A DNA stretch of 64,000 nt from Methanosaeta sp. PtaU1.Bin112 (GTDB lineage Archaea > Halobacteriota > Methanosarcinia > Methanotrichales > Methanotrichaceae). This document shows, piece by piece, positions 1-64,000 of the stretch. Position numbers and translations under genes: made by a program. The notes below the pieces were generated by a model. That model had not been told where the DNA came from, did not search any database, and saw only the letters and a list, made by a program, of their open reading frames with translations. The stretch lies in contig MVRL01000104.1 in assembly GCA_002067705.1 (NCBI GenBank), forward strand, positions 1-64,000, in the 5' to 3' direction. Numbering within the stretch: position 1 is the first letter of the stretch; every line of letters starts with the position of its first letter.

Positions 1-637
1 GTAGTCCAAAAAAGAGTCGAACCGGAAGGAGGATAGGTCGATACATCCTCCTTTATCGGAGTGCTTTCATGGTAAAAAAATCAGTATGACGAGTTTACAG
101 AGAGCACTTCGATTCCTATCCATATTGTACTTCCTCAGCTTTAATTCTCAACGTTGTTATAAATAGTTTATGTTGTTAATTTATAAGTTATAAAAAATAT
201 ATTTATTTTAAAAACAGATATCAAGCATTAGTTGGACATATATAGCAAGAAAAAATACCGAACATGCTTGCCAACTGTATAATATATTTATTTAAGATAC
301 AACGACAATACAATTATTTCATAATTAATTATAATAAATGGTAATGATGCCTAAACCAAACTGCTTTTCCCTTTAAAGATATAATGAAAAAGAGAGACCA
401 ATTAAGATATCAATTAAGCTTAGCAGGGAATAATTATTCTTTATTTATCAATGGATATAGTCATATTTATTATCATTGTGCCCTCATTGGACAACCACAG
501 AGGGGGGGAAAGATTCTTATAGATATAAAGAAAAAAACATACTAACATTTTCACAGGAGAAATGGCAAAGAGAGATAGAGTCAAAGACAAGCACTATTGG
601 CACCCGTTGTGATCGATTAGGGAAATAATGTTTCAAG
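1..637. other. AT-rich intergenic region, no gene seen
   Basis: No convincing coding region lies here; the only long open frame (reverse strand, to about 822) has no ribosome site or recognisable domain and overlaps a better gene. The stretch is very AT-rich and contains several TATA-like tracts. A hairpin lies at its left edge (listed separately). The last 40 bases carry the translation signals of the gene starting at 650. Confidence 0.6.
26..53. terminator. Perfect 9-bp hairpin, possible terminator of an upstream gene
   Basis: AAGGAGGAT at 26-34 is the exact reverse complement of ATCCTCCTT at 45-53, with a 10-base loop. AT-rich noncoding DNA follows. A gene may end just left of the window, but none is visible, so the terminator role is inferred. 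The 5' arm also resembles a Shine-Dalgarno sequence, so a regulatory hairpin is an alternative. Confidence 0.35.
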
Positions 638-649
638 GTGATGATGGAA

Positions 650-1075
650 ATGGCTGGAGAATTGGGACAAGAGGATAAGATTGCCAAAAGAATTATCATT
701 GTCCTAATGGCGCTCCTCTTGGTGATAGTCTTGGCAACACCTGCGAGCGCGATATCCCTTGGGAAAAAATCCAAGACGACCGACAATTGTGAAGTTAAAT
801 GCACGAAATACGAGCAAGTCATAGATAACAGTTATAAAAACGAGAAAACTGTCGCGGTTTACTCTTTCATAGTGGGTGGCGTTAAGAAGAACCTGTACGT
901 TAAATATGCTCAAGATTGCACGAGTGGACACTATGGCAGAACCTGCACTCCATTTGCGCGCTGCAAAGTAAATAATCTATGTGAGCAAAGCGGCCCTATT
1001 CTGACGGAAACCAGTGGCGATTGGGAAACGTGCAGCAAGTGGGAAATCACAGATGTTTGGGTGGCATCAGCCTAA
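650..1075 (+). CDS. Small secreted or membrane-anchored Cys-rich protein, unknown function
   Basis: I do not recognise a family. The protein is about 141 residues. A hydrophobic segment at about residues 15-34, ending in Ala-Ser-Ala, reads as a signal peptide or membrane anchor. The mature part has eight cysteines, consistent with an extracellular disulfide-bonded domain. The start is taken at ATG 650 because AGGTGAT at 636-642 matches the archaeal anti-Shine-Dalgarno and lies 7 bases upstream; GTG 638 and ATG 641 fall inside that site. The next gene, also secreted, starts 15 bases after the stop, so the two probably form an operon. Confidence 0.6.
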   Translation: MAGELGQEDKIAKRIIIVLMALLLVIVLATPASAISLGKKSKTTDNCEVKCTKYEQVIDNSYKNEKTVAVYSFIVGGVKKNLYVKYAQDCTSGHYGRTCTPFARCKVNNLCEQSGPILTETSGDWETCSKWEITDVWVASA

Positions 1076-1090
1076 GAGCTATGATCGAGA

Positions 1091-1534
1091 ATGATATATC
1101 CAAGATTGATTTTTGCCGTACTATTGACTATCAGTAGTCTGCCAAACTCTTTTGCTGCAGACAATATTGCAACTCAGTCGGAATTATCCACAGGCATCCC
1201 TGAGAGCGGACAGATAAATGCCAGACAGATTATACTGATAAATGCTACTATTGATACTAAAGTATCATCGTTATTGTTTGTTTTGACTTGGCTCAATGCC
1301 ACGAGTGATTTGGAAGCCACCTTGATCACCCCCGCCGGCGCAAAGATAGACTCGACAATACAACCCCCAGCCATTTATGGCGTGAATAGTAGCCTGATAT
1401 TCTATATCTTGCCAAATGCCGAGGTGGGAAAATGGACTGCAGTAATAAAAGCAAAAGATGTGCCTGATATGGGAGAATCCTATTGGGCCCTATTCGGCAT
1501 GATTTCAGAAGACGAATATCCAAACCAAGAATAA
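1091..1534 (+). CDS. Secreted protein with PPC-like beta-sandwich domain
   Basis: 147 residues with a cleavable-type signal peptide (about residues 1-22, ending Ser-Phe-Ala-Ala). The mature part has the pattern of a small beta-sandwich like pre-peptidase C-terminal or P-like domains: a Leu-Thr-Trp strand, an acidic Ser-Asp-Leu-Glu turn, 'TLITPAG', then a Gly-Lys-Trp-Thr strand. Several Asn-X-Ser/Thr sites could be glycosylated outside the cell. It follows the Cys-rich secreted gene by 15 bases and converges on the next gene with a 13-base gap. The domain assignment rests on pattern only; function is unknown. Confidence 0.55.
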   Translation: MIYPRLIFAVLLTISSLPNSFAADNIATQSELSTGIPESGQINARQIILINATIDTKVSSLLFVLTWLNATSDLEATLITPAGAKIDSTIQPPAIYGVNSSLIFYILPNAEVGKWTAVIKAKDVPDMGESYWALFGMISEDEYPNQE

Positions 1535-1547
1535 CAGTCAGGGTGTC

Positions 1548-2498
1548 TTATGCAATATGAATCACACTCTGTTTTATGCCTACCAATCCCTTTCCCGGAG
1601 AATAAATTCCTCCGGTCAAAATGTATTCACCCTTAACCCATGAATTATCAGGCAGAAGGATAAGATCGACACCCGGATGAGATGATTCCTGCAGACCTAC
1701 CGCACTATTTTCCGGCAAGAGAGGAAGCAAATCCATGAGAAGCTTGCTAGATACACTGATCGGCCCGTCTATATGCAGTGATTTGGAGCCCAGTGAGAGA
1801 GTAATATCAAGGCCGCTTGTAGTCCTGTTCTTAGCTATGCCCAGGCTCGCGTTTTCATAATTGCTCCGGGAGATCAGAATCGCAGCGAAGAATTTGCTCT
1901 CATTGCCTGGAACTGAGGTATTCATCATCACCGGAATAAACGGCTCATCTGCCTCGACGATGCTTGGAGCCTGCAAGATGGTTTGTCCTTCCGTTATCAG
2001 CAATGGCATAGAGATGAGCAAGCTTGATTTTTCTTCATCAAAGAAATAGAGAGAATACATGCCACTGCGGGTTCTCGATAGCAGGAATGACTTGCTTTCG
2101 GCATTTTCGATATAATTAGAATTGCTGCTATTTAATAAAGGATAATATTTTTCGCATATTTTGCCACTAAAATCAACTCCATAATCGTCTGAAATGAAAA
2201 ATGAGAGATCGAATGGAGATATGCACATAGAGATATTGGATGCAGCTGGCTCTAGAGAAGAATGATAGGTTCCATTAATTGATTGGTTGATGGAATATAC
2301 AGGAAGACGTTCAAAATGCTCCATAGATGCTGTTCCATTCGGAAGGGCTATCTTCGGCATTAATAATGTATCATTTCCTTCAAAACCTATTGAAGACCCA
2401 CCCGAAGAGTATACAAAGAATGCCGATGAAGTGTTGCCCAATGCAGCCATATTAGCGAGAACAATCAGCAGCAAGAGCAGAATGTTCTTTCCATCCAT
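1548..2498 (-). CDS. Secreted protein of unknown function
   Basis: 316 residues beginning with a strong signal peptide (Leu-rich core at about residues 6-20). The rest has no transmembrane segment and is rich in Ser, Asn and Leu, with many Asn-X-Ser/Thr sites, typical of glycosylated archaeal surface proteins. I see no catalytic motif and recognise no family. It runs opposite to its neighbours and ends 13 bases from the preceding gene. It diverges from the CPBP protease at 2607 across about 108 bases, which must hold both promoters. Confidence 0.6.
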   Translation of the reverse strand: MDGKNILLLLLIVLANMAALGNTSSAFFVYSSGGSSIGFEGNDTLLMPKIALPNGTASMEHFERLPVYSINQSINGTYHSSLEPAASNISMCISPFDLSFFISDDYGVDFSGKICEKYYPLLNSSNSNYIENAESKSFLLSRTRSGMYSLYFFDEEKSSLLISMPLLITEGQTILQAPSIVEADEPFIPVMMNTSVPGNESKFFAAILISRSNYENASLGIAKNRTTSGLDITLSLGSKSLHIDGPISVSSKLLMDLLPLLPENSAVGLQESSHPGVDLILLPDNSWVKGEYILTGGIYSPGKGLVGIKQSVIHIA

Positions 2499-2606
2499 AA
2501 TTGATGAAAAGATGCATTGATGATATATATGGCTTTTCCGTAGTAAAAGCTCAGATTCTGCGAGGGGAAGCTATTAGATCTGAAAGAAGAATGAATCGGG
2601 ATAAGA

Positions 2607-3470
2607 ATGAACATAAAAGATATTACAAGATATAAACTTGATCTCATATTGCCCATAATCTTGATTCTTCTGGCAGAGTCCCTCATCTTTTTCGGCAAAA
2701 CAAAGGCAGCAATGCCCATTCATGCCACTAACTTGGTTTTCCTTATATTATCATCTATTTTTATAAGTAATCGTATATACCCCGCATTGATGCTTTTGCC
2801 TCTCTTCCGTCTCATAAATGTCGCCATGCCGGTTTTTTTCAATTTAACCCTTTATTCTTATTCTATGGTTTACGCTCCCATGTTCATACCTATATTTCTC
2901 CTTGTAAAGGATGGTTTTATAAGCCGCTCGGAAGCGGGAGTGACATTTAGGGGTTTCTTGTATTATTTTCCTCTTGCGATTGCCATAGGCTCTGCCCTGG
3001 GTTGGGGAGAATACTATGTGATACATCCTCAACTGCTGACACCAGGAGCCAATATCAAAGAGATCTTGGTTCTTATAGTTACGATGATATTCTTTGTCGG
3101 AATTGTAGAAGAGTTCGTTTTCAGATCGTCTCTTCAAACTGTTCTGGAAGAAAGATTGGGCTCAATTGCAGGGCTCTTGCTGGCAAGCGTTATTTTCGGA
3201 TTCATGCACAGCGGCTACCAAATGCCTCTGGAGCTTCTTTATGTCTCTTTTGCCGGAATCGTCTTCGGACTGCTCTTCAAGCTAACAAGAAGCCTGCCGA
3301 TAATCTCCCTGGCTCATGGCGTTACTAATATCTCTTTATTTCTGGTAGTGCCTCTGGCAACTGATTTATTGATATACATCATATCGGTCCCGGCACTCAT
3401 TTTTGTGTTTTGTGCCTATTTTATCAGGCGGAAATCAGGAATAGTAAGCAGCGGTCAGAAAAAAATCTAG
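2607..3470 (+). CDS. CPBP-family intramembrane glutamic endopeptidase
   Basis: A polytopic membrane protein of 287 residues from the CAAX protease and bacteriocin-processing (ABI) family, which cleaves substrates within the membrane. All three hallmark motifs are present: Glu-Glu-x-x-x-Arg at about residues 168-173, Phe-x-x-x-His ending at His201, and His-x-x-x-Asn starting at His237. About seven or eight hydrophobic segments surround them. Length is normal for the family. The substrate cannot be told from context; it stands alone between secreted protein genes. A second, more divergent member lies at 25.9 kb. Confidence 0.85.
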   Translation: MNIKDITRYKLDLILPIILILLAESLIFFGKTKAAMPIHATNLVFLILSSIFISNRIYPALMLLPLFRLINVAMPVFFNLTLYSYSMVYAPMFIPIFLLVKDGFISRSEAGVTFRGFLYYFPLAIAIGSALGWGEYYVIHPQLLTPGANIKEILVLIVTMIFFVGIVEEFVFRSSLQTVLEERLGSIAGLLLASVIFGFMHSGYQMPLELLYVSFAGIVFGLLFKLTRSLPIISLAHGVTNISLFLVVPLATDLLIYIISVPALIFVFCAYFIRRKSGIVSSGQKKI

Positions 3471-3537
3471 TTCGACATCCCTGCCGCAATAGGAGCAATG
3501 GCACCACGTCCATAGCCTCATTTGAAGCTGATCATAA

Positions 3538-3846
3538 CTATCTGCCAACAACTTCGATGACTTTGTAGCCTACAATCAAGAAGAATGTGATCACCATTGG
3601 CACAATAGCCAGGTTCAGCATAGTCGACAGGCGCTTGTTCCACTGTGAAGAAGCCGACAAAATTTCAGATGCGCTAAGCAAAACAATAAGACAGATTACA
3701 CTTATAACGCTGATTTCAGAGACCCCAACCGTTGAAAAAGCGGTGATAACCGATGTCGTGCTAGCTGCACTCATTGTGCTAGTTGTGCTCATTGTGCTAG
3801 CTGCACTCATTGTACTACTTACAGTACTCAACATCGAGGATAACAT
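3538..3846 (-). CDS. Small membrane protein with Ser/Thr/Met/Ala hexapeptide repeats
   Basis: 102 residues. The N-terminal third consists of six-residue units of the form Ser-Thr-Met-Ser-(Ala/Thr)-(Ala/Thr), encoded by 18-bp tandem repeats. Two hydrophobic segments follow (about residues 44-60 and 76-96), so the protein probably spans the membrane twice and exposes the repeat tail. The reverse strand is preferred because its translation gives a sensible two-helix membrane protein, whereas the overlapping forward frame is hydrophobic only where the repeat is mirrored. Function unknown. Confidence 0.55.
   Translation of the reverse strand: MLSSMLSTVSSTMSAASTMSTTSTMSAASTTSVITAFSTVGVSEISVISVICLIVLLSASEILSASSQWNKRLSTMLNLAIVPMVITFFLIVGYKVIEVVGR
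3758..3829. repeat. 18-bp tandem repeat, about four copies, in a coding region
   Basis: Units start at 3758, 3776, 3794 and 3812. The first and third are identical (GTGCTAGCTGCACTCATT), the second differs at three positions, and the fourth is degenerate. The unit is a multiple of three, so copy-number change would keep the reading frame of the membrane protein. Confidence 0.85.
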
Positions 3847-4102
3847 GATCTTCTATTCTCACTGATTTTAATCCTGTCTGGATCTTACACACCATCCATC
3901 TTGCTCACATATTGTATTTATAGATAACCAGTGGAGAACCTAAGACATTAATAATTTAGTTGAAAAATAAATATCATAAAGCCTAGAATGAAGGTGCAAC
4001 GCTGCCGTTTCCCCCACGCATCCCGATCTATTCATGGCATTAATGTTTGGCCTCTATCCATCAAAGTCCCCAATTATTACGAGGATGATGCAAAACATAG
4101 AA

Positions 4103-4438
4103 CTAGAGATAGAATTGCTTGAATGGCTTTCTGTACTCATCCTGCAGCTCATACTTCAGCACAATCTTTTCTGGCAAAATATGGACCTCCCTTATCGATT
4201 GGCTGAAGAGGTACCATATAAAACCCCTATCAGGAAGCCTGTACCTGTCTGGCAGGGTTTCCGTGAACTCCGATTGGCCCATGATATATGTTCTAAGCAT
4301 CTCGCTTCCCGATGAATAGAGAAATGGAAAGCTTACGTTTTCAATCTCCCGCTGGCTGCTGCCGCGCAGGCGCAGACGCTGCGCCAGAAATGCCAGGTAG
4401 TCATCTTTGGTTACCACCAGCTCTCTGTTCTCGCTCAT
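4103..4438 (-). CDS. Conserved-looking small protein, unknown function
   Basis: 111 residues, soluble and charged, with no signal peptide or membrane segment. The start is fixed by a strong ribosome site: GGAGGTGAT ends 4 bases before ATG 4438, and the upstream in-frame GTG lies inside that site. Residues 15-30 (Ala-Gln-Arg-Leu-Arg-Leu-Arg, then Gln-Arg-Glu-Ile-Glu) suggest an amphipathic helix; the C-terminal half is rich in aromatics. It sits 70 bases downstream of aroD on the same strand and may be cotranscribed. I recognise no family. Confidence 0.55.
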   Translation of the reverse strand: MSENRELVVTKDDYLAFLAQRLRLRGSSQREIENVSFPFLYSSGSEMLRTYIMGQSEFTETLPDRYRLPDRGFIWYLFSQSIREVHILPEKIVLKYELQDEYRKPFKQFYL

Positions 4439-4508
4439 TGCAATCACCTCCGGTTTTACGGCAGATGGGTGAGATAAAAGTTATCGTTGCTTTATCGCAA
4501 AAAAATAT

Positions 4509-5159
4509 TCACGATAAGAGCTTTCTTGCCAGACACAACTCAGCCAGACTCATCTGGCCTGGTGCTGTGCTCTCTGTGACAAACCCGTAAGTAAGAACGG
4601 ACCCATAAAGAGGGGCTACGGCGCGCAGATGCCTGCCAACTCGGCCCATGGCAATCATGCAAAGGGGCATGTCCGCATCCAGCAAGAGCTGCAATATCCT
4701 CAAATTGTCCTGAAGGCTCTTGGGAGTCACAGCGATCTTGGCAATAGCAGCTTTCGTCTTCTTCATCTCCTCGTAGATAGCCATTAATTGCGACTGCTCA
4801 GGCATGCCCTGAAAGTCATGATAAGAGATTATTACCGGTTTTATTATTTTAGAAATTGCATAATCCCTCAGATCTGCCAGGAGTTCCACATCTACATAGT
4901 CGGCATAGTAGGCTGCTTTAACGAGCAGATCTATCCTCTCTCTTTCGCTGCCCTGAAACATCCCACCTTCAGCCTGAAGGCGAGCTGTAGCGATGATCGG
5001 CTTGACAGTGGCCCTTCGCACCGCTTTCAAGGTTTCCAGAGGATCGCTGAGAGATAGCAGGTCCAGCCGAAGCTCGACCATATCAGCTTCGCCAGCTACC
5101 TGAACATCATCTTCCGCATCCTTTCCTAAAACAGCTACTATGCGCGACCTGTGATTCAT
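4509..5159 (-). CDS. aroD: 3-dehydroquinate dehydratase, type I
   Basis: Catalyses dehydration of 3-dehydroquinate to 3-dehydroshikimate, the third step of the shikimate pathway, through a Schiff-base lysine. The 216-residue length fits type I enzymes. Substrate-binding Glu-Leu-Arg-Leu-Asp is at about residues 29-33, the catalytic His is His114 in Ser-Tyr-His-Asp, and the Schiff-base Lys is Lys141. It begins 4 bases after the stop of the 3-dehydroquinate synthase II gene, so two consecutive pathway steps are made from one operon. Confidence 0.93.
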   Translation of the reverse strand: MNHRSRIVAVLGKDAEDDVQVAGEADMVELRLDLLSLSDPLETLKAVRRATVKPIIATARLQAEGGMFQGSERERIDLLVKAAYYADYVDVELLADLRDYAISKIIKPVIISYHDFQGMPEQSQLMAIYEEMKKTKAAIAKIAVTPKSLQDNLRILQLLLDADMPLCMIAMGRVGRHLRAVAPLYGSVLTYGFVTESTAPGQMSLAELCLARKLLS

Positions 5160-5163
5160 AATA

Positions 5164-6285
5164 CTACTGCTCCACTATGCTCTCTTCAATCTTCATTCCA
5201 AAGTGACGGGCCGTCTCCTCCAGATGCACTAAAACCTCATTTCCCGCCTTGATATCGGTCACCGGTTTTGGCAAGCCGTCAGACCCGACCAGTTTTATGG
5301 TCTCGGCGTTCTGCAGAAGAGTGCTTATCCTCTGTCCGTTGGCCTCGGCTTCGATGAGGATCATGGGCCTTTTCTCGATTTTGGCGCGACCGACTATTGC
5401 CGTCCTGGCGAGACCATCCTTGCTGACGATGGTAACCTCCTCTCCCGATTTAAGCTCGGAGAGGTAGCGCGTCTTCTCTCCCACCCGAATGTAAGCATGC
5501 ACCGCTCCGGCATTGACCCGGAAGGGGCGAGCCGCCACATAGGGGCTGTCTTCAGACTCGCTGTGAACCAGGAAGAAGCCCTTGGCTTGGGAGCCGATGA
5601 GCATTCCCTCTCCAAAGGACATCATGCTGGCCGTGTCCACACAGACCCGATCTCCCATGCCCACCGCCTTGACAGCCGTCACCTTTGCTGAGATCAGCTC
5701 CACTCGGCCCTTTTGCGACTCCTCTACCGCATCCATGACCCTCTTGACCTCAGAAGGATCTTTGCAGTCCAGCAGCACCCCATCTGATCCCTTTTCCAGA
5801 GTGGCCAGTGCCAGACGTGCTTCCTCTGCCGTCTTAACTCCGCTTATGATCTTGACGGATGCGCCCTGCAGTCCGGCAATCATGTTCTCCAGGGGAATGA
5901 CCTTCCAGTCTGTGCCAATGACCAGGAGATAGTCTGCAATCTTGCCCATCTCCACTGCGAACTCTTCATACTTCTTATTGGCTATGACCACATAAGCAGC
6001 CCTTATCCCGGAAACAGTCTTGGCAAGAGCAGCGTCCATTGAGCTTGCTGCCTCTTTGGGGAGAGCGACAGTTCCATCGCCCTCGCCTCCTTTGCCCACA
6101 ACGAGGATATCTTCGGTCCCTTTTTCTGCACCAAAGCAGGCTACCTTGATTTTGCCTAGCTCCCTCACGCGATCGATGTTATCCCGGTCCACCAGCACGC
6201 AGTCGAAACCGGACTCGAGAGCGGTTGTGATCATGGGCTTGACCATCTGCCATGATCCTTCGGCCATTAGCCACTTCTCTTTCAT
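5164..6285 (-). CDS. aroB': 3-dehydroquinate synthase II (archaeal)
   Basis: The archaeal enzyme converts 2-amino-3,7-dideoxy-D-threo-hept-6-ulosonate to 3-dehydroquinate with NAD, replacing bacterial AroB; it acts in the cytoplasm. The 373 residues match the family length. Recognisable blocks include the N-terminal barrel part (Val-Leu-Val-Asp-Arg-Asp near residue 30) and a central Gly-Met-Gly-Asp-Arg-Val-Cys-Val-Asp segment followed by Gly-Met-Leu-Ile-Gly-Ser. It is the first gene of the pair with aroD. The partner aldolase that makes its substrate is not in the window. Confidence 0.93.
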   Translation of the reverse strand: MKEKWLMAEGSWQMVKPMITTALESGFDCVLVDRDNIDRVRELGKIKVACFGAEKGTEDILVVGKGGEGDGTVALPKEAASSMDAALAKTVSGIRAAYVVIANKKYEEFAVEMGKIADYLLVIGTDWKVIPLENMIAGLQGASVKIISGVKTAEEARLALATLEKGSDGVLLDCKDPSEVKRVMDAVEESQKGRVELISAKVTAVKAVGMGDRVCVDTASMMSFGEGMLIGSQAKGFFLVHSESEDSPYVAARPFRVNAGAVHAYIRVGEKTRYLSELKSGEEVTIVSKDGLARTAIVGRAKIEKRPMILIEAEANGQRISTLLQNAETIKLVGSDGLPKPVTDIKAGNEVLVHLEETARHFGMKIEESIVEQ

Positions 6286-6367
6286 ATGCTACCCCAGGGC
6301 ATTTTATTACTAATCTCTTTTGGCAGTTATGCTAAAAAAATTTATATGAGGAGCAGAGAATGAACTT

Positions 6368-7075
6368 ATGGGAAATCGGTTGGTTTATAGCCCGGTAAGC
6401 TTGCTGTTCATGCTACTACTTGCGTTCTTGCTCTTTGTCGTGGTCGGCTTTCTATTTCTAGACCTGGCCAGGACAGCTTTCACCAAGATTGGCTTCTCCT
6501 GGAGCCAGGCGCTCTTTGTTTTGCTTGCCTGCCTTCTCGGAAGCAGCATTAATATACCGCTGACCAATCTGGAGTGCAACACCCCTCTGGTTCAGGAGCG
6601 GCAGATTCGGGCCTTCGGAATCACTTACCGTGTGCCTGTGGTGGAGGTCGTAAGCTGCCGCACACTGCTGGCAATCAACGTGGGCGGGGCACTGATACCG
6701 ACTGTGATATCCATAGCGCTAATTCACAGGTTCCCGGAGTCTTTGAACTATGCACTCATTGGTATCGCTTTCGTGGCGATATTAACTCATCTTGTGGCCA
6801 AACCTGTTAAGGGCCTGGGAATAGTAACGCCTGCCCTTCTTCCGCCCCTGAGTGCAGCAATAGCTGCGATCCTGCTGGTCTATTTTGGGGGAGCGCCGCA
6901 CGACATTATCTTTCTGATAGCCTATGTGAGCGGAACATTGGGGGCGCTCATTGGTGCAGACATTTTGAACCTCAACAAGATCCGTGATCTGGGCGCACCG
7001 GTGGCCAGCATTGGCGGAGCCGGAACCTTTGACGGCGTATTTCTATCCGGCCTGATCGCAGTGCTCTTGCTCTGA
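6368..7075 (+). CDS. DUF1614-family membrane protein
   Basis: 235 residues with about seven hydrophobic helices. The pattern of the DUF1614 family is visible: an early Gly-Ser-Ser-Ile-Asn-Ile-Pro-Leu segment after the second helix, and a C-terminal Gly-Ala-Asp-(Ile-Leu-Asn-Leu) block followed by a Gly-Gly-Ala-Gly-Thr-Phe-Asp-Gly motif, which looks like a conserved polar site in the membrane. Biochemical function is unknown for the family. It diverges from aroB' across about 80 bases containing an AAATTTATAT box near 6340, and runs into the UbiD-family gene 40 bases downstream. Confidence 0.78.
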   Translation: MGNRLVYSPVSLLFMLLLAFLLFVVVGFLFLDLARTAFTKIGFSWSQALFVLLACLLGSSINIPLTNLECNTPLVQERQIRAFGITYRVPVVEVVSCRTLLAINVGGALIPTVISIALIHRFPESLNYALIGIAFVAILTHLVAKPVKGLGIVTPALLPPLSAAIAAILLVYFGGAPHDIIFLIAYVSGTLGALIGADILNLNKIRDLGAPVASIGGAGTFDGVFLSGLIAVLLL

Positions 7076-7115
7076 ACGGAAAAAAGCTTTAAGATAAACG
7101 CGGAAAGGGTAAACC

Positions 7116-8375
7116 ATGAGCTTTAGGGGCTTCCTGGAGGATTTGAAAAAGGACGGGACGCTGAAAGAGGTGCAACAATCAGTCTCCCCCATCCTTGAGG
7201 TCGCGGATCGCGCCTGGGGAAAGGGACCGATATTCTTTAACGATGCAGGCGGCCATAAGTGCTGTTTGAACATCCTGGGCACTCGCCCTCTGTTGGCAAG
7301 GGCCCTGGGAATAGAGACTCATGATATGGTCGCTCATCTTGCCGGGATCGGCTACGATGGGCCGGTTCGCGAGGTGGATTCCTCTCCCTTTATGGAGTGC
7401 GTGAGCGCTCCCGATCTTTCCCGGATTCCCGTTCTCACCCATTTCCAGGGCGACGGAGGGCCTTACATCACCTCTGCGGTGGTGGTAAGCCGGTTTGAGG
7501 GGAGACTAAACGCCTGCGTGCACAGGCTCATGGTTATCGGAAGGGACCGGCTGGCGGCGCGACTCGTTCCTGGTCGGCATACTCATCAGTTCTACCAGGC
7601 GGCAATGGCCAAAGGAGAGGAGCTTCCTGTGGCCATTGCCATAGGGGTAGACCCGGTGTTGCTCATAGCGGCATCAACGCGCGTTCCCCCGGAAAAGGAG
7701 TTCTCCTATGCAGCGGCTCTGCGGGGCTCTCCCGTGGAGCTGGTGCGTCTGGAGAACGGCACTTTTGCTCCCCATGCAGAGATAGTGCTGGAGGGCTACA
7801 TCACCGGCAAGAAGGCGAGCGAAGGGCCTTTTGTGGATATCACCGGCACCTGCGATCTCGTCCGGCAGGAGCCTGTCATCCGGCTGACCAGGATGATGAC
7901 CCGTGAGGATCCCATCTACCAGGGCCTGCTTCCCGCGGGCGGCGAGCACAAGATGCTCATGGGAATTCCCTACGAGCCGCTGATCTACAAAGCAGCCTCA
8001 AAGGTTGCCAGGGTCAAAAACGTCATCCTGACGGACGGAGGATGCAATTACTTCCATGCCGTGGTGCAGATTGAGAAGGTGACTGAGCAGGATGCGAGAA
8101 GGGTGATCGATGCCGCTTTTCAGGCGCACGGCTCTCTGAAGCATGTTCTGGTGGTCGACTCGGACATCGATATATACGATCCCAGCGACCTGGAGTTTGC
8201 AGTCGCCACTCGCATGCGAGCCGATGAGGACCTCGTCATCTATCCCAATGTGCGGGGCAGCACCCTAGATCCGCGCAGCCGGGAGGGCATTACCACCAAA
8301 ATGGGAATAGATGCCACAGCCAGGCTGGAGCGGCTCTGGAAGTTTGCCAGGGTGACGCCGAAAGGGCAGGGTTAG
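7116..8375 (+). CDS. UbiD-family decarboxylase, probable trans-anhydromevalonate 5-phosphate decarboxylase
   Basis: UbiD-family enzymes decarboxylate unsaturated acids with prenylated FMN. In many archaea a short member (about 420-450 residues) decarboxylates trans-anhydromevalonate 5-phosphate to isopentenyl phosphate in the modified mevalonate pathway. The 419-residue length, the conserved core (Leu-Asn-Ala-Cys-Val-His-Arg-Leu-Met, then Gly-Arg-His-Thr-His) and the lack of ubiquinone in methanogens favour that role over UbiD proper. No UbiX or aconitase-X gene is next to it, so the substrate is inferred from family knowledge. The prenyl diphosphate synthase at 62.6 kb would act later in the same pathway. 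Confidence 0.8.
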   Translation: MSFRGFLEDLKKDGTLKEVQQSVSPILEVADRAWGKGPIFFNDAGGHKCCLNILGTRPLLARALGIETHDMVAHLAGIGYDGPVREVDSSPFMECVSAPDLSRIPVLTHFQGDGGPYITSAVVVSRFEGRLNACVHRLMVIGRDRLAARLVPGRHTHQFYQAAMAKGEELPVAIAIGVDPVLLIAASTRVPPEKEFSYAAALRGSPVELVRLENGTFAPHAEIVLEGYITGKKASEGPFVDITGTCDLVRQEPVIRLTRMMTREDPIYQGLLPAGGEHKMLMGIPYEPLIYKAASKVARVKNVILTDGGCNYFHAVVQIEKVTEQDARRVIDAAFQAHGSLKHVLVVDSDIDIYDPSDLEFAVATRMRADEDLVIYPNVRGSTLDPRSREGITTKMGIDATARLERLWKFARVTPKGQG

Positions 8376-8425
8376 GCTGGGCTAGGGGCCCAGAATTCAT
8401 CACCATTATCTCTTTGCCCTTCTCT

Positions 8426-8521
8426 TCAGATCTCCAGGTAAAGGCGGATGCTGAAGACCGTCCCCACGGCGAGGATGATTGACAGCATCAGTGCCAGTAC
8501 CTGCAACATTATCTCGGTCAT
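8426..8521 (-). CDS. 31-residue single-span membrane peptide coupled to ftsZ
   Basis: A 31-codon frame that encodes an almost entirely hydrophobic helix (about residues 4-24) with a short charged tail. Its ATG overlaps the TGA of the preceding 15-codon frame as ATGA, and that frame overlaps the ftsZ stop the same way. It would be the last member of the ftsZ transcript, ending about 50 bases from the convergent UbiD-family gene. No homologue is recognised. Support is the helix pattern and the chained overlaps; it could be chance. Confidence 0.4.
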   Translation of the reverse strand: MTEIMLQVLALMLSIILAVGTVFSIRLYLEI

Positions 8522-8565
8522 CTCATCGTGTCTCTCATGGCACTCATGTTTCTCATGTCACTCAT
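8518..8565 (-). CDS. 15-residue Met-rich mini-ORF overlapping the ftsZ stop
   Basis: Reads [15 protein letters not shown] and stop. Its ATG overlaps the ftsZ TGA as ATGA, and its own TGA overlaps the ATG of the 31-residue peptide in the same way. The frame is built from a 9-base repeat (ATGAG plus 4), so it may be a string of reinitiation codons rather than a functional peptide. Confidence 0.3.
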   Translation of the reverse strand: MSDMRNMSAMRDTMR

Positions 8566-8566
8566 T
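8534..8566. repeat. 9-bp period repeat CTCATGnnn, four copies
   Basis: CTCAT(G/T) begins at 8534, 8543, 8552 and 8561. On the reverse strand this places an ATG-AG every 9 bases immediately after, and overlapping, the ftsZ stop codon. The array lies within the 15-codon mini-ORF. Confidence 0.8.
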
Positions 8567-9620
8567 TGATTACATCAATCTTAGAGACTTTCAAAGTTAT
8601 CTGTTTTTCTCTCTGCGGCCCGGGCTGCCGCAGCTGTGGGCTGGCCAGGACCTGAGCGGATTTCACTCCCGTGATTATGGCCATGAGCCTGACCTTTCCA
8701 GTAAAATCGGGCCGGATTCTCGCCCCCCAGATGACATTGGCCCTGGGGTCCAGCTCCTGGGTTAGAGCCCCGGCGATGGCTGCTGCCTCTTTCATGGTCA
8801 TATCCGGCCCACCGGTCATGTGCAGAAGGCAGGCGGTGGCTCCCCGGTAGTCCACATCGAGCAGCGGATTCTTCAGGGCAGTCTGTACGATCTTCTCCGG
8901 GCCGCTCTTCATCTTGGCCTCGCCCACAAACATGAAGGACGCGCCTCCAGACCTCATGATGGTGCAGACATCGGCAAAGTCCAGGTTGATGAGAGACGGA
9001 GCCGTCAGGGTCTCGCAGATTCCCTGCACGATCTCGGCGATGATCTGGTCGACAACGAAGAACGCATGCTGCACCGGAAGATGGGGCGCGCACTCCAGGA
9101 GGCGGTTGTTGTCCATGACGATTGAGGTGTCGGCGTAGCCGCGGAGCGCTTCCAGCCCCTCCTCGGCAATGAAGATGCGTGCCCTCTCCAGGTGGAAGGG
9201 CGTGGTCACCATAGCCACCACAATTGCCCCCCGCTCTTTGGCCAGGCGGGCAACCACCGGGGCGGACCCTGTTCCCGTGCCTCCGCCCAGGCCGGCGATA
9301 ACAAAGACCAGGTCGGCTCCCCGGACCATCTTATCGAGGTCCGCTTCTGCATCCTCAGCGGCTTTCCTGCCCACCTCGGGATCACCTCCCGCTCCCATGC
9401 CACGGGTGATCTTCTGGCCGATGAGGATCTTCTCATCCGCCTGAACGGTGCTCAGATGCTGATTGTCGGTGTTGATGGCAACGGTCCTCGCTCCAGCGAG
9501 GCCCATCCTGAAAAGCCTGCTCACAGTGTTGCTTCCTGCCCCTCCGCAGCCGACGACCAGGATCCTGGGCATGCCAAAACCCTCATCATAATCGCTGGAC
9601 TGCCGTAGATCTGACTGCAA
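8562..9620 (-). CDS. ftsZ: Cell division protein FtsZ
   Basis: Tubulin-family GTPase that polymerises at midcell and organises division. Key motifs are intact: the GCGGAGSN nucleotide loop near residues 24-31, the tubulin signature GGGTGTG at residues 112-118, and the T7 catalytic loop Asn-Leu-Asp-Phe-Ala-Asp at 212-217. Length 352 is normal. The frame opens with TTG at 9620; the first ATG is residue 17, but archaeal FtsZ usually has a short N-terminal tail before the Phe-Gly-x-Pro-Arg-Ile block, and a G-rich ribosome-site candidate precedes the TTG, so the longer form is favoured. Two mini-ORFs are chained to its stop codon. Confidence 0.95.
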
Positions 9621-9777
9621 TTCTCTATTTCCCCCTCATTGCTGGCTTAAACAAATAGTAGTATATGTTAATAATTATTGCGGATAAGTGCGGCAGCGTC
9701 TCAGAGTCATTTTAAGACTATGAGACCGCCGCCCATTAGATCGACCGACTTCCACATTGCGTCTCTAATCCCCTAGG

Positions 9778-9787
9778 TTTAAATCTT
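9778..9787 (+). promoter_or_regulatory. TATA box of the hicBA pair
   Basis: TTTAAATCTT centred about 28 bases before the hicB ATG at 9812. With usual archaeal spacing, transcription would begin at or next to the start codon, so the mRNA may be leaderless, in keeping with the absence of a ribosome site. Confidence 0.5.
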
Positions 9788-9811
9788 TTAAAGGCTCAAT
9801 ACCTGCCCGAT

Positions 9812-10066
9812 ATGTTCTGCGAATACATTCATGCGGCGCTTTCCAAAGCAACTTATGAGATCATAGAAGACGAAGAGCCATTTTATGGGGAGATCCCAGA
9901 TCTGCGAGGTGTCTGGGCAATCGGAAAAACTCTGGAGGAATGCCGTGAAAATTTAAAAGCCGTTGTCGAAGGTTGGATCGTTTTGAGATTGAGGTTGGGA
10001 TTGGCAATTCCTCCCGTCGGCGGACATACCATAGAGACACCCAGCAGAGTTGAAGCAGTTGTCTAA
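9812..10066 (+). CDS. hicB: HicB-family antitoxin
   Basis: 84 residues with the partly degraded RNase H-like fold typical of HicB: an N-terminal beta hairpin containing Phe-Tyr-Gly-Glu-Ile-Pro-Asp-Leu-Arg-Gly-Val-Trp-Ala, then Gly-Lys-Thr-Leu-Glu-Glu-Cys and a helix ending in Val-Glu-Gly-Trp. HicB neutralises the HicA mRNA interferase and often represses its own operon. Unusually hicB comes first and overlaps the hicA frame by 17 bases. This type lacks a C-terminal DNA-binding domain, so autoregulation is doubtful. Confidence 0.88.
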   Translation: MFCEYIHAALSKATYEIIEDEEPFYGEIPDLRGVWAIGKTLEECRENLKAVVEGWIVLRLRLGLAIPPVGGHTIETPSRVEAVV

Positions 10067-10285
10067 GATTACAAATGTCTCATGGAATGAGCTAGTCAAG
10101 CGAATGCGAGAGCTTGGCTTTGAGGGACCATATCTCAGCAGCGGCCCGCATCCTTATTTCATGAAAAGGGGGACCTTACAGTTGATCTGCCCAATCCGCA
10201 CAGGAAAGAAATCGGCGTTGTCCTGCTCATGAAGATCTTGAAACAGGCAGAATTCACTCGTGAAGAATGGCTTTCTGCGGGGTAA
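10050..10285 (+). pseudogene. hicA: HicA-family toxin, frameshifted
   Basis: HicA is a small double-stranded-RNA-binding-fold mRNA interferase. The first frame gives the normal N-terminus (helix ending Leu-Gly-Phe-Glu-Gly, then Ser-Ser-Gly-Pro-His-Pro-Tyr, with the catalytic His near residue 34) but stops at 10232 in an unrelated tail. The overlapping frame continues Thr-Val-Asp-Leu-Pro-Asn-Pro-His and then Leu-Met-Lys-Ile-Leu-Lys-Gln-Ala, the classic HicA C-terminus, ending at TAA 10283-10285. One extra G in the run of five at about 10172 would restore a normal toxin of about 78 residues. Either a loss-of-toxin mutation or a homopolymer sequencing error. Confidence 0.8.
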
Positions 10286-10317
10286 TAATCGCAAGTTTTT
10301 CTTTTTACATGGTTTCC

Positions 10318-10734
10318 ATGTCACTACTTACGGGCACAGATGATCTGGTAGAGTTCATCGCCGAGAATTACTCGGGCCGAGTGGTCGAGGTGGGGGCAGG
10401 CTATGTCCCCGAGGTGGCCCAGGGCCTGCAAGCGCGTGGCCTGGATGTGGTGCTCACCGATAAAGAGGAGCGTCTGCTGAGCGGCCTGCGGGTGGAAAAG
10501 GATGACATATTCTCGCCCCGGCTAGAGCTGTACCGGGAGGCGAGCCTGCTCTACTCCATCCGCCCGCCTCTGGAGATGCAGCTGGCGATGGGCCAGCTGG
10601 CAGCGAAGATCGGCGCGGATGTCCTGATCAGGCCGCTGATGGACGAGGTGGCAGAGCTGCCGGGCTTTTCCAGAAGGCTGGTGAACAGAGGGCAGGCGAG
10701 GTTCTACCTGTTTGCAGGGAAACAACAGGTTTAG
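10318..10734 (+). CDS. UPF0146 family protein
   Basis: About 138 residues. It has a truncated Rossmann pattern: Val-Val-Glu-Val-Gly-Ala-Gly resembles motif I of SAM-dependent methyltransferases, followed by Val-Val-Leu-Thr-Asp-Lys in the acidic-loop position, then Leu-Leu-Tyr-Ser-Ile-Arg-Pro-Pro, a hallmark of this archaeal family. The molecular role is unknown. The frame is open from 10267, but residues encoded before 10309 fit no homologue pattern and overlap the hicA remnant, so ATG 10318 (or 10309) is the likelier start. Confidence 0.8.
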   Translation: MSLLTGTDDLVEFIAENYSGRVVEVGAGYVPEVAQGLQARGLDVVLTDKEERLLSGLRVEKDDIFSPRLELYREASLLYSIRPPLEMQLAMGQLAAKIGADVLIRPLMDEVAELPGFSRRLVNRGQARFYLFAGKQQV

Positions 10735-10852
10735 CTGATTGTTTTTTCTTATCATTTCACAGGGTCAGTGCCAGGCGGCAAATTCAGCCGCCGCCGGAGA
10801 CTCGCGGTCCTCGAGGATGGGCGGCGGCTTCAGACAACGCAAGTGGCAACGA

Positions 10853-13800
10853 TCAACCGGGACGGAATTTGATCAGACATGCATCATTGGTAGCGTTAAG
10901 GTCGCAGCAGGTAGTGCCTGCCAGAACGTAGCAGCCATCGGAGGTCGGCTGAACCGAATCAGAGAATTCAATGCGGGCATTCTCTGAAATCGCCCTCCAA
11001 ACCTCTTTACCCACCGAGTCCGTTCTAGACAGCAAGGTATTGATATGCAAAGATGTTCCTGCAATAACATAGCTGCCATTGGACCGTTGCCAGACCGACT
11101 TAGCCGAACCAATGACCCCCTCAAAGGTCGTATTCCAGACCTCGCCCCCAACAGAGTCCGCCTTGATCAGCCAGGCAGTCTCAAAGCCGATGTCGGAAAT
11201 CCTCTCGCCTGACAGGATGTAGCCGCCGTCAGAAGTTGGCTGGACTGAATAGGCAGAACCTTCTATCTCTCCGCCCAATGTCGTGTTCCAGATTTCGGCA
11301 CCATCAGAGTTCGTCTTGATCAGCCAAGCATTGGCATAACCGGCTCCAAAGGAGGATGTACCGCCTGCCAGAATAAAGCCGTTATCAAACGTCGGCCGAG
11401 CTGAAAAGACCCAATCATCGTACGCTCCTCCAAAAGTCACGTTCCAAACCTCACCACCAGCGGGATTTATCTTGACCAGCCAGGCATCAGCATCACCGGC
11501 TCCAAAGGAGTACGTCCTGCCTGCCAGGATGCATCCTCCGTCGGATGTCGGCTGTATGGATGCAATTGAATCATTGTCTGCATTACCAAGAGTCGTGTTC
11601 CACAGTTCGCGTCCAGCAGAGTCCGTCTTGATCAGCCAGGCATAGAGGCCTCCGCCGCCAAAAGAAGCTGTTCCGCCTGCCAGATAGTAACCGCCTTCAG
11701 ATGTCGGCCAGGCTGAAACGGCCCAATCCTCATCTGCTCCTCCAAAGGTCGCGTTCCAGACCTCGCCGCCAGCGGAGTTCGTCTTGACCAGCCAAGCGTC
11801 AGCATCTCCAGCTCCAAAGGAGTACGTCCTGCCTGCCAGGATGTAGCCTCCGTCGGATGTCGGCTGGACTGAATAGGCTTCATCCTCGTCCCCCCCTCCG
11901 AATTCGACATTCCAGACCACATCTCCTCCTGAGTGGGTCTTAATCAACCAGACGTTATCATCTCCATAATACCCCGTAAATCCGGCGATGATGCAATTCC
12001 CGTCGCTCGTCTCCTGAACGGAATAGCCTTTGTCTAAACTTGATCCTCCAAAGGTCCTCTCCCAGATCACGCAACCCGCCGAGTCCGTCTTGACCAGCAA
12101 GATATCATCCATTTTGCCATAAGATGCTTTGGACCCGGCGATTAGGTAATCCCCGCCGTCCGTCTCCCAGACGGAATAGCCACAATCATCATATCTTCCG
12201 CCAAAGGTCTTATTACAGAGCTCATTTCCCATCGAGTCGGTCTTGACCAGCCACATGTCTTCGCCTCCAGCACCATATGATTTTGTGCCCCCGGTGATGA
12301 CATACCCACCGTCGCTTGTCTCCCGGACGGAATAGCCGCGATCGTTATGTGGCCCGCCAAAGGTCACATTCCAAACCTCTTTGCCAGTAGAGTTCGTTTT
12401 GACCAGCCAGGCGTCTTCACCTCCAGCACCATAAGATTCTGTGAATCCGGTTATGATGAAACCACCGTCGCTCGTCTCCTGGACGAACCGACCACAATCA
12501 TATTTTTTTCCGCCAAAAGTCTTGTACCACATTTTGTTGCCCGCTGAGTCGGTCTTGATCAGCAAAACATCACTAGCTCCTGAGAAATAGTAATAATCTG
12601 TGAATCCGGTGATGACATACCCACCGTCGCTCGTCTCTTGGACGGAATAGCCATGATCACGACGTCTTAGGTCAAAGGTTCTGTCCCAGAGCTTATTGCC
12701 CTCTGAATCGGTCTTGATCAGCCAGACGTCTTCACTTCTAGGCTGACGATTTTCTTTGTATCCAGCGATGACATAACCACCATCGCTTGTCTCCCGGACG
12801 GAATAGCCGCGATCGTTATATTGCCCGCCAAAAGTCCTCTCCCATAGCTTATTTCCAGCCGAGTCGGTCTTGATCAGCAAGAAGTTGTATTCTTTGCGCT
12901 TAAACGGGCCACCGCGAGATTTTTCATCCCCGGCGATTATGTAACCATCATCGCTCGTCTGCTGAACGGAATAGCCATGATTATCATCATCGTGTTTCAA
13001 TATCCTGTCCCATAGCTCAATTCCAGCCGAGTCGGTCTTTACCAGCCAGACGTCTGAAAGTCCTGAGCCTTGCGAATATGTATATCCGGCGATTATGTAA
13101 CTTCGATCGCTCATCTCCAGGACTAAATGGCCTCGATCACTATCTTCTCCGCCAAATGTATTGTTCCATAGCTCGTTTCCCGCTGAGTCGGTCTTTACCA
13201 GCCAGACATCAGCATATCCAGCGCCATAAGATGCTGTGAATCCGGTGATGACGAAACCCCCGTCGCTCGTCTGCTGGATGGAATAGCCTCTATCATTACG
13301 TACTCCGCCAAAGGTCCTATCCCAGACCTTGTTTCCAGCCGAGTCGGTCTTTACCAGCCAGACATCAGAAGATCCAGCGCCATAAGATGCTGTGAATCCA
13401 GTGATGACGAAACCCCCGTCGCTCGTCTGCTGGACGGAACTTCCTCTATCATCACGTACTCCGCCAAAGGTCTTGTTCCAGAGCTCATTTCCATTTATGT
13501 CGGTCTTTACCAGCCAGACGTCATATCCTCCTGCTCCATACGAATTTGTCACCCCGGCGATGACATAACCATCATCGCTAGTCTGCTGGATGGAATAGCC
13601 ATCATCGTAACTTTCCCCACCAAAGGTCTTGTTCCAGAGCTCATTTCCCATCGAGTCGGTCTTTACCAGCCAGACGTCATCCCTTCCTGCTCCATACGAA
13701 TTTGTCACCCCGGCGATGACATAACCATCATCGCTAGTCTGCTGGATGGAATAGCCATCATCGTATCTTTCCCCACCAAAGGTCTTGTTCCAGAGCTCAT

Positions 13801-14350
13801 TTCCCGTCGAGTCGGTCTTTATAAGCCAGACATCAGAAGATCCAGCGCCATAAGATCTTGTGAATCCAGTGATGATGAAATCCCCGTTGCTCGTCTGCAG
13901 GAAGGAAACGCCCATATCATCACTTGTTCCACCAAATGTTCTATTCCAGAGCTCATATCCCATCGAGTCGGTCATTACAAGCCAGACGTCAGACCCTCCT
14001 GCGCCGTATGAACTTGTGGACCCTGCGATGATGTATCCACCGTCCTCATCTTTCAGTATTGACCAGCCGACATCAGTATTTTCTCCTCCAAAGGTCGCAT
14101 CCAAATCCATCTCAGGAATCGGAATGCAAGGTGTAATTAGGGGGGTCATGTTAGATTGATTTTCAAGAGCGATTGCATTAGACGCATTATGTGGTCTATC
14201 TATTGGTTCATTTTCAGGAAAGAGAAAGCCGGACGTGTCTGTCCAGGGATCAATCATGCTGTCATTGGCCGTCAGATCGCTGCAAGATGCCAGGATTGAA
14301 AGCAATACCAGATTCAATAGAATAAATATCAAAGAAGATTGGAACTTCAT
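10853..14350 (-). CDS. Lipoprotein with 21 tandem beta-propeller-like repeats
   Basis: About 1165 residues. ATG 14350 is chosen because it opens directly into a lipoprotein signal peptide ending Leu-Ala-Ser-Cys, with GAGG about 8 bases upstream; the frame stays open to 14464 but that part adds an unrelated segment. Nearly all the rest is 21 repeats of about 52 residues, each running Thr-Phe-Gly-Gly, Asp-x-Gly-Tyr-Ser-Val, Thr-Ser-Asp-Gly-Gly-Tyr, Ile-Ala-Gly, Ser-Tyr-Gly-Ala-Gly, Trp-Leu-Val-Lys-Thr-Asp, Gly-x-x-x-Trp. This resembles four-stranded propeller blades. Repeats 1-14 and 15-21 are two subtypes. Probably an extracellular, lipid-anchored binding or adhesion protein; ligand unknown. 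Confidence 0.8.
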   Translation of the reverse strand: MKFQSSLIFILLNLVLLSILASCSDLTANDSMIDPWTDTSGFLFPENEPIDRPHNASNAIALENQSNMTPLITPCIPIPEMDLDATFGGENTDVGWSILKDEDGGYIIAGSTSSYGAGGSDVWLVMTDSMGYELWNRTFGGTSDDMGVSFLQTSNGDFIITGFTRSYGAGSSDVWLIKTDSTGNELWNKTFGGERYDDGYSIQQTSDDGYVIAGVTNSYGAGRDDVWLVKTDSMGNELWNKTFGGESYDDGYSIQQTSDDGYVIAGVTNSYGAGGYDVWLVKTDINGNELWNKTFGGVRDDRGSSVQQTSDGGFVITGFTASYGAGSSDVWLVKTDSAGNKVWDRTFGGVRNDRGYSIQQTSDGGFVITGFTASYGAGYADVWLVKTDSAGNELWNNTFGGEDSDRGHLVLEMSDRSYIIAGYTYSQGSGLSDVWLVKTDSAGIELWDRILKHDDDNHGYSVQQTSDDGYIIAGDEKSRGGPFKRKEYNFLLIKTDSAGNKLWERTFGGQYNDRGYSVRETSDGGYVIAGYKENRQPRSEDVWLIKTDSEGNKLWDRTFDLRRRDHGYSVQETSDGGYVITGFTDYYYFSGASDVLLIKTDSAGNKMWYKTFGGKKYDCGRFVQETSDGGFIITGFTESYGAGGEDAWLVKTNSTGKEVWNVTFGGPHNDRGYSVRETSDGGYVITGGTKSYGAGGEDMWLVKTDSMGNELCNKTFGGRYDDCGYSVWETDGGDYLIAGSKASYGKMDDILLVKTDSAGCVIWERTFGGSSLDKGYSVQETSDGNCIIAGFTGYYGDDNVWLIKTHSGGDVVWNVEFGGGDEDEAYSVQPTSDGGYILAGRTYSFGAGDADAWLVKTNSAGGEVWNATFGGADEDWAVSAWPTSEGGYYLAGGTASFGGGGLYAWLIKTDSAGRELWNTTLGNADNDSIASIQPTSDGGCILAGRTYSFGAGDADAWLVKINPAGGEVWNVTFGGAYDDWVFSARPTFDNGFILAGGTSSFGAGYANAWLIKTNSDGAEIWNTTLGGEIEGSAYSVQPTSDGGYILSGERISDIGFETAWLIKADSVGGEVWNTTFEGVIGSAKSVWQRSNGSYVIAGTSLHINTLLSRTDSVGKEVWRAISENARIEFSDSVQPTSDGCYVLAGTTCCDLNATNDACLIKFRPG
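10890..14140 (-). repeat. 156-bp coding repeat, about 21 copies
   Basis: DNA-level counterpart of the 52-residue protein repeat. Neighbouring units around 13.3-13.8 kb are nearly identical over long stretches, suggesting recent duplication or gene conversion, while units at both ends are more diverged and a few carry small insertions or deletions. Confidence 0.85.
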
Positions 14351-14982
14351 CTCTATGCCTCTTGATAATATACTTAATATTAGTGATAGAAAAATGTTTC
14401 GTACTTTCGAGAAAAAATATGTATCTCTAGGCAATATATAGCCTCTCGGCAAGCGTATTTGCATTCTCGGCAGCGAGAATGTTAGCAGGTTGTGAGAAGA
14501 TTATTAAGGCGAAACACTCTTTTGCTATCGCCATCCAGTAAAGCAATTTGCCACCCACTATCCGGTAGAGAACCTATGGAATGTATGGGAGAGCCTCCAA
14601 AATCCCTCCAATCTGCACGAATCGAGAAATCTCGGAGGCTCTTAAATATTAATAGTATTTTTAAATATTTAAATTTAATTAAATCTGACCAGCACCATTA
14701 TTAAAGAAGGATATGGGCCAGGAAATAGCCATCAGCCACATGAAATGCATTCCTATGCTTTTAGCCATGCAGGACGCTGCCGGATGCTGAAGCTGCCGTC
14801 CGTTCTCTGCCGCGCATTCGCGGGCGGGCAAGCCCCAAAGTCGCTAATGGCCCATCTGCGAATGCAAAGTCGCATCCCCGCTCTCGCAATATCGCGATGG
14901 ATGCCCGCGGTTCATTATTCAGCCAAGGCCCGGACAGCCTAAAAGAATAGTTTAAATATTTAGATGTAAATATATCACTGCT
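14351..14982. other. 632-bp divergent intergenic region with two inverted repeats
   Basis: No credible gene. It separates the leftward repeat lipoprotein from the rightward DUF3795-type gene. AGAGCCTCC at 14590-14598 is matched by GGAGGCTCT at 14634-14642, directly before a very AT-rich tract (14643-14700) able to hold promoters. GCATTCGC at 14814-14821 is matched by GCGAATGC at 14858-14865 in a GC-richer block that could be a gene remnant. An AT-rich box near 14955 probably serves the gene at 14983. Confidence 0.5.
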
Positions 14983-15438
14983 ATGAGCCAAGCCCAAGAC
15001 AGAATCAAAGATCAGGCCGGGCCTTGCGGCATCATCTGCGTTTCATGCCCCCTGGGAAGCGGAGCCGTTGCCGAAAGCGCTGGCCAGACAAGAAAGCACA
15101 TTAGTGACTGCAAGATTCCTATGTGGTCTCCTTTTGTGCCTGGGGGAGAGATCATCGACTGGACTGCTGTGGACAGGGGCCTGGACTGGATGGAAAAGTA
15201 TGCCGTTTGTGCTGGATGCGGCAACGGTGGCGGCCCGCCCGACTGCACCATCAGAATATGCGCAAGAGAGAGAGGATATGAATTATGCAGCTTTTGCCCT
15301 GACCTGGACGGCTGCGCCAAATTCGAATGGCTGCAGGAACACGGAATACAGCTTAAAGAGATGCTGAAGGAGAGCCGCGGCTTATCCAGAGGGGAGTATA
15401 TCAAAAAGATGAGCAAGCAGATGCCCTGGAAAGCTTGA
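14983..15438 (+). CDS. DUF3795-like Cys-rich protein
   Basis: 151 residues with at least ten cysteines. The N-terminus has Cys-Gly-Ile-Ile-Cys-Val-Ser-Cys-Pro, the middle Cys-Ala-Gly-Cys-Gly and Pro-Pro-Asp-Cys-x-Ile-Arg-x-Cys-Ala, then Cys-Ser-Phe-Cys-x-x-Leu-x-x-Cys. This spacing is typical of DUF3795 proteins, which are predicted to bind zinc or an iron-sulfur cluster. No membrane segment or signal peptide, so cytoplasmic. Function is unknown; it is transcribed alone and converges on the next gene. Confidence 0.7.
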   Translation: MSQAQDRIKDQAGPCGIICVSCPLGSGAVAESAGQTRKHISDCKIPMWSPFVPGGEIIDWTAVDRGLDWMEKYAVCAGCGNGGGPPDCTIRICARERGYELCSFCPDLDGCAKFEWLQEHGIQLKEMLKESRGLSRGEYIKKMSKQMPWKA

Positions 15439-15480
15439 AGGCATCAACTGGTGATCATTATTTTTCAAAAACGATTTATT

Positions 15481-15927
15481 TTACTGCCGCTCCCGCCCGG
15501 AAAAAACCGAGGCTACGAAGATGATCAGACCCCCAAGCGCCAGCAGACCGATAAACAGCGACGCATAGGGATATCGGCCTTCTGGTGCTGGCAGGGCCGT
15601 CTGGTTTGATGACATGGATGACGCCGGCTTTTCCTCGGGCGCGGTCGCCTCTTTTTCCTTAGGAGTGGTGAGGTTCTGGGGAATGCTCGACCCGCCAACC
15701 ACCACCGTATCGAGAGGAACCTGAACCTCCCTGTACTCCCCGGGCCTGGCATACTCGTATCTGATATTCTCGTCCACCCGTTCCTTGCTGATGAAATGAA
15801 TGCCATCCCTGGTGTATGCCGTCTTGGTCTCCTGCGCGGAGAGCGCAGCGGCCATCGCAGTGAAAAGAACGAACAGGCCTATGAAAAGAACGACAAATGA
15901 ACCGATTATATGATGCTTTTGGACCAC
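15481..15927 (-). CDS. Bitopic membrane protein, unknown function
   Basis: 148 residues. A hydrophobic segment at about 8-30 is a signal peptide or anchor, and a second at about 123-143 is followed by Ser-Gly-Arg-Glu-Arg. The intervening 90 residues are extracytoplasmic, start with a folded-looking charged part, and end in a Pro/Glu/Lys/Thr/Ser linker typical of a flexible stalk. I recognise no family. Two close Met codons at the start leave the exact N-terminus open. Confidence 0.55.
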   Translation of the reverse strand: MVQKHHIIGSFVVLFIGLFVLFTAMAAALSAQETKTAYTRDGIHFISKERVDENIRYEYARPGEYREVQVPLDTVVVGGSSIPQNLTTPKEKEATAPEEKPASSMSSNQTALPAPEGRYPYASLFIGLLALGGLIIFVASVFSGRERQ

Positions 15928-16051
15928 CCTTATCTCCCCATTGCGTTATTTGACTGCCAGGATATAATTGCTCCGCCGGAGATAAGTACGAGAGACGATT
16001 ATTAAAAGGAAAAATGATTGACAGGGCCCTATTCCCGGACCCCTTCATGAA

Positions 16052-17287
16052 TCAAATGTACTGCTGTACCAGCCCCTCGGGCTCGCTGACCTGGTTTCTC
16101 TCTTTGTGCAGTATCTTCACGGCAGCGCCCTCAAAATCGCTCTGGTATATTGTCGTCCGCTCCTCGCGAATGGCATACATGCCAGCTTCGGTTGACAGCG
16201 ACTTCAGATCAGCACCGCTCGCGCCCTCTGCCATATCAGAGATCAGCTTTAGGTTGACATCATCATCCAGGTTCATGCCTGAGGTGTGAATCTTCAAGAT
16301 TGATTCGCGCGCTTCTCTATTTGGCAGTGGAATCTCGATTATGCGGTCGAACCGCCCAGGCCTCAGCAAAGCAGGATCCAGCATGTCCAGACGATTGGTG
16401 GCGGCGATAAGCTTGACCTCGCCTCGCGCATCAAAACCGTCCATCTCCGCCAGGATCTGCATGAGAGTTCTCTGCACCTCGCGGTCTCCGCTGGTCGCTC
16501 CATCCATGCGCCGCGCGCCGATGGCATCCAGCTCATCTATGAAGATGATGGCAGGAGACTTGCTCTTGGCCAGCTCGAAGAGCTCACGCACCAGGCGCGC
16601 GCCTTCTCCAATGTACTTCTGCACAAACTCTGAGCCTACCACACGAAGGAACGTGGCATCAGTGCTCTGGGCAACCGCTTTGGCCAGGATGGTCTTGCCT
16701 GTTCCCGGAGGCCCGTGTAGCAAGACGCCTTTGGGCGGCTCAATGCCCACAGCCGCGAAGAGGTCCGGGCGCTTGAGGGGCAGCTCCACAATCTCCCTGA
16801 TCTCGGAGATCTGGGTATCCAGGCCGCCTATCTGCGAAAATTGTACGTCGGGTGCCTCTTCGATCTCCATTCCAAAGACCGCCGGATCGCGCGGAGATGG
16901 CAGCACGCACATCACTGCAAAGGATTGCTGATTTAGACCCACCTGCGATCCAACCTTGATCTCCTCCTCGATAAACTGGGAGAGATTGACCACAAATCTG
17001 GGACCGGTGCTGCTCTTAACGATGACCCGGTTTTCATCCAAGACATCTACAATGGTGCCCACGATCATCGGACCTACGCGCAGACGCTCCAGCTCGCTTC
17101 TCAGCTTGCGGGCTTCCCGCTCGAACTTAAGCTTCTGATTCTCAATCAGCCGCTTTTCGCTCTCTACGCGGTCCTTCTGCTCTCGCAGCGCCAGATTGCG
17201 CTCTTCAAGCTGGCGCATGCGGTCCAGGATGTAACGGGAAAAATCCGCGCCAGCCTGTGACTCATTCATGCCTTCTCCACTATCCAT
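16052..17287 (-). CDS. pan: Proteasome-activating nucleotidase
   Basis: AAA ATPase that unfolds substrates and feeds them to the 20S proteasome. In order: N-terminal coiled coil (about residues 20-60), OB-fold domain, then one AAA module with Walker A GPPGTGKT, Walker B Ile-Phe-Ile-Asp-Glu-Leu-Asp and an arginine-finger block Arg-Pro-Gly-Arg-Phe-Asp. The C-terminus ends Gln-Tyr-Ile, close to but not a strict hydrophobic-Tyr-X docking tail. The start at ATG 17287 (Met-Asp-Ser-Gly-Glu) replaces a longer frame that would run through the divergent aMBF1 start region. About 411 residues. Confidence 0.92.
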
Positions 17288-17292
17288 AATTA

Positions 17293-17311
17293 CAAAGGTT
17301 ATTAAACTTTG
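17293..17311. promoter_or_regulatory. Palindrome in the shared pan/aMBF1 promoter
   Basis: CAAAGGTTATTAAACTTTG is a 19-base near-perfect palindrome with one mismatched pair. It lies in the 45 bases between the divergent start codons of pan (17287) and aMBF1 (17333). A partial copy, AAAGGTTT, lies at about 17320-17327. Its position suits an operator acting on both genes. Confidence 0.5.
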
Positions 17312-17332
17312 ACCCCTATAAAGGTTTCCGAA

Positions 17333-17830
17333 ATGACAGAGAAGCAATGTGAGATTTGCGGTGCCGAGATCTCAGGAACGCCCCAAAAAATAGTGATCGA
17401 CGGCTCAACGATGGAGGTATGCAAAAGCTGCGCGCGCTTTGGAAAACCGGAAGATAAATTCACTCTGGTTCCCAAGAAGATGGTTCCCGCGGAGAGGGCT
17501 TTTACAGTAGTCCGTCCAAAGCCGCGAGACCACTTCAAGGACTTGACCGAACTGGTCCCGGACTTCGGGCGCAAGATAAGAGAGGCGCGAGAGGGACTGG
17601 GCCTCTCTCCAGAAGAGCTGGGAAGCCGCATTAAAGAGAAAGCGGCTCTGCTAAAGAAGATCGAGCGCGAAGAGATCTCTCCAGAGGATGCAATCAGGAA
17701 AAAGCTCGAGAAGGAGCTGAAGATTAAATTAGCCGACGAGACGAGCGAGACTCGTGTCAAGTCCGGCAGCTCCGGTCGCGGATTGACCTTAGGAGATATT
17801 GCCAGCATCAAACGGAAAAACGAGAGATGA
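17333..17830 (+). CDS. Multiprotein bridging factor aMBF1
   Basis: About 165 residues. An N-terminal zinc ribbon (Cys-Glu-Ile-Cys-Gly near the start, Cys-Lys-Ser-Cys about 25 residues later) is followed by a linker and a Cro/C1-type helix-turn-helix (Ile-Arg-Glu-Ala-Arg-Glu-x-Leu-Gly-Leu-Ser, then Leu-Leu-Lys-Lys-Ile-Glu). This is the archaeal MBF1 architecture, a basal transcription co-regulator. ATG 17333 places the zinc ribbon at the N-terminus. It overlaps the downstream Sua5 gene by 4 bases (ATGA). Confidence 0.9.
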
Positions 17831-18399
17831 CCGCCAGCGCAGCTCGCTACATAATTGGTGGCGGTGTAATAGTATACCCTACCGAGACCGTTTACGGCCT
17901 GGGCGCCAATGCTCTTGACGAGCAAGCGGTGATGAGAGTCTTTCAGATTAAGAAGAGGCCCCTCTCCAAGCCTATCTTCCTGGCAGTCTCCAATTTTGAT
18001 ATGCTTATGAATGTAGCTGAGGTCAGCAAGGATGATATGGATCTTCTAGAGCATCTCCTGCCCGGGCCCATATCAATTCTGGTTCGGAAAAAGGCAATTG
18101 TGCCGGATATCCTCACCGCCGGATCGCCAATGCTGGGCATCAGATATCCTGATCATGAGACCGCCCTGAGGATAATCGATCAGGCCGGACCCATCACATC
18201 AACCAGCGCCAACCGTACAGGCGCCATGCCACCTACAAGCGCGGCCTCAGTCTCCCCGGAGATCCGGGATCGAGTGGACGCCGTTGTAGACGGTGGAAAA
18301 TGCAAATACGGGCAATCTTCGACTCTGCTGGACCTGCAGAAAAGAGAGATCATTCGACAGGGAGCTGGCCTGGATAAGGTAATGAAGGCGATATCGTGA
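17827..18399 (+). CDS. L-threonylcarbamoyladenylate synthase (Sua5/YrdC family)
   Basis: Makes threonylcarbamoyl-AMP from threonine, bicarbonate and ATP, the first step of the universal tRNA t6A37 modification. 190 residues, the single-domain YrdC form without the C-terminal Sua5 domain. Visible motifs: Val-Tyr-Pro-Thr-Glu-Thr-Val-Tyr-Gly-Leu-Gly near residue 18, Lys-Lys-Arg-Pro-Leu-Ser-Lys-Pro, and Ser-Thr-Ser-Ala-Asn near residue 125. Coupled by ATGA to aMBF1 and by GTGA to the next gene. A TrmO-type t6A methylase is encoded at 29.9 kb. Confidence 0.92.
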   Translation: MTASAARYIIGGGVIVYPTETVYGLGANALDEQAVMRVFQIKKRPLSKPIFLAVSNFDMLMNVAEVSKDDMDLLEHLLPGPISILVRKKAIVPDILTAGSPMLGIRYPDHETALRIIDQAGPITSTSANRTGAMPPTSAASVSPEIRDRVDAVVDGGKCKYGQSSTLLDLQKREIIRQGAGLDKVMKAIS

Positions 18400-19316
18400 A
18401 GGCCAGGATAAGAGACTTCTTTGAGACAAAAGAAGGATGGATCTTCGCGGTGGCAGACTATAACCATCCAAAGGGTCTTCGATCCGTGCTCCGCTATATT
18501 CCTGATCCTGCAGGAGAGCGTGAGGCCAATGGCAGGCGCTACCGCAAGATGGACTTCGATCCGGCCTATGAATTTATCAGAAGAGAGCGACCGGAATGGG
18601 CCCAGGACCTGCATGTGGTCCCCTTCTCGCACGTTAAGAGGATCTATCGGCCTTCCGAGGGACTCTTAACCGTGGCGAAGCAGGACCCGCGAGTGGGAAA
18701 GATTGCCGGGCTTCTCGCAGAAGCGGCAGTGCCCTGGGAGCATATGGGCATCACCGGATCCATGCTGCTCGGCCTGCACGGTCCAAGCTCAGATATTGAT
18801 TTTGTGGTTTACGGTCCCGCCTGGTGGAAAGCGAGGGATATCATAGCTTCTGCTAAAGCTAGAGGAATAATCGACGATATCGACGAGCCCACCTGGAGGA
18901 AGATCTATGCCAAGCGTAAGCCGGAGATCACTTTCGAGGAGTTCATGCGGCATGAAAAACGCAAAGGCAACCGGGGCATGATCCAGAGCACTTATTTCGA
19001 CCTTCTCTTCACCCGTGAGTACAACCAGATACAAACCCAGCTCGTCGGCAAGCCGGCGGGAGAAGAGCGGATACAAGCTCGAGTAACAAATGCCGACTTT
19101 GCCTTTGATAGCCCCGCCATCTTCCATCTGGATCATCCGGAGGTTAAAGAGATATTCTGCTATTCGCATACCTATGCCGGCCAGGCGCTGCCCGGCGAGA
19201 CAGTCGAGGCCAAAGGCGTGCTGGAAGAGACTGCCCAAGGCCTCAGGCTGGTAGTGGGAACCACGCGCGAGGCCCGAGGCGAATGGATCAGATCATTGAC
19301 TTTGCTCGAAGGTTAA
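18396..19316 (+). CDS. Predicted nucleotidyltransferase (COG1665-like)
   Basis: 306 residues. The central segment Gly-Ile-Thr-Gly-Ser-Met-Leu-Leu-Gly-Leu-His followed by Ser-Asp-Ile-Asp-Phe-Val-Val is the Gly-Ser...Asp-x-Asp signature of polymerase-beta-type nucleotidyltransferases, at about residues 116-136. The N-terminal 110 residues and a C-terminal beta-rich part are specific to this archaeal family. The GTG start overlaps the Sua5 stop as GTGA. Function is unknown; cotranscription with a tRNA-modification gene and aMBF1 hints at an RNA-related role, which is inference. Confidence 0.72.
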   Translation: MKARIRDFFETKEGWIFAVADYNHPKGLRSVLRYIPDPAGEREANGRRYRKMDFDPAYEFIRRERPEWAQDLHVVPFSHVKRIYRPSEGLLTVAKQDPRVGKIAGLLAEAAVPWEHMGITGSMLLGLHGPSSDIDFVVYGPAWWKARDIIASAKARGIIDDIDEPTWRKIYAKRKPEITFEEFMRHEKRKGNRGMIQSTYFDLLFTREYNQIQTQLVGKPAGEERIQARVTNADFAFDSPAIFHLDHPEVKEIFCYSHTYAGQALPGETVEAKGVLEETAQGLRLVVGTTREARGEWIRSLTLLEG

Positions 19317-19346
19317 AAAGGATTTCAATTAAAAAGAGGTCTTTGA

Positions 19347-20861
19347 ATGTTGCAGGTTCGTCCCATTGATATCGAGATTGGTCAGCACAAAGTGATGCTT
19401 AACATAGCGGATGCCAGAGAGAGAGGCCTTAACCCCGGTGACCGAGTCCGGGTGAGAACAAAAGGTGCTGCGACTACTGCCATACTCGACACCACCATGC
19501 AGATGGTCCAGGTCGGTGAAATAGGCATATTCACAGAGGCCATGAAAGATCTTAAGAGCCCCACAACAGTGGATGTCATTCCAGCACCCAAGCCCGCATC
19601 TCTTTGCTATATCAAGAATATAATGGATAAGAAAAAGCTCACAGAGGACCAGATCCGCAGCATCGTCCAGGATATTGTGGACAATAACCTGAGCGAGACA
19701 GAGCTTGCGGCCTATGTTACTGCCTCTTACATCCATAACCTGGACAGCCAGGAGGTCGAGTGGCTCACCCGCTCTATGATTGATACTGGCGAGCGTATTC
19801 ACTTCGATACCCACCCTGTCATGGACAAGCACAGCATAGGAGGTGTTCCCGGAAACAAAGTCTCCTTGCTAGTTGTGCCGATAGTTGCAGCCGCAGGCCT
19901 TCTCATTCCCAAGACCAGCTCTCGCGCCATTACCGGCGCCGGAGGAACCGCGGATCTCATGGAGATACTGGCTCCGGTGGAGTTTTCTGCCGATGAGATC
20001 AAGGAGCTGACCGAAAAGGTCGGCGGGGTTATTGTCTGGGGCGGAGCGACCAACATTGCTCCGGCAGACGACAAGCTGATAAAAGCCGAATATGCTCTCT
20101 CCGTTGATCCCTACAGCCAGATGCTTGCCTCCATCATGGCCAAGAAAGGAGCAGTAGGCGCTGATGCGGTTGTGGTGGACATGCCCGTAGGCCCGGGCAC
20201 CAAGCTGGCCACCCCAGAAGATGGCCATACACTGGCCAGAGATCTCATCGACCTGGGCGCACGCCTGGGCATTCGCGTCGAATGCGCCATGACCTTCGGC
20301 GGATCTCCGGTCGGCCGAACCATCGGCCCGGCTGTGGAAGTTCGCGAGGCGCTGGGAATCCTGGAGAATAAAGGAGGGCCAAACAGCCTGACAGAAAAGA
20401 GCCTCTCTCTGGCCGGCATCTTGCTGGAGATGGGGGGAGTTGCTGGACGAGGTGAAGGCTACAAAGCAGCAGAGGAGATTCTCATCAGCGGAAAAGCCCA
20501 TATGAAGCTCATGGAGATCATCGAGGCCCAGGGCGGCAATCCTAAGATCAAGAGCGAGGAGATCGCCATTGGAGAAAATTGTCATGACATCCTGGCCCCG
20601 GCAGGAGGGTACATAGTGGCCTTTTATAATAAACGACTGGTGGAGCTGGCTCGCATGGCTGGCGCACCTGCTGATAAGAAGGCAGGAGTTATCATCCACA
20701 GGAAGATGGGGGAGAGAGTAAAGAAGGGTGAGCCTCTGATCACCATCTGCTCCTCATCAGACTGGCAGCTGGAGAGCGCGGCAAAGGATGCCATCCGGCA
20801 GATGCCAATCGTTGTCGAGGGAATGCTGCTGGAGAGGTACCCCAGGATCACTGAGCTATAG
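19347..20861 (+). CDS. deoA: AMP phosphorylase
   Basis: Converts AMP and phosphate to adenine and ribose 1,5-bisphosphate, the entry step of the archaeal nucleoside pentose-bisphosphate route leading to type III RuBisCO. 504 residues: an N-terminal archaeal domain of about 85 residues, an alpha domain, then the phosphate-binding block Lys-His-Ser-Ile-Gly-Gly-Val-Pro-Gly-Asn-Lys near residue 160, Ile-Thr-Gly-Ala-Gly-Gly-Thr-Ala-Asp near 195, and a C-terminal domain. Length and the extra N-terminal domain separate it from bacterial thymidine phosphorylase. The isomerase and RuBisCO genes are not in this window. Confidence 0.9.
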   Translation: MLQVRPIDIEIGQHKVMLNIADARERGLNPGDRVRVRTKGAATTAILDTTMQMVQVGEIGIFTEAMKDLKSPTTVDVIPAPKPASLCYIKNIMDKKKLTEDQIRSIVQDIVDNNLSETELAAYVTASYIHNLDSQEVEWLTRSMIDTGERIHFDTHPVMDKHSIGGVPGNKVSLLVVPIVAAAGLLIPKTSSRAITGAGGTADLMEILAPVEFSADEIKELTEKVGGVIVWGGATNIAPADDKLIKAEYALSVDPYSQMLASIMAKKGAVGADAVVVDMPVGPGTKLATPEDGHTLARDLIDLGARLGIRVECAMTFGGSPVGRTIGPAVEVREALGILENKGGPNSLTEKSLSLAGILLEMGGVAGRGEGYKAAEEILISGKAHMKLMEIIEAQGGNPKIKSEEIAIGENCHDILAPAGGYIVAFYNKRLVELARMAGAPADKKAGVIIHRKMGERVKKGEPLITICSSSDWQLESAAKDAIRQMPIVVEGMLLERYPRITEL

Positions 20862-20885
20862 ATGGGGCATTAGAGGGCACAAGAA

Positions 20886-21731
20886 ATGTTGGTTGCAATT
20901 ACCTATCACGAGGATTTTGGAAAACGGGGATTCAGTGTCCTCAAGGAGCGGATCAGGCCTTCATTTGAAAAGCTCATGCAGTCCGGTCTGGTGGACGGCG
21001 ATGAGGTGCAGGTCTTCAAGGCGAAGCCTGCCCCACTGGAGCTGGTGGCAGAAGCTCACACTACCGCCCACATGGCCAATATGCAGACTGATCCCTACAG
21101 AGAGGTGGCGATTCTCTCCGCGGGCAGCGTGATGATGGCCGCAGAGATAGTGGCCACGGGCCAGGCCCTCAGGGCCTTTGCCTATACCGGAACCGCCGGA
21201 CACCACGCTTCGCGGGGCAGTTGCTGGGGCTTCTGCTACTTTAATGATGTGGCCATCACCATTTTGCGTCTGCGGCAGATGGGCCTGCAGCGCTTCCTTA
21301 TTGTGGATGTAGATCCTCATTTTGGGGATGGCACCCGCGACTTTTTTAAGGGCGATGCCGACGTATTTCATATCAACATGCACGGCGGAACCGGCGAGGA
21401 GCATGATCCGCTAAAGAACAACTACGATATCGGCATTGGCTTCGGAGCAAACAATGAGCGTTTTCTTTCCGCTCTGAAAAGCGCCCTGGAACTGGCCAAG
21501 GACTTCGATTTTCAGCTGGCTTTTGTCATCTTCGGCCACGACTCTCACCAGGATGATTATGGCGGCTTTGATCTCACCTTTGAAGCCTATCCCAAGATGG
21601 CCCAATTGATAATGGATGCAGTGGGCGATAAAGGCTTGGTCTTTGTGCTCAGCGGAGGCTCGTGTGTGCATGTAGCGGAGAGAGTTATACCGGATGTCAT
21701 CTCTGTGCTGGCGGGAAGGTGGCCCTCTTGA
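20886..21731 (+). CDS. Histone deacetylase/AcuC superfamily protein
   Basis: 281 residues with the arginase-deacetylase fold. The catalytic landmarks are readable: Gly-His-His-Ala, Gly-Phe-Cys-Tyr-Phe-Asn-Asp, and the zinc site Asp-Val-Asp-Pro-His-Phe-Gly-Asp-Gly-Thr, where Phe replaces the second His found in most relatives. The later zinc ligand lies in Phe-Gly-His-Asp-Ser-His-Gln-Asp-Asp. Substrates could be acetylated proteins, acetyl-CoA synthetase or small amides. It ends 2 bases before the DUF89 gene, so the two are probably one operon. Confidence 0.85.
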   Translation: MLVAITYHEDFGKRGFSVLKERIRPSFEKLMQSGLVDGDEVQVFKAKPAPLELVAEAHTTAHMANMQTDPYREVAILSAGSVMMAAEIVATGQALRAFAYTGTAGHHASRGSCWGFCYFNDVAITILRLRQMGLQRFLIVDVDPHFGDGTRDFFKGDADVFHINMHGGTGEEHDPLKNNYDIGIGFGANNERFLSALKSALELAKDFDFQLAFVIFGHDSHQDDYGGFDLTFEAYPKMAQLIMDAVGDKGLVFVLSGGSCVHVAERVIPDVISVLAGRWPS

Positions 21732-21733
21732 GG

Positions 21734-22591
21734 ATGGCCTCCAACTGCTATCCATGCATCCTTGACCGGGCTAAGTTCGAGTGTGATCTCGTCTTTGAGC
21801 GGGAAGAGGATAAAAAGGAGGTCGTTGAGGAGCTTCTCGACTTTATGGCATGTCATAAGGGCGGAGTATCAGCGCTGGTAGGGACAGAACGGGAGAACAT
21901 CATCAAGAAGCAAAGCGGAAATCCTGATCCGTACCACAGGCTCAAAGAGGAGAGCAATCAGGTAGCCAGGAATCTATTGCCATTGGCAGAAGATTTCTAC
22001 GAAAGAGCAGACGACAAGATTGAATCCCTGATTCGCATTGCCGCCGCCGCCAATTCCATGGAGTTCGGGGTCAAGGGTCACGATTTTGACAACAGCACAT
22101 TTGCTGGTGTCTTTTGTGATACACTCAGAGAAAAGCTGCACGGCGACATTGGCGAGGTGAAGAGGCGTCTGGACAGATATGGCAAGATCTTCTATCTCAC
22201 AGACAACTGCGGTGAAGCTGTATTTGACCTCTTTGTCATTGAGAAGCTTGGCAAGATGGGAAAGCAGGTGGTGGTGGGATCAAAATCTGAGCCGATCATC
22301 AATGATGTCACCAGGGAGGAGCTCTCCGCCATGACAGAAATGGAGATCAAAGTCATTTCAACCGGAAATGTTGTGGGAACATCCCTGGAGCACATCGAAC
22401 CAGAAGCTCGTGCTTTATTGTTCGATCCAGAATGGCTGATTTTGTCCAAAGGCATGGGAAACTTCGAGACCATCTCTGAGTATGAAGGACTGCTGAAGGG
22501 CAGGCTGATCTACATCATGAGAGCTAAATGCGAGCCAGTATCCATGGCGATTGGCGTGCCAAGGGGAACATTGGTGGCAGAGTCTGTTTAG
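21734..22591 (+). CDS. DUF89/ARMT1-like metal-dependent phosphatase
   Basis: About 285 residues. The N-terminal Cys-Tyr-Pro-Cys motif, a central Asp-Phe-Asp-Asn-Ser, and the block Leu-Thr-Asp-Asn-Cys-Gly-Glu-Ala-Val-Phe-Asp at about residues 154-164 are hallmarks of DUF89 damage-control phosphatases, which dephosphorylate overflow sugar phosphates or damaged phosphometabolites with a divalent metal. A Gly-Met-Gly-Asn-Phe-Glu loop near residue 240 also fits. ATG 21734 is used because the domain starts there, 3 bases after the preceding stop; the longer frame would overlap the HDAC-fold gene. Confidence 0.87.
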   Translation: MASNCYPCILDRAKFECDLVFEREEDKKEVVEELLDFMACHKGGVSALVGTERENIIKKQSGNPDPYHRLKEESNQVARNLLPLAEDFYERADDKIESLIRIAAAANSMEFGVKGHDFDNSTFAGVFCDTLREKLHGDIGEVKRRLDRYGKIFYLTDNCGEAVFDLFVIEKLGKMGKQVVVGSKSEPIINDVTREELSAMTEMEIKVISTGNVVGTSLEHIEPEARALLFDPEWLILSKGMGNFETISEYEGLLKGRLIYIMRAKCEPVSMAIGVPRGTLVAESV

Positions 22592-22629
22592 ATCAAGATC
22601 GGGGCAATCCGCATCTTTTTTTCATATTT

Positions 22630-23292
22630 TCATATATAGTTCATATCCACTTCTTCCGCCTCTGCAACGTCCGTTTCTTCGGTGACCGGTTGCAAGAGCG
22701 TTATGTCGATGTCCAGGTGAAGAAGCTCATTTATCGCTCCAAGCAGGTTGCTTGCCGCCCGGATGTCAACAGGATCGGCTCCCGAGCTGGTAGCCAGCAA
22801 GCAATAGCCACGCAGGTCGTACAGTGGCGCCATCCCGGCTAAAAGGCCGTTCAATCCGCCGATAGCACCGCTCCGCAGCAGAGGTATTTTTTGTTCGCTC
22901 AGAGCCGCCGCGGAATCCGAGTCCGTTGCAGTGCCCAATACGGACTCACTCGTCTCCCCAACGTAGGCTGCCAGAGTGATGACATCTGTGACACCCTGTT
23001 TCTTAATGGCCTGCAGGATATTGCCCGCCAGCTCATGCATGCCCACTACATCCAGAGGCTGGGCATCGCCGGATAGAATGAATAGGCTTTCTCTTTCCTT
23101 GGGACGCATCAGCTGCGCATGCATGAGCTTTGCCAATCCGTCAGAGACCATTACCTGCGGTGGGAAGCTGCGCGAAAAAAAGGGCAATATGGTACTGCAT
23201 TCCAGAGCAGTAGCCAGGTAATCGGTTGCCACTTTGCCGACACTTCCGATTCCCGGAAGACCGCAAATGCAGATTAAACCAGACTCAAACAT
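22630..23292 (-). CDS. PAC2-family protein (proteasome assembly chaperone-like)
   Basis: 220 residues. The family signature is at the N-terminus: Ile-Cys-Gly-Leu-Pro-Gly-Ile-Gly-Ser-Val-Gly-Lys, followed by Pro-Pro-Gln-Val-Met-Val-Ser-Asp-Gly and a Leu-Ile-Leu-Ser-Gly-Asp-Ala-Gln-Pro strand. Archaeal members include PbaA/PbaB, which bind proteasome alpha subunits or related complexes. The acidic C-terminal tail (Glu-Glu-Thr-Asp-Val-Ala-Glu-Ala-Glu-Glu) ends Asn-Tyr-Ile, the same Tyr-Ile ending as PAN in this window, perhaps a proteasome-docking tail; that is inference. Confidence 0.85.
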   Translation of the reverse strand: MFESGLICICGLPGIGSVGKVATDYLATALECSTILPFFSRSFPPQVMVSDGLAKLMHAQLMRPKERESLFILSGDAQPLDVVGMHELAGNILQAIKKQGVTDVITLAAYVGETSESVLGTATDSDSAAALSEQKIPLLRSGAIGGLNGLLAGMAPLYDLRGYCLLATSSGADPVDIRAASNLLGAINELLHLDIDITLLQPVTEETDVAEAEEVDMNYI

Positions 23293-23384
23293 CGAAATAT
23301 TGTTGGCGTGCAGCTATAACATTCTTTCGCCAACTCAATATTTCGATATTATGCCGGCTCTGCGAAAATAGCGATAAGAAGCTC

Positions 23385-23987
23385 CTATTTTCCTGCAGCC
23401 TCCATCAGCCAGTTGACCGTAACGGTCTCATTATTCTCCGAGATGGGAAATTCTGCCGGCTCCATCTCTCCGTTAATGAATATGTAGGATTTTCCAGTAG
23501 CATCAGCAGTCTCAGTGCCGACGGGAGCAGCTCCTCGATCGTAGTAAACTACATAAAAGTCCCCGGTTAGCGGCACTGCAGGTATCTCTATCTCGCCAAA
23601 TCTCGGACCGACATCGGAAAGGAAGTAATTATTCTGAGAATCCACAAACTTATAGAGCAGATTGAGATCCTTATCCCTTATCTCAACCATTATATTTCTA
23701 TCAGCGGGGTAAGATTGTGTGGTCTGATTGTACCCGCTCCAGCCCAAGATCCGCACCTTTTGCAGCTTCCAGCCGGACTTGGGAGCAGTGAATTTTACCG
23801 CTTCTCCGACATTTAGAGAGCCATATTCAACTAAAGAGGAGAATAGTGTAAAGTTGATATCCGAATAGTTTTTGCCGCTATCTCCCCTTAGTGTTGTGAG
23901 TTGTGGTGTTGCGGCCTGTGCAGCAATGGCATTTATGCATAGGGCTGCGCAGCATAAGCAGGCAAGCAATAATATAGTATTCTTCAT
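23385..23987 (-). CDS. Secreted protein, paralog of the gene at 24058
   Basis: About 200 residues with a cleavable-type signal peptide (residues 1-27). The mature domain shares a clear pattern with the next upstream gene: Glu-Ala-Val-Lys-Phe-x-Ala-Pro-Lys-x-Gly-Trp-Lys-Leu, Ile-Leu-Gly-Trp, Arg-Asp-Lys-Asp-Leu-Asn-Leu-Leu-Tyr, Phe-Tyr-Val-x-x-Tyr-Asp-Arg-Gly-Ala. It looks like one beta-sandwich, possibly sugar-binding. GGTG at 23993-23996 precedes ATG 23987. No known family is recognised; the pair is a tandem duplication. Confidence 0.65.
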   Translation of the reverse strand: MKNTILLLACLCCAALCINAIAAQAATPQLTTLRGDSGKNYSDINFTLFSSLVEYGSLNVGEAVKFTAPKSGWKLQKVRILGWSGYNQTTQSYPADRNIMVEIRDKDLNLLYKFVDSQNNYFLSDVGPRFGEIEIPAVPLTGDFYVVYYDRGAAPVGTETADATGKSYIFINGEMEPAEFPISENNETVTVNWLMEAAGK

Positions 23988-24057
23988 GTGAACACCCAAG
24001 GTCTATCAAATGATTTTATACATATAAAGATTCTGATATTGGGAAAAAAGAAAAGGC

Positions 24058-24687
24058 TCAATTTCCGCCGATAGTCATTATCCAGTTCAGGGGCACAGAT
24101 TCATTTTCCTTGAATATGGGAAGATTCGAAGGCAGCAAAGCATTTCCCTCTGATATGTAGATGAATGAGTTCTCGCTGGTCTTATTGAGAATCTCAGTAG
24201 CGACAGCTATTGCTCCCCGATCATAGAAGCACACATAGAATTCGTCGCTTACCGGTATCGAGGGCAGATGCATGGTGAATGGATATGTCTCCGGGGCATT
24301 GCGGACAAAGTTGGAATACGGCAGCTGAGAGTCAGCAAATCTGTACAGCAGATTGAGGTCCTTGTCCCTTACCTCAAGAGCGATTATTCGTTCCCTGGGA
24401 ATAGACTCAGTAGTGCCGTTAAAGCCATCCCATCCCAGTATTTGTACGGTATTCAGCTTCCAGCCAGGCTTTGGTGCCTTGAATTTAACAGCTTCCGCAA
24501 TAAAATAAGCAGGCAGTCCCATTATCGAGAGCAGATCAATGGAGACGATCTTCTTCTCAGTGAGATTTCCCTGATAGGAATTGATAAATTGATCCTCTGG
24601 TGATTTTGCATCAGCGGCTGCAGATATGCCGGTTAAAGAGAGAATCATCAAGCATAATACTGTAATTGATAAAACCATCTTCTTCAA
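24058..24687 (-). CDS. Secreted protein, tandem paralog of the gene at 23385
   Basis: 209 residues, same architecture as the downstream paralog: signal peptide, then a beta-rich domain with Gly-Trp-Lys-Leu, Ile-Leu-Gly-Trp-Asp-Gly and Arg-Asp-Lys-Asp-Leu-Asn-Leu-Leu-Tyr. Its start is TTG 24687: the ribosome site GGTGATC sits at the same distance from this TTG as GGTGTTC does from the paralog's ATG, and the next codons (Lys-Lys versus Lys-Asn) align, whereas the in-frame ATG is three codons further in. The two genes are 70 bases apart and probably cotranscribed. Confidence 0.65.
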   Translation of the reverse strand: MKKMVLSITVLCLMILSLTGISAAADAKSPEDQFINSYQGNLTEKKIVSIDLLSIMGLPAYFIAEAVKFKAPKPGWKLNTVQILGWDGFNGTTESIPRERIIALEVRDKDLNLLYRFADSQLPYSNFVRNAPETYPFTMHLPSIPVSDEFYVCFYDRGAIAVATEILNKTSENSFIYISEGNALLPSNLPIFKENESVPLNWIMTIGGN

Positions 24688-24950
24688 ACGATCACCCTAA
24701 AGAAACAGATGCATGAGCCCATATAAAGATTCTGGGTCGGAAATGCCTAGAGGATAGATAAGCCTCATTCAGCTCCTTCAAATCAATGTGGTCTTAGATG
24801 TCTACGGCCTCTCTCCTGGCATCACCCCTCAGCTCCTGGATAGACTTGCGTCGCATACCGGCTCGCCTTAAGTGGTGGTGAGCCAATGCCAACTGCAATA
24901 CTATTCGCAATATTTTTCCACGGTCTAGCCTATTGATTTATGACTTCATG

Positions 24951-25694
24951 TCAGCGAGATTTCCTGGGAGCGAGGCAGTACATGGCCCAGCCCATAGATT
25001 GGCGCAGGAACTGCAAATATTCATCCTGATCAGCACGGAAATGATTGAATACCTGTTCATAGTCGGCTTGGGTGGGATTTTCTTCGAGCCAACGTAATAG
25101 TCCATACCAATTATCCGAAATGTATCTGTCCCAGTCATCCTGGCTGGCACGGATGATGTATTCGAGCTCAAAGCCTTCATCCCGGGCGAATTGAGCCAGC
25201 TGCATCTCTGTATGGGTAGTTGTCTGTCTTTGGGCGTATTCCGGATGTACCTGATTGCTGAGCCAGTGGGTTTCACCGATGCCAAGGCGTCCATTCTCAT
25301 TAACAGCTCGCTTCAGCGCCTGAAGCGTCTGCTGATAGCCGCCAAAAATAAACGTCGACCCGATACATGTTGCGGCATCGAAAACCCCTTCTTCGAAAAC
25401 GTAATCAGCCCCATTGGAGCAAACGATTTCGATTCGGTCCGATAAACCCTTGAAAGCCAGTTTTTTCCTGGCCCGGTCGCAGAAATCCCTGGATATATCT
25501 ATCCCAATGCCAGTAATACCGAATTCCTCTGCCCAGAGAGAAAGGGGTTCGGCACAACCACAACCAAAGTCAATGACCCGCTTCCCTTCTTTCAATTTGA
25601 GCAATTTGCCGAGTTTGATGACCTTTTCTGGCGTAGAAGGGTCCAGTATCTCCATATAACGGTGTGAGATGCTCATAATATCAAAGAATTCCAT
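24951..25694 (-). CDS. Class I SAM-dependent methyltransferase
   Basis: 247 residues. Motif I is Val-Ile-Asp-Phe-Gly-Cys-Gly-Cys-Ala-Glu (about residues 39-48), followed by the acidic-loop Gly-Ile-Gly-Ile-Asp-Ile-Ser, and Asp-Ala-Ala-Thr-Cys-Ile-Gly near residue 105 in the motif IV position. The C-terminal part is rich in Trp, Gln and Glu and probably caps the active site. Overall it resembles small-molecule methyltransferases; the substrate is unknown. GGAGG lies 9 bases before the ATG. It diverges from the CPBP gene at 25875. Confidence 0.82.
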   Translation of the reverse strand: MEFFDIMSISHRYMEILDPSTPEKVIKLGKLLKLKEGKRVIDFGCGCAEPLSLWAEEFGITGIGIDISRDFCDRARKKLAFKGLSDRIEIVCSNGADYVFEEGVFDAATCIGSTFIFGGYQQTLQALKRAVNENGRLGIGETHWLSNQVHPEYAQRQTTTHTEMQLAQFARDEGFELEYIIRASQDDWDRYISDNWYGLLRWLEENPTQADYEQVFNHFRADQDEYLQFLRQSMGWAMYCLAPRKSR

Positions 25695-25874
25695 AATTCA
25701 ATCCTCCTTTGAAAATTGTGAGCTTGATTGATAAATGTGTTGGCAGAGCTACCGCTGATCTCGCTTATAATATAGTGATCTGGCAATCATTCTTGTAAAT
25801 TTTTAAAAAGTTATCTGGGAGCCAAGGACAAGGTTGATTAGCACCACCAACATCGCTCTAAAAAATGTCCGAAT

Positions 25875-26726
25875 ATGCAGGTAACTATTATGACTACTGA
25901 GAATAATATGGCTGTTGAAAAATATCGTCACCCGTTCCTCTTCTACGGGCTCTCGACGGCAATTGCCTGGGCGTTCTGGTTTGCGGCGGCATACCTGAGC
26001 CACATCACGCCCACGAACAGGCTTATTGGGACAGCCGTCGGCGTTCTGGGCGTTGCCGGGCTGCTTGGCCCGACGTTGGTAGCATTCTGGATGATCTGGC
26101 CGGACTCTGACCTGCGGGATGATCTCAAACGAAGAATTGTGGGCCTCAAAGGAATAGAGCCGATCTATCTCTTCCTCACCTGTTTCCTGATGCTTGCCAG
26201 CATCCTTCTGGCTCAGGCTATCTCCCTGCTCTTCGGATACAGCCCTGATCAGTTCAGCCTCTCAAGCATGTCATCGTTTTCCGCCGGAATCTTTCCCGGT
26301 TGGTTTCTGCTCTTTCTCGCGCCCCTGGTTGAAGAGCTTGCCTGGCACTCCTATGGCACCGACTCTCTGCGACAGAGAATGAACCTGCTCAAGACATCCC
26401 TGCTATTTGCGGTATTTTGGGCGCTCTGGCACATGCCGCTGTCTTTCATCAAGGGCTACTATCACAGCAATGTAGCCGATATGGGCCTTGTCTACAGCCT
26501 CAATTTCGCTTTCAGCCTTATTCCCTATGTGATCCTGATGAACTGGCTGTACTACAAAACTAACCGCAGCATACTTATCGCCATTGTCTTTCACATCACG
26601 GCCGGATACTTCAATGAGGCCTTCCTCACCCATCCGGACAGCAAATTGATCCAGACCGGGCTGTTGATGCTCCTGGCAATAGCATTGATACTCCGGGAAA
26701 AGGACTTCTTCTTGCAGAGAGACTAA
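25875..26726 (+). CDS. CPBP-family intramembrane metalloprotease, divergent subtype
   Basis: 283 residues, about eight membrane helices. Diagnostic motifs: Glu-Glu-Leu-Ala-Trp-His-Ser-Tyr (the Glu-Glu-x-x-Trp variant), Phe-Trp-Ala-Leu-Trp-His-Met-Pro, and Phe-His-Ile-Thr-Ala-Gly near the end. This subtype differs from the member at 2607, which has the Arg form of the first motif, so they are not recent duplicates. A second in-frame ATG at 25890 follows an AGGT and may be the true start. Substrate unknown. Confidence 0.82.
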   Translation: MQVTIMTTENNMAVEKYRHPFLFYGLSTAIAWAFWFAAAYLSHITPTNRLIGTAVGVLGVAGLLGPTLVAFWMIWPDSDLRDDLKRRIVGLKGIEPIYLFLTCFLMLASILLAQAISLLFGYSPDQFSLSSMSSFSAGIFPGWFLLFLAPLVEELAWHSYGTDSLRQRMNLLKTSLLFAVFWALWHMPLSFIKGYYHSNVADMGLVYSLNFAFSLIPYVILMNWLYYKTNRSILIAIVFHITAGYFNEAFLTHPDSKLIQTGLLMLLAIALILREKDFFLQRD

Positions 26727-26849
26727 ATCAGAATCGGTTTTCCCATTTTTCTATTTGTATCTTATTCATACTTTATTTTGTGTAAAAATGGCTTTCAAAT
26801 ATCTTTTTCCAGCAAATGTTCTTAAGCTTACACGCAGTAATGCTCTATC

Positions 26850-27080
26850 ATGCAAGCAGTCTTTGATCTACTCAGGTCGCGCAGGATAGCAATTCCTCCT
26901 GGAACAACCGGGCGGGACGCGAAAGCTAAAGAGCTAGTGGCGGCCAAGGAGATTTTAGCAGAGGTCTTCGGCATCCGGATCTCTGAGGTGGAGGAGATGA
27001 TCGCAAATCGCTCAACAGATCGTCCCTACTGCCAGAAGGAAAAAGATCTGTGGCCCAGGGAGTTTGAGTTGGATGGGTAG
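26850..27080 (+). CDS. Small charged protein, unknown function
   Basis: 76 residues, soluble, predicted mostly helical, beginning Met-Gln-Ala-Val-Phe-Asp-Leu-Leu. One region (Ala-Lys-Glu-Leu-Val-Ala-Ala-Lys-Glu-Ile-Leu) is a strong amphipathic helix. The C-terminus is rich in Asp, Glu and Trp. An AT-rich stretch with TATA-like elements lies upstream (26740-26800), supporting an independent gene. I recognise no family. Confidence 0.45.
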   Translation: MQAVFDLLRSRRIAIPPGTTGRDAKAKELVAAKEILAEVFGIRISEVEEMIANRSTDRPYCQKEKDLWPREFELDG

Positions 27081-27187
27081 GCTGCCAAATCCTTACTGCC
27101 TCATGGAGCAGGGTCTATGTAGGCGGAAATCTCGATCACAGCTTTAATCGGTTCTTATCGGATGTGTTGGATGGCAGAGTGGAGAAA

Positions 27188-27460
27188 ATGACGGCATTTG
27201 GATTCATAGGCACCGGGCATTTGGGGAGCATGCTTATCGAGAATTTCGTTGAAACTCAAGCAGTCGAGCCGGAGGACATACTGACCAGCAACCGGACGCA
27301 AGAGAAGGACTTTGCCGTGCGGGCCGACATGACCGGCTGCGCGCCCAGCTACTTTGCCGCCCTTATGCGGAAGCTTGTGCTGGCAGCAGAAAGAAAGGAG
27401 ATTAAGCCAGTTATCTTTTTTATTTTCCAGATATCTTGTCGGATCATTGGAAAGGTTTAA
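27188..27460 (+). pseudogene. proC: Pyrroline-5-carboxylate reductase remnant with internal deletion
   Basis: The first 40 codons are a typical ProC N-terminus: Gly-Phe-Ile-Gly-Thr-Gly-His-Leu-Gly (dinucleotide-binding loop), then Asn-Arg-Thr in the position that contacts the NADPH phosphate. At about 27304 the frame jumps to Asp-Met-Thr-Gly-Cys-Ala-Pro-Ser-Tyr-Phe-Ala-Ala-Leu-Met-Arg, which in intact enzymes begins the C-terminal helical domain, over 100 residues later. The tail after about 27410 is unrelated. About 90 residues remain of an expected 260-270, so it cannot be a working reductase. I infer decay by internal and C-terminal deletion. Confidence 0.75.
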
Positions 27461-27492
27461 ATATAGAGCACGTTACTAACTATAGGTTAGTA
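27456..27492 (+). promoter_or_regulatory. cdc48 promoter with palindrome over the start site
   Basis: TTTAAATA at 27456-27463 is a good TATA box, preceded by GG. TACTAAC at 27474-27480 is exactly complementary to GTTAGTA at 27486-27492, with a 5-base spacer. With usual spacing, transcription starts at about 27486, inside the palindrome, giving a leader of about 130 bases before the cdc48 ATG. The placement suits an operator for a dimeric repressor. Confidence 0.5.
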
Positions 27493-27619
27493 TCATTAGG
27501 TAGGTGAGGTTCAACCGAGTATCCCAATCACAGGATCAATCAACTGGCAGATCTCTCACGCAAAAACAGGCTAAAAAATTACTTAAGCTTCACATGCATA
27601 TCTACATTGGAGGATTTTG

Positions 27620-29791
27620 ATGACAGGAGAAATCACACTTAAGGTTATAGAGGCGCGTCCCACAGACGTCGGGCGCGGCATTGCTCGCATAGATCCGGCG
27701 GTATTCAGCGAGATGGGCTGGCAGGCCGGAGACGTTGTCACCATTCAGGGAAAGAAGAAGACTGCGGCATTGCTCTGGCCCGGCTATCCCGAAGACACTC
27801 GCACCGGCATAGTGCGCCTGGACGGAAATACCCGCCGCAATGCGGGAGTAAGCATAGACGACAAGGTGCCTGTGAAGATAGCCCAGGCAGCAGCAGCAGA
27901 GTCCGTTACATTTGCCCCAACCGTGCCTCTGCGCATTACCGGAGCTGAGGCATACCTGCAGAGGTATATGGAAGGGCGGGTCATCACCCGGGGCGACATC
28001 ATCGAGATACCGGTCATGGGCAGAAAAATCGAGCTCATGGCAACCCGCGTCTCACCATCCAAAGAAGCGGCAGTGATCGGCGACAAGACAAGAATTGAGA
28101 TGTCGGACAAGCCCGCCAAGGAAGAGAAGAAAGGCCCCAGAATCACCTATGAAGATATCGGCGGCCTGTCTGCCGAGATCAAGAAGGTGCGGGAGATGAT
28201 TGAGCTGCCTATGAAGCACCCGGAACTCTTTGAGAGGCTGGGTGTGGAGGCCCCCAAGGGCGTACTGCTCTATGGTCCTCCCGGCACCGGCAAGACGTTG
28301 CTCGCCAAAGCTCTCGCCTCTGAGACCAATGCTCACTTCGAGACCCTGAGCGGCCCGGAGATCATGTCCAAGTACTATGGCGAGTCCGAGGAGAAGCTGC
28401 GCAGCCTCTTCAAGACCGCTGAGGAGCAGGCACCGTCGATAATACTCATCGACGAGATCGACTCCATTGCCCCCAAGAGAGAAGAGGTTACCGGCGAGGT
28501 GGAGAGGCGTGTGGTGGCTCAGATGCTGGCCCTCATGGACGGCATGGAGTCGCGCGGCAGGGTAGTGGTCATCGGTGCCACCAATAGGCCTGATTCCCTG
28601 GATCCAGCTTTGCGCCGCCCAGGCCGTTTCGATCGGGAGATTGAGATCGGTGTTCCCAACAGGCAGTCCCGTCTGGAGGTGATGCAGATCCATACTCGTA
28701 GCATGCCTCTGTCCAAAGATGTGAACCTGGAGAAGCTGGCCGATGTGACGCACGGCTTCGTTGGTGCGGATCTAGCCGCTCTGGCTCGTGAAGCAGGCAT
28801 GAGGGCTATCCGAAGGGTCCTCCCGGAGATCAACCTGGAGGTTGAATCCATACCAGCCGATATCCTGAATAAAATCGAGGTGAACAATGACGACTTCCTG
28901 GAGGCGCTGCGCGAGATGGATCCTTCTGCCATGCGTGAGGTCATGGTGGAGTCGCCCAATGTCCACTGGGATGATATTGGGGGCCTGGCCGATGTCAAGC
29001 AGCAGCTGATCGAGTCGGTGGAGTGGCCGCTGACCTACGCCAAGCTATTCGCTCACATGGATGCCAAGGCTCCCAAGGGCGTGCTGCTCTACGGGCCTCC
29101 GGGCACAGGCAAGACCATGCTGGCCAAGGCGGTGGCCACCGAGAGCCAGGCTAACTTCATCAGCATCAAGGGTCCGGAGTTCCTCAGCAAATGGGTTGGC
29201 GAATCCGAGAAAGCAGTTCGTGAGACCTTCCGCAAGGCTCGTCAGGCAGCTCCTTCCGTGATCTTCCTGGATGAGATCGACTCGATAGCTCCCGCTCGGG
29301 GCGGATCGACCAGCGATTCGCATGTCACAGAAAGAGTCATATCCCAGATCCTGACCGAGCTGGACGGACTGGAGTCGCTCAACAGCGTCATGGTAATAGC
29401 CGCAACCAATCGGCCGGACATCATCGATGCCGCGCTGCTCAGGCCAGGACGGTTTGACCGGCTCATCGAGATCGGCCTGCCGGATGAGACTGCCCGCCAG
29501 GAGATATTGAAGATCCATACCGCCAAGAAGCCTCTGGCCGACGATGTCAAGATCGAGGATCTGGCCAGGAGAACGGAGAAGTTCTCAGGAGCTGATCTCG
29601 GTGCACTGGTGGGCGAGGCGGTAATGCTCGCCATCAGAGAGTGCGTCTTGGGCGGAAAGGCAGCAGTTGAGGCCCAGGTCTGCGAGTACAAACTGGAAAA
29701 CAAACACTTTGAAGAGGCCCTGAAGAAGGTAAAGCCCACTGCTTCCGAGGTGGATCTCTACAAGAGGTTTGCCGGAGCAACAGCGGGGTAA
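27620..29791 (+). CDS. cdc48: CDC48/VCP-family AAA ATPase
   Basis: Hexameric double-ring unfoldase that extracts and unfolds proteins, often upstream of the proteasome. 723 residues: N-domain (about 1-185), D1 AAA with Walker A GPPGTGKT from residue 219 and Walker B Ile-Leu-Ile-Asp-Glu-Ile-Asp, D2 AAA with Walker A from residue 492 and Walker B Ile-Phe-Leu-Asp-Glu-Ile-Asp. Arg-Pro-Gly-Arg-Phe-Asp blocks follow each. ATG 27620 is preceded by GGAGG (27609-27613) at 6 bases. Together with PAN and a PAC2 protein it gives the window a protein-quality-control theme. Confidence 0.95.
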
Positions 29792-29851
29792 GGCAAGCCA
29801 TGATCCGAAGGCCGGAGATCGCCGGCCTTTTCGGTCTTTTCGGTCAATTTT

Positions 29852-30370
29852 CTATTTCAAAGGAATACTCTGATCACAATTGTATTTGCTCATTTTTTTG
29901 CTCAGACTATCAACAGGCCTATAACCCGGATCTTTCTCCATATCCACCCCTGCATACGAATCGAAGTGCTCCTCATAAGGCTTGATGTCCAATATCGGCG
30001 TTCCATTCAGGGCATCCAATCCCTTCACTCTGATAATATTGCTCTCCACAGAATGGATCTCTGCAACTGTGATTCCAATGGGATTGGGCCGGCAGGGGCT
30101 CCTCGTAGCCAGAACGCCGCGCTTTGGAATAGAGCGGTCCCCCATCGGATGAACCCGTTCGTGATAGCCTTTTGAGTGGTGAAAGAAGAATATGACCTGA
30201 ATATATCTGCATTTCTCCAGGCCATCCAGAGCGCGAATGTACTTTTTATCCAGCACAAGTGTTGATTCGGAATTCCTGAGGGCTTTTGGGTCTCCCGGCT
30301 TATCATATTTGCTTGTCACATAGCCAATAGGCACGAAAATCATGCTATTTAGAGGCGCATTTTGAGACAT
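29852..30370 (-). CDS. trmO: TrmO-family tRNA m6t6A37 methyltransferase
   Basis: TrmO methylates N6 of threonylcarbamoyl-adenosine at tRNA position 37 using SAM through a beta-barrel fold. 172 residues. Motifs: Pro-Ile-Gly-Tyr-Val near the start, Leu-Asp-Gly-Leu-Glu-Lys-Cys, Phe-Phe-Phe-His-His-Ser, Gly-Val-Leu-Ala-Thr-Arg-Ser-Pro-Cys-Arg-Pro-Asn-Pro-Ile-Gly, and Leu-Asp-Ile-Lys-Pro-Tyr. ATG 30370 is chosen because the family begins there; the frame is open to 30511 but encodes no conserved residues. With Sua5 at 17.8 kb it fits the t6A pathway. Confidence 0.9.
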   Translation of the reverse strand: MSQNAPLNSMIFVPIGYVTSKYDKPGDPKALRNSESTLVLDKKYIRALDGLEKCRYIQVIFFFHHSKGYHERVHPMGDRSIPKRGVLATRSPCRPNPIGITVAEIHSVESNIIRVKGLDALNGTPILDIKPYEEHFDSYAGVDMEKDPGYRPVDSLSKKMSKYNCDQSIPLK

Positions 30371-30774
30371 GATTAACCTCGTCAATAGATTGCATTTTCT
30401 GGTAAAGAAGCTATGCATCTTGATCCAAGGAGGGGGATATACAGGTATCGCGCATGCATCTTTTTCGATAATATGTGATTGGCAAGAATGGTTAACTGAA
30501 GGTTTAGACATATAGATATATTATAGTTTGCTAAGTTACCACTAAATACTAAATCGTTTATTAAGTTCATTAGCATATCATGACCAAATAAATCTATTGA
30601 TAATGGCTTTATTAGCGAAATCAAATGCTTTTTCTTTACACAAATTGTGCGATTTAAGAATAGTATATAATAATTGCTCTCTACGAAATCCTTTTATACA
30701 TATGAATGAGGGGTTGAATTATAAAAAATACTTACTTGCGTTGATACTTATCAATATCAGTCCGGTGAGGATCT
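30371..30774. other. 404-bp AT-rich divergent intergenic region
   Basis: No gene seen. It contains the divergent promoters of trmO and the metalloprotease. For the latter, an ATTATAAAAAAT box lies at about 30718-30729, and a 14-base palindrome TTGATACTTATCAA lies at 30741-30754, at the expected transcription start. The rest is low-complexity AT-rich sequence. Confidence 0.5.
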
Positions 30775-32307
30775 ATGTGGATACATTTCGCCCGATCTGC
30801 ATTAATCTGTCTCTTGATAATCTGCATTGCAGGAAAGACTTCGATGGCGATTAGTGTAAGAGTCTCTTCATCAGATTGCTTTGAGACATCGTCCTTTGCT
30901 CAAAGCTATTATCTGGATAAATCGACGCAGCTTAAGCATGATATCGATCTGGAATCGGGCAAAATTTCATCCCGCATGAAAGCTGCTGGCAGAGGAAGTA
31001 ACAGATTGACGCACTCACTATCAGGAAGTGACTATACACTGACCAGTGACCTCAGCAGTCAGGGAACGATATCAACTTTTTCGTCCTCTACAGCTACAGG
31101 AAATGTAGCGAGTATCAGCCAGAATATAGCAGGGGAAGGCTGCCTGAGTGTCAATATGCAGAGCAAGCAGGGCGGCGTGAATTCCGGTCAGGAGGCGGCT
31201 GTGGCCAATGGTGTGCTCTCCAGCTCGCAAAGCCTGTATGCAAGCGAAGATCAAGGAGCCTTTTCTCGGCAGATTACGGAGATGGAGGGACAAGGTGGCA
31301 AAGTGATATCGTTAGCCGTGGGTGAAGAGAATGTATTGCTGGCGGAAGGCGATTATTATGGACAGGGAGGCATGAAAGCTAATCTTGCATCTGCTGCCTC
31401 GGAGCGTGCCATAGCGAGCGGCTTTGCATCGATAGATGATGTTTCCGTTTTGAGCAGCGAATCAGTCGACGCCTTTTCCTCTATGCAAGAAAATGCGATG
31501 ATGGGCGTTTCCGGGATGCGAATGCTGGGTGATGCAAGCAACATAGGTAGCTTCGATGTGAGCGTACTTAATTTTAATCTGGATGGCGAAAAAGAGACAA
31601 CAAAGGCTTCCGGCGTCGCCAATAGCGCAATGACTTTTTCTGGCGGATCCTATTCGTCATTCAGTCTTACGGGATATCGCTGGAATACTCTCGACCCCCA
31701 GATACAGCTCTACCTGAATCCCACTGGCATGGCTGCGGATCTCACAACGACATCCGCCGCAGAAGCCATCTCGGCTGCAGCCAATACATGGGATGATGCT
31801 GTGGCCGGCAATATCTTTGCAGATACGACTGCGGTGATAGTAGACGAAAATAAGGTGGTAGATGATCCGTTCAGCAGTACGCCCACAAAAGACAGCTATA
31901 ACGTTCATGGCTGGAAATCATTTGGCAATAGCTTTGTTGCGCTTAATCGCTGGTGGACCGATGGTACGAAGAAAGATGGATACTACAGGATTACGGAATC
32001 CGATACCTGGTACAATCTCGATTATGGATGGACGACAAGTCTCACCACTGCTGAGACGACCAGCAAGATAGATCTGCAAAGCGTTGCCCTGCATGAGCTT
32101 GGACATTGCATCGGCATGGGTGATATCTACTCCACAACTTACGGGGGGGTCCTGCCTCCCAGCGATGAACGTACCAAGGACTATGAGCAGGTGATGAATC
32201 TTTACAACGGGCCGCAGAGAACACTGGGCAATGGCGATAAGACCGGTGCTCAGATTCTCTATGGCAGAGCGCCATCTGTAATCACTGTGGGCAGTGGCAA
32301 GAGCTAG
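30775..32307 (+). CDS. Secreted matrixin-like zinc metalloprotease
   Basis: 510 residues with an N-terminal signal peptide (about residues 1-25). The first 300 residues are Ser/Ala/Gly/Gln-rich, with many predicted beta strands and no recognised domain. The C-terminal third is a matrixin-type catalytic domain: a Trp/Tyr-rich block, then His440-Glu-Leu-Gly-His-Cys-Ile-Gly-Met-Gly-Asp450, the extended zinc motif with Asp as third ligand, and a Met-turn candidate in Gln-Val-Met-Asn-Leu. GGTGAGG ends 4 bases before ATG 30775. Probably an extracellular peptidase; the N-terminal region may be a propeptide or cell-surface part. Confidence 0.78.
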   Translation: MWIHFARSALICLLIICIAGKTSMAISVRVSSSDCFETSSFAQSYYLDKSTQLKHDIDLESGKISSRMKAAGRGSNRLTHSLSGSDYTLTSDLSSQGTISTFSSSTATGNVASISQNIAGEGCLSVNMQSKQGGVNSGQEAAVANGVLSSSQSLYASEDQGAFSRQITEMEGQGGKVISLAVGEENVLLAEGDYYGQGGMKANLASAASERAIASGFASIDDVSVLSSESVDAFSSMQENAMMGVSGMRMLGDASNIGSFDVSVLNFNLDGEKETTKASGVANSAMTFSGGSYSSFSLTGYRWNTLDPQIQLYLNPTGMAADLTTTSAAEAISAAANTWDDAVAGNIFADTTAVIVDENKVVDDPFSSTPTKDSYNVHGWKSFGNSFVALNRWWTDGTKKDGYYRITESDTWYNLDYGWTTSLTTAETTSKIDLQSVALHELGHCIGMGDIYSTTYGGVLPPSDERTKDYEQVMNLYNGPQRTLGNGDKTGAQILYGRAPSVITVGSGKS

Positions 32308-32395
32308 CAATGATTAGAGTTTCGGATATAGCTTCTTTTTTTGCTTTGGATTATTGTCCATCTATATCAAAGGAGACGATTCTTCCTCTTGCCAA

Positions 32396-32463
32396 TCTTA
32401 TGTAACCTAGCAATAGGATTATAAATCGCCGTTACATAAGAGATGCACCTTTTACATAAGAGG
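32396..32463 (+). promoter_or_regulatory. Three-box operator and TATA of the zinc-type ABC operon
   Basis: TCTTATGTAAC (32396-32406) is the exact inverse of GTTACATAAGA (32431-32441), and a third box TTTACATAAGAGG lies at 32451-32463, 20 bases further on, two helical turns. TTATAAAT at 32419-32426 lies between the inverted boxes, so bound repressor would flank the TATA element and cover the start site near 32446. The arrangement is that of a metal-responsive repressor operator. Confidence 0.6.
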
Positions 32464-32468
32464 CGTTC

Positions 32469-32789
32469 TTGATACCCAAATCAATAATCCGATCACTGGC
32501 AAACCAGGACCTCTCTGTGCTTTGCGAAATAAGAGACCACATAGAGCACCTCATCTCAGAGAGAAGCAAGCCACCTCTGGCCGAAGAGCTGCCGAGCAAC
32601 AGAGAGATCTTAGAGGTACGCATGGGTGGATCAACTACCTACCGCCTGGAGAGGGTATCCTGTGGCAAGAATTGCAAGGGATGTCCACATGGCCCCTACT
32701 GGTATGGTTACTGGCGAGAGGGGAAAAAGACGCGCTCCAAATATATCGGAAAAAATCTGCCGATCGCAGAAATTAAAAAGGTGCAGTAA
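32469..32789 (+). CDS. DUF6788-like small Cys protein, first gene of the zinc ABC operon
   Basis: 106 residues. The C-terminal half has Tyr-Arg-Leu-Glu-Arg-Val-Ser-Cys-Gly-Lys-Asn-Cys-Lys-Gly-Cys-Pro-His-Gly-Pro-Tyr-Trp, then Tyr-Trp-Arg-Glu-Gly-Lys-Lys and Tyr-Ile-Gly-Lys. This pattern recurs in DUF6788-type proteins, usually tied to mobile or DNA-related contexts. Three Cys and one His could bind zinc. The start is uncertain: the frame opens at TTG 32469 just after the third operator box. It ends 1 base before the ABC substrate-binding gene, so it is cotranscribed; a metal-sensing or regulatory role is inferred. Confidence 0.6.
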   Translation: MIPKSIIRSLANQDLSVLCEIRDHIEHLISERSKPPLAEELPSNREILEVRMGGSTTYRLERVSCGKNCKGCPHGPYWYGYWREGKKTRSKYIGKNLPIAEIKKVQ

Positions 32790-32790
32790 C

Positions 32791-33672
32791 ATGAAGGATA
32801 CTTTTATATTCGTCCCACTATTTATTTTATTGATGGTCGCAGTCGCATTCTCCGGATGCATCTCTCAGGATGAGTCTTCAATTTCGTCTCAATCTGGAAA
32901 TGCGTCACACAAGATCAATGTGGCTACGACAATATCTCCTCTGGAGCATTTTGTGAGGATCGTGGGAGGCGAGAAGGTGTCTGTTACCGTAGTAGTCCCG
33001 CCTGGTGCCGAGCCTCATACCTTCGAGCCTACACCATCTCTGATGATGGACCTGTCCAAAGCCGATCTGTATATTATGAATGGCGCAGGTCTGGAATTCT
33101 GGATGGACAAGCTGTTGGGCGCCAATAAGAAATTAGTTGTAGTAGACACCTCTCAGGGAATCTCCCTGCAGGCTGAGAGCGAGGATGAAATGGACCCGCA
33201 TATTTGGCTCTCTCTGAGAAATGCTGCGCTTCAGGTGCAGAGCATCTGCAGGGGACTATCAGAAGTTGATCCACAAAATAAGGATTATTATGCCAAGAAC
33301 CGGGATGATTATATGCAGAAGCTAAAAGCTCTGGATGAGGAATTGAACCGGACTTTTGCCGGCAAAAAGAACAAGACATTCATTGTTCATCATCCTGCTT
33401 GGACCTACTTTGCTCGGGATTACGAGCTTTTACAGGTGCCTCTTATGGAGAACGAGAAGGAGCCGGGACCCAAGTATCTGGGCGAGGTGATAGAGATGGC
33501 CAAAAAGGATAATATCACTACGATCTTTGTAGAGCCGGAGTTCAATCCCAAGTCGGCAGAGGTAATTGCTGGGGAGATGAATGCTCAGATAGTGGTTATT
33601 GATCCTCTCGCAGCTGATTATCTGGATAATATGATAAATGCGAGCAGGGAGATTGCCCTGAGCCTGCCATGA
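32791..33672 (+). CDS. znuA: Zinc/manganese-type ABC transporter substrate-binding lipoprotein
   Basis: Cluster A-I binding protein that captures Zn2+ or Mn2+ outside the cell. About 293 residues. A lipoprotein signal (Ala-Phe-Ser-Gly-Cys) anchors it. Metal-ligand positions are visible: His in Glu-Pro-His-Thr-Phe-Glu-Pro-Thr, His in Asp-Pro-His-Ile-Trp-Leu, His-His-Pro-Ala-Trp-Thr-Tyr, and the acidic Glu-Pro-Glu-Phe-Asn-Pro-Lys-Ser. No His-rich loop is present. ATG 32791 follows GGTG by 7 bases; the longer frame upstream overlaps the preceding gene. Overlaps the ATPase gene by 4 bases. Confidence 0.9.
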   Translation: MKDTFIFVPLFILLMVAVAFSGCISQDESSISSQSGNASHKINVATTISPLEHFVRIVGGEKVSVTVVVPPGAEPHTFEPTPSLMMDLSKADLYIMNGAGLEFWMDKLLGANKKLVVVDTSQGISLQAESEDEMDPHIWLSLRNAALQVQSICRGLSEVDPQNKDYYAKNRDDYMQKLKALDEELNRTFAGKKNKTFIVHHPAWTYFARDYELLQVPLMENEKEPGPKYLGEVIEMAKKDNITTIFVEPEFNPKSAEVIAGEMNAQIVVIDPLAADYLDNMINASREIALSLP

Positions 33673-34436
33673 GTGAAAAGATTGTGTCCATAAAGGGCCT
33701 TTGGATCTACAGGGCAGGAAATCCCGTCCTTGAGGACATAAACCTGCAGCTGGAGAAAGGCGATTTCCTTGGCCTTATCGGACCCAACGGGGGCGGCAAG
33801 TCCACACTGCTAAAAGCAATGCTGGGCTTGATCAAGCCCGACCGGGGCAGCGTCTCTCTTTTCGGGATGTCACCAGCTGCGGCTCGCAGCCGCGTGGGCT
33901 ACATGCCCCAAAAGACCATCTTCGACCGGAGCTTTCCCATCAACGCGCTTGATGTGGTTCTGATGGGACGGTATAGCCGCAGGGGGCTCATGCATCGTTA
34001 CACCAGCCAGGACCGTCAGGCGGCGCTCAAAGCGCTGGAGTCGGTGGGAATGGAGGATCGGGCCATGCGCGAGATCGGTGCTCTCTCTGGGGGGGAGCAG
34101 CAGAGGGTCTTTGTAGCTCGATCATTGGTCTCTGATCCAGAGCTTCTCCTTCTGGATGAGCCCACAACAGGCGTTGATTCCGCCCAGCAGACCGAATTTT
34201 ACGATCTGCTCTGTCACTTGAATCGCGATCTTTCCATCGCCATAGTGCTGGTCTCCCATGATATTACCGCCATCTCCAAATATGTCAGCAAGATCGCCTG
34301 TTTAAACCAGCGACTCTATTATCACGACTCCAAGGAACTCAGCAATGAGGATATCGAGAAGGCCTATGGCTGTCCGGTGGAGATGATAGCGCACGGCATG
34401 CCCCATCGGGTCCTGAGGGAACATGATCGATCTTGA
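33669..34436 (+). CDS. znuC: Zinc/manganese-type ABC transporter ATP-binding protein
   Basis: 255 residues, the cytoplasmic ATPase of the metal importer. Walker A is Gly-Pro-Asn-Gly-Gly-Gly-Lys-Ser-Thr (about residues 38-46), the signature is Leu-Ser-Gly-Gly-Glu-Gln-Gln-Arg, and Walker B is Leu-Leu-Leu-Leu-Asp-Glu-Pro-Thr-Thr-Gly-Val-Asp, followed by the His of the H-loop in Val-Ser-His-Asp. Its ATG overlaps the znuA stop (ATGA) and its 3' end overlaps znuB by 14 bases. Confidence 0.92.
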   Translation: MSEKIVSIKGLWIYRAGNPVLEDINLQLEKGDFLGLIGPNGGGKSTLLKAMLGLIKPDRGSVSLFGMSPAAARSRVGYMPQKTIFDRSFPINALDVVLMGRYSRRGLMHRYTSQDRQAALKALESVGMEDRAMREIGALSGGEQQRVFVARSLVSDPELLLLDEPTTGVDSAQQTEFYDLLCHLNRDLSIAIVLVSHDITAISKYVSKIACLNQRLYYHDSKELSNEDIEKAYGCPVEMIAHGMPHRVLREHDRS

Positions 34437-35223
34437 TTTTCTCCAGTACGACTTTATGAGAAATGCCCTGGCAGCGGGCCTGGCCGCATCGGTACTGTGT
34501 GGTGTAATCGGTATATATGTAATTTTAAATAAAATTGTATTCATCAGCGACGGCATTGCTCACGCTGCCTTTGGCGGCATCGGCCTTGGTTACTTCCTGG
34601 GCTACGATCCGCTGGCCTTCGGAATTGTGTCCGCGGTTTTGACCGCTCTTGGCATAGGCATGGTCAGCTCCAGAGCACGTGTCTCTGAGGACACGGCCAT
34701 TGGGGTTTTTATGGCTACGGGTATGGCTTTGGGTATAATGCTTCTCACACTCTCTCAGGGCTATGCCCGAGACCTTTACGGCTATCTTTTTGGAAATATC
34801 CTGGCGGTGACAAGAAGCGATGCGCTCCTTATCTCGGCATTGACATTGATCATTCTGCTCCTTGTCTATTTGCTCTATAAAGAGCTCCTTCTCCTGAGCT
34901 TTGACCCCATTTATGCAGAAGCCATCGGCCTTCCTGTGAAAAGCCTTCGCCTATTGCTTCTGGCAATGGTGGCTTTCAGTGTGGTCATCCTCATCAAGAT
35001 CGTGGGGATAATCATGGTCATAGCGCTTTTGACCATTCCCGGTGCCATAATCCGGCGGCATGTAATGGGCCTGCCCGCCATCATGGCAGGATCCGTAATC
35101 CTGGGTGCGATCTTTGTGACCGTTGGGCTGATCATATCCTATGAGATGGATGTGCCCTCTGGCGCTACAATAATTCTGATTGCAGCCGCGGCCTTCTTCC
35201 TGAGCACCCTGCTTTCCAGATAG
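34423..35223 (+). CDS. znuB: Zinc/manganese-type ABC transporter permease
   Basis: 266 residues with about eight hydrophobic segments, the ABC-3 permease fold. The N-terminus (Phe-Met-Arg-Asn-Ala-Leu-Ala-Ala-Gly) and Val-Phe-Ile-Ser-Asp-Gly-Ile-Ala-His-Ala-Ala-Phe-Gly-Gly-Ile-Gly are family hallmarks, as is Ser-Phe-Asp-Pro-x-Tyr-Ala-Glu-Ala-Ile-Gly-Leu-Pro in the coupling region. It completes a DUF6788-like/znuA/znuC/znuB operon under the three-box operator. Zn versus Mn selectivity cannot be read from sequence. Confidence 0.9.
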   Translation: MIDLDFLQYDFMRNALAAGLAASVLCGVIGIYVILNKIVFISDGIAHAAFGGIGLGYFLGYDPLAFGIVSAVLTALGIGMVSSRARVSEDTAIGVFMATGMALGIMLLTLSQGYARDLYGYLFGNILAVTRSDALLISALTLIILLLVYLLYKELLLLSFDPIYAEAIGLPVKSLRLLLLAMVAFSVVILIKIVGIIMVIALLTIPGAIIRRHVMGLPAIMAGSVILGAIFVTVGLIISYEMDVPSGATIILIAAAAFFLSTLLSR

Positions 35224-35258
35224 GTTTAATTAATGGAGGCAAATTAACATGAAAGAGG

Positions 35259-36239
35259 ATGAAGCTCCTGGACGTCATCAGCATTCTGCTTGTTTTTGCC
35301 AGTACGGGCTTGGCGGAAGATCTCATCTTTTTCGCTGATGATCACTATAAATCGTTGGGCAGACCGGAGATTGTCGCCTGTGTAGCCACTCCGGTTCTGC
35401 TGCCTGAGGACAGCATACTGCGCGTAAGCCTGGCCAATGCGGGTGAGCTGAGAGAGCTTATCCCCATCAATGAGAGCGGCTCGAATGACGACATATTTCA
35501 GGAGATGATGGCAGAGACAAAGAGCTGTGATGCTCTGAACATCAATGCCGTACTTGGGGGAACGCCGGCCATAAAGGTGGCATCTGCTCAGCAGAATATC
35601 GATGTCCTTCCTGCCGGGTCTGCAACGATGCTGCAGTTTCATATAATCACGCAGAAGAATGCAAGCGGTTGGTATTCTCTGCCCCTTAGCGTGGAATATG
35701 AGAGACAGGTGGATGTAAGTGTGAAAAGCGGGGAGGTATTTCCCCTCTACGAAGCAGAACGTCAGAACATTACCTGCGATGTATTTGTATCTGGATTCAA
35801 TCAGACTTTGCATATTTCTGGGATTAAGTCCCAGCTTTATCCAGGAGGGCAGGGAAGCATAAGAATGATAATAGGCAATGATGGTGCGACGACGCTGTAC
35901 AATTGCTCAGCCGGACTCCTGGCGGCCCCTCCCCTTTATGTAGAAAGCCCGACGGTACTGCTCGGAGACCTTGATCCCGGATCGCTTCATGTAATGGAAT
36001 TTGAGGTGAGGGCAGATGGAAATGCCAGCTTGCATGACTACCAGTTGGCCTGTGAGATTCTCTGTCAAGAGAAAAGCATAATTGTTCCGCTGCAAGTATC
36101 TCTCTCTGAGGTTGGATTCCTGGGCACCTTTTCCCGACCAGAATATGTATTGGGCGGCCTGGCTGTAGCCGGTCTGGCCGCTTTTCTCATATGGTGGCGA
36201 GGAGATCGAAAATTGGGTCGCAAGAGAAGAAGGTGGTAG
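35259..36239 (+). CDS. Secreted C-terminally anchored protein ahead of the ABC-2 operon
   Basis: 326 residues: a signal peptide (about 1-19), a large extracellular part of at least two beta-sandwich (COG1361/NEW3-like) segments with Asn-glycosylation sites, one membrane helix near 291-309, and an Arg/Lys-rich tail. It lies 47 bases before the ABC-2 ATPase gene and may be an extracellular accessory of that exporter. The start is uncertain: GGAGG (35235-35239) is better spaced to an ATG at 35249 in another frame that closes after 28 codons. No specific function is recognised. Confidence 0.6.
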   Translation: MKLLDVISILLVFASTGLAEDLIFFADDHYKSLGRPEIVACVATPVLLPEDSILRVSLANAGELRELIPINESGSNDDIFQEMMAETKSCDALNINAVLGGTPAIKVASAQQNIDVLPAGSATMLQFHIITQKNASGWYSLPLSVEYERQVDVSVKSGEVFPLYEAERQNITCDVFVSGFNQTLHISGIKSQLYPGGQGSIRMIIGNDGATTLYNCSAGLLAAPPLYVESPTVLLGDLDPGSLHVMEFEVRADGNASLHDYQLACEILCQEKSIIVPLQVSLSEVGFLGTFSRPEYVLGGLAVAGLAAFLIWWRGDRKLGRKRRRW

Positions 36240-36285
36240 AGACCGTGGCCGCAATCAATAGCTGCAATTAGAGCATGAGAGAGAC

Positions 36286-37218
36286 ATGACAGAAAAACCG
36301 ATCAAAGCTGCTGGAATATGCAAGACGTATAAGGGCTTTCTAGGGAGCAGCGCCACTGTACTTCACGACATATCCCTGGAGATAGAAGAGGGAGAGATCT
36401 TCGGCCTGCTCGGCCCCAACGGCTCGGGCAAGACCACTCTCATTTCCATATTCTCAACACTGATTTTTCCGGAGCGGGGCAGCTTATCTATCTTAGGGAT
36501 GGATGCGCGTCGTCATAACAAAGAAATACGCAAATTCATAAACATCAGCACTGCCAAGCCCAATTTTCCCTGGAGCCTGACGGTGCGAGAGAACCTGCGC
36601 TACTACGGAATGCTCTATGGCCTTCATGGCTCCGCCCTCTCCCGGACGGTGGAGGATCAAATGGATGCCTTTGAGCTAGGTGAGTTCAGAGACATGAAGT
36701 TTGAGAACCTCTCCACCGGCCTCAAGCAGCGTCTCTCTCTGGCCAAGGCCATGCTCAATCAACCTCGCCTGCTCTTTCTGGACGAGCCCACAACGGGTCT
36801 TGATCCTGATATATCCATTAAGACCCGAATGCTGATAAAGAGGATTCATCAGGAGCAGAACATATCTGTGGTCCTGTCTACTCACTACATGCCTGAGGCG
36901 GAAATGCTCTGCGATAGGATTGCATTTCTGCGCAAGGGCAGGATTGTGGCGATGGATACGCCTCGCAATTTAAAAAGGCATCTCGGACTAGGAGAGAGAA
37001 TCGTGGTCACTTATGAAGGGTCGGTGGACATCGCCGCCCTGCAAGGCCTGCCCGGAGTCCTCGCCATCAAATCAGAAAGAGACCGCCTGGAGATTGTGAT
37101 CGATAGAGTAGAGGATAGTCTTGACAGGATAGTCAAACTCTTTTGTGCAGCCAGAATCCTTAATATAACAGTAAGAGAGCCTGATTTGGAGGATGTATTC
37201 CTTGAACTGGCAAGGTGA
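36286..37218 (+). CDS. ABC-2 type transporter ATP-binding protein
   Basis: 310 residues. Walker A is Gly-Pro-Asn-Gly-Ser-Gly-Lys-Thr-Thr (about residues 45-53), the signature is Leu-Ser-Thr-Gly-Leu-Lys-Gln-Arg, and Walker B is Leu-Phe-Leu-Asp-Glu-Pro-Thr-Thr-Gly-Leu-Asp. The C-terminal extension of about 80 residues is typical of DrrA/NodI-type exporters. It overlaps its permease gene by 26 bases. The substrate is unknown; candidates are lipids, glycans or drugs. Confidence 0.9.
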   Translation: MTEKPIKAAGICKTYKGFLGSSATVLHDISLEIEEGEIFGLLGPNGSGKTTLISIFSTLIFPERGSLSILGMDARRHNKEIRKFINISTAKPNFPWSLTVRENLRYYGMLYGLHGSALSRTVEDQMDAFELGEFRDMKFENLSTGLKQRLSLAKAMLNQPRLLFLDEPTTGLDPDISIKTRMLIKRIHQEQNISVVLSTHYMPEAEMLCDRIAFLRKGRIVAMDTPRNLKRHLGLGERIVVTYEGSVDIAALQGLPGVLAIKSERDRLEIVIDRVEDSLDRIVKLFCAARILNITVREPDLEDVFLELAR

Positions 37219-37987
37219 ATTGAATAAGTACCTGGCTAGTGCCTACAAGAACTGGCTGATCTCAAGGAGGAACGTCTTCACCTTGTTCGAGCTATTCTTC
37301 TGGCCAATGATCAGCTTGCTGTCCATCGGCCTGCTCACTCGTTTTCTCAAGGTAGACAGCTCGATGGTCTCCTTTCTCCTGGTAGGGGCGATTGCACTTA
37401 CCATTTTGCAGGTAGCTCAGATCGATGTAGCCTATGTTCTTTTATTCGATATGTGGTCCAAGAGCATCAAGAATACCTTTATCGCACCGATCAATAGCTA
37501 CCATCTGGTTTTTGGAGCGATGCTCTTCGGCATCCTGCGGGGCAGCGTTGTCTTTTTCATTCTGGCCATGGTCAGTCGCTATCTCTTCGGCTTTAATTTC
37601 CAGGATGGAGGCCTTCTGCCTTTGCTGATATTTCTGGCAGGAGTTTTTTCGACCGCTGCGGTCATCGGCATTACGGTGTGCATCTCCATTCTCACCTTTG
37701 GCCAGAAGGCGGATGTTGCCGCCTGGAGCCTGAGCGGCATGATCCTGCTCATCAGTGGAATTTACTACCCAGTGGAGGTGCTGCCACAACTGCTGCAGAC
37801 GCTGGCCAGAGCCATACCATTGACCTACTTTTTAGAATACTACAGGTCAGTATTTATTCCAGGGCCCCATAATCTGGCAATTGGCGTATTTCTGGCGGTG
37901 TTCTACCTTGTCCTGGGGCTTATCCTCTTAGACGGCGCAATTGAAAGGGCAAGAAGAACAGGAATATTGTTGCGGCTCTCGGAGTAG
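37193..37987 (+). CDS. ABC-2 type transporter permease
   Basis: 264 residues with six hydrophobic segments, as expected for ABC-2 exporters. An amphipathic N-terminal helix is followed by Arg-Arg-Asn-Val-Phe-Thr-Leu-Phe-Glu-Leu-Phe-Phe-Trp-Pro, and near the end come Gly-Ile-Tyr-Tyr-Pro-Val-Glu-Val-Leu-Pro and Ala-Ile-Pro-Leu-Thr-Tyr-Phe, family landmarks of the fifth helix. It pairs with the overlapping ATPase and possibly the surface protein upstream. Confidence 0.88.
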   Translation: MYSLNWQGELNKYLASAYKNWLISRRNVFTLFELFFWPMISLLSIGLLTRFLKVDSSMVSFLLVGAIALTILQVAQIDVAYVLLFDMWSKSIKNTFIAPINSYHLVFGAMLFGILRGSVVFFILAMVSRYLFGFNFQDGGLLPLLIFLAGVFSTAAVIGITVCISILTFGQKADVAAWSLSGMILLISGIYYPVEVLPQLLQTLARAIPLTYFLEYYRSVFIPGPHNLAIGVFLAVFYLVLGLILLDGAIERARRTGILLRLSE

Positions 37988-38033
37988 CCTGCTAGAGAGG
38001 GGATAATATGTTCCGGTTTGTGAGGTGTTGGGG

Positions 38034-39254
38034 TTGATAGAAGGCATTTTAGGTCGCGTCCCGATAGGAGACAGCCACCCCGTGCGACTGATGGGCGTGA
38101 TCAATCTCAGCCGCGAGTCGTTCTACAAGGGATCAGTGGCCAGCCGCCATGAGGCTCTTGCCCTGGCAGCTGCTATGCAAGAGGAAGGTGCGGATATTAT
38201 CGATCTGGGTGCAGTCTCCACTGCCCCTGGCTCTCCTCCCATCAGCGAAGCAGTGGAACGAGAGAGGCTATTTCCGGCGCTCAAGGATATCTTGGAGAGT
38301 TTGGATATCACCATCTCCATAGATACACAGAGATCCGGGATAGCTGCAGATGCTCTCTCTCTTGGTGCAGACTGCATAAATGATGTCTCAGGTCTGTCTG
38401 ACCCAAACATGGCTGCCAGCGTGGCTGATCACGATGGCTCTCTTATCATCATGGCCTCCCGAAAGAGAGCAGGAGATCTGCTCAATTCAAACGAGATAAT
38501 TGCTCTTCTGGGGGAGAGAGTAAGAGCTGCAGTCTCAAGCGGCGTCGGACTGGATAAGATCTCAGTTGATCCGGGCATCGGAAAATGGATACCGGAAAAG
38601 ACGCCCGCCCACGATCTGGCAATCCTGGCTGGTATGCAGCGGCTGCGTGCTTTGGGCAGGCCGGTGGTCGCAGCTCTGTCCCGCAAATCATTCATCGGAG
38701 ATCGTCTGCATAAACCTGATCCCTACCAGAGGCTGGCGGGAACGCTGGCGGCCACAGCTATCGCCGTTTACCTGGGTGCTCATGTTGTCAGGACGCATGA
38801 TATCGCCGACAGTCGAGATACTATCGTCATGGCCCAGGCGATCAGAGGCGGTCCAGCTCGATCCGCGGATGAGGAGATGGAAGTGGAGGTTCTGGGCTAT
38901 CTTGGTCAGGGCGAGGATATGGCGGAAAACCTTCGCAGAACTGATGTAGATGAGCGAGGATATGCCGCCCTCTGCAAAAAAAGCTCTTTTCGCGTCCTGT
39001 CTGTGCGCGGCCTGAGCAGCATGGAAGCTATAATAATAAAGCAGGAGATGCTGGCTCGGGGCGGAGATGCCGCTATCCCAAAGCTAGCCCTTCGCTGCGA
39101 TCCTCGACCGGAAGAGGTTTTAATATTTGGCACCACCCATCAGATATCAGGACTGATAAAGAACTTGAGCGGCCAGCCTTTCCGGCTCTCTTCCCTGGCA
39201 AAGAGGATAGCAGAGGCTGTGGCAATGATCGATAGCCCAGAGCGTTACAGGTGA
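38034..39254 (+). CDS. Dihydropteroate synthase-like protein (methanopterin pathway)
   Basis: About 406 residues. The TIM-barrel core keeps DHPS landmarks: Met-Gly-Val-Ile-Asn-Leu-Ser-Arg-Glu-Ser-Phe, Ser-Ile-Asp-Thr-Gln-Arg, Ile-Asn-Asp-Val-Ser-Gly, Asp-Pro-Gly-Ile-Gly-Lys, Leu-Ser-Arg-Lys-Ser-Phe-Ile-Gly and Arg-Thr-His-Asp. In methanogens such enzymes probably join the pterin to the aminobenzoate-derived moiety of tetrahydromethanopterin. About 130 extra C-terminal residues follow the barrel. The start is uncertain: TTG 38034 has GAGGTG 6 bases upstream, while GTG 38025 overlaps that site. Coupled by GTGA to the next gene. Confidence 0.82.
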   Translation: MIEGILGRVPIGDSHPVRLMGVINLSRESFYKGSVASRHEALALAAAMQEEGADIIDLGAVSTAPGSPPISEAVERERLFPALKDILESLDITISIDTQRSGIAADALSLGADCINDVSGLSDPNMAASVADHDGSLIIMASRKRAGDLLNSNEIIALLGERVRAAVSSGVGLDKISVDPGIGKWIPEKTPAHDLAILAGMQRLRALGRPVVAALSRKSFIGDRLHKPDPYQRLAGTLAATAIAVYLGAHVVRTHDIADSRDTIVMAQAIRGGPARSADEEMEVEVLGYLGQGEDMAENLRRTDVDERGYAALCKKSSFRVLSVRGLSSMEAIIIKQEMLARGGDAAIPKLALRCDPRPEEVLIFGTTHQISGLIKNLSGQPFRLSSLAKRIAEAVAMIDSPERYR

Positions 39255-40414
39255 GTGTTTTGCAGGTTTTAGGCATAAAGACGGATCTCATTAGACCGGG
39301 CGATGACCTGGTGGCGTCTCTTGAGAAGGCCATGTCTGCGTCGGGCCTGGCTTTGCAGGATGGCGACATTCTGGTCGTATCGGAGAGCACTGTAGCCACC
39401 GCAGAGGGCAGGGTCGTGGCTCTGCAGGATGTCAAGGCCGGTCCTCTTGCCTTCTCAATGGCTGCCAGGTACGGCAAGGATCCGCGGGAGATGGAGCTGA
39501 TCCTGCAGGAGTCGGATGAGATTATGGGCGGGATCCCTGGGGTGGTGCTGACCTTGAGAGAAGGATTTCTCTATCCCAATGCCGGCATCGATAGCTCTAA
39601 CGCTCCGCCCGGCCATGTAGTTCTATTTCCGCAAGACGCACAGAAGTCGGCGCTCGATATAAAGGGGCGCATAGGCAAAGGCCGGAAGATCGCAGTCATT
39701 ATTGGGGATAGCAGGACCCATCCTCTGCGCCTGGGCTGCGTAGGCGTAGCACTGGCCTGTGCGGGCCTGGAGCCAGTGGTGGACGCCCGCGGCCAGAAGG
39801 ACCTCTTTGGTCGGGAGCTCAAGATCACTCGCAAGGCAGTGGCAGACAACCTGGTCTCTGCTGCCCAGGTAATCATGGGAGAAGGCGACGAAGGAATTCC
39901 GGCGGTGATTATCAGGGGCTCTCCGGTGCCAGTCAACGAGAGCAATAGCGCCATACCCACCATTGCCCCTCAGGAGTGCATGTACATCGGAGCCCTGCGC
40001 TCTGCTCCCCGTCCTTACACCGGCGGATACGATGACCTCATCGAGGCGGCCAGGCAGGCGGCAAAGGAAGCCCATGCTCCTTACTCCGGTTTTTCCGTCG
40101 GCGCGGCGCTTCTCACCCGAAACGGTCGGATTTACTCGGCGGCCAACATTGAAAATGCCGCATCTGGAGCCAGTATCTGCGCAGAGAGAGCAGCTCTTGC
40201 CAGAGCCATAGCATCCGGCGAGAGGGAATTCGAGGCGATAGCAATAGCCGGGAATTCCGTCGAGCCGGTATCGCCCTGTGGCATATGCCGGCAGAGCCTG
40301 ATAGAGTTCGGGGATGAGATCATAGTGATCATGGCAAATGAGAAAGGCGATGCCGTGACGGCCACGGTTGCCGAGCTTCTTCCCAAAGCCTTCACCGATA
40401 AGTGCCTGAGATAG
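39251..40414 (+). CDS. CofE-like F420 ligase domain fused to cytidine deaminase
   Basis: 387 residues. Residues 1 to about 250 match the F420-0:gamma-glutamyl ligase family (CofE): Gly-Asp-Ile-Leu-Val-Val-Ser-Glu near 40, Ile-Ile-Gly-Asp-Ser-Arg-Thr-His-Pro-Leu-Arg and Gly-Glu-Gly-Asp-Glu-Gly. Residues from about 258 form a complete cytidine deaminase: Asn-Ile-Glu-Asn-Ala, Cys310-Ala-Glu-Arg with the catalytic Glu312, and Pro-Cys343-Gly-Ile-Cys346, the three zinc ligands. Both domains look intact. The GTG start overlaps the DHPS-like stop, so it is cotranscribed with a pterin gene. Activity of either domain is inferred from motifs. Confidence 0.85.
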   Translation: MSVLQVLGIKTDLIRPGDDLVASLEKAMSASGLALQDGDILVVSESTVATAEGRVVALQDVKAGPLAFSMAARYGKDPREMELILQESDEIMGGIPGVVLTLREGFLYPNAGIDSSNAPPGHVVLFPQDAQKSALDIKGRIGKGRKIAVIIGDSRTHPLRLGCVGVALACAGLEPVVDARGQKDLFGRELKITRKAVADNLVSAAQVIMGEGDEGIPAVIIRGSPVPVNESNSAIPTIAPQECMYIGALRSAPRPYTGGYDDLIEAARQAAKEAHAPYSGFSVGAALLTRNGRIYSAANIENAASGASICAERAALARAIASGEREFEAIAIAGNSVEPVSPCGICRQSLIEFGDEIIVIMANEKGDAVTATVAELLPKAFTDKCLR

Positions 40415-40466
40415 AATTGATTCAAAAAAAGATTGGAAAAAGAATGTCCGAGATTCAGGGCATTCT

Positions 40467-41837
40467 TCAGTGGGCCTCGGGCAACACATCCTTGCCGGGA
40501 GCCTTGCGCTCTACGGTCTCTACCTTGCAGGTAGCCGGGCCGCAGACCAGAACATCTTGCTCCTGGAATTTGGTGTACGGGTTCTCAGGTATGGTTGTAT
40601 CCAGGCCCATGGACGCTGCCATCAGCTCCACGACATCAAGTACCTTTATGCCGGATTTGGCGTCGTTTCTGCCGTCCATGATGTTCCTTCTGCAGAAGGG
40701 ACAGGTGGATGCAATAATGTCCGCCGCAACCTCTTCTCCGTCCTTAACTCTGGCCTTGGCGCAATCCAGAGCTAGATCGGGAATGCCGGCCTTGACACCG
40801 CCGCCTGCGCCGCAGCATCTCTGCAGGGCTCTGTTGCGAACCATGTCCGTGAACTTTACGCCGGGAATGGATGTGAGGCAGTCTCTTGAGGCTTCAAATG
40901 ACCAGTCCTTTCCCTTCAGATGCATGAGGTGCCTGCCATTATGACAGGGGTCATGGTATGTGACGTTGTAGTTCAGCGGAATCTTATATTCCACATCGCC
41001 TTTTCTTATTCTTTCTCGGAGGTAGACAGACAGAGGCATGGTCTCGTAAGGAATGTAGCCTTCATACCACATCGGCCAATCGACGGCTGCATTTCGCAGG
41101 CATCCCGCGCAGGCAAAGAGCACATTCTTCGCTCCTGCGTCTTTTAGGGCGTCCACATTATGTACCGCGTGCTCAGCCATGACCTCCCTCTGGCCGGTTC
41201 TCACCATAGCGGAAGCGCAGCACCATTCATCCTTGCCCAACATCGCGAAGGGAACTCCAAGGTTGTCCAGAATTCTGACGGTGGCCACACCCAATGCTTG
41301 CTGTCTGTAGGCAGCCGTGCAGCCTGCGAAGTATACAATCTCTCCGGATTCCTGTACCTTGATGTCCTTTGGAACCCAGCATAGCCTGTCCTCTTGCTTT
41401 GCCATGTAGGGATTTCTATCGGCTTTGACGAGCTTGGGGAACATATTCTGTTTTCCCACGGGTCCGTCGCCACGCTTTACCAGGTTGGGCCGCATAGCCT
41501 CCCAGAGCTCTACGGTCTTGATTCCTGCCTCGCAGACGGTGCCGCATACTCCGCAGGTGGTGCAGCTGTATGTGTCCTCTGTGAAGACCTTCATCTCATC
41601 AACCGTGAGCGGCTTGGGGCCGAAGATCTTGGCACGCAGGCTATGGCTCTTGGCCATAAGCTCTCTCCACCGTGCGTTCTTGTACATGGGCGTAATGCCT
41701 GGCCGATCCGGTCTCACTGCGAAGGTCGGACACCACTTCATGCACTCCTGACACCGATTGCATGCGTCTACTTCCAGGAGCTGGGTGGACATCATATAGC
41801 CCGTCATCAGGGGCTTGGAGCTCTTTTGATCAGCCAT
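40467..41837 (-). CDS. hdrD: Heterodisulfide reductase subunit D
   Basis: Catalytic subunit of the membrane CoM-S-S-CoB heterodisulfide reductase, the terminal step of methanogenesis in cytochrome-bearing methanogens. 456 residues: two 4Fe-4S ferredoxin motifs (Cys-x-x-Cys-x-x-Cys-x-x-x-Cys-Pro near residue 26, and Cys-Thr-Thr-Cys-Gly-Val-Cys-Gly-x-Val-Cys near 92), then two CCG domains with Cys-Cys-Ala-Ser and Cys-Cys-Gly-Ala-Gly-Gly-Gly. The CCG cysteines bind the noncubane clusters that split the disulfide. It begins 1 base after hdrE ends. Confidence 0.96.
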   Translation of the reverse strand: MADQKSSKPLMTGYMMSTQLLEVDACNRCQECMKWCPTFAVRPDRPGITPMYKNARWRELMAKSHSLRAKIFGPKPLTVDEMKVFTEDTYSCTTCGVCGTVCEAGIKTVELWEAMRPNLVKRGDGPVGKQNMFPKLVKADRNPYMAKQEDRLCWVPKDIKVQESGEIVYFAGCTAAYRQQALGVATVRILDNLGVPFAMLGKDEWCCASAMVRTGQREVMAEHAVHNVDALKDAGAKNVLFACAGCLRNAAVDWPMWYEGYIPYETMPLSVYLRERIRKGDVEYKIPLNYNVTYHDPCHNGRHLMHLKGKDWSFEASRDCLTSIPGVKFTDMVRNRALQRCCGAGGGVKAGIPDLALDCAKARVKDGEEVAADIIASTCPFCRRNIMDGRNDAKSGIKVLDVVELMAASMGLDTTIPENPYTKFQEQDVLVCGPATCKVETVERKAPGKDVLPEAH

Positions 41838-41838
41838 T

Positions 41839-42591
41839 TTATTCTCCTCCTCTATTGGCTATCAGGGTCATGGGTGTGGCTATTACGTGGATGTACTTGC
41901 TCCACGGCAGGATCAATGCGAAGAGACCAATTGCCAGGATAGTATGAATCAATGCGAAGTGTGGTGCATAGATGGGATACTCAAAGGCATTTCCCACAAG
42001 GAAGGAATTGCCACGCATCCATTCTGCATAAAATCCGGTGATGGTGATAAGGAACACGGCACCGATCAGGAGTGCGTCATAGGCACTGGTGTTATCCCTG
42101 ACGAACTTGAGCAGCAGTCTCCTGGATATGGCGATGGTGGCACCGATGAGCAGCAGGTAGCCGAAGATATCGAAGGGCAGAGCCAGCATCTCTTTGACCA
42201 TCTCCGCTTCGTGAGCGAGGCCGACCAGATTGAAATGCTCAACTATATCCAGCATCAGACCCAGTCCAGAAAGAGCAGCCAGCATCAGGAATCCATAGAA
42301 CATGGACATGTGCATAACCCATCTAACCGGGCTTCTCGCCAGCGTCCTCCTCAGGAGAAGAACATCGAGCACTACTGTCCTCAAAAATACCCATAATCCA
42401 TCCTTGAATGCCTCATGAATCCAGGTGGCAAGGAAGAGCCAGAAGCTATTGCGCAACTGGTCGTGGTAGCCGGTGGATCCGAGGCCCCATTTCTTAAAGT
42501 TGAAATATATACCATATGCCCAAACAGCAAGAACAATCACTGTTAGGAAAATCACAAGATTAAAAGTGAGGCCCAACGTGTAGAACGCCAT
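41839..42591 (-). CDS. hdrE: Heterodisulfide reductase subunit E, cytochrome b
   Basis: Membrane cytochrome b subunit that passes electrons from methanophenazine to HdrD. 250 residues with about six helices and the nitrate-reductase gamma-like pattern; His residues in the second and later helices are candidate heme ligands. GAGGAGG lies about 8 bases before ATG 42591, a strong ribosome site fit for a highly expressed gene. A promoter candidate ATATTTAAGT lies at 42671-42680 on this strand. Order hdrE-hdrD matches Methanosarcinales. Confidence 0.95.
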   Translation of the reverse strand: MAFYTLGLTFNLVIFLTVIVLAVWAYGIYFNFKKWGLGSTGYHDQLRNSFWLFLATWIHEAFKDGLWVFLRTVVLDVLLLRRTLARSPVRWVMHMSMFYGFLMLAALSGLGLMLDIVEHFNLVGLAHEAEMVKEMLALPFDIFGYLLLIGATIAISRRLLLKFVRDNTSAYDALLIGAVFLITITGFYAEWMRGNSFLVGNAFEYPIYAPHFALIHTILAIGLFALILPWSKYIHVIATPMTLIANRGGE

Positions 42592-43235
42592 CTCATTTCC
42601 TCCTCGTTATATTTATCACTATATCGGGGCGATACGACCATCATTTGTGTTCACTTACCTGACAACTAATACTTAAATATTCCCTCACCGCCGCCTGAAA
42701 TTGCCCGCGGCAAATGATAGCTCACAGCTCAAATGATGCATAAGAATGATCTGCAAAAGGCCTTGCGCATCATCAGCCGAATGCATTCTGTATTGCGCCC
42801 TTTGTCCTGGCAAATGGTGCGAGCAGGAAATTGGCAAAAAAGGTGCTTGGAATATAGAGGCCTCTATGAATTTTCTCTCTGCTGAGCCTTGAGCCGGGGG
42901 GCCGCGAAGGCCCGCACCCGGCCCAATCTTGACTTCAAAGGATATGCGGTCTTTTCTTTCTGGGCCACTGGGGTCCCGGCTCAGGGCCGGAAGGCAGGGG
43001 CCAATTTGCCGGTCTTATGTCTGTGCCGATGCCTGGCGCATCTTTAAACATGTATTCAATTTCTAGATTCAGCAAGTCTTCCTCCCAATTAGTGGGAAAT
43101 ATTCTGAGATTATTGCTTCTGCGATTCAGTCTAATTTTTTCGATATTAGACGAATTCATTTAAGGCAATCATCGAATATAAGGATTTCGGTCTTCGCATG
43201 GAAAAGACTTAAAGATCAGCTTTGCCTTTCTGCAT
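42592..43235. other. 644-bp intergenic region between hdrE and thrC
   Basis: Holds the hdrED promoter on the reverse strand (TATA-like ATATTTAAGT, 42671-42680) and, presumably near 43195-43215, the thrC promoter. Between them is a GC-rich island (about 42880-43045) with several perfect stems, listed separately. A 74-codon reverse frame at 42935-43159 has no ribosome site or domain and reads through the island, so I do not call it a gene. Confidence 0.5.
42886..43042. ncRNA. Candidate structured RNA upstream of thrC/hdrED
   Basis: Inside otherwise AT-rich DNA, this GC-rich island forms nested perfect stems. TGAGCCGGG (42890-42898) pairs with CCCGGCTCA (42975-42983). Inside are GGGCC/GGCCC (42899-42903/42909-42913, 5-base loop) and GGCCC/GGGCC (42920-42924/42962-42966), giving a three-way junction. 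Then come GCC-GGAA-GGC (42986-42995) and GATGC/GCATC (43028-43032/43038-43042). It looks like a structured noncoding RNA, strand unknown. The GGAA hairpin faintly recalls SRP RNA helix 8, but the flanks do not fit a 300-nt SRP RNA. Confidence 0.35.
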
Positions 43236-44591
43236 ATGACCATGTCAGCCATCAAATTCTTCAGCACCAACGGCCAATCCGAGCGCGTTGACTTTCGAGG
43301 GGCGCTCCTGATGGGCCAGGCCCCGGACAAGGGGCTCTACATGCCGGAAGAGATCCCTGAAATTCCCAGGAGTCTTATTGAGCAATTCTCAAAGATGAGC
43401 TATCCGCAAATTGCATTCGAGGTCATCAAGCCATACCTGGGCGATCTGGTCTCCGATTCTGACCTGAAAGCTATGCTGATGGACGCCTACGATTATGATG
43501 TTCCAGTAGAGCGAGTCTATGATGAAAAGTATGTCCTGCGGCTGGATCGCGGTCCTACCTGCTCATTCAAGGACTTTGCAGCGAGGGCAATGGGCCGGTT
43601 GGTCCAGCACTTCTTGAGAGCAGAAGGCAGGAGCATCCTCATTTTAACCGCCACCTCAGGTGACACCGGTTCGGCGGTCGCTCATGCCTTCTACGGCCTG
43701 GATAACGTGAAAGTGGTGGTGCTATTTCCGGAAAAGGAGGTCACCGATAGGCAGCGCCGACAGATGACCACCCTGGGAAAGAACATCTTCCCCCTGGCAG
43801 TACAGGGCAAGTTTGATGACTGCCAGGCTCTGGTCAAGCAGGCTTTTGTCGACCCTGAACTGTCTGCTCTGAATCTCTCATCCGCCAATTCCATCAATAT
43901 CGGCAGACTGCTTCCCCAGGCGGTCTATTACTTCTATGCCCATTCGCGCGCTTCTCCAAAGGGAGGGCGGATCGTCTTCTCCGTTCCCAGCGGCAACTTC
44001 GGAGACCTCATGGGCGGCCTGCTGGCCATGAAGATGGGCCTTCCCACCAGAAGGTTCGTGGTGGCGACCAATGAGAATGATGAGTTTCCCCGTTTAATGG
44101 AAACAGGCATCTATGAGCCCATCCGGCCCAGCAAGAACTGCATCTCCAATGCCATGAACGTCGGCCACCCCAGCAACCTCGCCCGCCTCTTCAGCCTTTA
44201 CGGCGGCCAGATGGATGAGACCGGCCATGTCGGCCGGCAGCCGGATATGGAGGCCATGCGAAAGGATCTCTATGCAGCCGCAGTCACGGATGAAGAGACT
44301 CGCCAGACCATCAAGGAGGCATATCGCCAGCACAAAGTCCTCCTGGAGCCTCATGGAGCTGTGGCCTGGGCGGGTCTTCTGAAGTACCTGAAGCAGTGCG
44401 GCGACTGGAGCCCCTGTGTCTCCCTTGAGACTGCGGATCCAGCCAAATTCCCGGATGAGATCGTGCGGGCCACAGGAATAAATCCGCCCTTGCCTGAGGC
44501 AATGTCCCGGCTGGATGAGCTGGAGGAGAGCTTCGAGCGAATGGATGGAAGGTACGCTTCTCTTAAGGAGTACCTCAAGCGATTTCTCTAA
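43236..44591 (+). CDS. thrC: Threonine synthase
   Basis: PLP enzyme converting O-phosphohomoserine to threonine. 451 residues, the longer class I form. The PLP lysine is Lys112 in Pro-Thr-Cys-Ser-Phe-Lys-Asp-Phe, followed by Thr-Ala-Thr-Ser-Gly-Asp-Thr-Gly-Ser-Ala-Val, the phosphate-binding loop, and Val-Pro-Ser-Gly-Asn-Phe-Gly-Asp further on. ATG 43236 is followed by a second Met two codons later. A methionine synthase-like gene starts 17 bases downstream, so two aspartate-family amino-acid genes are paired. Confidence 0.94.
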   Translation: MTMSAIKFFSTNGQSERVDFRGALLMGQAPDKGLYMPEEIPEIPRSLIEQFSKMSYPQIAFEVIKPYLGDLVSDSDLKAMLMDAYDYDVPVERVYDEKYVLRLDRGPTCSFKDFAARAMGRLVQHFLRAEGRSILILTATSGDTGSAVAHAFYGLDNVKVVVLFPEKEVTDRQRRQMTTLGKNIFPLAVQGKFDDCQALVKQAFVDPELSALNLSSANSINIGRLLPQAVYYFYAHSRASPKGGRIVFSVPSGNFGDLMGGLLAMKMGLPTRRFVVATNENDEFPRLMETGIYEPIRPSKNCISNAMNVGHPSNLARLFSLYGGQMDETGHVGRQPDMEAMRKDLYAAAVTDEETRQTIKEAYRQHKVLLEPHGAVAWAGLLKYLKQCGDWSPCVSLETADPAKFPDEIVRATGINPPLPEAMSRLDELEESFERMDGRYASLKEYLKRFL

Positions 44592-44608
44592 AGAAAGGTG
44601 GCAGAGAG

Positions 44609-45586
44609 ATGTCAAGGCTAGTTGAGGGAATATTCTTCGATGACATTGGCAGCTTTCCCCTTCCCAAAGGGGCCCGGCTGGAGGACCTGTCTCGCGATCA
44701 ATATCTGAGCCTTGTGCGCGATGTTCTGGCTCAAAAAAGACGAGCTGGTGTAGAGGCTCCAACTTATCCTCAGTTTCGAGACATGATCCGCATGTTCATG
44801 GATGAGATAGAGAATCCGGACTTCTCGGAGGAGCCCTATCTGATTAAGAAAGAGCATGCCAGGATCATGGAGCTGGACGCTGTGCAGCCGGGCCAGAAGG
44901 TGCGGGTTTGCGTTACCGGGCCGGTGGAGCTTTACATCTCCATCTTCGGGGCAACTGCCTATCCTGATATTCTGAGCAGCCTGGCAAAGAGCGTGGCCAG
45001 GTTCTTTGCCGCATCAATTGAGGCAAAGAAGATGTCCGTGGCATCTCTGGACGAGCCCAGCCTTGGTTACAATTCAAATATCATCTTTTCCGAAGATGAG
45101 ATACTTGATGCCCTGCAGATCGCGAGCAGTCCCTGTAGAGGAATGGACTGCGAGGTGCATCTGCATTCCCCACTCTATGCCGAGCTGTGCGCCAGTGTCC
45201 CAGGAATCAGCATCGTGGGCATTGAGTCCGCAGCCCATCCGGACTATCTGCAGCTGGTCGACAGGAAGGTGCTTGAGGAGACAGACAGCTATCTTCGCGC
45301 AGGGATCGCACGAACCGATATTCTCGCTCTCTCTGCCGCATTGAATGATCAGCTGGGGGTAAACCTCTGGCAGGACATGCCCAGGTTGGAAAGGGAGATC
45401 CTGGAGAAGGAATCCCCACTGGTTATGAGAAAGAGGCTGGAGAAAGCCCATGCCCTATTCGGAGATCGGCTGAGGGCGACAGGTCCCGACTGCGGATTGG
45501 GCTCCTGGCCAAGTCAGGAGCTGGCGAGCCGACTGCTCACCAATTGCGCAGCAGCGGTGAGGTCTTTTCGAAAGGACGTGGCATAG
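44609..45586 (+). CDS. Core cobalamin-independent-type methionine synthase (MetE C-terminal family)
   Basis: 325 residues, corresponding only to the catalytic barrel of MetE without its N-terminal half, as in archaeal core methionine synthases (Mes families). These methylate homocysteine, taking methyl groups from a corrinoid or unidentified donor rather than folate. Seen: Asp-Ile-Gly-Ser-Phe-Pro near the start, and zinc-ligand candidates in His-Leu-His-Ser-Pro-Leu-Tyr-Ala-Glu-Leu-Cys, a central Glu, and Gly-Pro-Asp-Cys-Gly-Leu-Gly-Ser-Trp-Pro near the end. The particular Mes subfamily is not assigned. It is cotranscribed with thrC. Confidence 0.85.
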   Translation: MSRLVEGIFFDDIGSFPLPKGARLEDLSRDQYLSLVRDVLAQKRRAGVEAPTYPQFRDMIRMFMDEIENPDFSEEPYLIKKEHARIMELDAVQPGQKVRVCVTGPVELYISIFGATAYPDILSSLAKSVARFFAASIEAKKMSVASLDEPSLGYNSNIIFSEDEILDALQIASSPCRGMDCEVHLHSPLYAELCASVPGISIVGIESAAHPDYLQLVDRKVLEETDSYLRAGIARTDILALSAALNDQLGVNLWQDMPRLEREILEKESPLVMRKRLEKAHALFGDRLRATGPDCGLGSWPSQELASRLLTNCAAAVRSFRKDVA

Positions 45587-45797
45587 GAAGTCAGCAAGGC
45601 AGTACTGCTCCAGGTGATCTGGGCTGACATCCTGGGACTGGCTGAGCTGATCGGTTCTGCTGGCCAATTCCTTAAACAATCCATTTTATCCCCGTATTCG
45701 ATCGCTAACTAGTTAAGGGCTGGCTTTAATAATATACAGACCGGTTTATCTAATAAACATATTCAATTCATTGACATAACTTTGGAAATATCTCCGG

Positions 45798-45813
45798 GCA
45801 TAAGCGCTTATGC
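45798..45813. promoter_or_regulatory. Perfect 16-bp palindrome GCATAAGCGCTTATGC
   Basis: Two uninterrupted 8-base half-sites, about 75 bases upstream of the TATA box of the DUF1699 gene and directly followed by another AT-rich box (ATAAATATTTTA). Its symmetry and position suggest a transcription-factor site, though the regulated promoter is not certain. Confidence 0.45.
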
Positions 45814-45883
45814 ATAAATATTTTACATATTCAGTTACTGATCTCAGTATATCTAATTAAGGATTACTATGATTACCATTATC

Positions 45884-45891
45884 TATAAATA
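45884..45891 (+). promoter_or_regulatory. TATA box of the DUF1699 gene, leaderless mRNA predicted
   Basis: TATAAATA centred 27 bases before ATG 45915. At normal archaeal spacing, transcription would start at about 45914, so the mRNA would have no 5' leader. No ribosome site precedes the ATG, which agrees. Confidence 0.6.
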
Positions 45892-45914
45892 TTTTAAGAG
45901 CATTGGTTAGTGGC

Positions 45915-46322
45915 ATGAAACTGAGGGTAGTAAGTTCTAAGAAGGAGATCACCGATCTAAACAGGAACGAGCAGCTCGTTCATCTCGCTTTCCGGGCTTC
46001 GAATATGGATGTCATGAACCTGGTTCAGTCCTGCCCGCGCCTGCGAGCTGTGCAGATTCCGCCATCCTATCATGAGACTATGTCCAAGGCAGCCCAGCAA
46101 TTCCTGGAGATCCAGGGAGTGCAGCTCCTGAGGGGAGATGTCTGGGGCCATAGAAAGGATATTGATGAATATTATGCAATCGGCGACAAGATTGTAGGGA
46201 GGATAAACAGCCTCATGGCGGAGGGAAATAGCATCGACGAGACTGTAAAGAAGCTGCAGAGGGAGACAAAGCTATCTGAAGACCTGATACGCTATATTCT
46301 CAAGGAGCAGGTGATGGCCTGA
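45915..46322 (+). CDS. DUF1699 family protein
   Basis: 135 residues, soluble. It begins Met-Lys-Leu-Arg-Val-Val-Ser-Ser-Lys-Lys-Glu-Ile and contains Leu-Val-His-Leu-Ala-Phe-Arg-Ala-Ser and Cys-Pro-Arg-Leu-Arg-Ala-Val-Gln-Ile-Pro-Pro-Ser-Tyr, the conserved core of DUF1699, a family best known from Methanosarcinales. The C-terminal half is helical. Function is unknown. ATG 45915 fits the TATA spacing better than the upstream TTG at 45903. Confidence 0.85.
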   Translation: MKLRVVSSKKEITDLNRNEQLVHLAFRASNMDVMNLVQSCPRLRAVQIPPSYHETMSKAAQQFLEIQGVQLLRGDVWGHRKDIDEYYAIGDKIVGRINSLMAEGNSIDETVKKLQRETKLSEDLIRYILKEQVMA

Positions 46323-46363
46323 TCTCGCCGCAAACTCAAGGGGCCTGCTCGCTATTGCAGCCC

Positions 46364-47329
46364 TCAGTTTTTTTTGCCGCCATTTGCCTCATCTAAGATC
46401 TGGTTCAGCATGCACTCTAGTGGCTCTTTATCGTCTCTGGTTCGCAGGAAGACTGGGGCGCGAAGGTGGCCGTCCTGTGTGACCTCCAGGAGAGAGACCT
46501 GCACCACCTGGTCGGGTTTGACCCATTTTACCTGCGGCGTTAGCGGAGCATCGCCGAAGGGAGATTGCTCCAATGGGGAAAACCCCGCCGCGATCTCCTT
46601 TAGCTCTTGTTCTGTGAATCCCGATCCGACTCTTCCCATGTAATGCAGCTGGCCGCGGCTGTATGCTCCCAGAAGGAGGCCGCCAAAGTAAGGGGCACGC
46701 TCTCCCTTTCCTGGAATGTAGCCTCCTACCACCAGATCCAGCTTGAGGCTTTTCTTGATCTTGATCCAGTCTGGGCTTCTTTTTCCCGGCTGATAGAAGG
46801 AATTCAGTCTCTTTGCTACCACTCCCTCGATTCCCATCTTGAGAGCCGCTTGAAAATAATCTTCCCCCTTTTCTGCAAAAGAATCGGAGATGGTCACCGC
46901 TTCACTCTCCTGCATCTCTTCAGGCAGGAGGCTCTTTCTCTGCCAGAGTGGCAGGCCCATCACGCTTTTCCCTTTAGCATAGAGGATGTCAAAGACCACG
47001 TAGCTAGCCGGAAGGGCGGAAGAGAGGTATTCTATGCGCATCATCTCGCTTTGGTGCTCCCTCCTGGAAAGGGCGGAAAAGCTTGGCCTGCCACCCTCAA
47101 ATACGGCTATCTCTCCGTCCAAGATGCAGTCAGATGTTCCCCTGGCCAGGGCAGCGGCGATCTCAGGATAGCGAGCACTGATATCGATCTGCCTGCGGTT
47201 GTAGAGGCGGATGCCTTTTTTTGATGCTTCTGCCAGGCAGCGGGTGCCGTCGATCTTTGGCTCAAAGATCCAATCTGCGGAGCTGAAGGGCCGGCCGGAT
47301 ACCGCCAGCATGGGCTTAACGGGAGTCAT
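46364..47329 (-). CDS. ATP-dependent DNA ligase, LigD-type (NHEJ)
   Basis: About 321 residues. Nucleotidyl-transfer Lys25 lies in Glu-Pro-Lys-Ile-Asp-Gly-Thr-Arg; later motifs are Asp-Gly-Glu-Ile, Tyr-Val-Val-Phe-Asp-Ile-Leu, Glu-Gly-Val-Val-Ala-Lys-Arg and Trp-Ile-Lys-Ile-Lys, followed by an OB-fold domain. The compact two-domain form matches the ligase module of bacterial LigD, not the larger archaeal replicative Lig1. It begins 15 bases after the stop of ku, so the pair forms an NHEJ operon. No polymerase or phosphoesterase module is fused or adjacent. Confidence 0.92.
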   Translation of the reverse strand: MTPVKPMLAVSGRPFSSADWIFEPKIDGTRCLAEASKKGIRLYNRRQIDISARYPEIAAALARGTSDCILDGEIAVFEGGRPSFSALSRREHQSEMMRIEYLSSALPASYVVFDILYAKGKSVMGLPLWQRKSLLPEEMQESEAVTISDSFAEKGEDYFQAALKMGIEGVVAKRLNSFYQPGKRSPDWIKIKKSLKLDLVVGGYIPGKGERAPYFGGLLLGAYSRGQLHYMGRVGSGFTEQELKEIAAGFSPLEQSPFGDAPLTPQVKWVKPDQVVQVSLLEVTQDGHLRAPVFLRTRDDKEPLECMLNQILDEANGGKKN

Positions 47330-47344
47330 TATCAATCAATACCA

Positions 47345-48193
47345 TCATTTCAGCGACTCAGCGGTCAGCCGCAGTGCTTCCATGAGGCTCTTGGCAGAGG
47401 AACGGCTTTTCTTCTTCTCAGGGAAGGACACAATGCCTTCCATCTTTGACCTGACCAGGCCCTCGATTCTCTCTTTGTACCGGTCGTGGTAAGCAGAGAG
47501 GTCCAGCTCACCGCTCAGGCTGTTTACTATCTGCAGAGCCAGCTCCAGCTCCTTTTCCTGGGGTCGGGGAAGATCTCTGATGGCCTGATAGTCCTGCGGA
47601 TCTAAAACCTCCTCCGGGTACCTCATGGTAGTGGCGACCAGAGCCTGCCGATAGTAGTGGACCAGGACCGGCCTCTCTCGAGTGTGGAAGGTGATCCGGC
47701 CTATAGCTGCTTTGGCCGTCTTCTCCATGACCTCTCTCATGAGCGAGTAGGCTTCCTCGCTTCTGTCCGGCAGGAGCAGGTAGGTCTTTTCGAAATAGTG
47801 AGGATCGATCTCAAAGAAGTTCACGAAACGGTCAAGAGAGATAGAGCTTTTTGATTCCGGCCTGGCCTCTTCAATCTCTTTTTTTTCCAGTACCGCATAC
47901 CTGTTATTTCCCAGAGGATAGCCGTAGACGATATCGGCCAGCGAGACCTCCTCTCCTTCCTGGCAGAAGCGTTTGAAGGAGATGGCCGTCTTGCAGCTTC
48001 TGTGCAGCATGCGAAAGCTGATGCGCATATCTTTGGTCATGAGCATTGCTTTAACCGGTATGTTCACCAGGCCGATACTAAGGCTTCCGGACCAGCTGGT
48101 CCTGGGGAAGGCGGTGGTAGAAGAGGCCTCTGCTGCTGAAACTTCTTGAGTCTTTTCCCGTTTTTCTCCGGCAAGCTGCACGACTTCGGGCAT
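47345..48193 (-). CDS. ku: Ku protein (prokaryotic Ku, NHEJ)
   Basis: Homodimeric ring that binds DNA double-strand ends and recruits the ligase. 282 residues, typical of prokaryotic Ku. Seen: Trp-Ser-Gly-Ser-Leu-Ser-Ile-Gly-Leu-Val-Asn-Ile-Pro-Val-Lys near residue 33, Tyr-Phe-Glu-Lys-Thr-Tyr-Leu-Leu, Arg-Glu-Arg-Pro-Val-Leu-Val, and Tyr-His-Asp-Arg-Tyr-Lys-Glu-Arg. The N-terminal 30 residues are a variable tail. Ku is rare among methanogens, so the operon may have been acquired by transfer; base composition here does not obviously differ from the neighbours. Confidence 0.93.
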   Translation of the reverse strand: MPEVVQLAGEKREKTQEVSAAEASSTTAFPRTSWSGSLSIGLVNIPVKAMLMTKDMRISFRMLHRSCKTAISFKRFCQEGEEVSLADIVYGYPLGNNRYAVLEKKEIEEARPESKSSISLDRFVNFFEIDPHYFEKTYLLLPDRSEEAYSLMREVMEKTAKAAIGRITFHTRERPVLVHYYRQALVATTMRYPEEVLDPQDYQAIRDLPRPQEKELELALQIVNSLSGELDLSAYHDRYKERIEGLVRSKMEGIVSFPEKKKSRSSAKSLMEALRLTAESLK

Positions 48194-48253
48194 GAATTGA
48201 ATTATGCAGTGGATCTAGAAGAATTTTGGGGTCTATTCGCAGGTTGAACTCAT

Positions 48254-48265
48254 ATGCATATGCAT
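48254..48265. promoter_or_regulatory. 12-bp palindrome between ku and a divergent small ORF
   Basis: ATGCATATGCAT is a perfect palindrome about 60 bases before the ku start and 8 bases before a divergent 43-codon frame. Further copies of the ATGCAT half lie alongside (to 48278). It could be an operator for the NHEJ operon. Confidence 0.35.
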
Positions 48266-48272
48266 TCGCAAG

Positions 48273-48404
48273 ATGCATAAACAACAGCGACTGCGGGACG
48301 GCAGCATCTGGGAGGTTGTTTATGAACGGACCGGAGAGTGCAGTCCTCTAGACGAGCGAATGGAGAGCATCGAGGATCTGGCAGCGTTCCTGGAGAAATT
48401 ATAG
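48273..48404 (+). CDS. Small acidic protein divergent from ku
   Basis: 43 residues: Met-His-Lys-Gln-Gln-Arg-Leu-Arg-Asp-Gly-Ser-Ile-Trp-Glu-Val-Val-Tyr, then an acidic helix ending Leu-Ala-Ala-Phe-Leu-Glu-Lys-Leu. The composition looks like a real small protein, with a beta hairpin followed by a helix. No clear ribosome site precedes it. It is too short for confident assignment, and no family is recognised. Confidence 0.4.
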   Translation: MHKQQRLRDGSIWEVVYERTGECSPLDERMESIEDLAAFLEKL

Positions 48405-48475
48405 AAGATAAAGCAGAACGGGTATATCGATCTTCTCCTTCGAATCCCCCAGATCTGGACAGAGATCGCTTCTGG

Positions 48476-48844
48476 TCAAAATGATATGGCTTTGTATCGA
48501 TAATCTGCAAACGTTCTAGAGTTCTTCAAAATGGTTCTTTTAATATGCATCTTCAGCCCGGCATCTTTCGCAAGCATCTTCCCCCCATTAGCCACAATCA
48601 ACGCTCCGAGAATATCAGCCCGGTCTTTCTGCATGGACTGTGGCTCCTTCCTGGCCGCTTCTTTGAGCTGGCAGATTAGCTTAAGTTGAATCTCCTGGTT
48701 CTCTACCTGGTGGCTCGCTATTGCTTCCAGGGCTGCGATCTTATTACTGTGTAGGGCAACTATACTCTCCAGAGTGCAAATGCGATCCTGCATGGTCTGA
48801 ATAGCCTTAGCTGTCAGCTCCGCAATGAGCTGACCCTCCGGCAT
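48476..48844 (-). CDS. Coiled-coil small protein, unknown function
   Basis: 122 residues. Residues 1-75 have a heptad-like pattern of Leu/Ile/Ala with charged residues between, predicted to form a long coiled coil (Met-Gln-Asp-Arg-Ile-Cys-Thr-Leu-Glu-Ser-Ile, then Ile-Ala-Ala-Leu-Glu-Ala-Ile). The C-terminus is basic and could bind nucleic acid. No family recognised. It lies between ku and the initiator tRNA on the same strand as both. Confidence 0.5.
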   Translation of the reverse strand: MPEGQLIAELTAKAIQTMQDRICTLESIVALHSNKIAALEAIASHQVENQEIQLKLICQLKEAARKEPQSMQKDRADILGALIVANGGKMLAKDAGLKMHIKRTILKNSRTFADYRYKAISF

Positions 48845-49075
48845 AAGTATGCCTAAAAAGAGCGCATGTCTATTATCCGGGCCGATCTGCTCGCTCCCAG
48901 ATCTCGTGGCGTTGGGTGGCTGCCTGGCGGGCTTGCTGAAAGAAATACCTTGGAGGAAAACAGAGGCATTTGTAAGCCCTCTGCTTGATGCCCAAGTAAT
49001 TCCTCTGTTATGAGAACAGATTGCAGTAACCTCTTATCCGAAATTGCCCAGAAATCGCTTTGCGCTTAAGATTAT

Positions 49076-49149
49076 AGCGGGGAGTAGATTTGAACTACTG
49101 ATCTACGGGTTATGAGCCCGTCGGGATATCCTGACTACCCTACCCCGCT
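49076..49149 (-). tRNA. Initiator tRNA-Met (CAT)
   Basis: A 74-nt cloverleaf. The acceptor stem AGCGGGG pairs with CCCCGCT, with an A1-U72 pair. The anticodon loop CTCATAA sits on a stem with three consecutive G-C pairs (GGG/CCC), the hallmark of initiator tRNA. The TpsiC arm is AGTAG-TTCAAAT-CTACT, having A54 and A60-like features of archaeal initiators. A TATA box lies at 49181-49190 on this strand. No intron; CCA is not encoded. Confidence 0.95.
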
Positions 49150-49180
49150 TCATTTGAATATACTCAATGACTTTACCTTA

Positions 49181-49190
49181 GCTTATAAAG
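49181..49190 (-). promoter_or_regulatory. TATA box of the initiator tRNA gene
   Basis: CTTTATAAGC on the reverse strand, ending 32 bases before the tRNA 5' end. This implies a start about 10 bases before the mature end, as expected for archaeal tRNA genes. Confidence 0.65.
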
Positions 49191-49420
49191 CTTGTGCACA
49201 GAATGGCACCGATCTGGTGAGGCAAAAGGAAAGCACCATGCCCGCCTCCCCTGAAAATGAGTCCTTCCCATGCCACAATTCCTTCCAGCAGCGTCCCGAT
49301 CCCGGCGAGCGCACCGTGCTATCTGCCGCGCCGCCAGCTAAGGGGCAAAGCTCTGCCGGCATAATCCATTGGTAATCCGGTGGCAATCCTGTGGCATATT
49401 TCTGATGCCGGGCGCATGGA

Positions 49421-49465
49421 GTCGTTCACTTAATAGTCATTTACTTAATAGTCGTTTACTTAATG
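49421..49465. repeat. Three 15-bp direct repeats upstream of rnhB
   Basis: GTCGTTCACTTAATA (49421-49435), GTCATTTACTTAATA (49436-49450) and GTCGTTTACTTAATG (49451-49465), head to tail, each differing at one or two positions. They end 26 bases before the rnhB start codon, at promoter distance. Confidence 0.85.
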
Positions 49466-49491
49466 TATCTTAAAGTGCCAGGGATATTCTC

Positions 49492-50124
49492 GTGTTGCTC
49501 CTTGGTGCAGACGAAGCCGGAAAAGGCCCGGTGGTGGGGTCTATGTTCGTGGCAGGGCTGGTGATCGAGGAGGATAAGCTCTTCGATCTGGCCGGCTTTG
49601 GCGTCAAGGACTCCAAGCTTCTCACGCCGGCCAGAAGAGAGATCCTGGCGAAAAAGATCAGAGGAATTGCCGCCGACCAGTACATCCTGGAGGTCAAGGC
49701 GCAGGTAATCGATGAGCTTCGACTTGTAATGACCATGAATGAGATCATGGTCAGAAGCTTTTCGACCGTTGTCGCCAATTTGCATGCCGACCGGGGCATT
49801 CTCGATGCCGCCGATGTGAATGCGCAAAGGTTCGCAGATCGTGTGAAGGCCGCGAGCAAAACCAGCATGATCCTTCAGGCCGAGCACAAAGCCGATCAGC
49901 GCCACCATGAAGTATCAGCCGCTTCTATCCTGGCCAAGGTGAGGAGAGACGCATCAATGCGAGAGCTGGAGGCGGCCATGCACTGCAAGATTGGCAGCGG
50001 ATATCCCCACGACCAGGAGACCATCAATTTCCTGACGGAATGGGTGAAGGAAAAACGAGAGCTTCCGCCATGCGCCAGGCACAGCTGGGCGACAGCGCAA
50101 CGCATCAAAGCTAGTTTTATATAG
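49492..50124 (+). CDS. rnhB: Ribonuclease HII
   Basis: Removes the RNA of RNA-DNA hybrids and single ribonucleotides from DNA. 210 residues. Catalytic acidic residues: Asp7 and Glu8 in Gly-Ala-Asp-Glu-Ala-Gly-Lys-Gly, Asp in His-Lys-Ala-Asp near residue 130, and Ser-Ala-Ala-Ser-Ile-Leu-Ala-Lys-Val. The C-terminal Tyr-Pro-His-Asp and Arg-His-Ser-Trp blocks are typical of archaeal HII. The start is GTG 49492, placing the first strand at the N-terminus as in homologues. Confidence 0.94.
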   Translation: MLLLGADEAGKGPVVGSMFVAGLVIEEDKLFDLAGFGVKDSKLLTPARREILAKKIRGIAADQYILEVKAQVIDELRLVMTMNEIMVRSFSTVVANLHADRGILDAADVNAQRFADRVKAASKTSMILQAEHKADQRHHEVSAASILAKVRRDASMRELEAAMHCKIGSGYPHDQETINFLTEWVKEKRELPPCARHSWATAQRIKASFI

Positions 50125-50176
50125 GCTGCCGGAAACGAGGAGGCTACAGTGTGAAGCATAAGGAAGAAGGGATCTG

Positions 50177-51322
50177 ATGGATATAGAGGATACTTTGCTC
50201 ATGATTCCAGGGCCGGTCAAGGTTGCGCCTCGTGTGTTGCGCGCCCTGTCCAAGCCCATGATCAGCCATCGAAGCGGTGACTTTAGCGCTATTTACAGCG
50301 ACTGCTGCGGACTGCTCAAGCAGTTCTTCGAGACCAAGAACGAGATAGTAGTAATGACAGGCAGCGGCACAGTGGGCATGGATGCGGCAGTGGCGGGCCT
50401 CATCGGCCGTGATGATAAGATCGTAACCATATCCAACGGAAAGTTCGGCGAGCGGTTTACCGAGATCGGCGAAAGATACGGCAAAGCCATTCCCTTGAAG
50501 TTCGAATGGGGCACTCCCTTTGACCTTGATAAGGTAGAAGCGGCCCTGGAGGAAGGAGCTAAAGCTGTCGCCATGGTTCACAATGAGACCTCTGTAGGCC
50601 TCACCAATCCTGCCAAAGAGGTAGGAAAGCTCGCCAGAAAGCATGATGCGATCTTCATCGTAGACGGCATCTCCTCTATCGGCGGCAACGAATTTCTAAC
50701 CGACGAGTGGGGCGTGGATATCGCCATAACCGGCTCGCAGAAAGCTCTGGCCATACCGCCCGGCCTCGCCGTGGTCTCCACCTCGCCGAAGGCTGAAGAG
50801 CGCCTCCTGCCCAAGAGCAGCAGCTACTACTCCGACCTGAAGGCCCACCTTAAGAGCGTGCGAAAGAGCCAGCCTCAAACGCCATTTACCCCAGCGGTCT
50901 CTCTGTTCTTCGCCATGCAGGAGTCCCTGCATATGGCTGCAGAGGAGGGCTTTGCGGTTCGCCGGGCCAGAACTGCCAAGCAAGCTGAGTCGGTTCGCTC
51001 CGCAGCCAAGGCGCTGGGAATAGAGCTGTATCCGAAGGTAAATGAGCATACCCACTACTCCAATACCGTCACCGCCATGAAGATACCCGATGGCATCACT
51101 GACGACAAGCTGCGCGGCGGCATGAAGAAGCGGGGTGTGATAGTATCCGGCGGACAGGACCTCATCAAGGGCAAGATCTTCCGCATCGGCACCATGGGCA
51201 TGTGCTCAACCGGTGACATCCTGCGAACCATCCAGACTCTGGAGCTTATCCTGACCAAGGAGGGCAAGATCGCCTCCTGCGGCCCGGGAGTGGAAGCGGC
51301 AAGCCGGGTGCTTGAGAGCTGA
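50177..51322 (+). CDS. Class V aminotransferase (alanine-glyoxylate/aspartate type)
   Basis: 381 residues. The N-terminus Met-Ile-Pro-Gly-Pro-Val-Lys-Val-Ala-Pro is characteristic of the serine-pyruvate/alanine-glyoxylate branch, and the PLP lysine is Lys189 in Gly-Ser-Gln-Lys-Ala-Leu-Ala-Ile-Pro-Pro-Gly. Homologues in methanogens act as broad-specificity aspartate or alanine-glyoxylate aminotransferases. The exact substrate cannot be chosen from sequence. It follows rnhB by 52 bases and may share its transcript. Confidence 0.88.
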   Translation: MDIEDTLLMIPGPVKVAPRVLRALSKPMISHRSGDFSAIYSDCCGLLKQFFETKNEIVVMTGSGTVGMDAAVAGLIGRDDKIVTISNGKFGERFTEIGERYGKAIPLKFEWGTPFDLDKVEAALEEGAKAVAMVHNETSVGLTNPAKEVGKLARKHDAIFIVDGISSIGGNEFLTDEWGVDIAITGSQKALAIPPGLAVVSTSPKAEERLLPKSSSYYSDLKAHLKSVRKSQPQTPFTPAVSLFFAMQESLHMAAEEGFAVRRARTAKQAESVRSAAKALGIELYPKVNEHTHYSNTVTAMKIPDGITDDKLRGGMKKRGVIVSGGQDLIKGKIFRIGTMGMCSTGDILRTIQTLELILTKEGKIASCGPGVEAASRVLES

Positions 51323-51460
51323 TGGGCCGATAACCAACTTAATTCATCTATTTTTAATCAATTTACTGAGAAAAAATATAACAAGCGAAAATAATGAAAC
51401 ATAATGAATCAATTAGATATTAGATCGCTCTCAAAATAGCGACTGAAAGAGCCAAAAAGG

Positions 51461-51469
51461 CTTTATAAG
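51461..51469 (+). promoter_or_regulatory. TATA box of the surface/tubulin-like operon
   Basis: CTTTATAAG, about 50 bases upstream of the first gene at 51515. Predicted start near 51490. The preceding 150 bases are AT-rich, as usual for a dedicated promoter. Confidence 0.5.
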
Positions 51470-51514
51470 TAGTTATGCATTCGGTAGTATATATTCTGGA
51501 TTTCATGGGGGTTA

Positions 51515-54500
51515 TTGCTGTTGAAGAGATCAAAGGCAGAAATGCTCATTAAGGCATTTAGTATACCAATAAAATTGAAAATTGATGGATCTAATCAGGC
51601 AACATTGCTATTAATTATCAGCATAATTTCTGCTCTATCCTTAGCTATGCCATGCGCTGCTCAGAGCGGCTACGAAATCAGAAATGCAGCGGTCACCCCG
51701 GAATATGGCTACGAGGATTTCACCTACACCACTCAGGTCTGGATGAGCGAAGACGCGGCAAGAGAAGTAGGCCTGATAGCGGTAACGAAGTACAGCATGA
51801 AGCTCAATATCTATGATCAGAACGAGCTGATCTATTCCGAGTCGTCGCCTACCCAAACAGGCATGGGCAAGACCTCATTTTCCTTCGGCCCCTACAGCTT
51901 CAAGGACAGGTTCGCCATACAAAGCACCAGCAATGCTACCTTTGAGTTCATCTTCTATGCCGGAGGCCAGCAGGTCGCCAAGACTGCCAGAATCAAGGGC
52001 CCTATAGTCCAGCCGCCGACGATGACCGGTACCCCCAGCTTTGAGAAGAAGCCGTATTTCTTCCAGGGAATTGCGCTCTCTGCAGGATTCAAGGACCTGG
52101 AAGGATTAAACCCCAAACCCACCTGCCATCTGGAGATCACCGGTCCTCTGGGAACGGCAGACTCCAGAAGCTGGACCACAGCCGATGTCTCTTGCCAGTC
52201 TTCAGGAAAGAGCTCATACTCCTGCACCGTCTCAGAGGATTTATCTAGTTACAGGACCGGCGGAGATTTTTCCTTCAAGCTTGTATATAACAACCTCAAG
52301 GTCGACCCCCTGACCTACGGACCCTATAACATCTCTCTTCAGCCCTATAACCCCTCTGTAGAAAAAGTCAGCATTCCGAAAACGCTGGACTACACCAACT
52401 TCTCGATCCAGGCTTTTGTCAAGGATGCCGGAGCCAAGATGATAGGAGGCATCCCGGACGGGAGCAAAGCCAGCCTGATAATCAGCCATCCAAGGAGTGG
52501 CGATAAGAACTTTGAATCATCTGATGCCCGAATGGTGGGCAGCTTCATGGTCTACGATTGGACCAATAATAATATACCTGCGCTATTTAATCGCAGTGAT
52601 GTGCAAATGAGCAAGGTTGCACCATTCCAGGCTAAAGTCGTCTACAGGAATGATAATTGGGATTATCAGGCCGATAAGTCCAATATCAGCTTTAAAGTGA
52701 TTGAAGAGATACCCAAATTGGATCTACAATATCCAACCACAGTGTATGTAAGAGAAGGCGAGGTCGCCACACAGGACATATCCGCCACAGTCTCCTTCTC
52801 TAAGGGCGCAGGAGATATGAATCTCCATCTGTCCGGCCCGGATCTGGATCTGAATCAAACTGAGAAAGGAACGCCAATGGGTGGAAACAAGTATCAGTAT
52901 AAGTGGCAGGTTGCCTTCGACGACCGACATATAAATAACAACTATACAATGGCACTATCTTTCATCCAGGAGTCACTGGAAGGGGGTCTGTATGCCTTTG
53001 AGGACAAGACCATCAAAGTATTGCCGCTGTCGGTTCATTTCTCCGGAGGAGTCGTCTCTCCATCTACCGGCCAGTGGAACGGCAGCTACACATATTCTCA
53101 AAAGATAGATACCACAGTTGTTCCTCTAGAGGTCCGGCTGCAGACCTATGATCCCTGCAGCAGTGAGTGGACCGATAAGGGCGCCATGAAGGCGACTGTC
53201 CAGTCATCCTGGCAGAACTGGACGCTTTCGCCATTCAGCTATGAATGCACGGAGATGCAGCAGCAATCAGCCAAGTTCCGTTTCAAGGCCAGCTTTGCCG
53301 GAAAGGATTACTACTCAAAGCCCTACCAGGGCCCGTCCTTTGAAGGAGGCAGTCCCGTCCTAATCTCCCTGGAGAGCGATCCGGTGGTCTACGTCTCAGA
53401 GGGCAGCGATTCTTCTGCCAGCGTTGCCGCAGTGGTCGAATATAGTGCCGGACAGGGGCAGGCCATCCTCAGCCTGCCGGAAAAGAGCATCGATGAAGCC
53501 AGCAAGGGCATCGCTGTGGGCAGCAACCGATACAGGTACGAATGGAGCCTGCCTTTTGATGCGACAGATTCCGGCAAGAGCTTCAATTATACAATCACCT
53601 ACAGGCATCCCAGTCTCGACAGGGATATGCAACTGGCAGAAGATACTATATCCGTCAAGTCGCTATCAATTGACTTCGGCAAAGCCAGTGTTACTCCCGC
53701 AAAAGGCAAGTGGAATGATACATTTGTCTATTCTGTTCCCGTAAGCTCCAGCATAGATGCAGCCGTCAAGCTGGAGGTTTATAATCCCTGCACTCATACC
53801 TGGGTACAGAGGGCAACCCGCAAGGTCAGTGCTGGTGATAGCGTGCTTGATATGAAAGCCCAGCCGCTCAAGAGCAAGTGCGCTGATTTGGAGGGCAATG
53901 CTGCAAGCTTCCGCTATTCTGCCAGCTTTGCCGGCCAGACCTCGGAATCGGAGGTCTATTCAGGCCCAACCATCAGCGGAGGTCAGCCCAGGCTGATCTC
54001 GTTTGACATCGATGAGCCTGCATTGTATGTGACAAAAGACTCCCCTGCCTACCAGTCGGTCAAGGCCGTAGTAGATTTCCCAGGAGAACAGGACACAATG
54101 CAGCTTACCATTACAGGCCCGAACAAGACCCCAGTTACGGAAGAGATGAATAGCGTCTATCTTGGTGCAACTCAGTACTTGTACACCTGGAACAAGGAGT
54201 TCGGCCTAGCTGATGTCGGCAACTACACAATCAGCGTTAAAAACACCAACCCGAGCGGTGCTGGAGGCGCGGTCACATCAGCAGGGACCATGATGGTAGC
54301 TGCTCAGGAAGCCAGCTCTGAACTGGAGCCGAAGGCCATAGGGGATGTAAAATATCTGCCGGTTCTGTTTGTCTCTTCAGAAAAAGGAGCCAGCCAGACT
54401 TTCAGCGCAGAGGTCTTCTCTCCAGGTGGCAAGGGAACAATGACCCTGGATCTGACCGGAGCGGATAAGAGCAGAGAGGTTGATATGGCGGTCACCGATC

Positions 54501-55648
54501 TAGGTGCAAACCGATATGGATATGATTACACGGAGGAGTTTGATGCCTCAAATGCCGGAAACAACTACATGTTCTCCCTTGAGTATCTATTAAATGATCG
54601 GAGGTATTCCATGTTTGACGACCATATCATGCAGGTGGCACTGGAGGGAACTGAGCCTGAACCTATATGGGAGCCAAAGCTCATACTGGAGTACGACACA
54701 ACACTCTATGTACCAGCCGGAGGAAGAGCAGACCAGCTCATCCACGCCACCATCAACTACTCGGAGAGCGGAGGCATCCTCAAGTTGAACCTGACCGGTC
54801 CCTCAAAGAATTTCAGCGAGGATCTAAGCGACAGGGCCATCGGGGATGATAAATATCTTTACGAAGCGGCTATACCCTTTGAGGATAAGGATATAGGAAA
54901 CAGCTTCAAGATCACTCTGGCGTTCAACCACACCGGATTGGGTGACTATCGGTTTGCAGACCATTATATGAGGGTCCTCAAGAAGGCTCCCACTGGAGTG
55001 TCCCAGGAAACCGAAGCTGGAGCCAAGACGAGTGGAGTCTTTAACGAGAGAGATGTGACTGTGATCGGCAATGTGACTCCGGAAATAGGCGTCATCCAGG
55101 CCTGGGACGAAAAAGATCCGATTTATTCACTAACCTATTCCCTTGAGCTTCTGAACTGGAGTTCGCAACAGGTGCCCTGGGTTGAACTCTCGGTAAGGCC
55201 GAACGGAACCGATCAGCCATGGATGATTGTGGGAGGCAAAAAGCGACTGAATCCTGCCACAAGAAGCGTCAGCTGGACACTCAAGCCATTCTGGGAGACG
55301 CCTTTCCTGGGTCAGGCCGAGTACAGGTTCCTGATCAATGGAGCTGAGACGCAAACCTTTGAGGGTCCGGAGATCATTGCCGTGGTATCCAACGCAGGAG
55401 ACCGCCTGAATAACAAAAACCATGACTTCTGGGCAACGGTCAATTCCAACGAGAACCTGACCATATGCCTCCTCGGTGGTGATAACGCAATTCCTGAACT
55501 GATCAAGACCTGGACGACCAAAGGGCAGTGCCAGGATTACCTGGTCGGGTCCGGCGAGCAGACGTTTAGATGGCAGATTCCAGAGGCACAAACGTCGCCG
55601 TACTACGATTTCGATATTCGGAAAAAGTCCGGGGAGTTGGCGCAATGA
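51515..55648 (+). CDS. Giant secreted protein of alternating Ig-like modules
   Basis: 1377 residues. A signal peptide (hydrophobic core about 30-45, then Ala-Ala-Gln) is followed by beta-sandwich modules of two kinds. Type A (about 85 residues) recurs five times from about residue 400, with Leu-Tyr-Val or Val-Tyr-Val, Leu-x-Leu-x-Gly-Pro and an (Asn/Asp)-x-Tyr-x-Tyr-x-Trp turn. Type B (about 105 residues) recurs about four times, with Val-(Thr/Ser)-Pro, Tyr-(Asp/Asn)-Pro-Cys and a terminal Tyr-x-Gly-Pro. Many Asn-glycosylation sites; no C-terminal membrane anchor. The frame opens at TTG 51515; ATG 51542 is an alternative start. First gene of the tubulin-like operon. Confidence 0.75.
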   Translation: MLLKRSKAEMLIKAFSIPIKLKIDGSNQATLLLIISIISALSLAMPCAAQSGYEIRNAAVTPEYGYEDFTYTTQVWMSEDAAREVGLIAVTKYSMKLNIYDQNELIYSESSPTQTGMGKTSFSFGPYSFKDRFAIQSTSNATFEFIFYAGGQQVAKTARIKGPIVQPPTMTGTPSFEKKPYFFQGIALSAGFKDLEGLNPKPTCHLEITGPLGTADSRSWTTADVSCQSSGKSSYSCTVSEDLSSYRTGGDFSFKLVYNNLKVDPLTYGPYNISLQPYNPSVEKVSIPKTLDYTNFSIQAFVKDAGAKMIGGIPDGSKASLIISHPRSGDKNFESSDARMVGSFMVYDWTNNNIPALFNRSDVQMSKVAPFQAKVVYRNDNWDYQADKSNISFKVIEEIPKLDLQYPTTVYVREGEVATQDISATVSFSKGAGDMNLHLSGPDLDLNQTEKGTPMGGNKYQYKWQVAFDDRHINNNYTMALSFIQESLEGGLYAFEDKTIKVLPLSVHFSGGVVSPSTGQWNGSYTYSQKIDTTVVPLEVRLQTYDPCSSEWTDKGAMKATVQSSWQNWTLSPFSYECTEMQQQSAKFRFKASFAGKDYYSKPYQGPSFEGGSPVLISLESDPVVYVSEGSDSSASVAAVVEYSAGQGQAILSLPEKSIDEASKGIAVGSNRYRYEWSLPFDATDSGKSFNYTITYRHPSLDRDMQLAEDTISVKSLSIDFGKASVTPAKGKWNDTFVYSVPVSSSIDAAVKLEVYNPCTHTWVQRATRKVSAGDSVLDMKAQPLKSKCADLEGNAASFRYSASFAGQTSESEVYSGPTISGGQPRLISFDIDEPALYVTKDSPAYQSVKAVVDFPGEQDTMQLTITGPNKTPVTEEMNSVYLGATQYLYTWNKEFGLADVGNYTISVKNTNPSGAGGAVTSAGTMMVAAQEASSELEPKAIGDVKYLPVLFVSSEKGASQTFSAEVFSPGGKGTMTLDLTGADKSREVDMAVTDLGANRYGYDYTEEFDASNAGNNYMFSLEYLLNDRRYSMFDDHIMQVALEGTEPEPIWEPKLILEYDTTLYVPAGGRADQLIHATINYSESGGILKLNLTGPSKNFSEDLSDRAIGDDKYLYEAAIPFEDKDIGNSFKITLAFNHTGLGDYRFADHYMRVLKKAPTGVSQETEAGAKTSGVFNERDVTVIGNVTPEIGVIQAWDEKDPIYSLTYSLELLNWSSQQVPWVELSVRPNGTDQPWMIVGGKKRLNPATRSVSWTLKPFWETPFLGQAEYRFLINGAETQTFEGPEIIAVVSNAGDRLNNKNHDFWATVNSNENLTICLLGGDNAIPELIKTWTTKGQCQDYLVGSGEQTFRWQIPEAQTSPYYDFDIRKKSGELAQ

Positions 55649-57177
55649 GAGGCAAACTCATTTCGATCCTGATTGTATTTGCGTTACTGCTATCGGTGCA
55701 AAACGTCGTGGGACCGGCTACACAATCTGCCGGATCATCGGGCGGCAGTGGAGGCGGTGGTGGTGGCGGAGGCAGCAAGTCGGTTGATATCGACAGGCTG
55801 CTCAAGGCCGTAGAGGATGCAAAGAAGAATAAGCCGGCCAAGCTGGAAGAATTGAAGACGGTCCTTTGGAAGGATCCCATCACCAGCGAAGAATATGTAA
55901 TGCCCACAGTGCTCATGTACTACAAAGGAAACAATACAACTGTGAGCCGAAACCAGCCACTGGAGATCATAACGATTGCCACCAACAACAACCCTCTGGA
56001 GATGCGTCGCATGCTCGACCTCTATCTGGAGGTAAAGGAGCCTGGCTCGGATAAGTACGAGCGGATCAACTCCTGGCCGGAGAAGATTCAGACCAACGAA
56101 TATGATGAGAAGACCAATACCACCTATAGAATCTGGGGGATGCTGCCCTCATTTGCTTACCTTGAGAATGTGGGAGAGGTTAAAGTGCGGGCGAATATAA
56201 GCGATGGCGTCAACAAATGGAGCACGACGAGCTACAAGGATCTTATGCCGCCCTTCTACTCGGAGCTGGTCTTCAATGTCACCAACAGCCTGCCGGTCAT
56301 GAGCAACTTCAATGTCACCCCACCGGGCCTGGTGAGGTACAACGATCCCATCGAGTACAAAGCAGATATTGCCGACGCCGATGGAGATCTGCTCAATGTG
56401 ACGCTGCACATCCTCGATGAGAACGGCGTTGAGCTGAGGAATGAAACATTGAATATAAAGCCAGGCCCAGTGAGCTTCAAGGCTAACGAATACGGATTCT
56501 TCAATGAAGCGGACGCCGGCAAAAACTTTACCTATTACTACAGCTATGACGATGGTATTGATTTCGTTAGCAAAGATCCTGTAGAGCCTTTAAAAGGACC
56601 AGATATCAGGAAAGGACCAAAGCTATCCGTGGATAAGCTGGGATTTTCTGCAAGCAGCGAGAATTATTATTGGTGGGAAACGTACGGATTCAATGTAAGA
56701 GCAAAGAATCTGAATCCTGAAGAGTACGACGTGGCATTTACACTCAGCACCAAGACAAATGAAAGCGAATGGAATACAGTAGAGACGAAAAAGATGAGAA
56801 TCGGTCCTGATCCAGTAGAGGTATATTTCAATGACACCAAACCATTCCAGGTTACCGATGCCGGACAGACTTTCTACTACAGAGTGAAGTACTCGGAATA
56901 TGATCAGACCGGCAAAGACAGCATGGATCAGAAAGGAGCCAGGATCAATGCCAAGATAGTTCCCTACAGCATCCATAGCCCTGTAATGGTCTTTAATCTG
57001 GCTCTAATGCTGATCCTGATCCTCTTGGGTGGCTTCTTCATCGAGAGAAATCTCAAAAAAGGAGTTGAGGCTCACGAACGGGCATCAGGCAAAGCATCTG
57101 GTGCCAGGAAAAGAGCGGAAGGAGAAACTGGGGAGAGCATTATTAACAAAATTGGCAAAATGCTGAGGAGGAGCTAG
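55645..57177 (+). CDS. Single-pass surface protein with Gly linker, operon gene 2
   Basis: 510 residues from ATG 55645, which overlaps the preceding stop as ATGA; the longer frame only extends back into the previous gene. Order: signal peptide (1-22), a Ser/Gly linker with eight consecutive Gly, a helical segment, three or more beta-sandwich modules resembling the PKD/cadherin-like kind (Asp-Ala-Asp-Gly-Asp near residue 250), one membrane helix near 445-465, and a basic cytoplasmic tail of about 45 residues. The tail places it where it could touch cytoplasmic partners such as the tubulin-like protein. Function unknown. Confidence 0.7.
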   Translation: MRGKLISILIVFALLLSVQNVVGPATQSAGSSGGSGGGGGGGGSKSVDIDRLLKAVEDAKKNKPAKLEELKTVLWKDPITSEEYVMPTVLMYYKGNNTTVSRNQPLEIITIATNNNPLEMRRMLDLYLEVKEPGSDKYERINSWPEKIQTNEYDEKTNTTYRIWGMLPSFAYLENVGEVKVRANISDGVNKWSTTSYKDLMPPFYSELVFNVTNSLPVMSNFNVTPPGLVRYNDPIEYKADIADADGDLLNVTLHILDENGVELRNETLNIKPGPVSFKANEYGFFNEADAGKNFTYYYSYDDGIDFVSKDPVEPLKGPDIRKGPKLSVDKLGFSASSENYYWWETYGFNVRAKNLNPEEYDVAFTLSTKTNESEWNTVETKKMRIGPDPVEVYFNDTKPFQVTDAGQTFYYRVKYSEYDQTGKDSMDQKGARINAKIVPYSIHSPVMVFNLALMLILILLGGFFIERNLKKGVEAHERASGKASGARKRAEGETGESIINKIGKMLRRS

Positions 57178-57180
57178 AAA

Positions 57181-57822
57181 ATGCCGATAGAAACTGCATT
57201 GACTGCAGACAACCTATTTGCTGCAGGCACGATCGCGCTGGCAATAGGCCTCGTTCTTGCAGGAGCTTTGCACATATATAATCTGAATAAGGTGCACAAA
57301 TTGATGGTGATTCTGCAAAAGAAGACCGTTTCAAAGTCTAATCTTTACAAAGAGATGACTGTTGCACAGGGATCGAACTTCACCGCTCTGGCCCTGACAT
57401 CATGGATAATGCTCTTTGTGGCCATTGCTTTCCTTTACCTGTTGGTTCCAACCGTCCTTCCCTTTAGCTACATGAAAATCGCCGAATTAGCATCAAATCC
57501 AATGGGTTTTACCATATTCGGCTTGTCCATAGCGTTATTGGTAGCAATAATTATTCTATTTGTGGACAAGCTTCCCGAAGATCTCAGGGAATTCAAGCTG
57601 ACGGAATTGTACAGCTTCTATTCCATCTCCAAAGCCACGAAGAAAATGATAGGATTGGCGACAGTCCTTCTGTCACTTTCGGTCATTCTTTCGGCCTATC
57701 TGGGCACAATCTATCCAAGCCGCTCTTCGAGTATCGAGTTCATTAGCCTTCTATTAATAATAGCATCGGCTTTTATCCTGATTATGCCGATCTACAAGGA
57801 ATCCTGGGTGGCGATAAGATGA
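57181..57822 (+). CDS. Polytopic membrane protein, operon gene 3
   Basis: 213 residues. Five hydrophobic segments (about 10-30, 70-92, 108-128, 158-178, 186-206) with a charged cytoplasmic loop (Lys-Lys-Thr-Val-Ser-Lys-Ser-Asn-Leu-Tyr-Lys-Glu) after the first and another acidic/basic loop after the third. No transporter or enzyme motif. It starts 3 bases after the preceding stop and overlaps the tubulin-like gene by 4 bases (ATGA), indicating coordinated synthesis. A membrane platform for the cytoplasmic partner is a reasonable inference. Confidence 0.65.
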   Translation: MPIETALTADNLFAAGTIALAIGLVLAGALHIYNLNKVHKLMVILQKKTVSKSNLYKEMTVAQGSNFTALALTSWIMLFVAIAFLYLLVPTVLPFSYMKIAELASNPMGFTIFGLSIALLVAIIILFVDKLPEDLREFKLTELYSFYSISKATKKMIGLATVLLSLSVILSAYLGTIYPSRSSSIEFISLLLIIASAFILIMPIYKESWVAIR

Positions 57823-59486
57823 AACTATGCATTGTAGGTATTGGCGGCGCTGGAGGCAAGATCACTCAGGAGTTTCTTGGAAATGTGGATCTGGACTTTC
57901 AGCTTCTCTCTCGCATTACAGAGGCAGAATATGTCTCCCCTGGAATGATACAGGGCATATGGCTTGAGGCAGATAAGAACGATGCCATGAATATCCAGCA
58001 TTTCTTTGGAGATATGAATGAGGGATGCTATCCATGCTTCTATATTCCGCATGATGCCGTGTCGGATGGATGTGAGGTTCACAGGCTGGTCCGGGAGAAA
58101 TACGGCTACGATGTAAAGAAGCAGGGATTTGTGAGGGACGCTCAATACCTTAAAGCCATATTTGAGATATTTGATACAGATGAGGAGATACAGCAGACAG
58201 TAGCCAGAACCATGACCAAAGAGATGGTAGAGGCAAAAGGCGGCCCTTCAACCAGCAATGGCTCTGCGACAATCCAGGCACCCAATCCCATATTCGACAG
58301 TGCCTGGAATGCCATAAGAGATTTTACCACCCTTGGCAATGGAGAATGCGACGGAATCCTCTTCATCGTCTCATTCGGGGGAGGAACTGGAACCGGCTTC
58401 ATCAATCCTATCATAAACCATATCAGAAATGAAGGAAAAGCGGATTATCCGGTATTCGTCCTGGGAGTATTGACTGAGCTGGGTGATTTTGCCGATAAAG
58501 CCCAGTTCTCAAAGGAGGGAAGAAGGAACCTGGCTGCAATAAGTGCTATTTACGATCTTCTAACAAAAGGAAGCGGAGCCAATGGTGTGATCATCGTCGA
58601 TAATGAGATTCTGCTAAAGAATTTTGGGAAAGATTTTGCCTCTGCCAATCGATTTATCCATAAAATCATGCAGCCCGTTGTGGCTGCCCGCGATTATCCA
58701 GATGAAATCCCACCAAGCCAGGCGATAGCGCAGCACTCCTCCGGCGGACTGAGAAGGCCGCCGATTTATGTGCCGCTATATGCATCAATGCCGAGAAGCA
58801 AGGACCCTGAAGAAGCACTTGTCAGAAAAGCCTTGAGCGAAGAAGGAAGGCTCTTTGGCTGCAGCCCGGAAAAGGCGGACTTTGCTATGGTCTTCTGCAG
58901 GGGCTTCATAGATTCGGACAGAATAAGAGAAGCGCTCTCCAAGCAGACGGGCATCGCGCCTCTGAATATTTGGCCGATGAGAAAGATGGGTGAAGGAGAG
59001 AACGAAATCATGATCCTGCTTCGCAATCCCTATGGTGGCGATCCAAAAGCTTACCTTAAGAATAATACTCTAGAGAGCAGATTCTGCAAGGTAATTTCGC
59101 TTGCCTTGCAGTATATCAATCAACGGCCTGAGGACCTGTTTTACGAAGGAAAAGAATCGGGATCTAGTGGAACGGATGGAAAGGCAGATCAAGTCAGGCT
59201 TACTGCTGCATCAAAGGAGGCGCTGAAGACGTTCTTCTTCGGCCCGGACGGCTCAGGCAAGACAAGCGGCTTCGTATTCGAGCTTAAGGAAGCTAGAAAA
59301 AGGCTTAGAGATGGAGAAAAGCCGTTCTTCATAAATCCTTTGAGAATATTCCAAAAAGATGCCGCCCTTTCCGCGGATTCCAGGAAATCGCATGAGCGAG
59401 AAAAGAGCGCCGAAGAAATAGCCAGCATTGTTGATGCCAGGATCAACGAGAAGCTGATTGAGATGGGATTGATTAAAGCAGCATGA
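57819..59486 (+). CDS. Divergent tubulin/FtsZ-superfamily GTPase-like protein, operon gene 4
   Basis: 555 residues. The N-terminal nucleotide loop Gly-Ile-Gly-Gly-Ala-Gly-Gly (residues 7-13) and the tubulin signature GGGTGTG (187-193) after a hydrophobic strand are clear; Ile-Val-Asp-Asn-Glu then aligns with the Met-Asp-Asn of FtsZ before helix H7. The T7 motif (Asn-x-Asp-x-x-Asp) is not apparent, so hydrolysis may be absent or altered. A long insert lies between the first strand and the signature, and a C-terminal extension carries a Walker A-like GPDGSGKT at 475-482. It does not match FtsZ or CetZ length. Probably a filament-forming partner of the operon's envelope proteins. Confidence 0.8.
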   Translation: MKLCIVGIGGAGGKITQEFLGNVDLDFQLLSRITEAEYVSPGMIQGIWLEADKNDAMNIQHFFGDMNEGCYPCFYIPHDAVSDGCEVHRLVREKYGYDVKKQGFVRDAQYLKAIFEIFDTDEEIQQTVARTMTKEMVEAKGGPSTSNGSATIQAPNPIFDSAWNAIRDFTTLGNGECDGILFIVSFGGGTGTGFINPIINHIRNEGKADYPVFVLGVLTELGDFADKAQFSKEGRRNLAAISAIYDLLTKGSGANGVIIVDNEILLKNFGKDFASANRFIHKIMQPVVAARDYPDEIPPSQAIAQHSSGGLRRPPIYVPLYASMPRSKDPEEALVRKALSEEGRLFGCSPEKADFAMVFCRGFIDSDRIREALSKQTGIAPLNIWPMRKMGEGENEIMILLRNPYGGDPKAYLKNNTLESRFCKVISLALQYINQRPEDLFYEGKESGSSGTDGKADQVRLTAASKEALKTFFFGPDGSGKTSGFVFELKEARKRLRDGEKPFFINPLRIFQKDAALSADSRKSHEREKSAEEIASIVDARINEKLIEMGLIKAA

Positions 59487-59544
59487 TGAGGAGCAAGCTC
59501 GCACCCTGTCTCCCTCATCTTCCATCTCTCTGCGTTCATTCTCC

Positions 59545-59580
59545 ATTGCTTTTGTCCGAATTGTTTCGCCCAAAAGCAAT
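59545..59580 (+). terminator. Perfect 10-bp hairpin after the tubulin-like operon
   Basis: ATTGCTTTTG (59545-59554) pairs exactly with CAAAAGCAAT (59571-59580) around a 16-base loop. It lies 58 bases after the last gene of the operon and 160 before the next, so a terminator or mRNA-end structure is likely. No poly-T tract follows. Confidence 0.5.
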
Positions 59581-59742
59581 AAATATGATCGCTACATCGT
59601 GATCTCCGTTATGCTTCTATGCGGCGAACTGAAATCCAAACAAAAATTCTAAAGGTTATCAATGAGTTATCAACCAGCCACTAGACAAGCTCTAAATATT
59701 TAGCCGATGGAAGAGAGCAGACGATATTTCGGGGGTTAAATC

Positions 59743-60327
59743 ATGCTCAATGGATTCAGGAATCTCACGATATTGCTTCTGGCGGCAATGGCCGCATTTT
59801 CTCTAGCTTTATTTGCAGCGGCGGGAACAGCTCTTTCCCAGGACGACAGCAGCTACAGCCCAGCTCATCCCGTTGGCTCAGGGGATGACGACTGGTGGAC
59901 AACGTATCCAGATCAGAATGATAACTCCGGCAAGGAGGTAGAACACCTGGACTGGGTGACAAAGTCTCTCAAGGAAAAGCCGGTGCTCATTCTCATCCAT
60001 AGCAGCAACTGTGTTCCCTGCCTGACCCAGACGCCAAGAATCAAGGCAGCTGCAAGCAAATACAGCGGTAATCTGGCATACTACGATGTTCTGGGAGAAG
60101 GTGGCAGCCTGCAACAGGCAGTCGATATCCTGGAGGTCTATGATCCCTACGGCATGGGAAAACCGGTCGTCCCGACTACCATCTTCATCACCCTGGCCAA
60201 GGGCCCGGACGGGAAGGTTACCGTAGCATGGCGCAGCGAGATCGATGCCATGAGCGAGGAGAGGATCGACTCCTATGCGAAGGATGCCATATACTACTAC
60301 AAGCAGAACAGCGCTGATTGGACCTGA
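59743..60327 (+). CDS. Secreted thioredoxin-fold protein
   Basis: 194 residues. A signal peptide (hydrophobic core about 9-28) is followed by a Ser/Asp/Tyr-rich linker and a thioredoxin fold with Ile-His-Ser-Ser-Asn-Cys-Val-Pro-Cys, the CxxC redox site at about residues 89-92, and a cis-Pro candidate in Val-Val-Pro-Thr. Acts outside the cytoplasmic membrane, where the redoxin-CcdA fusion encoded next could supply or receive electrons. A CTAAATATTTA box at about 59692-59702 is the likely promoter. Confidence 0.82.
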   Translation: MLNGFRNLTILLLAAMAAFSLALFAAAGTALSQDDSSYSPAHPVGSGDDDWWTTYPDQNDNSGKEVEHLDWVTKSLKEKPVLILIHSSNCVPCLTQTPRIKAAASKYSGNLAYYDVLGEGGSLQQAVDILEVYDPYGMGKPVVPTTIFITLAKGPDGKVTVAWRSEIDAMSEERIDSYAKDAIYYYKQNSADWT

Positions 60328-60340
60328 TAAGAAGCTGAGA

Positions 60341-61747
60341 GTGATACCGATAGCCGCCAAAAAATGTAAGATCAGGCTGCATCAGGCCGCTTCACTTCTC
60401 TTTTTCGCTCTCGCGATTCAGGCCATTTTTTCCAGCCCCGCCCTTGCCGAACAGGCCATAAAGGCCCCGCAGTTTTCTGCCACGGGAGTTGATGGCAAGA
60501 ACTTCTCTCTCTCCGGCTTTACCGGCGCGCCCCTGATCCTTCATATCACCAACATCGAGATTCCGATCTGCGTGGAATGCGAGGTTTCCCTGGAGGGGCA
60601 GGTAGAGGAGCTGGCAAGGCTGAAGGCCCTGCACCCGGCCGTCCAGATAGCCACAGTGAACATGAGGAAGAATCCTTACTCCCGTGATGGCAAGTCTCTG
60701 GCGGAAAAGTGGTGGAAGGTCAACATCACCTGGCCCTGGACTGAGGACATCGAGCCCTACACTATCGCCAGCAAGTATCTCGACTATTGGAATGTGAGAG
60801 GCGGCTCCTCTAATCCGACGATCCTTCTCATCGATAAAGACGGCAATATCGCCGCCGTCTATCACGTCTACCGGGTGGGGGAGGGAGTGCAGGATGGCGT
60901 GCAGAGCGCAGAGAAGCTCTATAGCAAGCTGGTGGAGGTGAGCGGCTCGGACTGGAAGGGGCTGGAGGGACAGGTCTTCCGGCAGGATGTCTCCGCATTC
61001 GGCATGTTTTTGCTGGGCATAGTAACCTCGCTTGCTCCCTGTTCCATCGCTCTCATGATCGCCGTCTTCTCCTATGTGATGACCATGAGACGAAAGGACG
61101 AATACCTGAGAAAGAGCGTCTCCACATCGAAGGAGGGCTTTATGATTGGAATTGCCTTCACCTTCGGCATGGCTGCCGTCTTCTTTGTCCTGGGGCTGTT
61201 CATCTCTCAGGTGGGCCTGTTCATAAGAGACTCCCGGGTCTTCGACCTGATAGCCGGACTGATCATGATACTCCTGGGAATCAGCAACATCAAGCCGCTG
61301 GAAGAGATCTTCGAGCCAGTGAGGGCTAAAATTCGCAGCTATCGGGGAGAAGGAGAGTATTGCGAGACCAGGAAAAGCCTGCTGCAAAGGTCGGTTGAGG
61401 CGTCCGTTGCCCTGTTCAAGCATTCCTCATTCATCGGTGCCTTCACTCTCGGCATCTTCTTTGCCCTGGGCTGGGCACCCTGCGCTCTCTCCATGGTTCT
61501 GCCGGTATTGATCTGGCTGGCTTCGCAAAATATCACTCCTCTGGCTGGGGGCGTGATGCTCTTCATCTTCGGCATCGGTCATGGCGCGCCAATCATTCCC
61601 ATTGCCACTTTTTCTAGAGCAGTGGGCGGGAGGATAGGAGAGAGGTATGTCTCCATCGGTGCCTGGACGACTAAATTCTTCGGGCTGCTGGTGATAGTGG
61701 TGGGCGTGGTTTATGCGGTGAGATATGCGGGAATACTGCTCTGGTAG
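60341..61747 (+). CDS. Redoxin domain fused to CcdA/DsbD-type membrane electron carrier
   Basis: About 468 residues. A signal segment leads into a peroxiredoxin/TlpA-like domain with Ile-Cys-Val-Glu-Cys (CxxC) near its start, then six or more membrane helices carrying two conserved Cys-bearing motifs, Leu-Ala-Pro-Cys-Ser and Trp-Ala-Pro-Cys-Ala, as in CcdA/DsbD proteins that move thiol electrons across the membrane. The start is uncertain: GTG 60341 begins a good signal peptide 13 bases after the preceding stop, whereas the frame is open from 60275. Domain order (redoxin first) differs from DsbD, where the periplasmic domains flank the membrane core. Confidence 0.85.
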   Translation: MIPIAAKKCKIRLHQAASLLFFALAIQAIFSSPALAEQAIKAPQFSATGVDGKNFSLSGFTGAPLILHITNIEIPICVECEVSLEGQVEELARLKALHPAVQIATVNMRKNPYSRDGKSLAEKWWKVNITWPWTEDIEPYTIASKYLDYWNVRGGSSNPTILLIDKDGNIAAVYHVYRVGEGVQDGVQSAEKLYSKLVEVSGSDWKGLEGQVFRQDVSAFGMFLLGIVTSLAPCSIALMIAVFSYVMTMRRKDEYLRKSVSTSKEGFMIGIAFTFGMAAVFFVLGLFISQVGLFIRDSRVFDLIAGLIMILLGISNIKPLEEIFEPVRAKIRSYRGEGEYCETRKSLLQRSVEASVALFKHSSFIGAFTLGIFFALGWAPCALSMVLPVLIWLASQNITPLAGGVMLFIFGIGHGAPIIPIATFSRAVGGRIGERYVSIGAWTTKFFGLLVIVVGVVYAVRYAGILLW

Positions 61748-61843
61748 AAGCAAAGGGAACAAGAGAAAAAAGCTGGAGAGCAGACGATGCCTTAATATGG
61801 CGCATTGGCCATTTGCTGGGAATCCTGGTTAAGGAGGGCTGAA

Positions 61844-62620
61844 ATGAAGGAGATCAGGAAGCTGATTGTGTTAGCGGTGCTGATGATGGCTCTGATGGGC
61901 CTATCGTCCTCTGCCAACTACATGTACGAAAAAGCATCAGTCAAGGGCGTAGGATACAAGAACGTGGAGATGATCGTCTCCACCCAGACGGGCTTTGACG
62001 GCCAGAAGATGGTTGAAAAGGAATCGGGTTCCGGAAATGTCATCACAGAGAAGACGGAACTGGAGGGAGAGAGGCAGATAGATACGGGATGCTATCCGCG
62101 CTATGTCAGCAACATAGGACAGTGGGTTGATTACAGCGTCCGAAAGGATTACATCAACTTCACAAAAGAGGCGGAGTTCGAGTACATGCCGGTCTCCTAT
62201 CAGACTGGCACCTATGACCAGAAATGGATTGAGAAGCTCTGCGTTCAGAACTACCGGATCGGCGCTGTGCTTACGGAGATGTACACCCATGCCGAGCACC
62301 TGCAGAAGGCTACCGAGATCAAGACCAGATCCTATCCGACATACTGCGGCGATATCTCCGGCCCTGGTCGATGCAAGCTGCCAGTTTCATGCTGCACAGG
62401 CGTTTTGGAGGCGAACCTGAACAGCAATGCTATAGGCGTAGCCCACATCGGATGGCTTTCCAGAGATCCGAGGGCTGATGATCAGCTCAAAGGGCGGCAT
62501 GCTGAGTACGGGCGCAGCGTCGAGGAACTGACCGGCGTATTCTCCATCGAGAAGTTCATTCAGCTCTGGGGCAACTCCACCTGCGGGGCCATCAGCGTCG
62601 ACTGGCTGCCCTGCGCATGA
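61844..62620 (+). CDS. Secreted Cys-rich protein of the thiol-disulfide operon
   Basis: 258 residues with a signal peptide (about 1-22). The mature part has eight cysteines, in Asp-Thr-Gly-Cys, Lys-Leu-Cys, Tyr-Cys-Gly, Arg-Cys, Ser-Cys-Cys, Ser-Thr-Cys-Gly and a C-terminal Pro-Cys-Ala, and is rich in Tyr. GGAGG (61833-61837) lies 6 bases before ATG 61844. It follows the redoxin-CcdA gene by 96 bases. A natural reading is that it is a substrate of the neighbouring redox proteins. No family recognised. Confidence 0.65.
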   Translation: MKEIRKLIVLAVLMMALMGLSSSANYMYEKASVKGVGYKNVEMIVSTQTGFDGQKMVEKESGSGNVITEKTELEGERQIDTGCYPRYVSNIGQWVDYSVRKDYINFTKEAEFEYMPVSYQTGTYDQKWIEKLCVQNYRIGAVLTEMYTHAEHLQKATEIKTRSYPTYCGDISGPGRCKLPVSCCTGVLEANLNSNAIGVAHIGWLSRDPRADDQLKGRHAEYGRSVEELTGVFSIEKFIQLWGNSTCGAISVDWLPCA

Positions 62621-62644
62621 GTGCGGATTTTTTACTGAATTTTT

Positions 62645-63628
62645 TTAATAGTGCCTCTTAACCATGTAATCCGCCAGCTCCAGCAGCATCTCCTTAGCCT
62701 TCGACTCAGGCAGAACCTGCAGGGCCTTCTTGCCGCGGGATACCATATCCTCCGCCCGTGACCGGGCGTACTCTATCGATCCGCTCTTCTCCAGAACGGC
62801 AATGCCGTCCAGAATCTCCTCGGCAGAGGCATCCTTCTTGCCGAAGACGGGAACTGACACATTGTTTGCCAGGGCATGGATGATGATCAGCGTCTTCTTG
62901 GCTTCAATCAGGTCCCCGCCCTGCCGCTTGCCTGAGACCTTCTCTGGAGTGATTAGGTCGATCACATCATCCTGCAGCTGAAATCCCATGCCAGTCAGCC
63001 TGCCAAACTCATCCAGCGCAGCAACCTCCTGCGGCGCGGCCCCTGCCAGAAGCCCGCCCATGCCTGCAGCCGCTCCGTAAAGAACCCCGGTCTTCTTCTC
63101 AATCATCTCCATGTACTCGGCCTCAGAGACCCGCTCCTTGGACTCGAACTCCATGTCCAGCCATTGGCCTTCGCAGATGGCGGTGCAGGTCCGGGAGAGC
63201 ATATTCATGGCCCCTAAAATCAGATCTGGCCGGGCTTTTGTCATCCCCAGAACCTGAAAGGCCTTGGAGTAGAGGGTATCGCCCGCCAGTATGGCGCCGG
63301 AAAGACCCCAGAGCTTGTGAACCGCAGCTCTGCCGCGCCTCACATCGGCATTGTCCATGATATCGTCATGAATGAGAGTGAAGTTATGAATCAGCTCAAT
63401 GGATACGGCAGCCGAAGCGAGCGCAGCCGCGTCGCCGCCGGCAGCCTCGCCCGCCAGCAGCAGCATGGATGGCCTCAGCCTCTTTCCTCCAGCATCCACC
63501 AGATGCCGGCCGGCTTCGTAGAGGGGACGGGGATGCATTACCGGCAGGAGACTATCGATGGCTTCCGTGACCAGATCAGCTCGCGCCTGTAGCTCCCGGT
63601 CCAGCTCTTTAGCAATCTTTTTTGTCAT
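62645..63628 (-). CDS. idsA: Polyprenyl (geranylgeranyl/farnesyl) diphosphate synthase
   Basis: Condenses isopentenyl diphosphate with allylic diphosphates to make the chains of archaeal ether lipids. 327 residues. The first Asp-rich motif is Asp-Asp-Ile-Met-Asp near residue 89, and the second is Asp-Asp-Val-Ile-Asp near 222, with Leu-Gln before it. GGAGGAG precedes the ATG. The RNase J gene ends 23 bases upstream on the same strand, the usual archaeal isoprenoid-cluster arrangement. The product length (C15 or C20) cannot be decided from sequence. Confidence 0.94.
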   Translation of the reverse strand: MTKKIAKELDRELQARADLVTEAIDSLLPVMHPRPLYEAGRHLVDAGGKRLRPSMLLLAGEAAGGDAAALASAAVSIELIHNFTLIHDDIMDNADVRRGRAAVHKLWGLSGAILAGDTLYSKAFQVLGMTKARPDLILGAMNMLSRTCTAICEGQWLDMEFESKERVSEAEYMEMIEKKTGVLYGAAAGMGGLLAGAAPQEVAALDEFGRLTGMGFQLQDDVIDLITPEKVSGKRQGGDLIEAKKTLIIIHALANNVSVPVFGKKDASAEEILDGIAVLEKSGSIEYARSRAEDMVSRGKKALQVLPESKAKEMLLELADYMVKRHY

Positions 63629-63651
63629 TCTCGCTCTCCTCCTTGACCTCG

Positions 63652-64000
63652 CTAATCGATCACAAGCTCCTGGCCGTTTCTGACCAGATGGAAATTGGAT
63701 CCAAGCGAATATCCAGTCTCTTCCGCCATCATGAGATAATTGCTGTGGGTGACCAGATTTCCGTGGCTGGGTATGACGTGCTCCGGCTGAATCATCCGCA
63801 GAAGCTCCCAGTGATCTTCCCGGCAGGCATGCCCGGAAACATGCACATTATCGTAAATCCTGGCCCCTCGCATCTTCAGCTTGGTGACAACCGTATGCCT
63901 GTTCGACTCATTCAGCGGCTGAGGAATAATTCCCGCGGAGAAGATGACCTTATCCCCGGATTCTACGTTATAATCGGTCTCGCCATTGGCAACCCGGCTT
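63652..64000 (-). CDS. RNase J-family ribonuclease, C-terminal part (gene runs off the window)
   Basis: The frame is open from the window edge: Ser-Arg-Val-Ala-Asn-Gly-Glu, Val-Ile-Phe-Ser-Ala-Gly-Ile-Ile-Pro, then His-Val-Ser-Gly-His-Ala and Val-Ile-Pro-Ser-His-Gly-Asn, the beta-CASP motifs C and zinc-site histidine of RNase J. About 115 residues are visible of roughly 440. RNase J degrades RNA from the 5' end. Its position directly before the prenyl diphosphate synthase gene agrees with the archaeal mevalonate cluster. Confidence 0.9.
   Translation of the reverse strand, partial: SRVANGETDYNVESGDKVIFSAGIIPQPLNESNRHTVVTKLKMRGARIYDNVHVSGHACREDHWELLRMIQPEHVIPSHGNLVTHSNYLMMAEETGYSLGSNFHLVRNGQELVID

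Follow-up and report, generated by a model that had tools for sequence, protein, structure and literature searches.

A CofE-like ligase fused to cytidine deaminase in Methanotrichaceae, a probable archaeal dihydrofolate/folylglutamate synthase

Introduction

The CofE enzyme of A. fulgidus (Af-CofE) is structurally well described: its residue F92 stacks behind the F420 ring, and G153-C155 (GRC) cover the ring (PMC10861534). A CofE homologue of Chlamydia, CT611, complements E. coli folC, as shown in the mutant SF4 (PMC1971073). Among methanogens, M. barkeri is described in secondary accounts as making and using tetrahydrofolate (H4F) (PMC3261824, PMC9012536, citing Buchenau and Thauer 2004). Methanosarcina and its relatives make and use tetrahydrofolate beside methanopterin, without a recognisable FolC. 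Here, we examine a gene of Methanotrichaceae, the family of Methanothrix and its kin, which are acetate-using, methane-producing archaea. In a limited search of the literature, which leaves room for an earlier prediction, we found neither a CofE-type folate ligase reported from archaea nor a fusion between CofE and cytidine deaminase (CDA).

Results

Within the window, by which we mean the whole 64-kb stretch of DNA analysed, one reading frame joins a CofE-like ligase domain, here called CofE2, to a deaminase domain (Table 1), with coordinates, frame and domains as the first-pass annotation had described them. An AlphaFold2 model of the fusion protein as a monomer has a mean pLDDT of 86. That annotation had proposed looking for the same fusion in other genomes, and the long frame is found in 43 of 50 Methanotrichaceae genomes, with all 11 of 11 genera represented; the order FolP, ligase, deaminase is kept in nearly every family locus read, and no version with the deaminase as a separate gene was found among the Methanotrichaceae fusion loci. 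Compared with five relatives, each domain has a dN/dS of 0.06-0.10, and both are thus under purifying selection. One near-complete family genome (G011) carries a frameshift within the ligase part of the gene. Given this family-wide recurrence of the long frame and the purifying selection on each domain, the fusion is genuine and not an assembly product; the objections foreseen earlier, a frameshift or assembly error joining two genes or absence from close relatives, do not hold, the former being ruled out by the recurrence of the frame and the latter by close relatives that carry the fusion.

Table 1. Features of the fusion locus (positions in the window)
Feature	Position	Strand	Details
ABC transporter ATPase, DrrA-like	36286..37218	+	conserved upstream neighbour; same order in loci L210 and L211
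ABC-2 permease	37193..37987	+	conserved upstream neighbour; same order in loci L210 and L211
folP, dihydropteroate synthase	38025..39254	+	TIGR01496 210 bits (cut-off 163), PF00809; synthase domain, residues 22-272
GTGA overlap, folP stop within fusion-gene start	39251..39254	+	sequence
CofE2-CDA fusion gene	39251..40414	+	387 aa, one frame, GTG start at 39251
CofE2 domain, residues 8-223	39272..39919	+	PF01996 (F420_ligase) E 1e-75; structure match 2phn/7uld; predicted dihydropteroate/folate gamma-glutamyl ligase, FolC2-like
GGIPGVV, residues 93-99	39527..39547	+	G97 at the position of Af-CofE F92
NAGIDSSN, residues 110-117	39578..39601	+	D114 = metal-site Asp109 of Af-CofE, conserved
IGDSRTHPLRLG, residues 151-162	39701..39736	+	D153 = Asp150 of Af-CofE, conserved; T156-H157-P158 instead of GRC (153-155)
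Linker, residues 224-260	39920..40030	+	contains CofE2-specific PQECMY motif
Cytidine deaminase domain, residues 261-384, homotetrameric class	40031..40402	+	TIGR01354 134 bits (cut-off 114); PDB 2d30, 1jtk, 2fr6 at 46-48% identity
ICAERAAL	40175..40198	+	zinc ligand C310, catalytic E312, R313
PCGICRQ	40274..40294	+	zinc ligands C343 and C346

The upstream gene, at first called dihydropteroate synthase-like, is a true folP by the TIGR01496 cut-off and is conserved upstream of the fusion across Methanotrichaceae. The GTGA overlap noticed earlier between the two genes is present, and suggests that they may be co-transcribed or translationally coupled. FolP ends in a C-terminal extension of about 134 amino acids, which is also present in other Methanosarcinia and in genomes of families f8, f9, f15 and f19; the protein is shorter in Archaeoglobaceae-like and several Methanomicrobia-like genomes. 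No folate-using enzyme was found within the window; the genome-wide search of Methanothrix for such enzymes covered a methanogen-type ThyA.

The residues that contact the F420 ring in CofE are replaced in CofE2 (F by G; GRx by T-H/Q-P): the G, R and F that are invariant in 42 CofE sequences are lost, while the metal-site residues D109 and D150 (Af-CofE numbering) are invariant. The cysteine of the PQECMY motif (C243) is found in 30 of 30 CofE2 sequences, against an aspartate in 40 of 42 CofE sequences, and further positions (S, P, L and E) are common to CofE2 and bacterial TIGR04132-type ligases. On TIGR04132, the folate-ligase model, CofE2 proteins score 113-133 bits compared with 67 for canonical CofE; they fall below its cut-off of 350, as do the bacterial relatives tested (146-217 bits), and they form a clade of their own outside the bacterial folate-ligase clade. 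The fusion protein exceeds the cut-off of TIGR01916 (210 bits; cut-off 181) and misses that of PRK13293 (207 bits; cut-off 274), as CofE2 proteins do (186-235 bits). Because CofE2 passes TIGR01916, automatic annotation names it CofE, a probable systematic error by which it is labelled a second F420-0 ligase.

The stand-alone cofE that the first pass had suggested looking for elsewhere in the genome is present (G000:C146), adjoining a cofC that is above the TIGR03552 cut-off; its product is above both equivalog cut-offs (TIGR01916 and PRK13293). This rules out the fused domain as the only CofE of the genome, and the N-terminal domain is best read not as the F420-0 ligase of the cell but as an old paralogue.

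To place CofE2 in a phylogenetic profile, 295 genomes were scored for FolP, FolC and CofE2, which were present in 215, 67 and 144, respectively. CofE2 occurred in 143 of the 148 genomes with FolP and without FolC, and in none of the 67 with FolC. FolP above cut-off was missing from 80 genomes, which also lacked CofE2 except for one (G146, CofE2 without FolP). In two of the five genomes with FolP and neither FolC nor CofE2, FolP adjoins a gene of the beta-RFAP synthase family, which suggests methanopterin use there. Nearly all other Methanosarcinia and Methanomicrobia carry CofE2 without a deaminase. FolP directly adjoins CofE2 in Methanotrichaceae, in Methanomicrobia-like families, in the Archaeoglobaceae-like family f7 and in one f8 genome; in other Methanosarcinia the two lie 3-34 kb apart, with a median of 5.8 kb, within clusters that also hold GlyA, FolD, MetV and MetF. 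One genome (G094) has the order 5-formyl-H4F cyclo-ligase (5-FCL), PurN, PurH, FolP, CofE2, followed by convergent MetF-MetV. A ThiC-like neighbour of CofE2 in Methanosarcinia, considered as the cobamide lower-ligand enzyme BzaB, passes the ThiC model PRK13352, is far under the BzaB cut-off and was rejected as such.

The deaminase is complete, as first described, with all zinc ligands (C310, C343, C346) and the catalytic E312. Its nucleoside-site residues F281, N299, E301 and R313 correspond to F24, N42, E44 and R56 of B. subtilis CDA, and the cytidine-site residues are kept in the fused copies read, so the substrate is probably cytidine or deoxycytidine. Among the main CofE2 lineages, the domain is found in Methanotrichaceae only. 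A strong signal for the dCTP deaminase Dcd, whose loss had been considered as a reason for the fusion, was missing from all Methanosarcinia searched, fused or not.

Discussion

In this study, we arrive at CofE2 as a likely archaeal dihydrofolate/folylglutamate synthase (FolC2), fused in Methanotrichaceae to an ordinary cytidine deaminase, with thymidylate synthesis as the most plausible rationale. Dihydropteroate or folate is the best reading of its substrate, given the phylogenetic profile, the surrounding folate genes and the alterations in the F420 pocket. Taking over the role of the missing FolC, CofE2 would activate the carboxylate of 7,8-dihydropteroate supplied by the neighbouring FolP, with the help of a nucleoside triphosphate (GTP in the case of CofE) and a pair of divalent metals, and would join L-glutamate to the activated dihydropteroate to yield dihydrofolate; it probably also adds more gamma-glutamates onto tetrahydrofolate. 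The fused zinc-dependent domain would deaminate cytidine or deoxycytidine to (deoxy)uridine, by which folate-tail synthesis and a pyrimidine step would share one operon and one protein.

Why these two steps should be fused is the weakest step of our argument. Thymidylate supply is a plausible reason, as thymidylate synthesis would draw on both. Counting against it, no thymidine kinase (PF00265) was found in the seven Methanotrichaceae genomes searched, and a supply of dUMP from the deaminase through such a kinase is therefore unsupported. The same finding favours a rather unlikely alternative, in which the ligase is a folate enzyme and the deaminase is functionally unlinked to it, a chance fusion kept since co-expression of nucleoside salvage with folP is harmless; confinement of the deaminase to one of the main CofE2 lineages points the same way. 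However, every genus retains the fusion, at a dN/dS of about 0.1 and with no separate-gene version, and a Pacebacteria contig clusters thymidylate synthase, a deaminase-family protein, a folate-ligase homologue, a DHFR-like gene and dUTPase, an independent sign that folate and pyrimidine pathways go together. In its most far-reaching form, which we put forward tentatively and regard as doubtful, our reading would have CofE2 serve as dihydrofolate/folylpolyglutamate synthase in the majority of the phylum's folate-producing methanogens, and would make the Methanotrichaceae protein a bifunctional enzyme that couples deaminase to folate-tail synthesis, by channelling or mutual regulation, and so balances thymidylate supply.

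It appears improbable that CofE2 is instead a second F420 gamma-glutamyl ligase, such as a lengthener of the F420 tail, and that its adjacency to folP is historical. It does belong to the same family, retains the metal-site residues and passes TIGR01916, and Methanosarcina-type F420 has longer tails. Yet CofE2 also occurs in Methanomicrobia-like families, which to our knowledge are not known for long F420 tails. Moreover, its F420-ring contacts are replaced (PMC10861534), it co-occurs with FolP and excludes FolC, and it sits in folate gene clusters. The earlier suggestion that the ligase domain has an acceptor other than F420-0 is probably correct, in view of the canonical cofE elsewhere, the altered ring contacts and the folate context.

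The two specific roles in cofactor synthesis that the first-pass annotation had offered fare less well. A deaminase whose substrate is not cytidine but a precursor of a pterin, flavin or deazaflavin would suit the attachment to a cofactor ligase and the pterin enzyme next door, and we know of no assigned archaeal pyrimidine deaminase of riboflavin/F420 synthesis; the idea is nonetheless very improbable, as F281, N299, E301 and R313, on which we reject a pterin deaminase, match those of true cytidine deaminases, the identity is 46-48%, and the domain is missing from other Methanosarcinia and Methanomicrobia that also make flavin and F420. There is still less to be said for CofE2 adding a glutamate in tetrahydromethanopterin or tetrahydrosarcinapterin synthesis: its FolP neighbour is pterin-binding, and sarcinapterin, made by these organisms, carries an extra glutamate, but the enzyme responsible for that residue is MptN, an ATP-grasp protein. 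We reject this role on distribution, since methanopterin-type carriers are general in groups where many genomes have neither this FolP nor CofE2, and the H4MPT users ANME-1 and ANME-2c are without H4F genes (PMC9012536). The neighbours of CofE2 are H4F enzymes, which also speaks against it.

If our reading of CofE2 as a folate ligase is true, archaeal CofE-type enzymes have taken the FolC role in parallel to the report from Chlamydia; CofE2 fits the FolC gap by profile, neighbourhood and remodelled pocket. Through the deaminase fusion, in turn, a widespread family of methanogens has a natural physical connection of folate with pyrimidine metabolism.

Compared with known systems, CofE2 shares its fold and metal-site aspartates with CofE of A. 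fulgidus (PDB 2PHN, 7ULD; 30-37% identity), from which it differs by its separate clade, its replaced F420-ring pocket residues and its folate genomic context. Closer in setting are FolC2/CT611 of Chlamydia trachomatis and the TIGR04132 'putative folate metabolism gamma-glutamate ligase', likewise CofE-family proteins beside folate genes in hosts without FolC (PMC1971073); CofE2, in contrast, is archaeal, under the TIGR04132 cut-off, outside the bacterial clade and, in one family, joined to a deaminase. FolC, the dihydrofolate/folylpolyglutamate synthase, has the same predicted reaction and a similar partnership with FolP, to which haloarchaeal FolC is fused, but it is an unrelated protein of Mur-ligase fold with a phylogenetically complementary distribution. 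The fused deaminase is 46% identical to the homotetrameric B. subtilis CDA (PDB 1JTK) and shares all of its catalytic, zinc and nucleoside-binding residues, although enzymes of that type are free proteins of about 130 amino acids and here the enzyme forms the C-terminal domain of a much longer one. Mycobacterial FbiB offers the nearest architectural parallel, a CofE-type domain with a second enzyme domain at its C-terminus; in FbiB, however, that domain has no relation to deaminases, and F420 is the cofactor concerned (PMC10861534).

Results

The first-pass annotation had described a CofE-like ligase and a complete cytidine deaminase in one polypeptide, coupled by a GTGA overlap to a dihydropteroate synthase-like gene, and each element of this description holds. 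The source genome (G000) is Methanothrix-like, and its named relatives are Methanothrix/Methanosaeta MAGs. The GTG start of the fusion overlaps the TGA stop of folP, and both domains are recovered by profile searches (see table). In an AlphaFold2 model (mean pLDDT 86), the first part matches Archaeoglobus fulgidus CofE (2phn, 7uld) and the second bacterial and mammalian cytidine deaminases (2d30, 2fr6, 1jtk; 46-48% identity). Zinc ligands, catalytic Glu and nucleoside-site residues are retained across the 37 fused sequences examined; a strict residue pattern missed three, and inspection by eye showed two of these to be intact variants and the third to be truncated at a contig end.

Features of the fusion locus and of related loci (window positions unless a locus read, L, is named)
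Feature	Position	Strand	Remarks
CofE2-CDA fusion	39251-40414	+	GTG start; 387 aa
CofE-family domain	fusion residues 8-223		PF01996, E 1e-75 (Pfam, NCBIfam searches)
Cytidine deaminase domain, homotetrameric class	fusion residues 261-384		TIGR01354, 134 bits (cut-off 114)
folP, dihydropteroate synthase	38025-39254		upstream of fusion; above equivalog cut-off
FolP C-terminal extension	38850-39251		~134 aa; none found in Pfam domain search
ORF without Pfam match, DrrA-like ABC ATPase, ABC-2 permease	35259-37987		directly upstream of folP
G000:C128, second deaminase fusion	L130:1337-2497		same genome (G000), outside window; orthologue L145:1998-3152
Split ligase frame	L069:1154-1914		G011, near-complete genome, two contigs
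Folate and thymidylate gene cluster	L057:3039-8968		Candidatus Pacebacteria contig (CPR bacterium)
Extra CofE-family copy	L203:162-1022		G057, haloarchaeon-like

The fusion is no artefact of frameshift or assembly. An intact long frame occurs in 43 of 50 Methanotrichaceae genomes, representing all 11 genera, and comparison with five relatives gives dN/dS values of 0.06-0.10 in the ligase portion and 0.07-0.10 in the deaminase portion. The remaining genomes comprise one frameshift (G011), one fragment (G036) and five draft assemblies without a long frame. In G011 the frameshift splits the ligase part, with FolP and deaminase intact, and reflects either a sequencing error or damage of recent date. 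Direct reading of fused loci showed the deaminase in at least seven genera, and the order FolP, ligase, deaminase is kept in the loci read and identical in named genome-collection records; in two genomes of genus g11, a gap of ~0.8 kb separates FolP from the fusion. The gene order upstream of folP recurs in two further genomes (G016, L210; G003, L211), indicating a conserved neighbourhood. The FolP C-terminal extension also occurs in other Methanosarcinia and in f8, f9, f15 and f19 genomes; several Methanomicrobia-like and Archaeoglobaceae-like genomes have a shorter FolP without it.

The same genome encodes a different deaminase fusion, G000:C128, with a hydrophobic signal-like N-terminus, an extracellular solute-binding domain (SBP_bac_3) and a C-terminal cytidine-deaminase-like domain. 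In this type, found in several Methanotrichaceae, the deaminase-like domain has lost the zinc ligands; the protein would be a secreted pseudo-deaminase, perhaps serving as a nucleoside sensor.

The stand-alone cofE that the annotation proposed to look for is present: G000:C146 (247 aa), the other F420_ligase gene, adjoins cofC, passes both CofE equivalog cut-offs and is 39.6% identical to the fused domain. Among 295 genomes of the phylum, in which group names other than Methanotrichaceae (codes f2, f7, f14 etc.) are our interpretation from gene content and kinship, the fused domain is closest to stand-alone proteins of 250-280 aa (identity 51-59% in other Methanosarcinia sampled, 41-52% in Methanomicrobia-like families), whose genomes encode a canonical CofE as well, separate and more distant. 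A maximum-likelihood tree groups canonical CofE (44 rows, support 99/90, including one long-branch haloarchaeal extra copy) apart from these CofE2 proteins (27 rows, 88/53); neither group includes an Archaeoglobaceae-like CofE2 branch (100/94) or bacterial TIGR04132-type ligases. CofE2 is thus an old paralogue of CofE, to which the deaminase was added in Methanotrichaceae only. Elsewhere in the phylum, TIGR01354 deaminases occur in haloarchaea and one f8 genome. G057, the source of the very divergent extra CofE-family copy, encodes FolC and a canonical CofE as well.

Active-site residues also separate the two proteins. In A. fulgidus CofE, F92 packs against the back of the F420 ring and G153-C155 against its front (PMC10861534). 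Within this loop, G and R are invariant in 42 canonical sequences, as is the F that follows; all three are changed in 30 CofE2 (G to T, R mostly to H or Q, F mostly to L), and the F92 position is F in 30/42 CofE versus G in 26/30 CofE2. Both proteins invariably keep the equivalents of the metal-site residues D109 and D150, along with many other active-site positions. CofE2 shares S155, P159, L160 and E215 (numbering, ORF +1) with the bacterial proteins best matching TIGR04132, a putative folate metabolism gamma-glutamate ligase model; on this model CofE2 reaches 113-133 bits, compared with 67 bits in canonical CofE, and neither CofE2 nor the bacterial relatives tested reach the cut-off.

Across the 295 genomes, FolP exceeds the TIGR01496 cut-off in 215, FolC occurs in 67 (haloarchaea-like families and f10) and CofE2 in 144, its threshold being verified on the tree and the tally made by hand from tables. 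CofE2 is present in 143 of 148 genomes with FolP and without FolC and in none of the 67 with FolC, counts that are not independent events because the genomes are related. The profile repeats within f7, where each of the five genomes with CofE2 also carries FolP, and most of the rest lack both. Thus the pattern is that CofE2 tracks FolP and replaces FolC. In two of the five exceptions (G159, G213, those read), FolP and a gene of the beta-RFAP synthase family are divergently oriented, which places FolP in a methanopterin context. Only G146 has CofE2 without FolP, and there it lies near FolD.

CofE2 is located among tetrahydrofolate (H4F) genes. FolP adjoins it in Methanotrichaceae, Methanomicrobia-like families, Archaeoglobaceae-like genomes and G210, with start-to-start distances of 0.8-2.4 kb in 15 cases. 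In 44 Methanosarcinia that lack the fusion, one contig carries both genes, 3.2-34 kb apart (median 5.8 kb). GlyA, FolD, MetV and MetF are near FolP/CofE2 in G171, and in G094 5-formyl-H4F cyclo-ligase, PurN, PurH, FolP and CofE2 form a run, with MetF-MetV convergent. In three Methanosarcinia-class loci (L070, L075, L076) a ThiC-family gene directly precedes CofE2, and in L137 one lies near FolP; those tested score as ThiC.

Discussion

CofE uses the GTP gamma-phosphate to activate an acceptor carboxylate at two metal ions, after which L-glutamate is joined (PMC10861534). CofE2 would apply the same chemistry to dihydropteroate from FolP, yielding dihydrofolate, and perhaps lengthens the tetrahydrofolate tail. 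The deaminase domain is predicted, by its residues, to convert cytidine or deoxycytidine to (deoxy)uridine. Our best guess is that the coupling would serve thymidylate synthesis, which consumes dUMP and methylene-H4F. Methanogen-type ThyA is present in Methanotrichaceae; a search of seven genomes of the family for a PF00265 thymidine kinase found none, and the coupling therefore remains the weakest step. On the Pacebacteria contig, a deaminase-family protein, ThyA, a CofE-type folate-ligase homologue, a DHFR-like gene and dUTPase form a compact folate-thymidylate island.

The H4F cluster of Methanosarcinaceae has been described before (PMC9012536, citing Buchenau and Thauer 2004); FolC and CofE go unmentioned in that paper. 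In the literature searched, we found no report of a CofE-type FolC substitute in folate-making methanogens, or of a CofE2-cytidine deaminase fusion; either may have been predicted earlier. CofE2 appears to be the general FolC substitute of folate-making methanogens. CofE-type folate ligases are already known in bacteria: Chlamydia CT611, a CofE homologue, complements an E. coli folC mutant (PMC1971073), a precedent for a CofE-family protein in the FolC role that we propose for CofE2.

Follow-up and report, generated by a model that had tools for sequence, protein, structure and literature searches.

The window analysed in this work, i.e. the whole stretch of 64,000 nucleotides, carries four consecutive genes, named here A, B, C and T, that are preceded by a putative promoter element:

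51462..51468, + strand: TATA-box-like promoter element (AAAAGGCTTTATAAGTAG context) located 5′ of A, recognised as a sequence motif.
51515..55648, + strand: gene A, ORF with a TTG start, encoding a predicted secreted protein of 1377 aa made of tandem beta-rich modules and without membrane anchor.
55645..57177, + strand: gene B, ORF with an ATG start inside an ATGA overlap, encoding a protein with a signal sequence, a multi-beta-sandwich ectodomain and one C-terminal transmembrane segment (TM).
57181..57822, + strand: gene C, ORF encoding a protein of 213 aa with five TMs and a predicted N-out/C-in topology (hydropathy and charge).
57819..59486, + strand: gene T, ORF encoding a divergent, cytoplasmic tubulin-superfamily protein of 555 aa (PF00091, PDB profile search and hhalign).

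The order and junctions given for these genes by the initial annotation were confirmed: all four are ORFs of the + strand, A and B overlap by 4 bp (ATGA), B and C are separated by 3 bp, and C and T again overlap by 4 bp (ATGA). A further in-frame ATG for B is found at 55570. The TATA-like motif also precedes A in two relatives (L048 and L050), and a third one (L051) has a variant of it. Since T is followed by a gap of 256 bp, the transcription unit probably stops at this gene. Judged from its sequence, A-B-C-T is an operon. The genome that carries it (3.4 Mb, 200 contigs) has genes for two FtsZs and a CetZ-like protein as well, and the canonical ftsZ gene reported separately at 8.6-9.6 kb is indeed located apart from the operon, on the - strand (Pfam match C104:9090-9566).

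The product of A has a signal sequence and no C-terminal anchor. Its modular nature is supported by self-comparison: among 666 pairs of sequence windows, 183 exceed the highest score reached in 800 shuffles, and the predominant offset is about 210 residues. This protein had been described as a secreted giant made of Ig modules: a signal sequence and repeated modules were both found, but the term "Ig" rests on the beta-rich repeats, A having no Pfam Ig domain. More generally, none of the A, B and C proteins of the window has a Pfam or NCBIfam match above the cut-off. A is single-copy, without any paralogue in the window genome, and the length of its product ranges from 537 to 1460 aa among relatives. 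As proposed initially, B appears to be a single-pass surface protein, with its signal sequence and single C-terminal TM. Its AlphaFold model is of low confidence (pLDDT 52) and includes two better-predicted beta-sandwich modules, which match arrays of beta-sandwich domains. The complement proteins C3 and C5 are among the Foldseek matches of B; a complement-like function was discarded since these matches have low TM-scores and reflect arrays of beta-sandwiches of a generic kind. The cytoplasmic tail of B has about six residues (ERRFYR) in many lineages and about 45, mostly basic, in the clade of the window. C is a polytopic protein, as expected, and its five TMs are accompanied by two long conserved loops that the charge pattern places on the cytoplasmic side; in this predicted topology, these loops are basic and contain invariant residues. 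A scan of all B and C members revealed only weak and scattered family matches, and no recognisable transporter family match for C.

By sequence and profile comparison, T is a genuine member of the tubulin superfamily. The protein of the window matches PF00091 with an E-value of 1.2e-6 and 29.4 bits, slightly below the cut-off of 33 bits, and this domain is matched by all 23 T members (best E-value 4.3e-9). A profile built from 23 T sequences and compared with all PDB sequences retrieved CetZ, FtsZ, alpha/beta tubulin, TubZ and Asgard tubulin as top matches (E-values from 5.5e-5); the best matches are exclusively chains of the tubulin superfamily and the top two are 4b45 and 3zid, which we take to be CetZ entries. 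In hhalign, T aligned with CetZ along most of its length, C-terminal domain included (323 columns, probability 99%, 21% identity). The corresponding values for FtsZ are 83% and 186 columns, but the FtsZ profile comprises two sequences only, so that the contrast between CetZ and FtsZ is soft. These approaches agree with the initial proposal of a divergent tubulin/FtsZ-superfamily protein distinct from FtsZ. The AlphaFold model of T, computed from eight close sequences, has a pLDDT of 37.9, too low to show a fold. At the level of motifs, the aligned members carry the N-terminal glycine loop GIGGxGG and the GGGTGTG signature; the T1, T4 and T6-like motifs are intact, and T1, T4, T5 and a DN(E/Q)xL segment at H7 are conserved. 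According to the alignment, the acidic catalytic residues of the T7 region of FtsZ are not conserved in the clade of the window, which has no conserved acid in this region, whereas a distant clade keeps an LQDD-like segment with D. Therefore, the GTP hydrolysis and turnover known from FtsZ may be lacking in T; this suggests, without being a proof, that GTP hydrolysis by T is slow or absent.

The comparison with the known families indicates that T belongs to neither FtsZ nor CetZ, and probably not to FtsZl1 either, and is a distinct family. It shares the core of the superfamily with CetZ, but it is much longer (509-687 aa among members, compared to about 370 for CetZ), carries insertions in the stretch from T1 to T4 and shows no close similarity to CetZ, given the low identity of the profile alignment. 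Furthermore, T has fixed membrane and surface partners, and the window genome has its own CetZ-like protein. T shares the GGGTGTG signature and the GTPase domain with FtsZ1 and FtsZ2; however, it scores 11.4 bits against TIGR00065 (FtsZ), far from the cut-off of 295.2, and the canonical FtsZs are encoded away from its operon. Against PF13809 (Tubulin_2, FtsZl1), the T protein of the window scores 12.8 bits for a cut-off of 27, and weak matches are found in all 23 members (best E-value 5e-4). Like T, FtsZl1 is divergent, coexists with FtsZ and shares its operons with genes for membrane and surface proteins. However, FtsZl1 has a coiled coil and an alpha-helical C-terminus and lacks an identifiable T6-H7 region (PMC2875224), whereas T shows a T6/H7 region and aligns with CetZ through the C-terminal domain. 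In hhalign, the C-terminal half of T aligns with this CetZ domain and leaves about 115 residues over, which argues against a coiled coil and alpha-helical C-terminus of the FtsZl1 type. Two segments of the intermediate domain, R-x-(Y/F)-PG and CxP...RG, are similar in T and in eukaryotic-type tubulins, as is DN(E/Q)xL at H7. These similar segments prompted us to consider a special kinship between them, which we do not claim: there is no significant pairwise match between T and eukaryotic-type tubulins, and the scores of the CetZ, tubulin and FtsZ profiles differ by a few bits. Concerning the TubZ/RepX plasmid systems, their plasmid location with partition partners was not found for T, whose locus is chromosomal in two complete genomes (G130 and G252). 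The passages available from two earlier works (PMC9871819, PMC9856176) do not describe an A-B-C-T operon, and T sequences may lie inside the "Halo.Tub" or "non-canonical" groups of their trees. The main text of the FtsZl1 paper (PMC2875224) does not mention Methanosaeta; its supplement lists eight archaeal members.

Conservation of gene order in relatives had been named as a check of the initial proposal. A-B-C-T was found on one strand and in the same order at 41 loci (26 including the window, 7 and 8), a strict synteny that is far beyond chance; 40 of them belong to Methanotrichaceae and the remaining one is found elsewhere. The C gene of three loci (L064, L068 and L069) was identified with tblastn. 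At two others (L043 and L067), the contig ends after B and the rest of the set is cut off. The sole exception to the full operon is L169, from a single-contig genome (G428), which carries C-T and a truncated B but no A, implying that A may be dispensable. The second T copy found in G027, G425 and G426 is a repetition of the whole A-B-C-T operon. In addition, the T frame of G026 (C38:8721-10454) and that of G009 (C116) have one internal stop or are seemingly split, due to decay or to sequencing error.

The relatives are mostly metagenome assemblies, and absences were counted only in genomes that are at least 90% complete. T is present in 45 of 50 Methanotrichaceae genomes and in 32 of the 33 that reach this completeness. 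A search of T in 60 relatives was positive for most members of the family, and outside the family gave weak matches only, in ORFs of 368-394 aa. The phylum-wide census, which covered T, B and C in 393 Halobacteriota genomes, found each of them strongly present in the same 15 genomes, the three genes never being apart. The two complete chromosomes that carry T (G130 and G252) match in size those of two cultured species, M. thermophila (thermoacetophila) PT and M. harundinacea 6Ac, respectively (PMC3349665), and the T locus is commonly located 3′ of rnhB and of an aminotransferase gene. The T protein of G130 (L121, 9969-11498) is on a far longer branch than that of its sister species, but its B is not; a relaxed or changed selection on this T is possible.

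One complete set (L120) was found in a genome from another class (G092, contig C75), next to a gene encoding a SpaA/SdrD/VWA protein of 1271 aa with a weak PGF-CTERM match. Contamination was suspected, but the GC content and tetranucleotide profile of this contig agree with those of another G092 contig. The closest relatives of G092 are devoid of the set and its T nests inside Methanotrichaceae in the T tree. The set of G092 was probably acquired by horizontal transfer, which is the favoured explanation.

A is the first gene and adjoins B at all loci but one, and its product has no anchor of its own. These two features would be expected if B and C made up a dedicated membrane platform for the secretion or assembly of A, organised from the cytoplasm by T. 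However, the ordinary signal sequence of A points to the general secretion pathway and C is small and resembles no recognisable transporter family; we therefore consider an export or assembly machine to be rather improbable.

The divergence of the partners is unequal. The correlation of distances with those of T is 0.90 for C, 0.82 for B and 0.51 for A; that of C is still 0.90 once the distance of the aminotransferase is removed, although correlated divergence may partly reflect the shared inheritance of one locus. At one locus (L066), an A similar to that of the window (54% identity) precedes a B-C-T of the distant clade (34% identity for T), indicating that A was exchanged between lineages separately from B-C-T. 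Given the very short tail of B in many species, C would be a better docking site for T, which fits with the C-T correlation.

The initial annotation had also proposed an envelope-spanning arrangement, with which the domain layout (secreted A, single-pass B, five-TM C and cytoplasmic T) is in agreement. Gene order, co-occurrence, correlated divergence and superfamily membership are observed and were combined with a topology predicted from hydropathy and charge. On this basis, A-B-C-T may form one envelope-spanning complex in which T, docked by C, places or controls a B-A surface complex, a reading to which we give about an even chance. In this complex, T would bind GTP and assemble on the cytoplasmic side of the membrane, with the cytoplasmic loops of C as its docking site; C would touch the membrane segment of B; and the ectodomain of B would retain the secreted, modular A on the cell surface. 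The site or timing of A display would then depend on the state or place of the T assembly. Defined sites such as cell-cell junctions or filament poles are the most plausible ones, and A would act there as an adhesin or a tether. We infer here the physical contacts, GTP binding, polymerisation and a control directed from the inside to the outside. A fast and swappable outer part combined with a constant inner part fits an adhesion or junction role. It is also conceivable, but only tentatively so, that a dedicated archaeal filament of the tubulin superfamily is linked mechanically or spatially, by a bridge of two membrane proteins, to a modular extracellular fibre that is interchangeable, and that this cytoplasmic cytoskeleton patterns surface adhesion in multicellular sheathed filaments.

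The direction of signalling could also be the opposite. A and B would then sense contact with a neighbour cell, the sheath wall or a syntrophic partner, and C would signal to T, which would act as a GTP-state switch and not as a scaffold. A is variable and swapped like a recognition part, the B-C-T core is constant, and a T7 region without conserved catalytic acid in the clade of the window is more compatible with a switch than with a dynamic filament. However, no output protein is consistently linked to the operon in the neighbourhoods that were read and members of the tubulin superfamily are not known to act as simple switches. Such an outside-in sensor is thus unlikely, although it deserves consideration.

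The partners of FtsZl1 comprise GTPases and kinases along with VWA and OmpA proteins (Makarova and Koonin 2010, PMC2875224), and VWA, GTPase and OmpA partners had initially been considered as absent from the locus of T. This holds for the window, where no VWA gene was found near the operon, but not for its relatives. VWA proteins are encoded in the vicinity of the operon in G029, G119, G217, G152, G252, G033, G035, G022, G020 and G092, and a homologous gene adjoins T in G006. Once close relatives are collapsed, this corresponds to about six of roughly thirteen lineages with a VWA gene within about 10 kb, for a background of roughly four matches per genome of 2-3 Mb. Therefore, the contrast with the FtsZl1 systems is smaller than claimed. 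Together with the weak PF13809 matches of all T members, these neighbours would be consistent with a membrane remodelling or vesicle system analogous to that of FtsZl1. However, the nearby VWA genes differ in type and position and are thus better regarded as associates than as constant members of the set. Moreover, the neighbours examined include no recognisable GTPase, kinase or OmpA partner, and T has the T6/H7 region that is not identifiable in FtsZl1. A remodelling system thus appears highly improbable.

Methanotrichaceae are sheathed and the manner in which the hoops of their sheath are inserted is unknown (PMC11576556). It may therefore be asked whether the complex is responsible for inserting or anchoring these hoops, or for making the plug between the cells of the filament. 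In the window, T is followed on the + strand (59743-61747) by genes encoding a secreted thioredoxin-like protein and a DsbD-like/redoxin fusion, which are kept in part of the genus and could be involved in the disulfide linking of surface proteins. Further downstream, 61805-62620 (+ strand) encodes a secreted protein rich in Cys; 5-16 matches to its family were found per Methanotrichaceae genome checked. Its copy number and the map position in G130 compared with PMC11576556 indicate that it is probably a sheath (SH) protein. This succession of genes would agree with a sheath role, the hoops being disulfide-linked. Furthermore, SH proteins occur in the same organisms as A and some of them have long Ig-like extensions (PMC11576556) that resemble A; however, they are multicopy, whereas A is single-copy and tied to T.

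The genome G004 (complete, 99%) weighs against such a role. Its chromosome of 3,008,626 bp matches in size that of M. concilii (now soehngenii) GP6 (PMC3349665). It is the only complete genome without the set: it has no B, C or T, and its usual site has no A, rnhB and the aminotransferase gene being followed by unrelated genes. However, it contains 10 matches to the probable sheath-protein family. Sheath building as an essential role is thus disfavoured and the sheath or septum function suggested at first is weakened. In addition, the thioredoxin-DsbD linkage is found only in part of one genus and the proximity of a multicopy gene may be due to chance. Overall, a role of the complex in hoops or plugs is improbable.

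To our knowledge, little is known of archaeal tubulin relatives beyond division rings and the poorly understood CetZ and FtsZl1, and few of them have fixed partners. T is a distinct family whose three partners, one of them predicted outside the cell, are encoded next to it in an invariable order. This suggests that A-B-C-T is an unstudied machine that joins the inner cell skeleton to the outer surface. The set is found in the genomes that match the cultured M. thermoacetophila PT and M. harundinacea 6Ac and is apparently absent from M. soehngenii GP6, which provides a natural comparison. The coupling of a cytoskeleton to the cell surface thus becomes testable in archaea that are important for global methane production. 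Finally, the CetZ-like gene of the window genome (L003/L075, G000:C161) is located 45 bp 3′ of a gene whose product is a single-pass surface protein containing DUF11/CARDB/BatD-like domains, and it also faces BatA/VWA-like genes; it is thus a second tubulin relative adjoining surface-protein genes.
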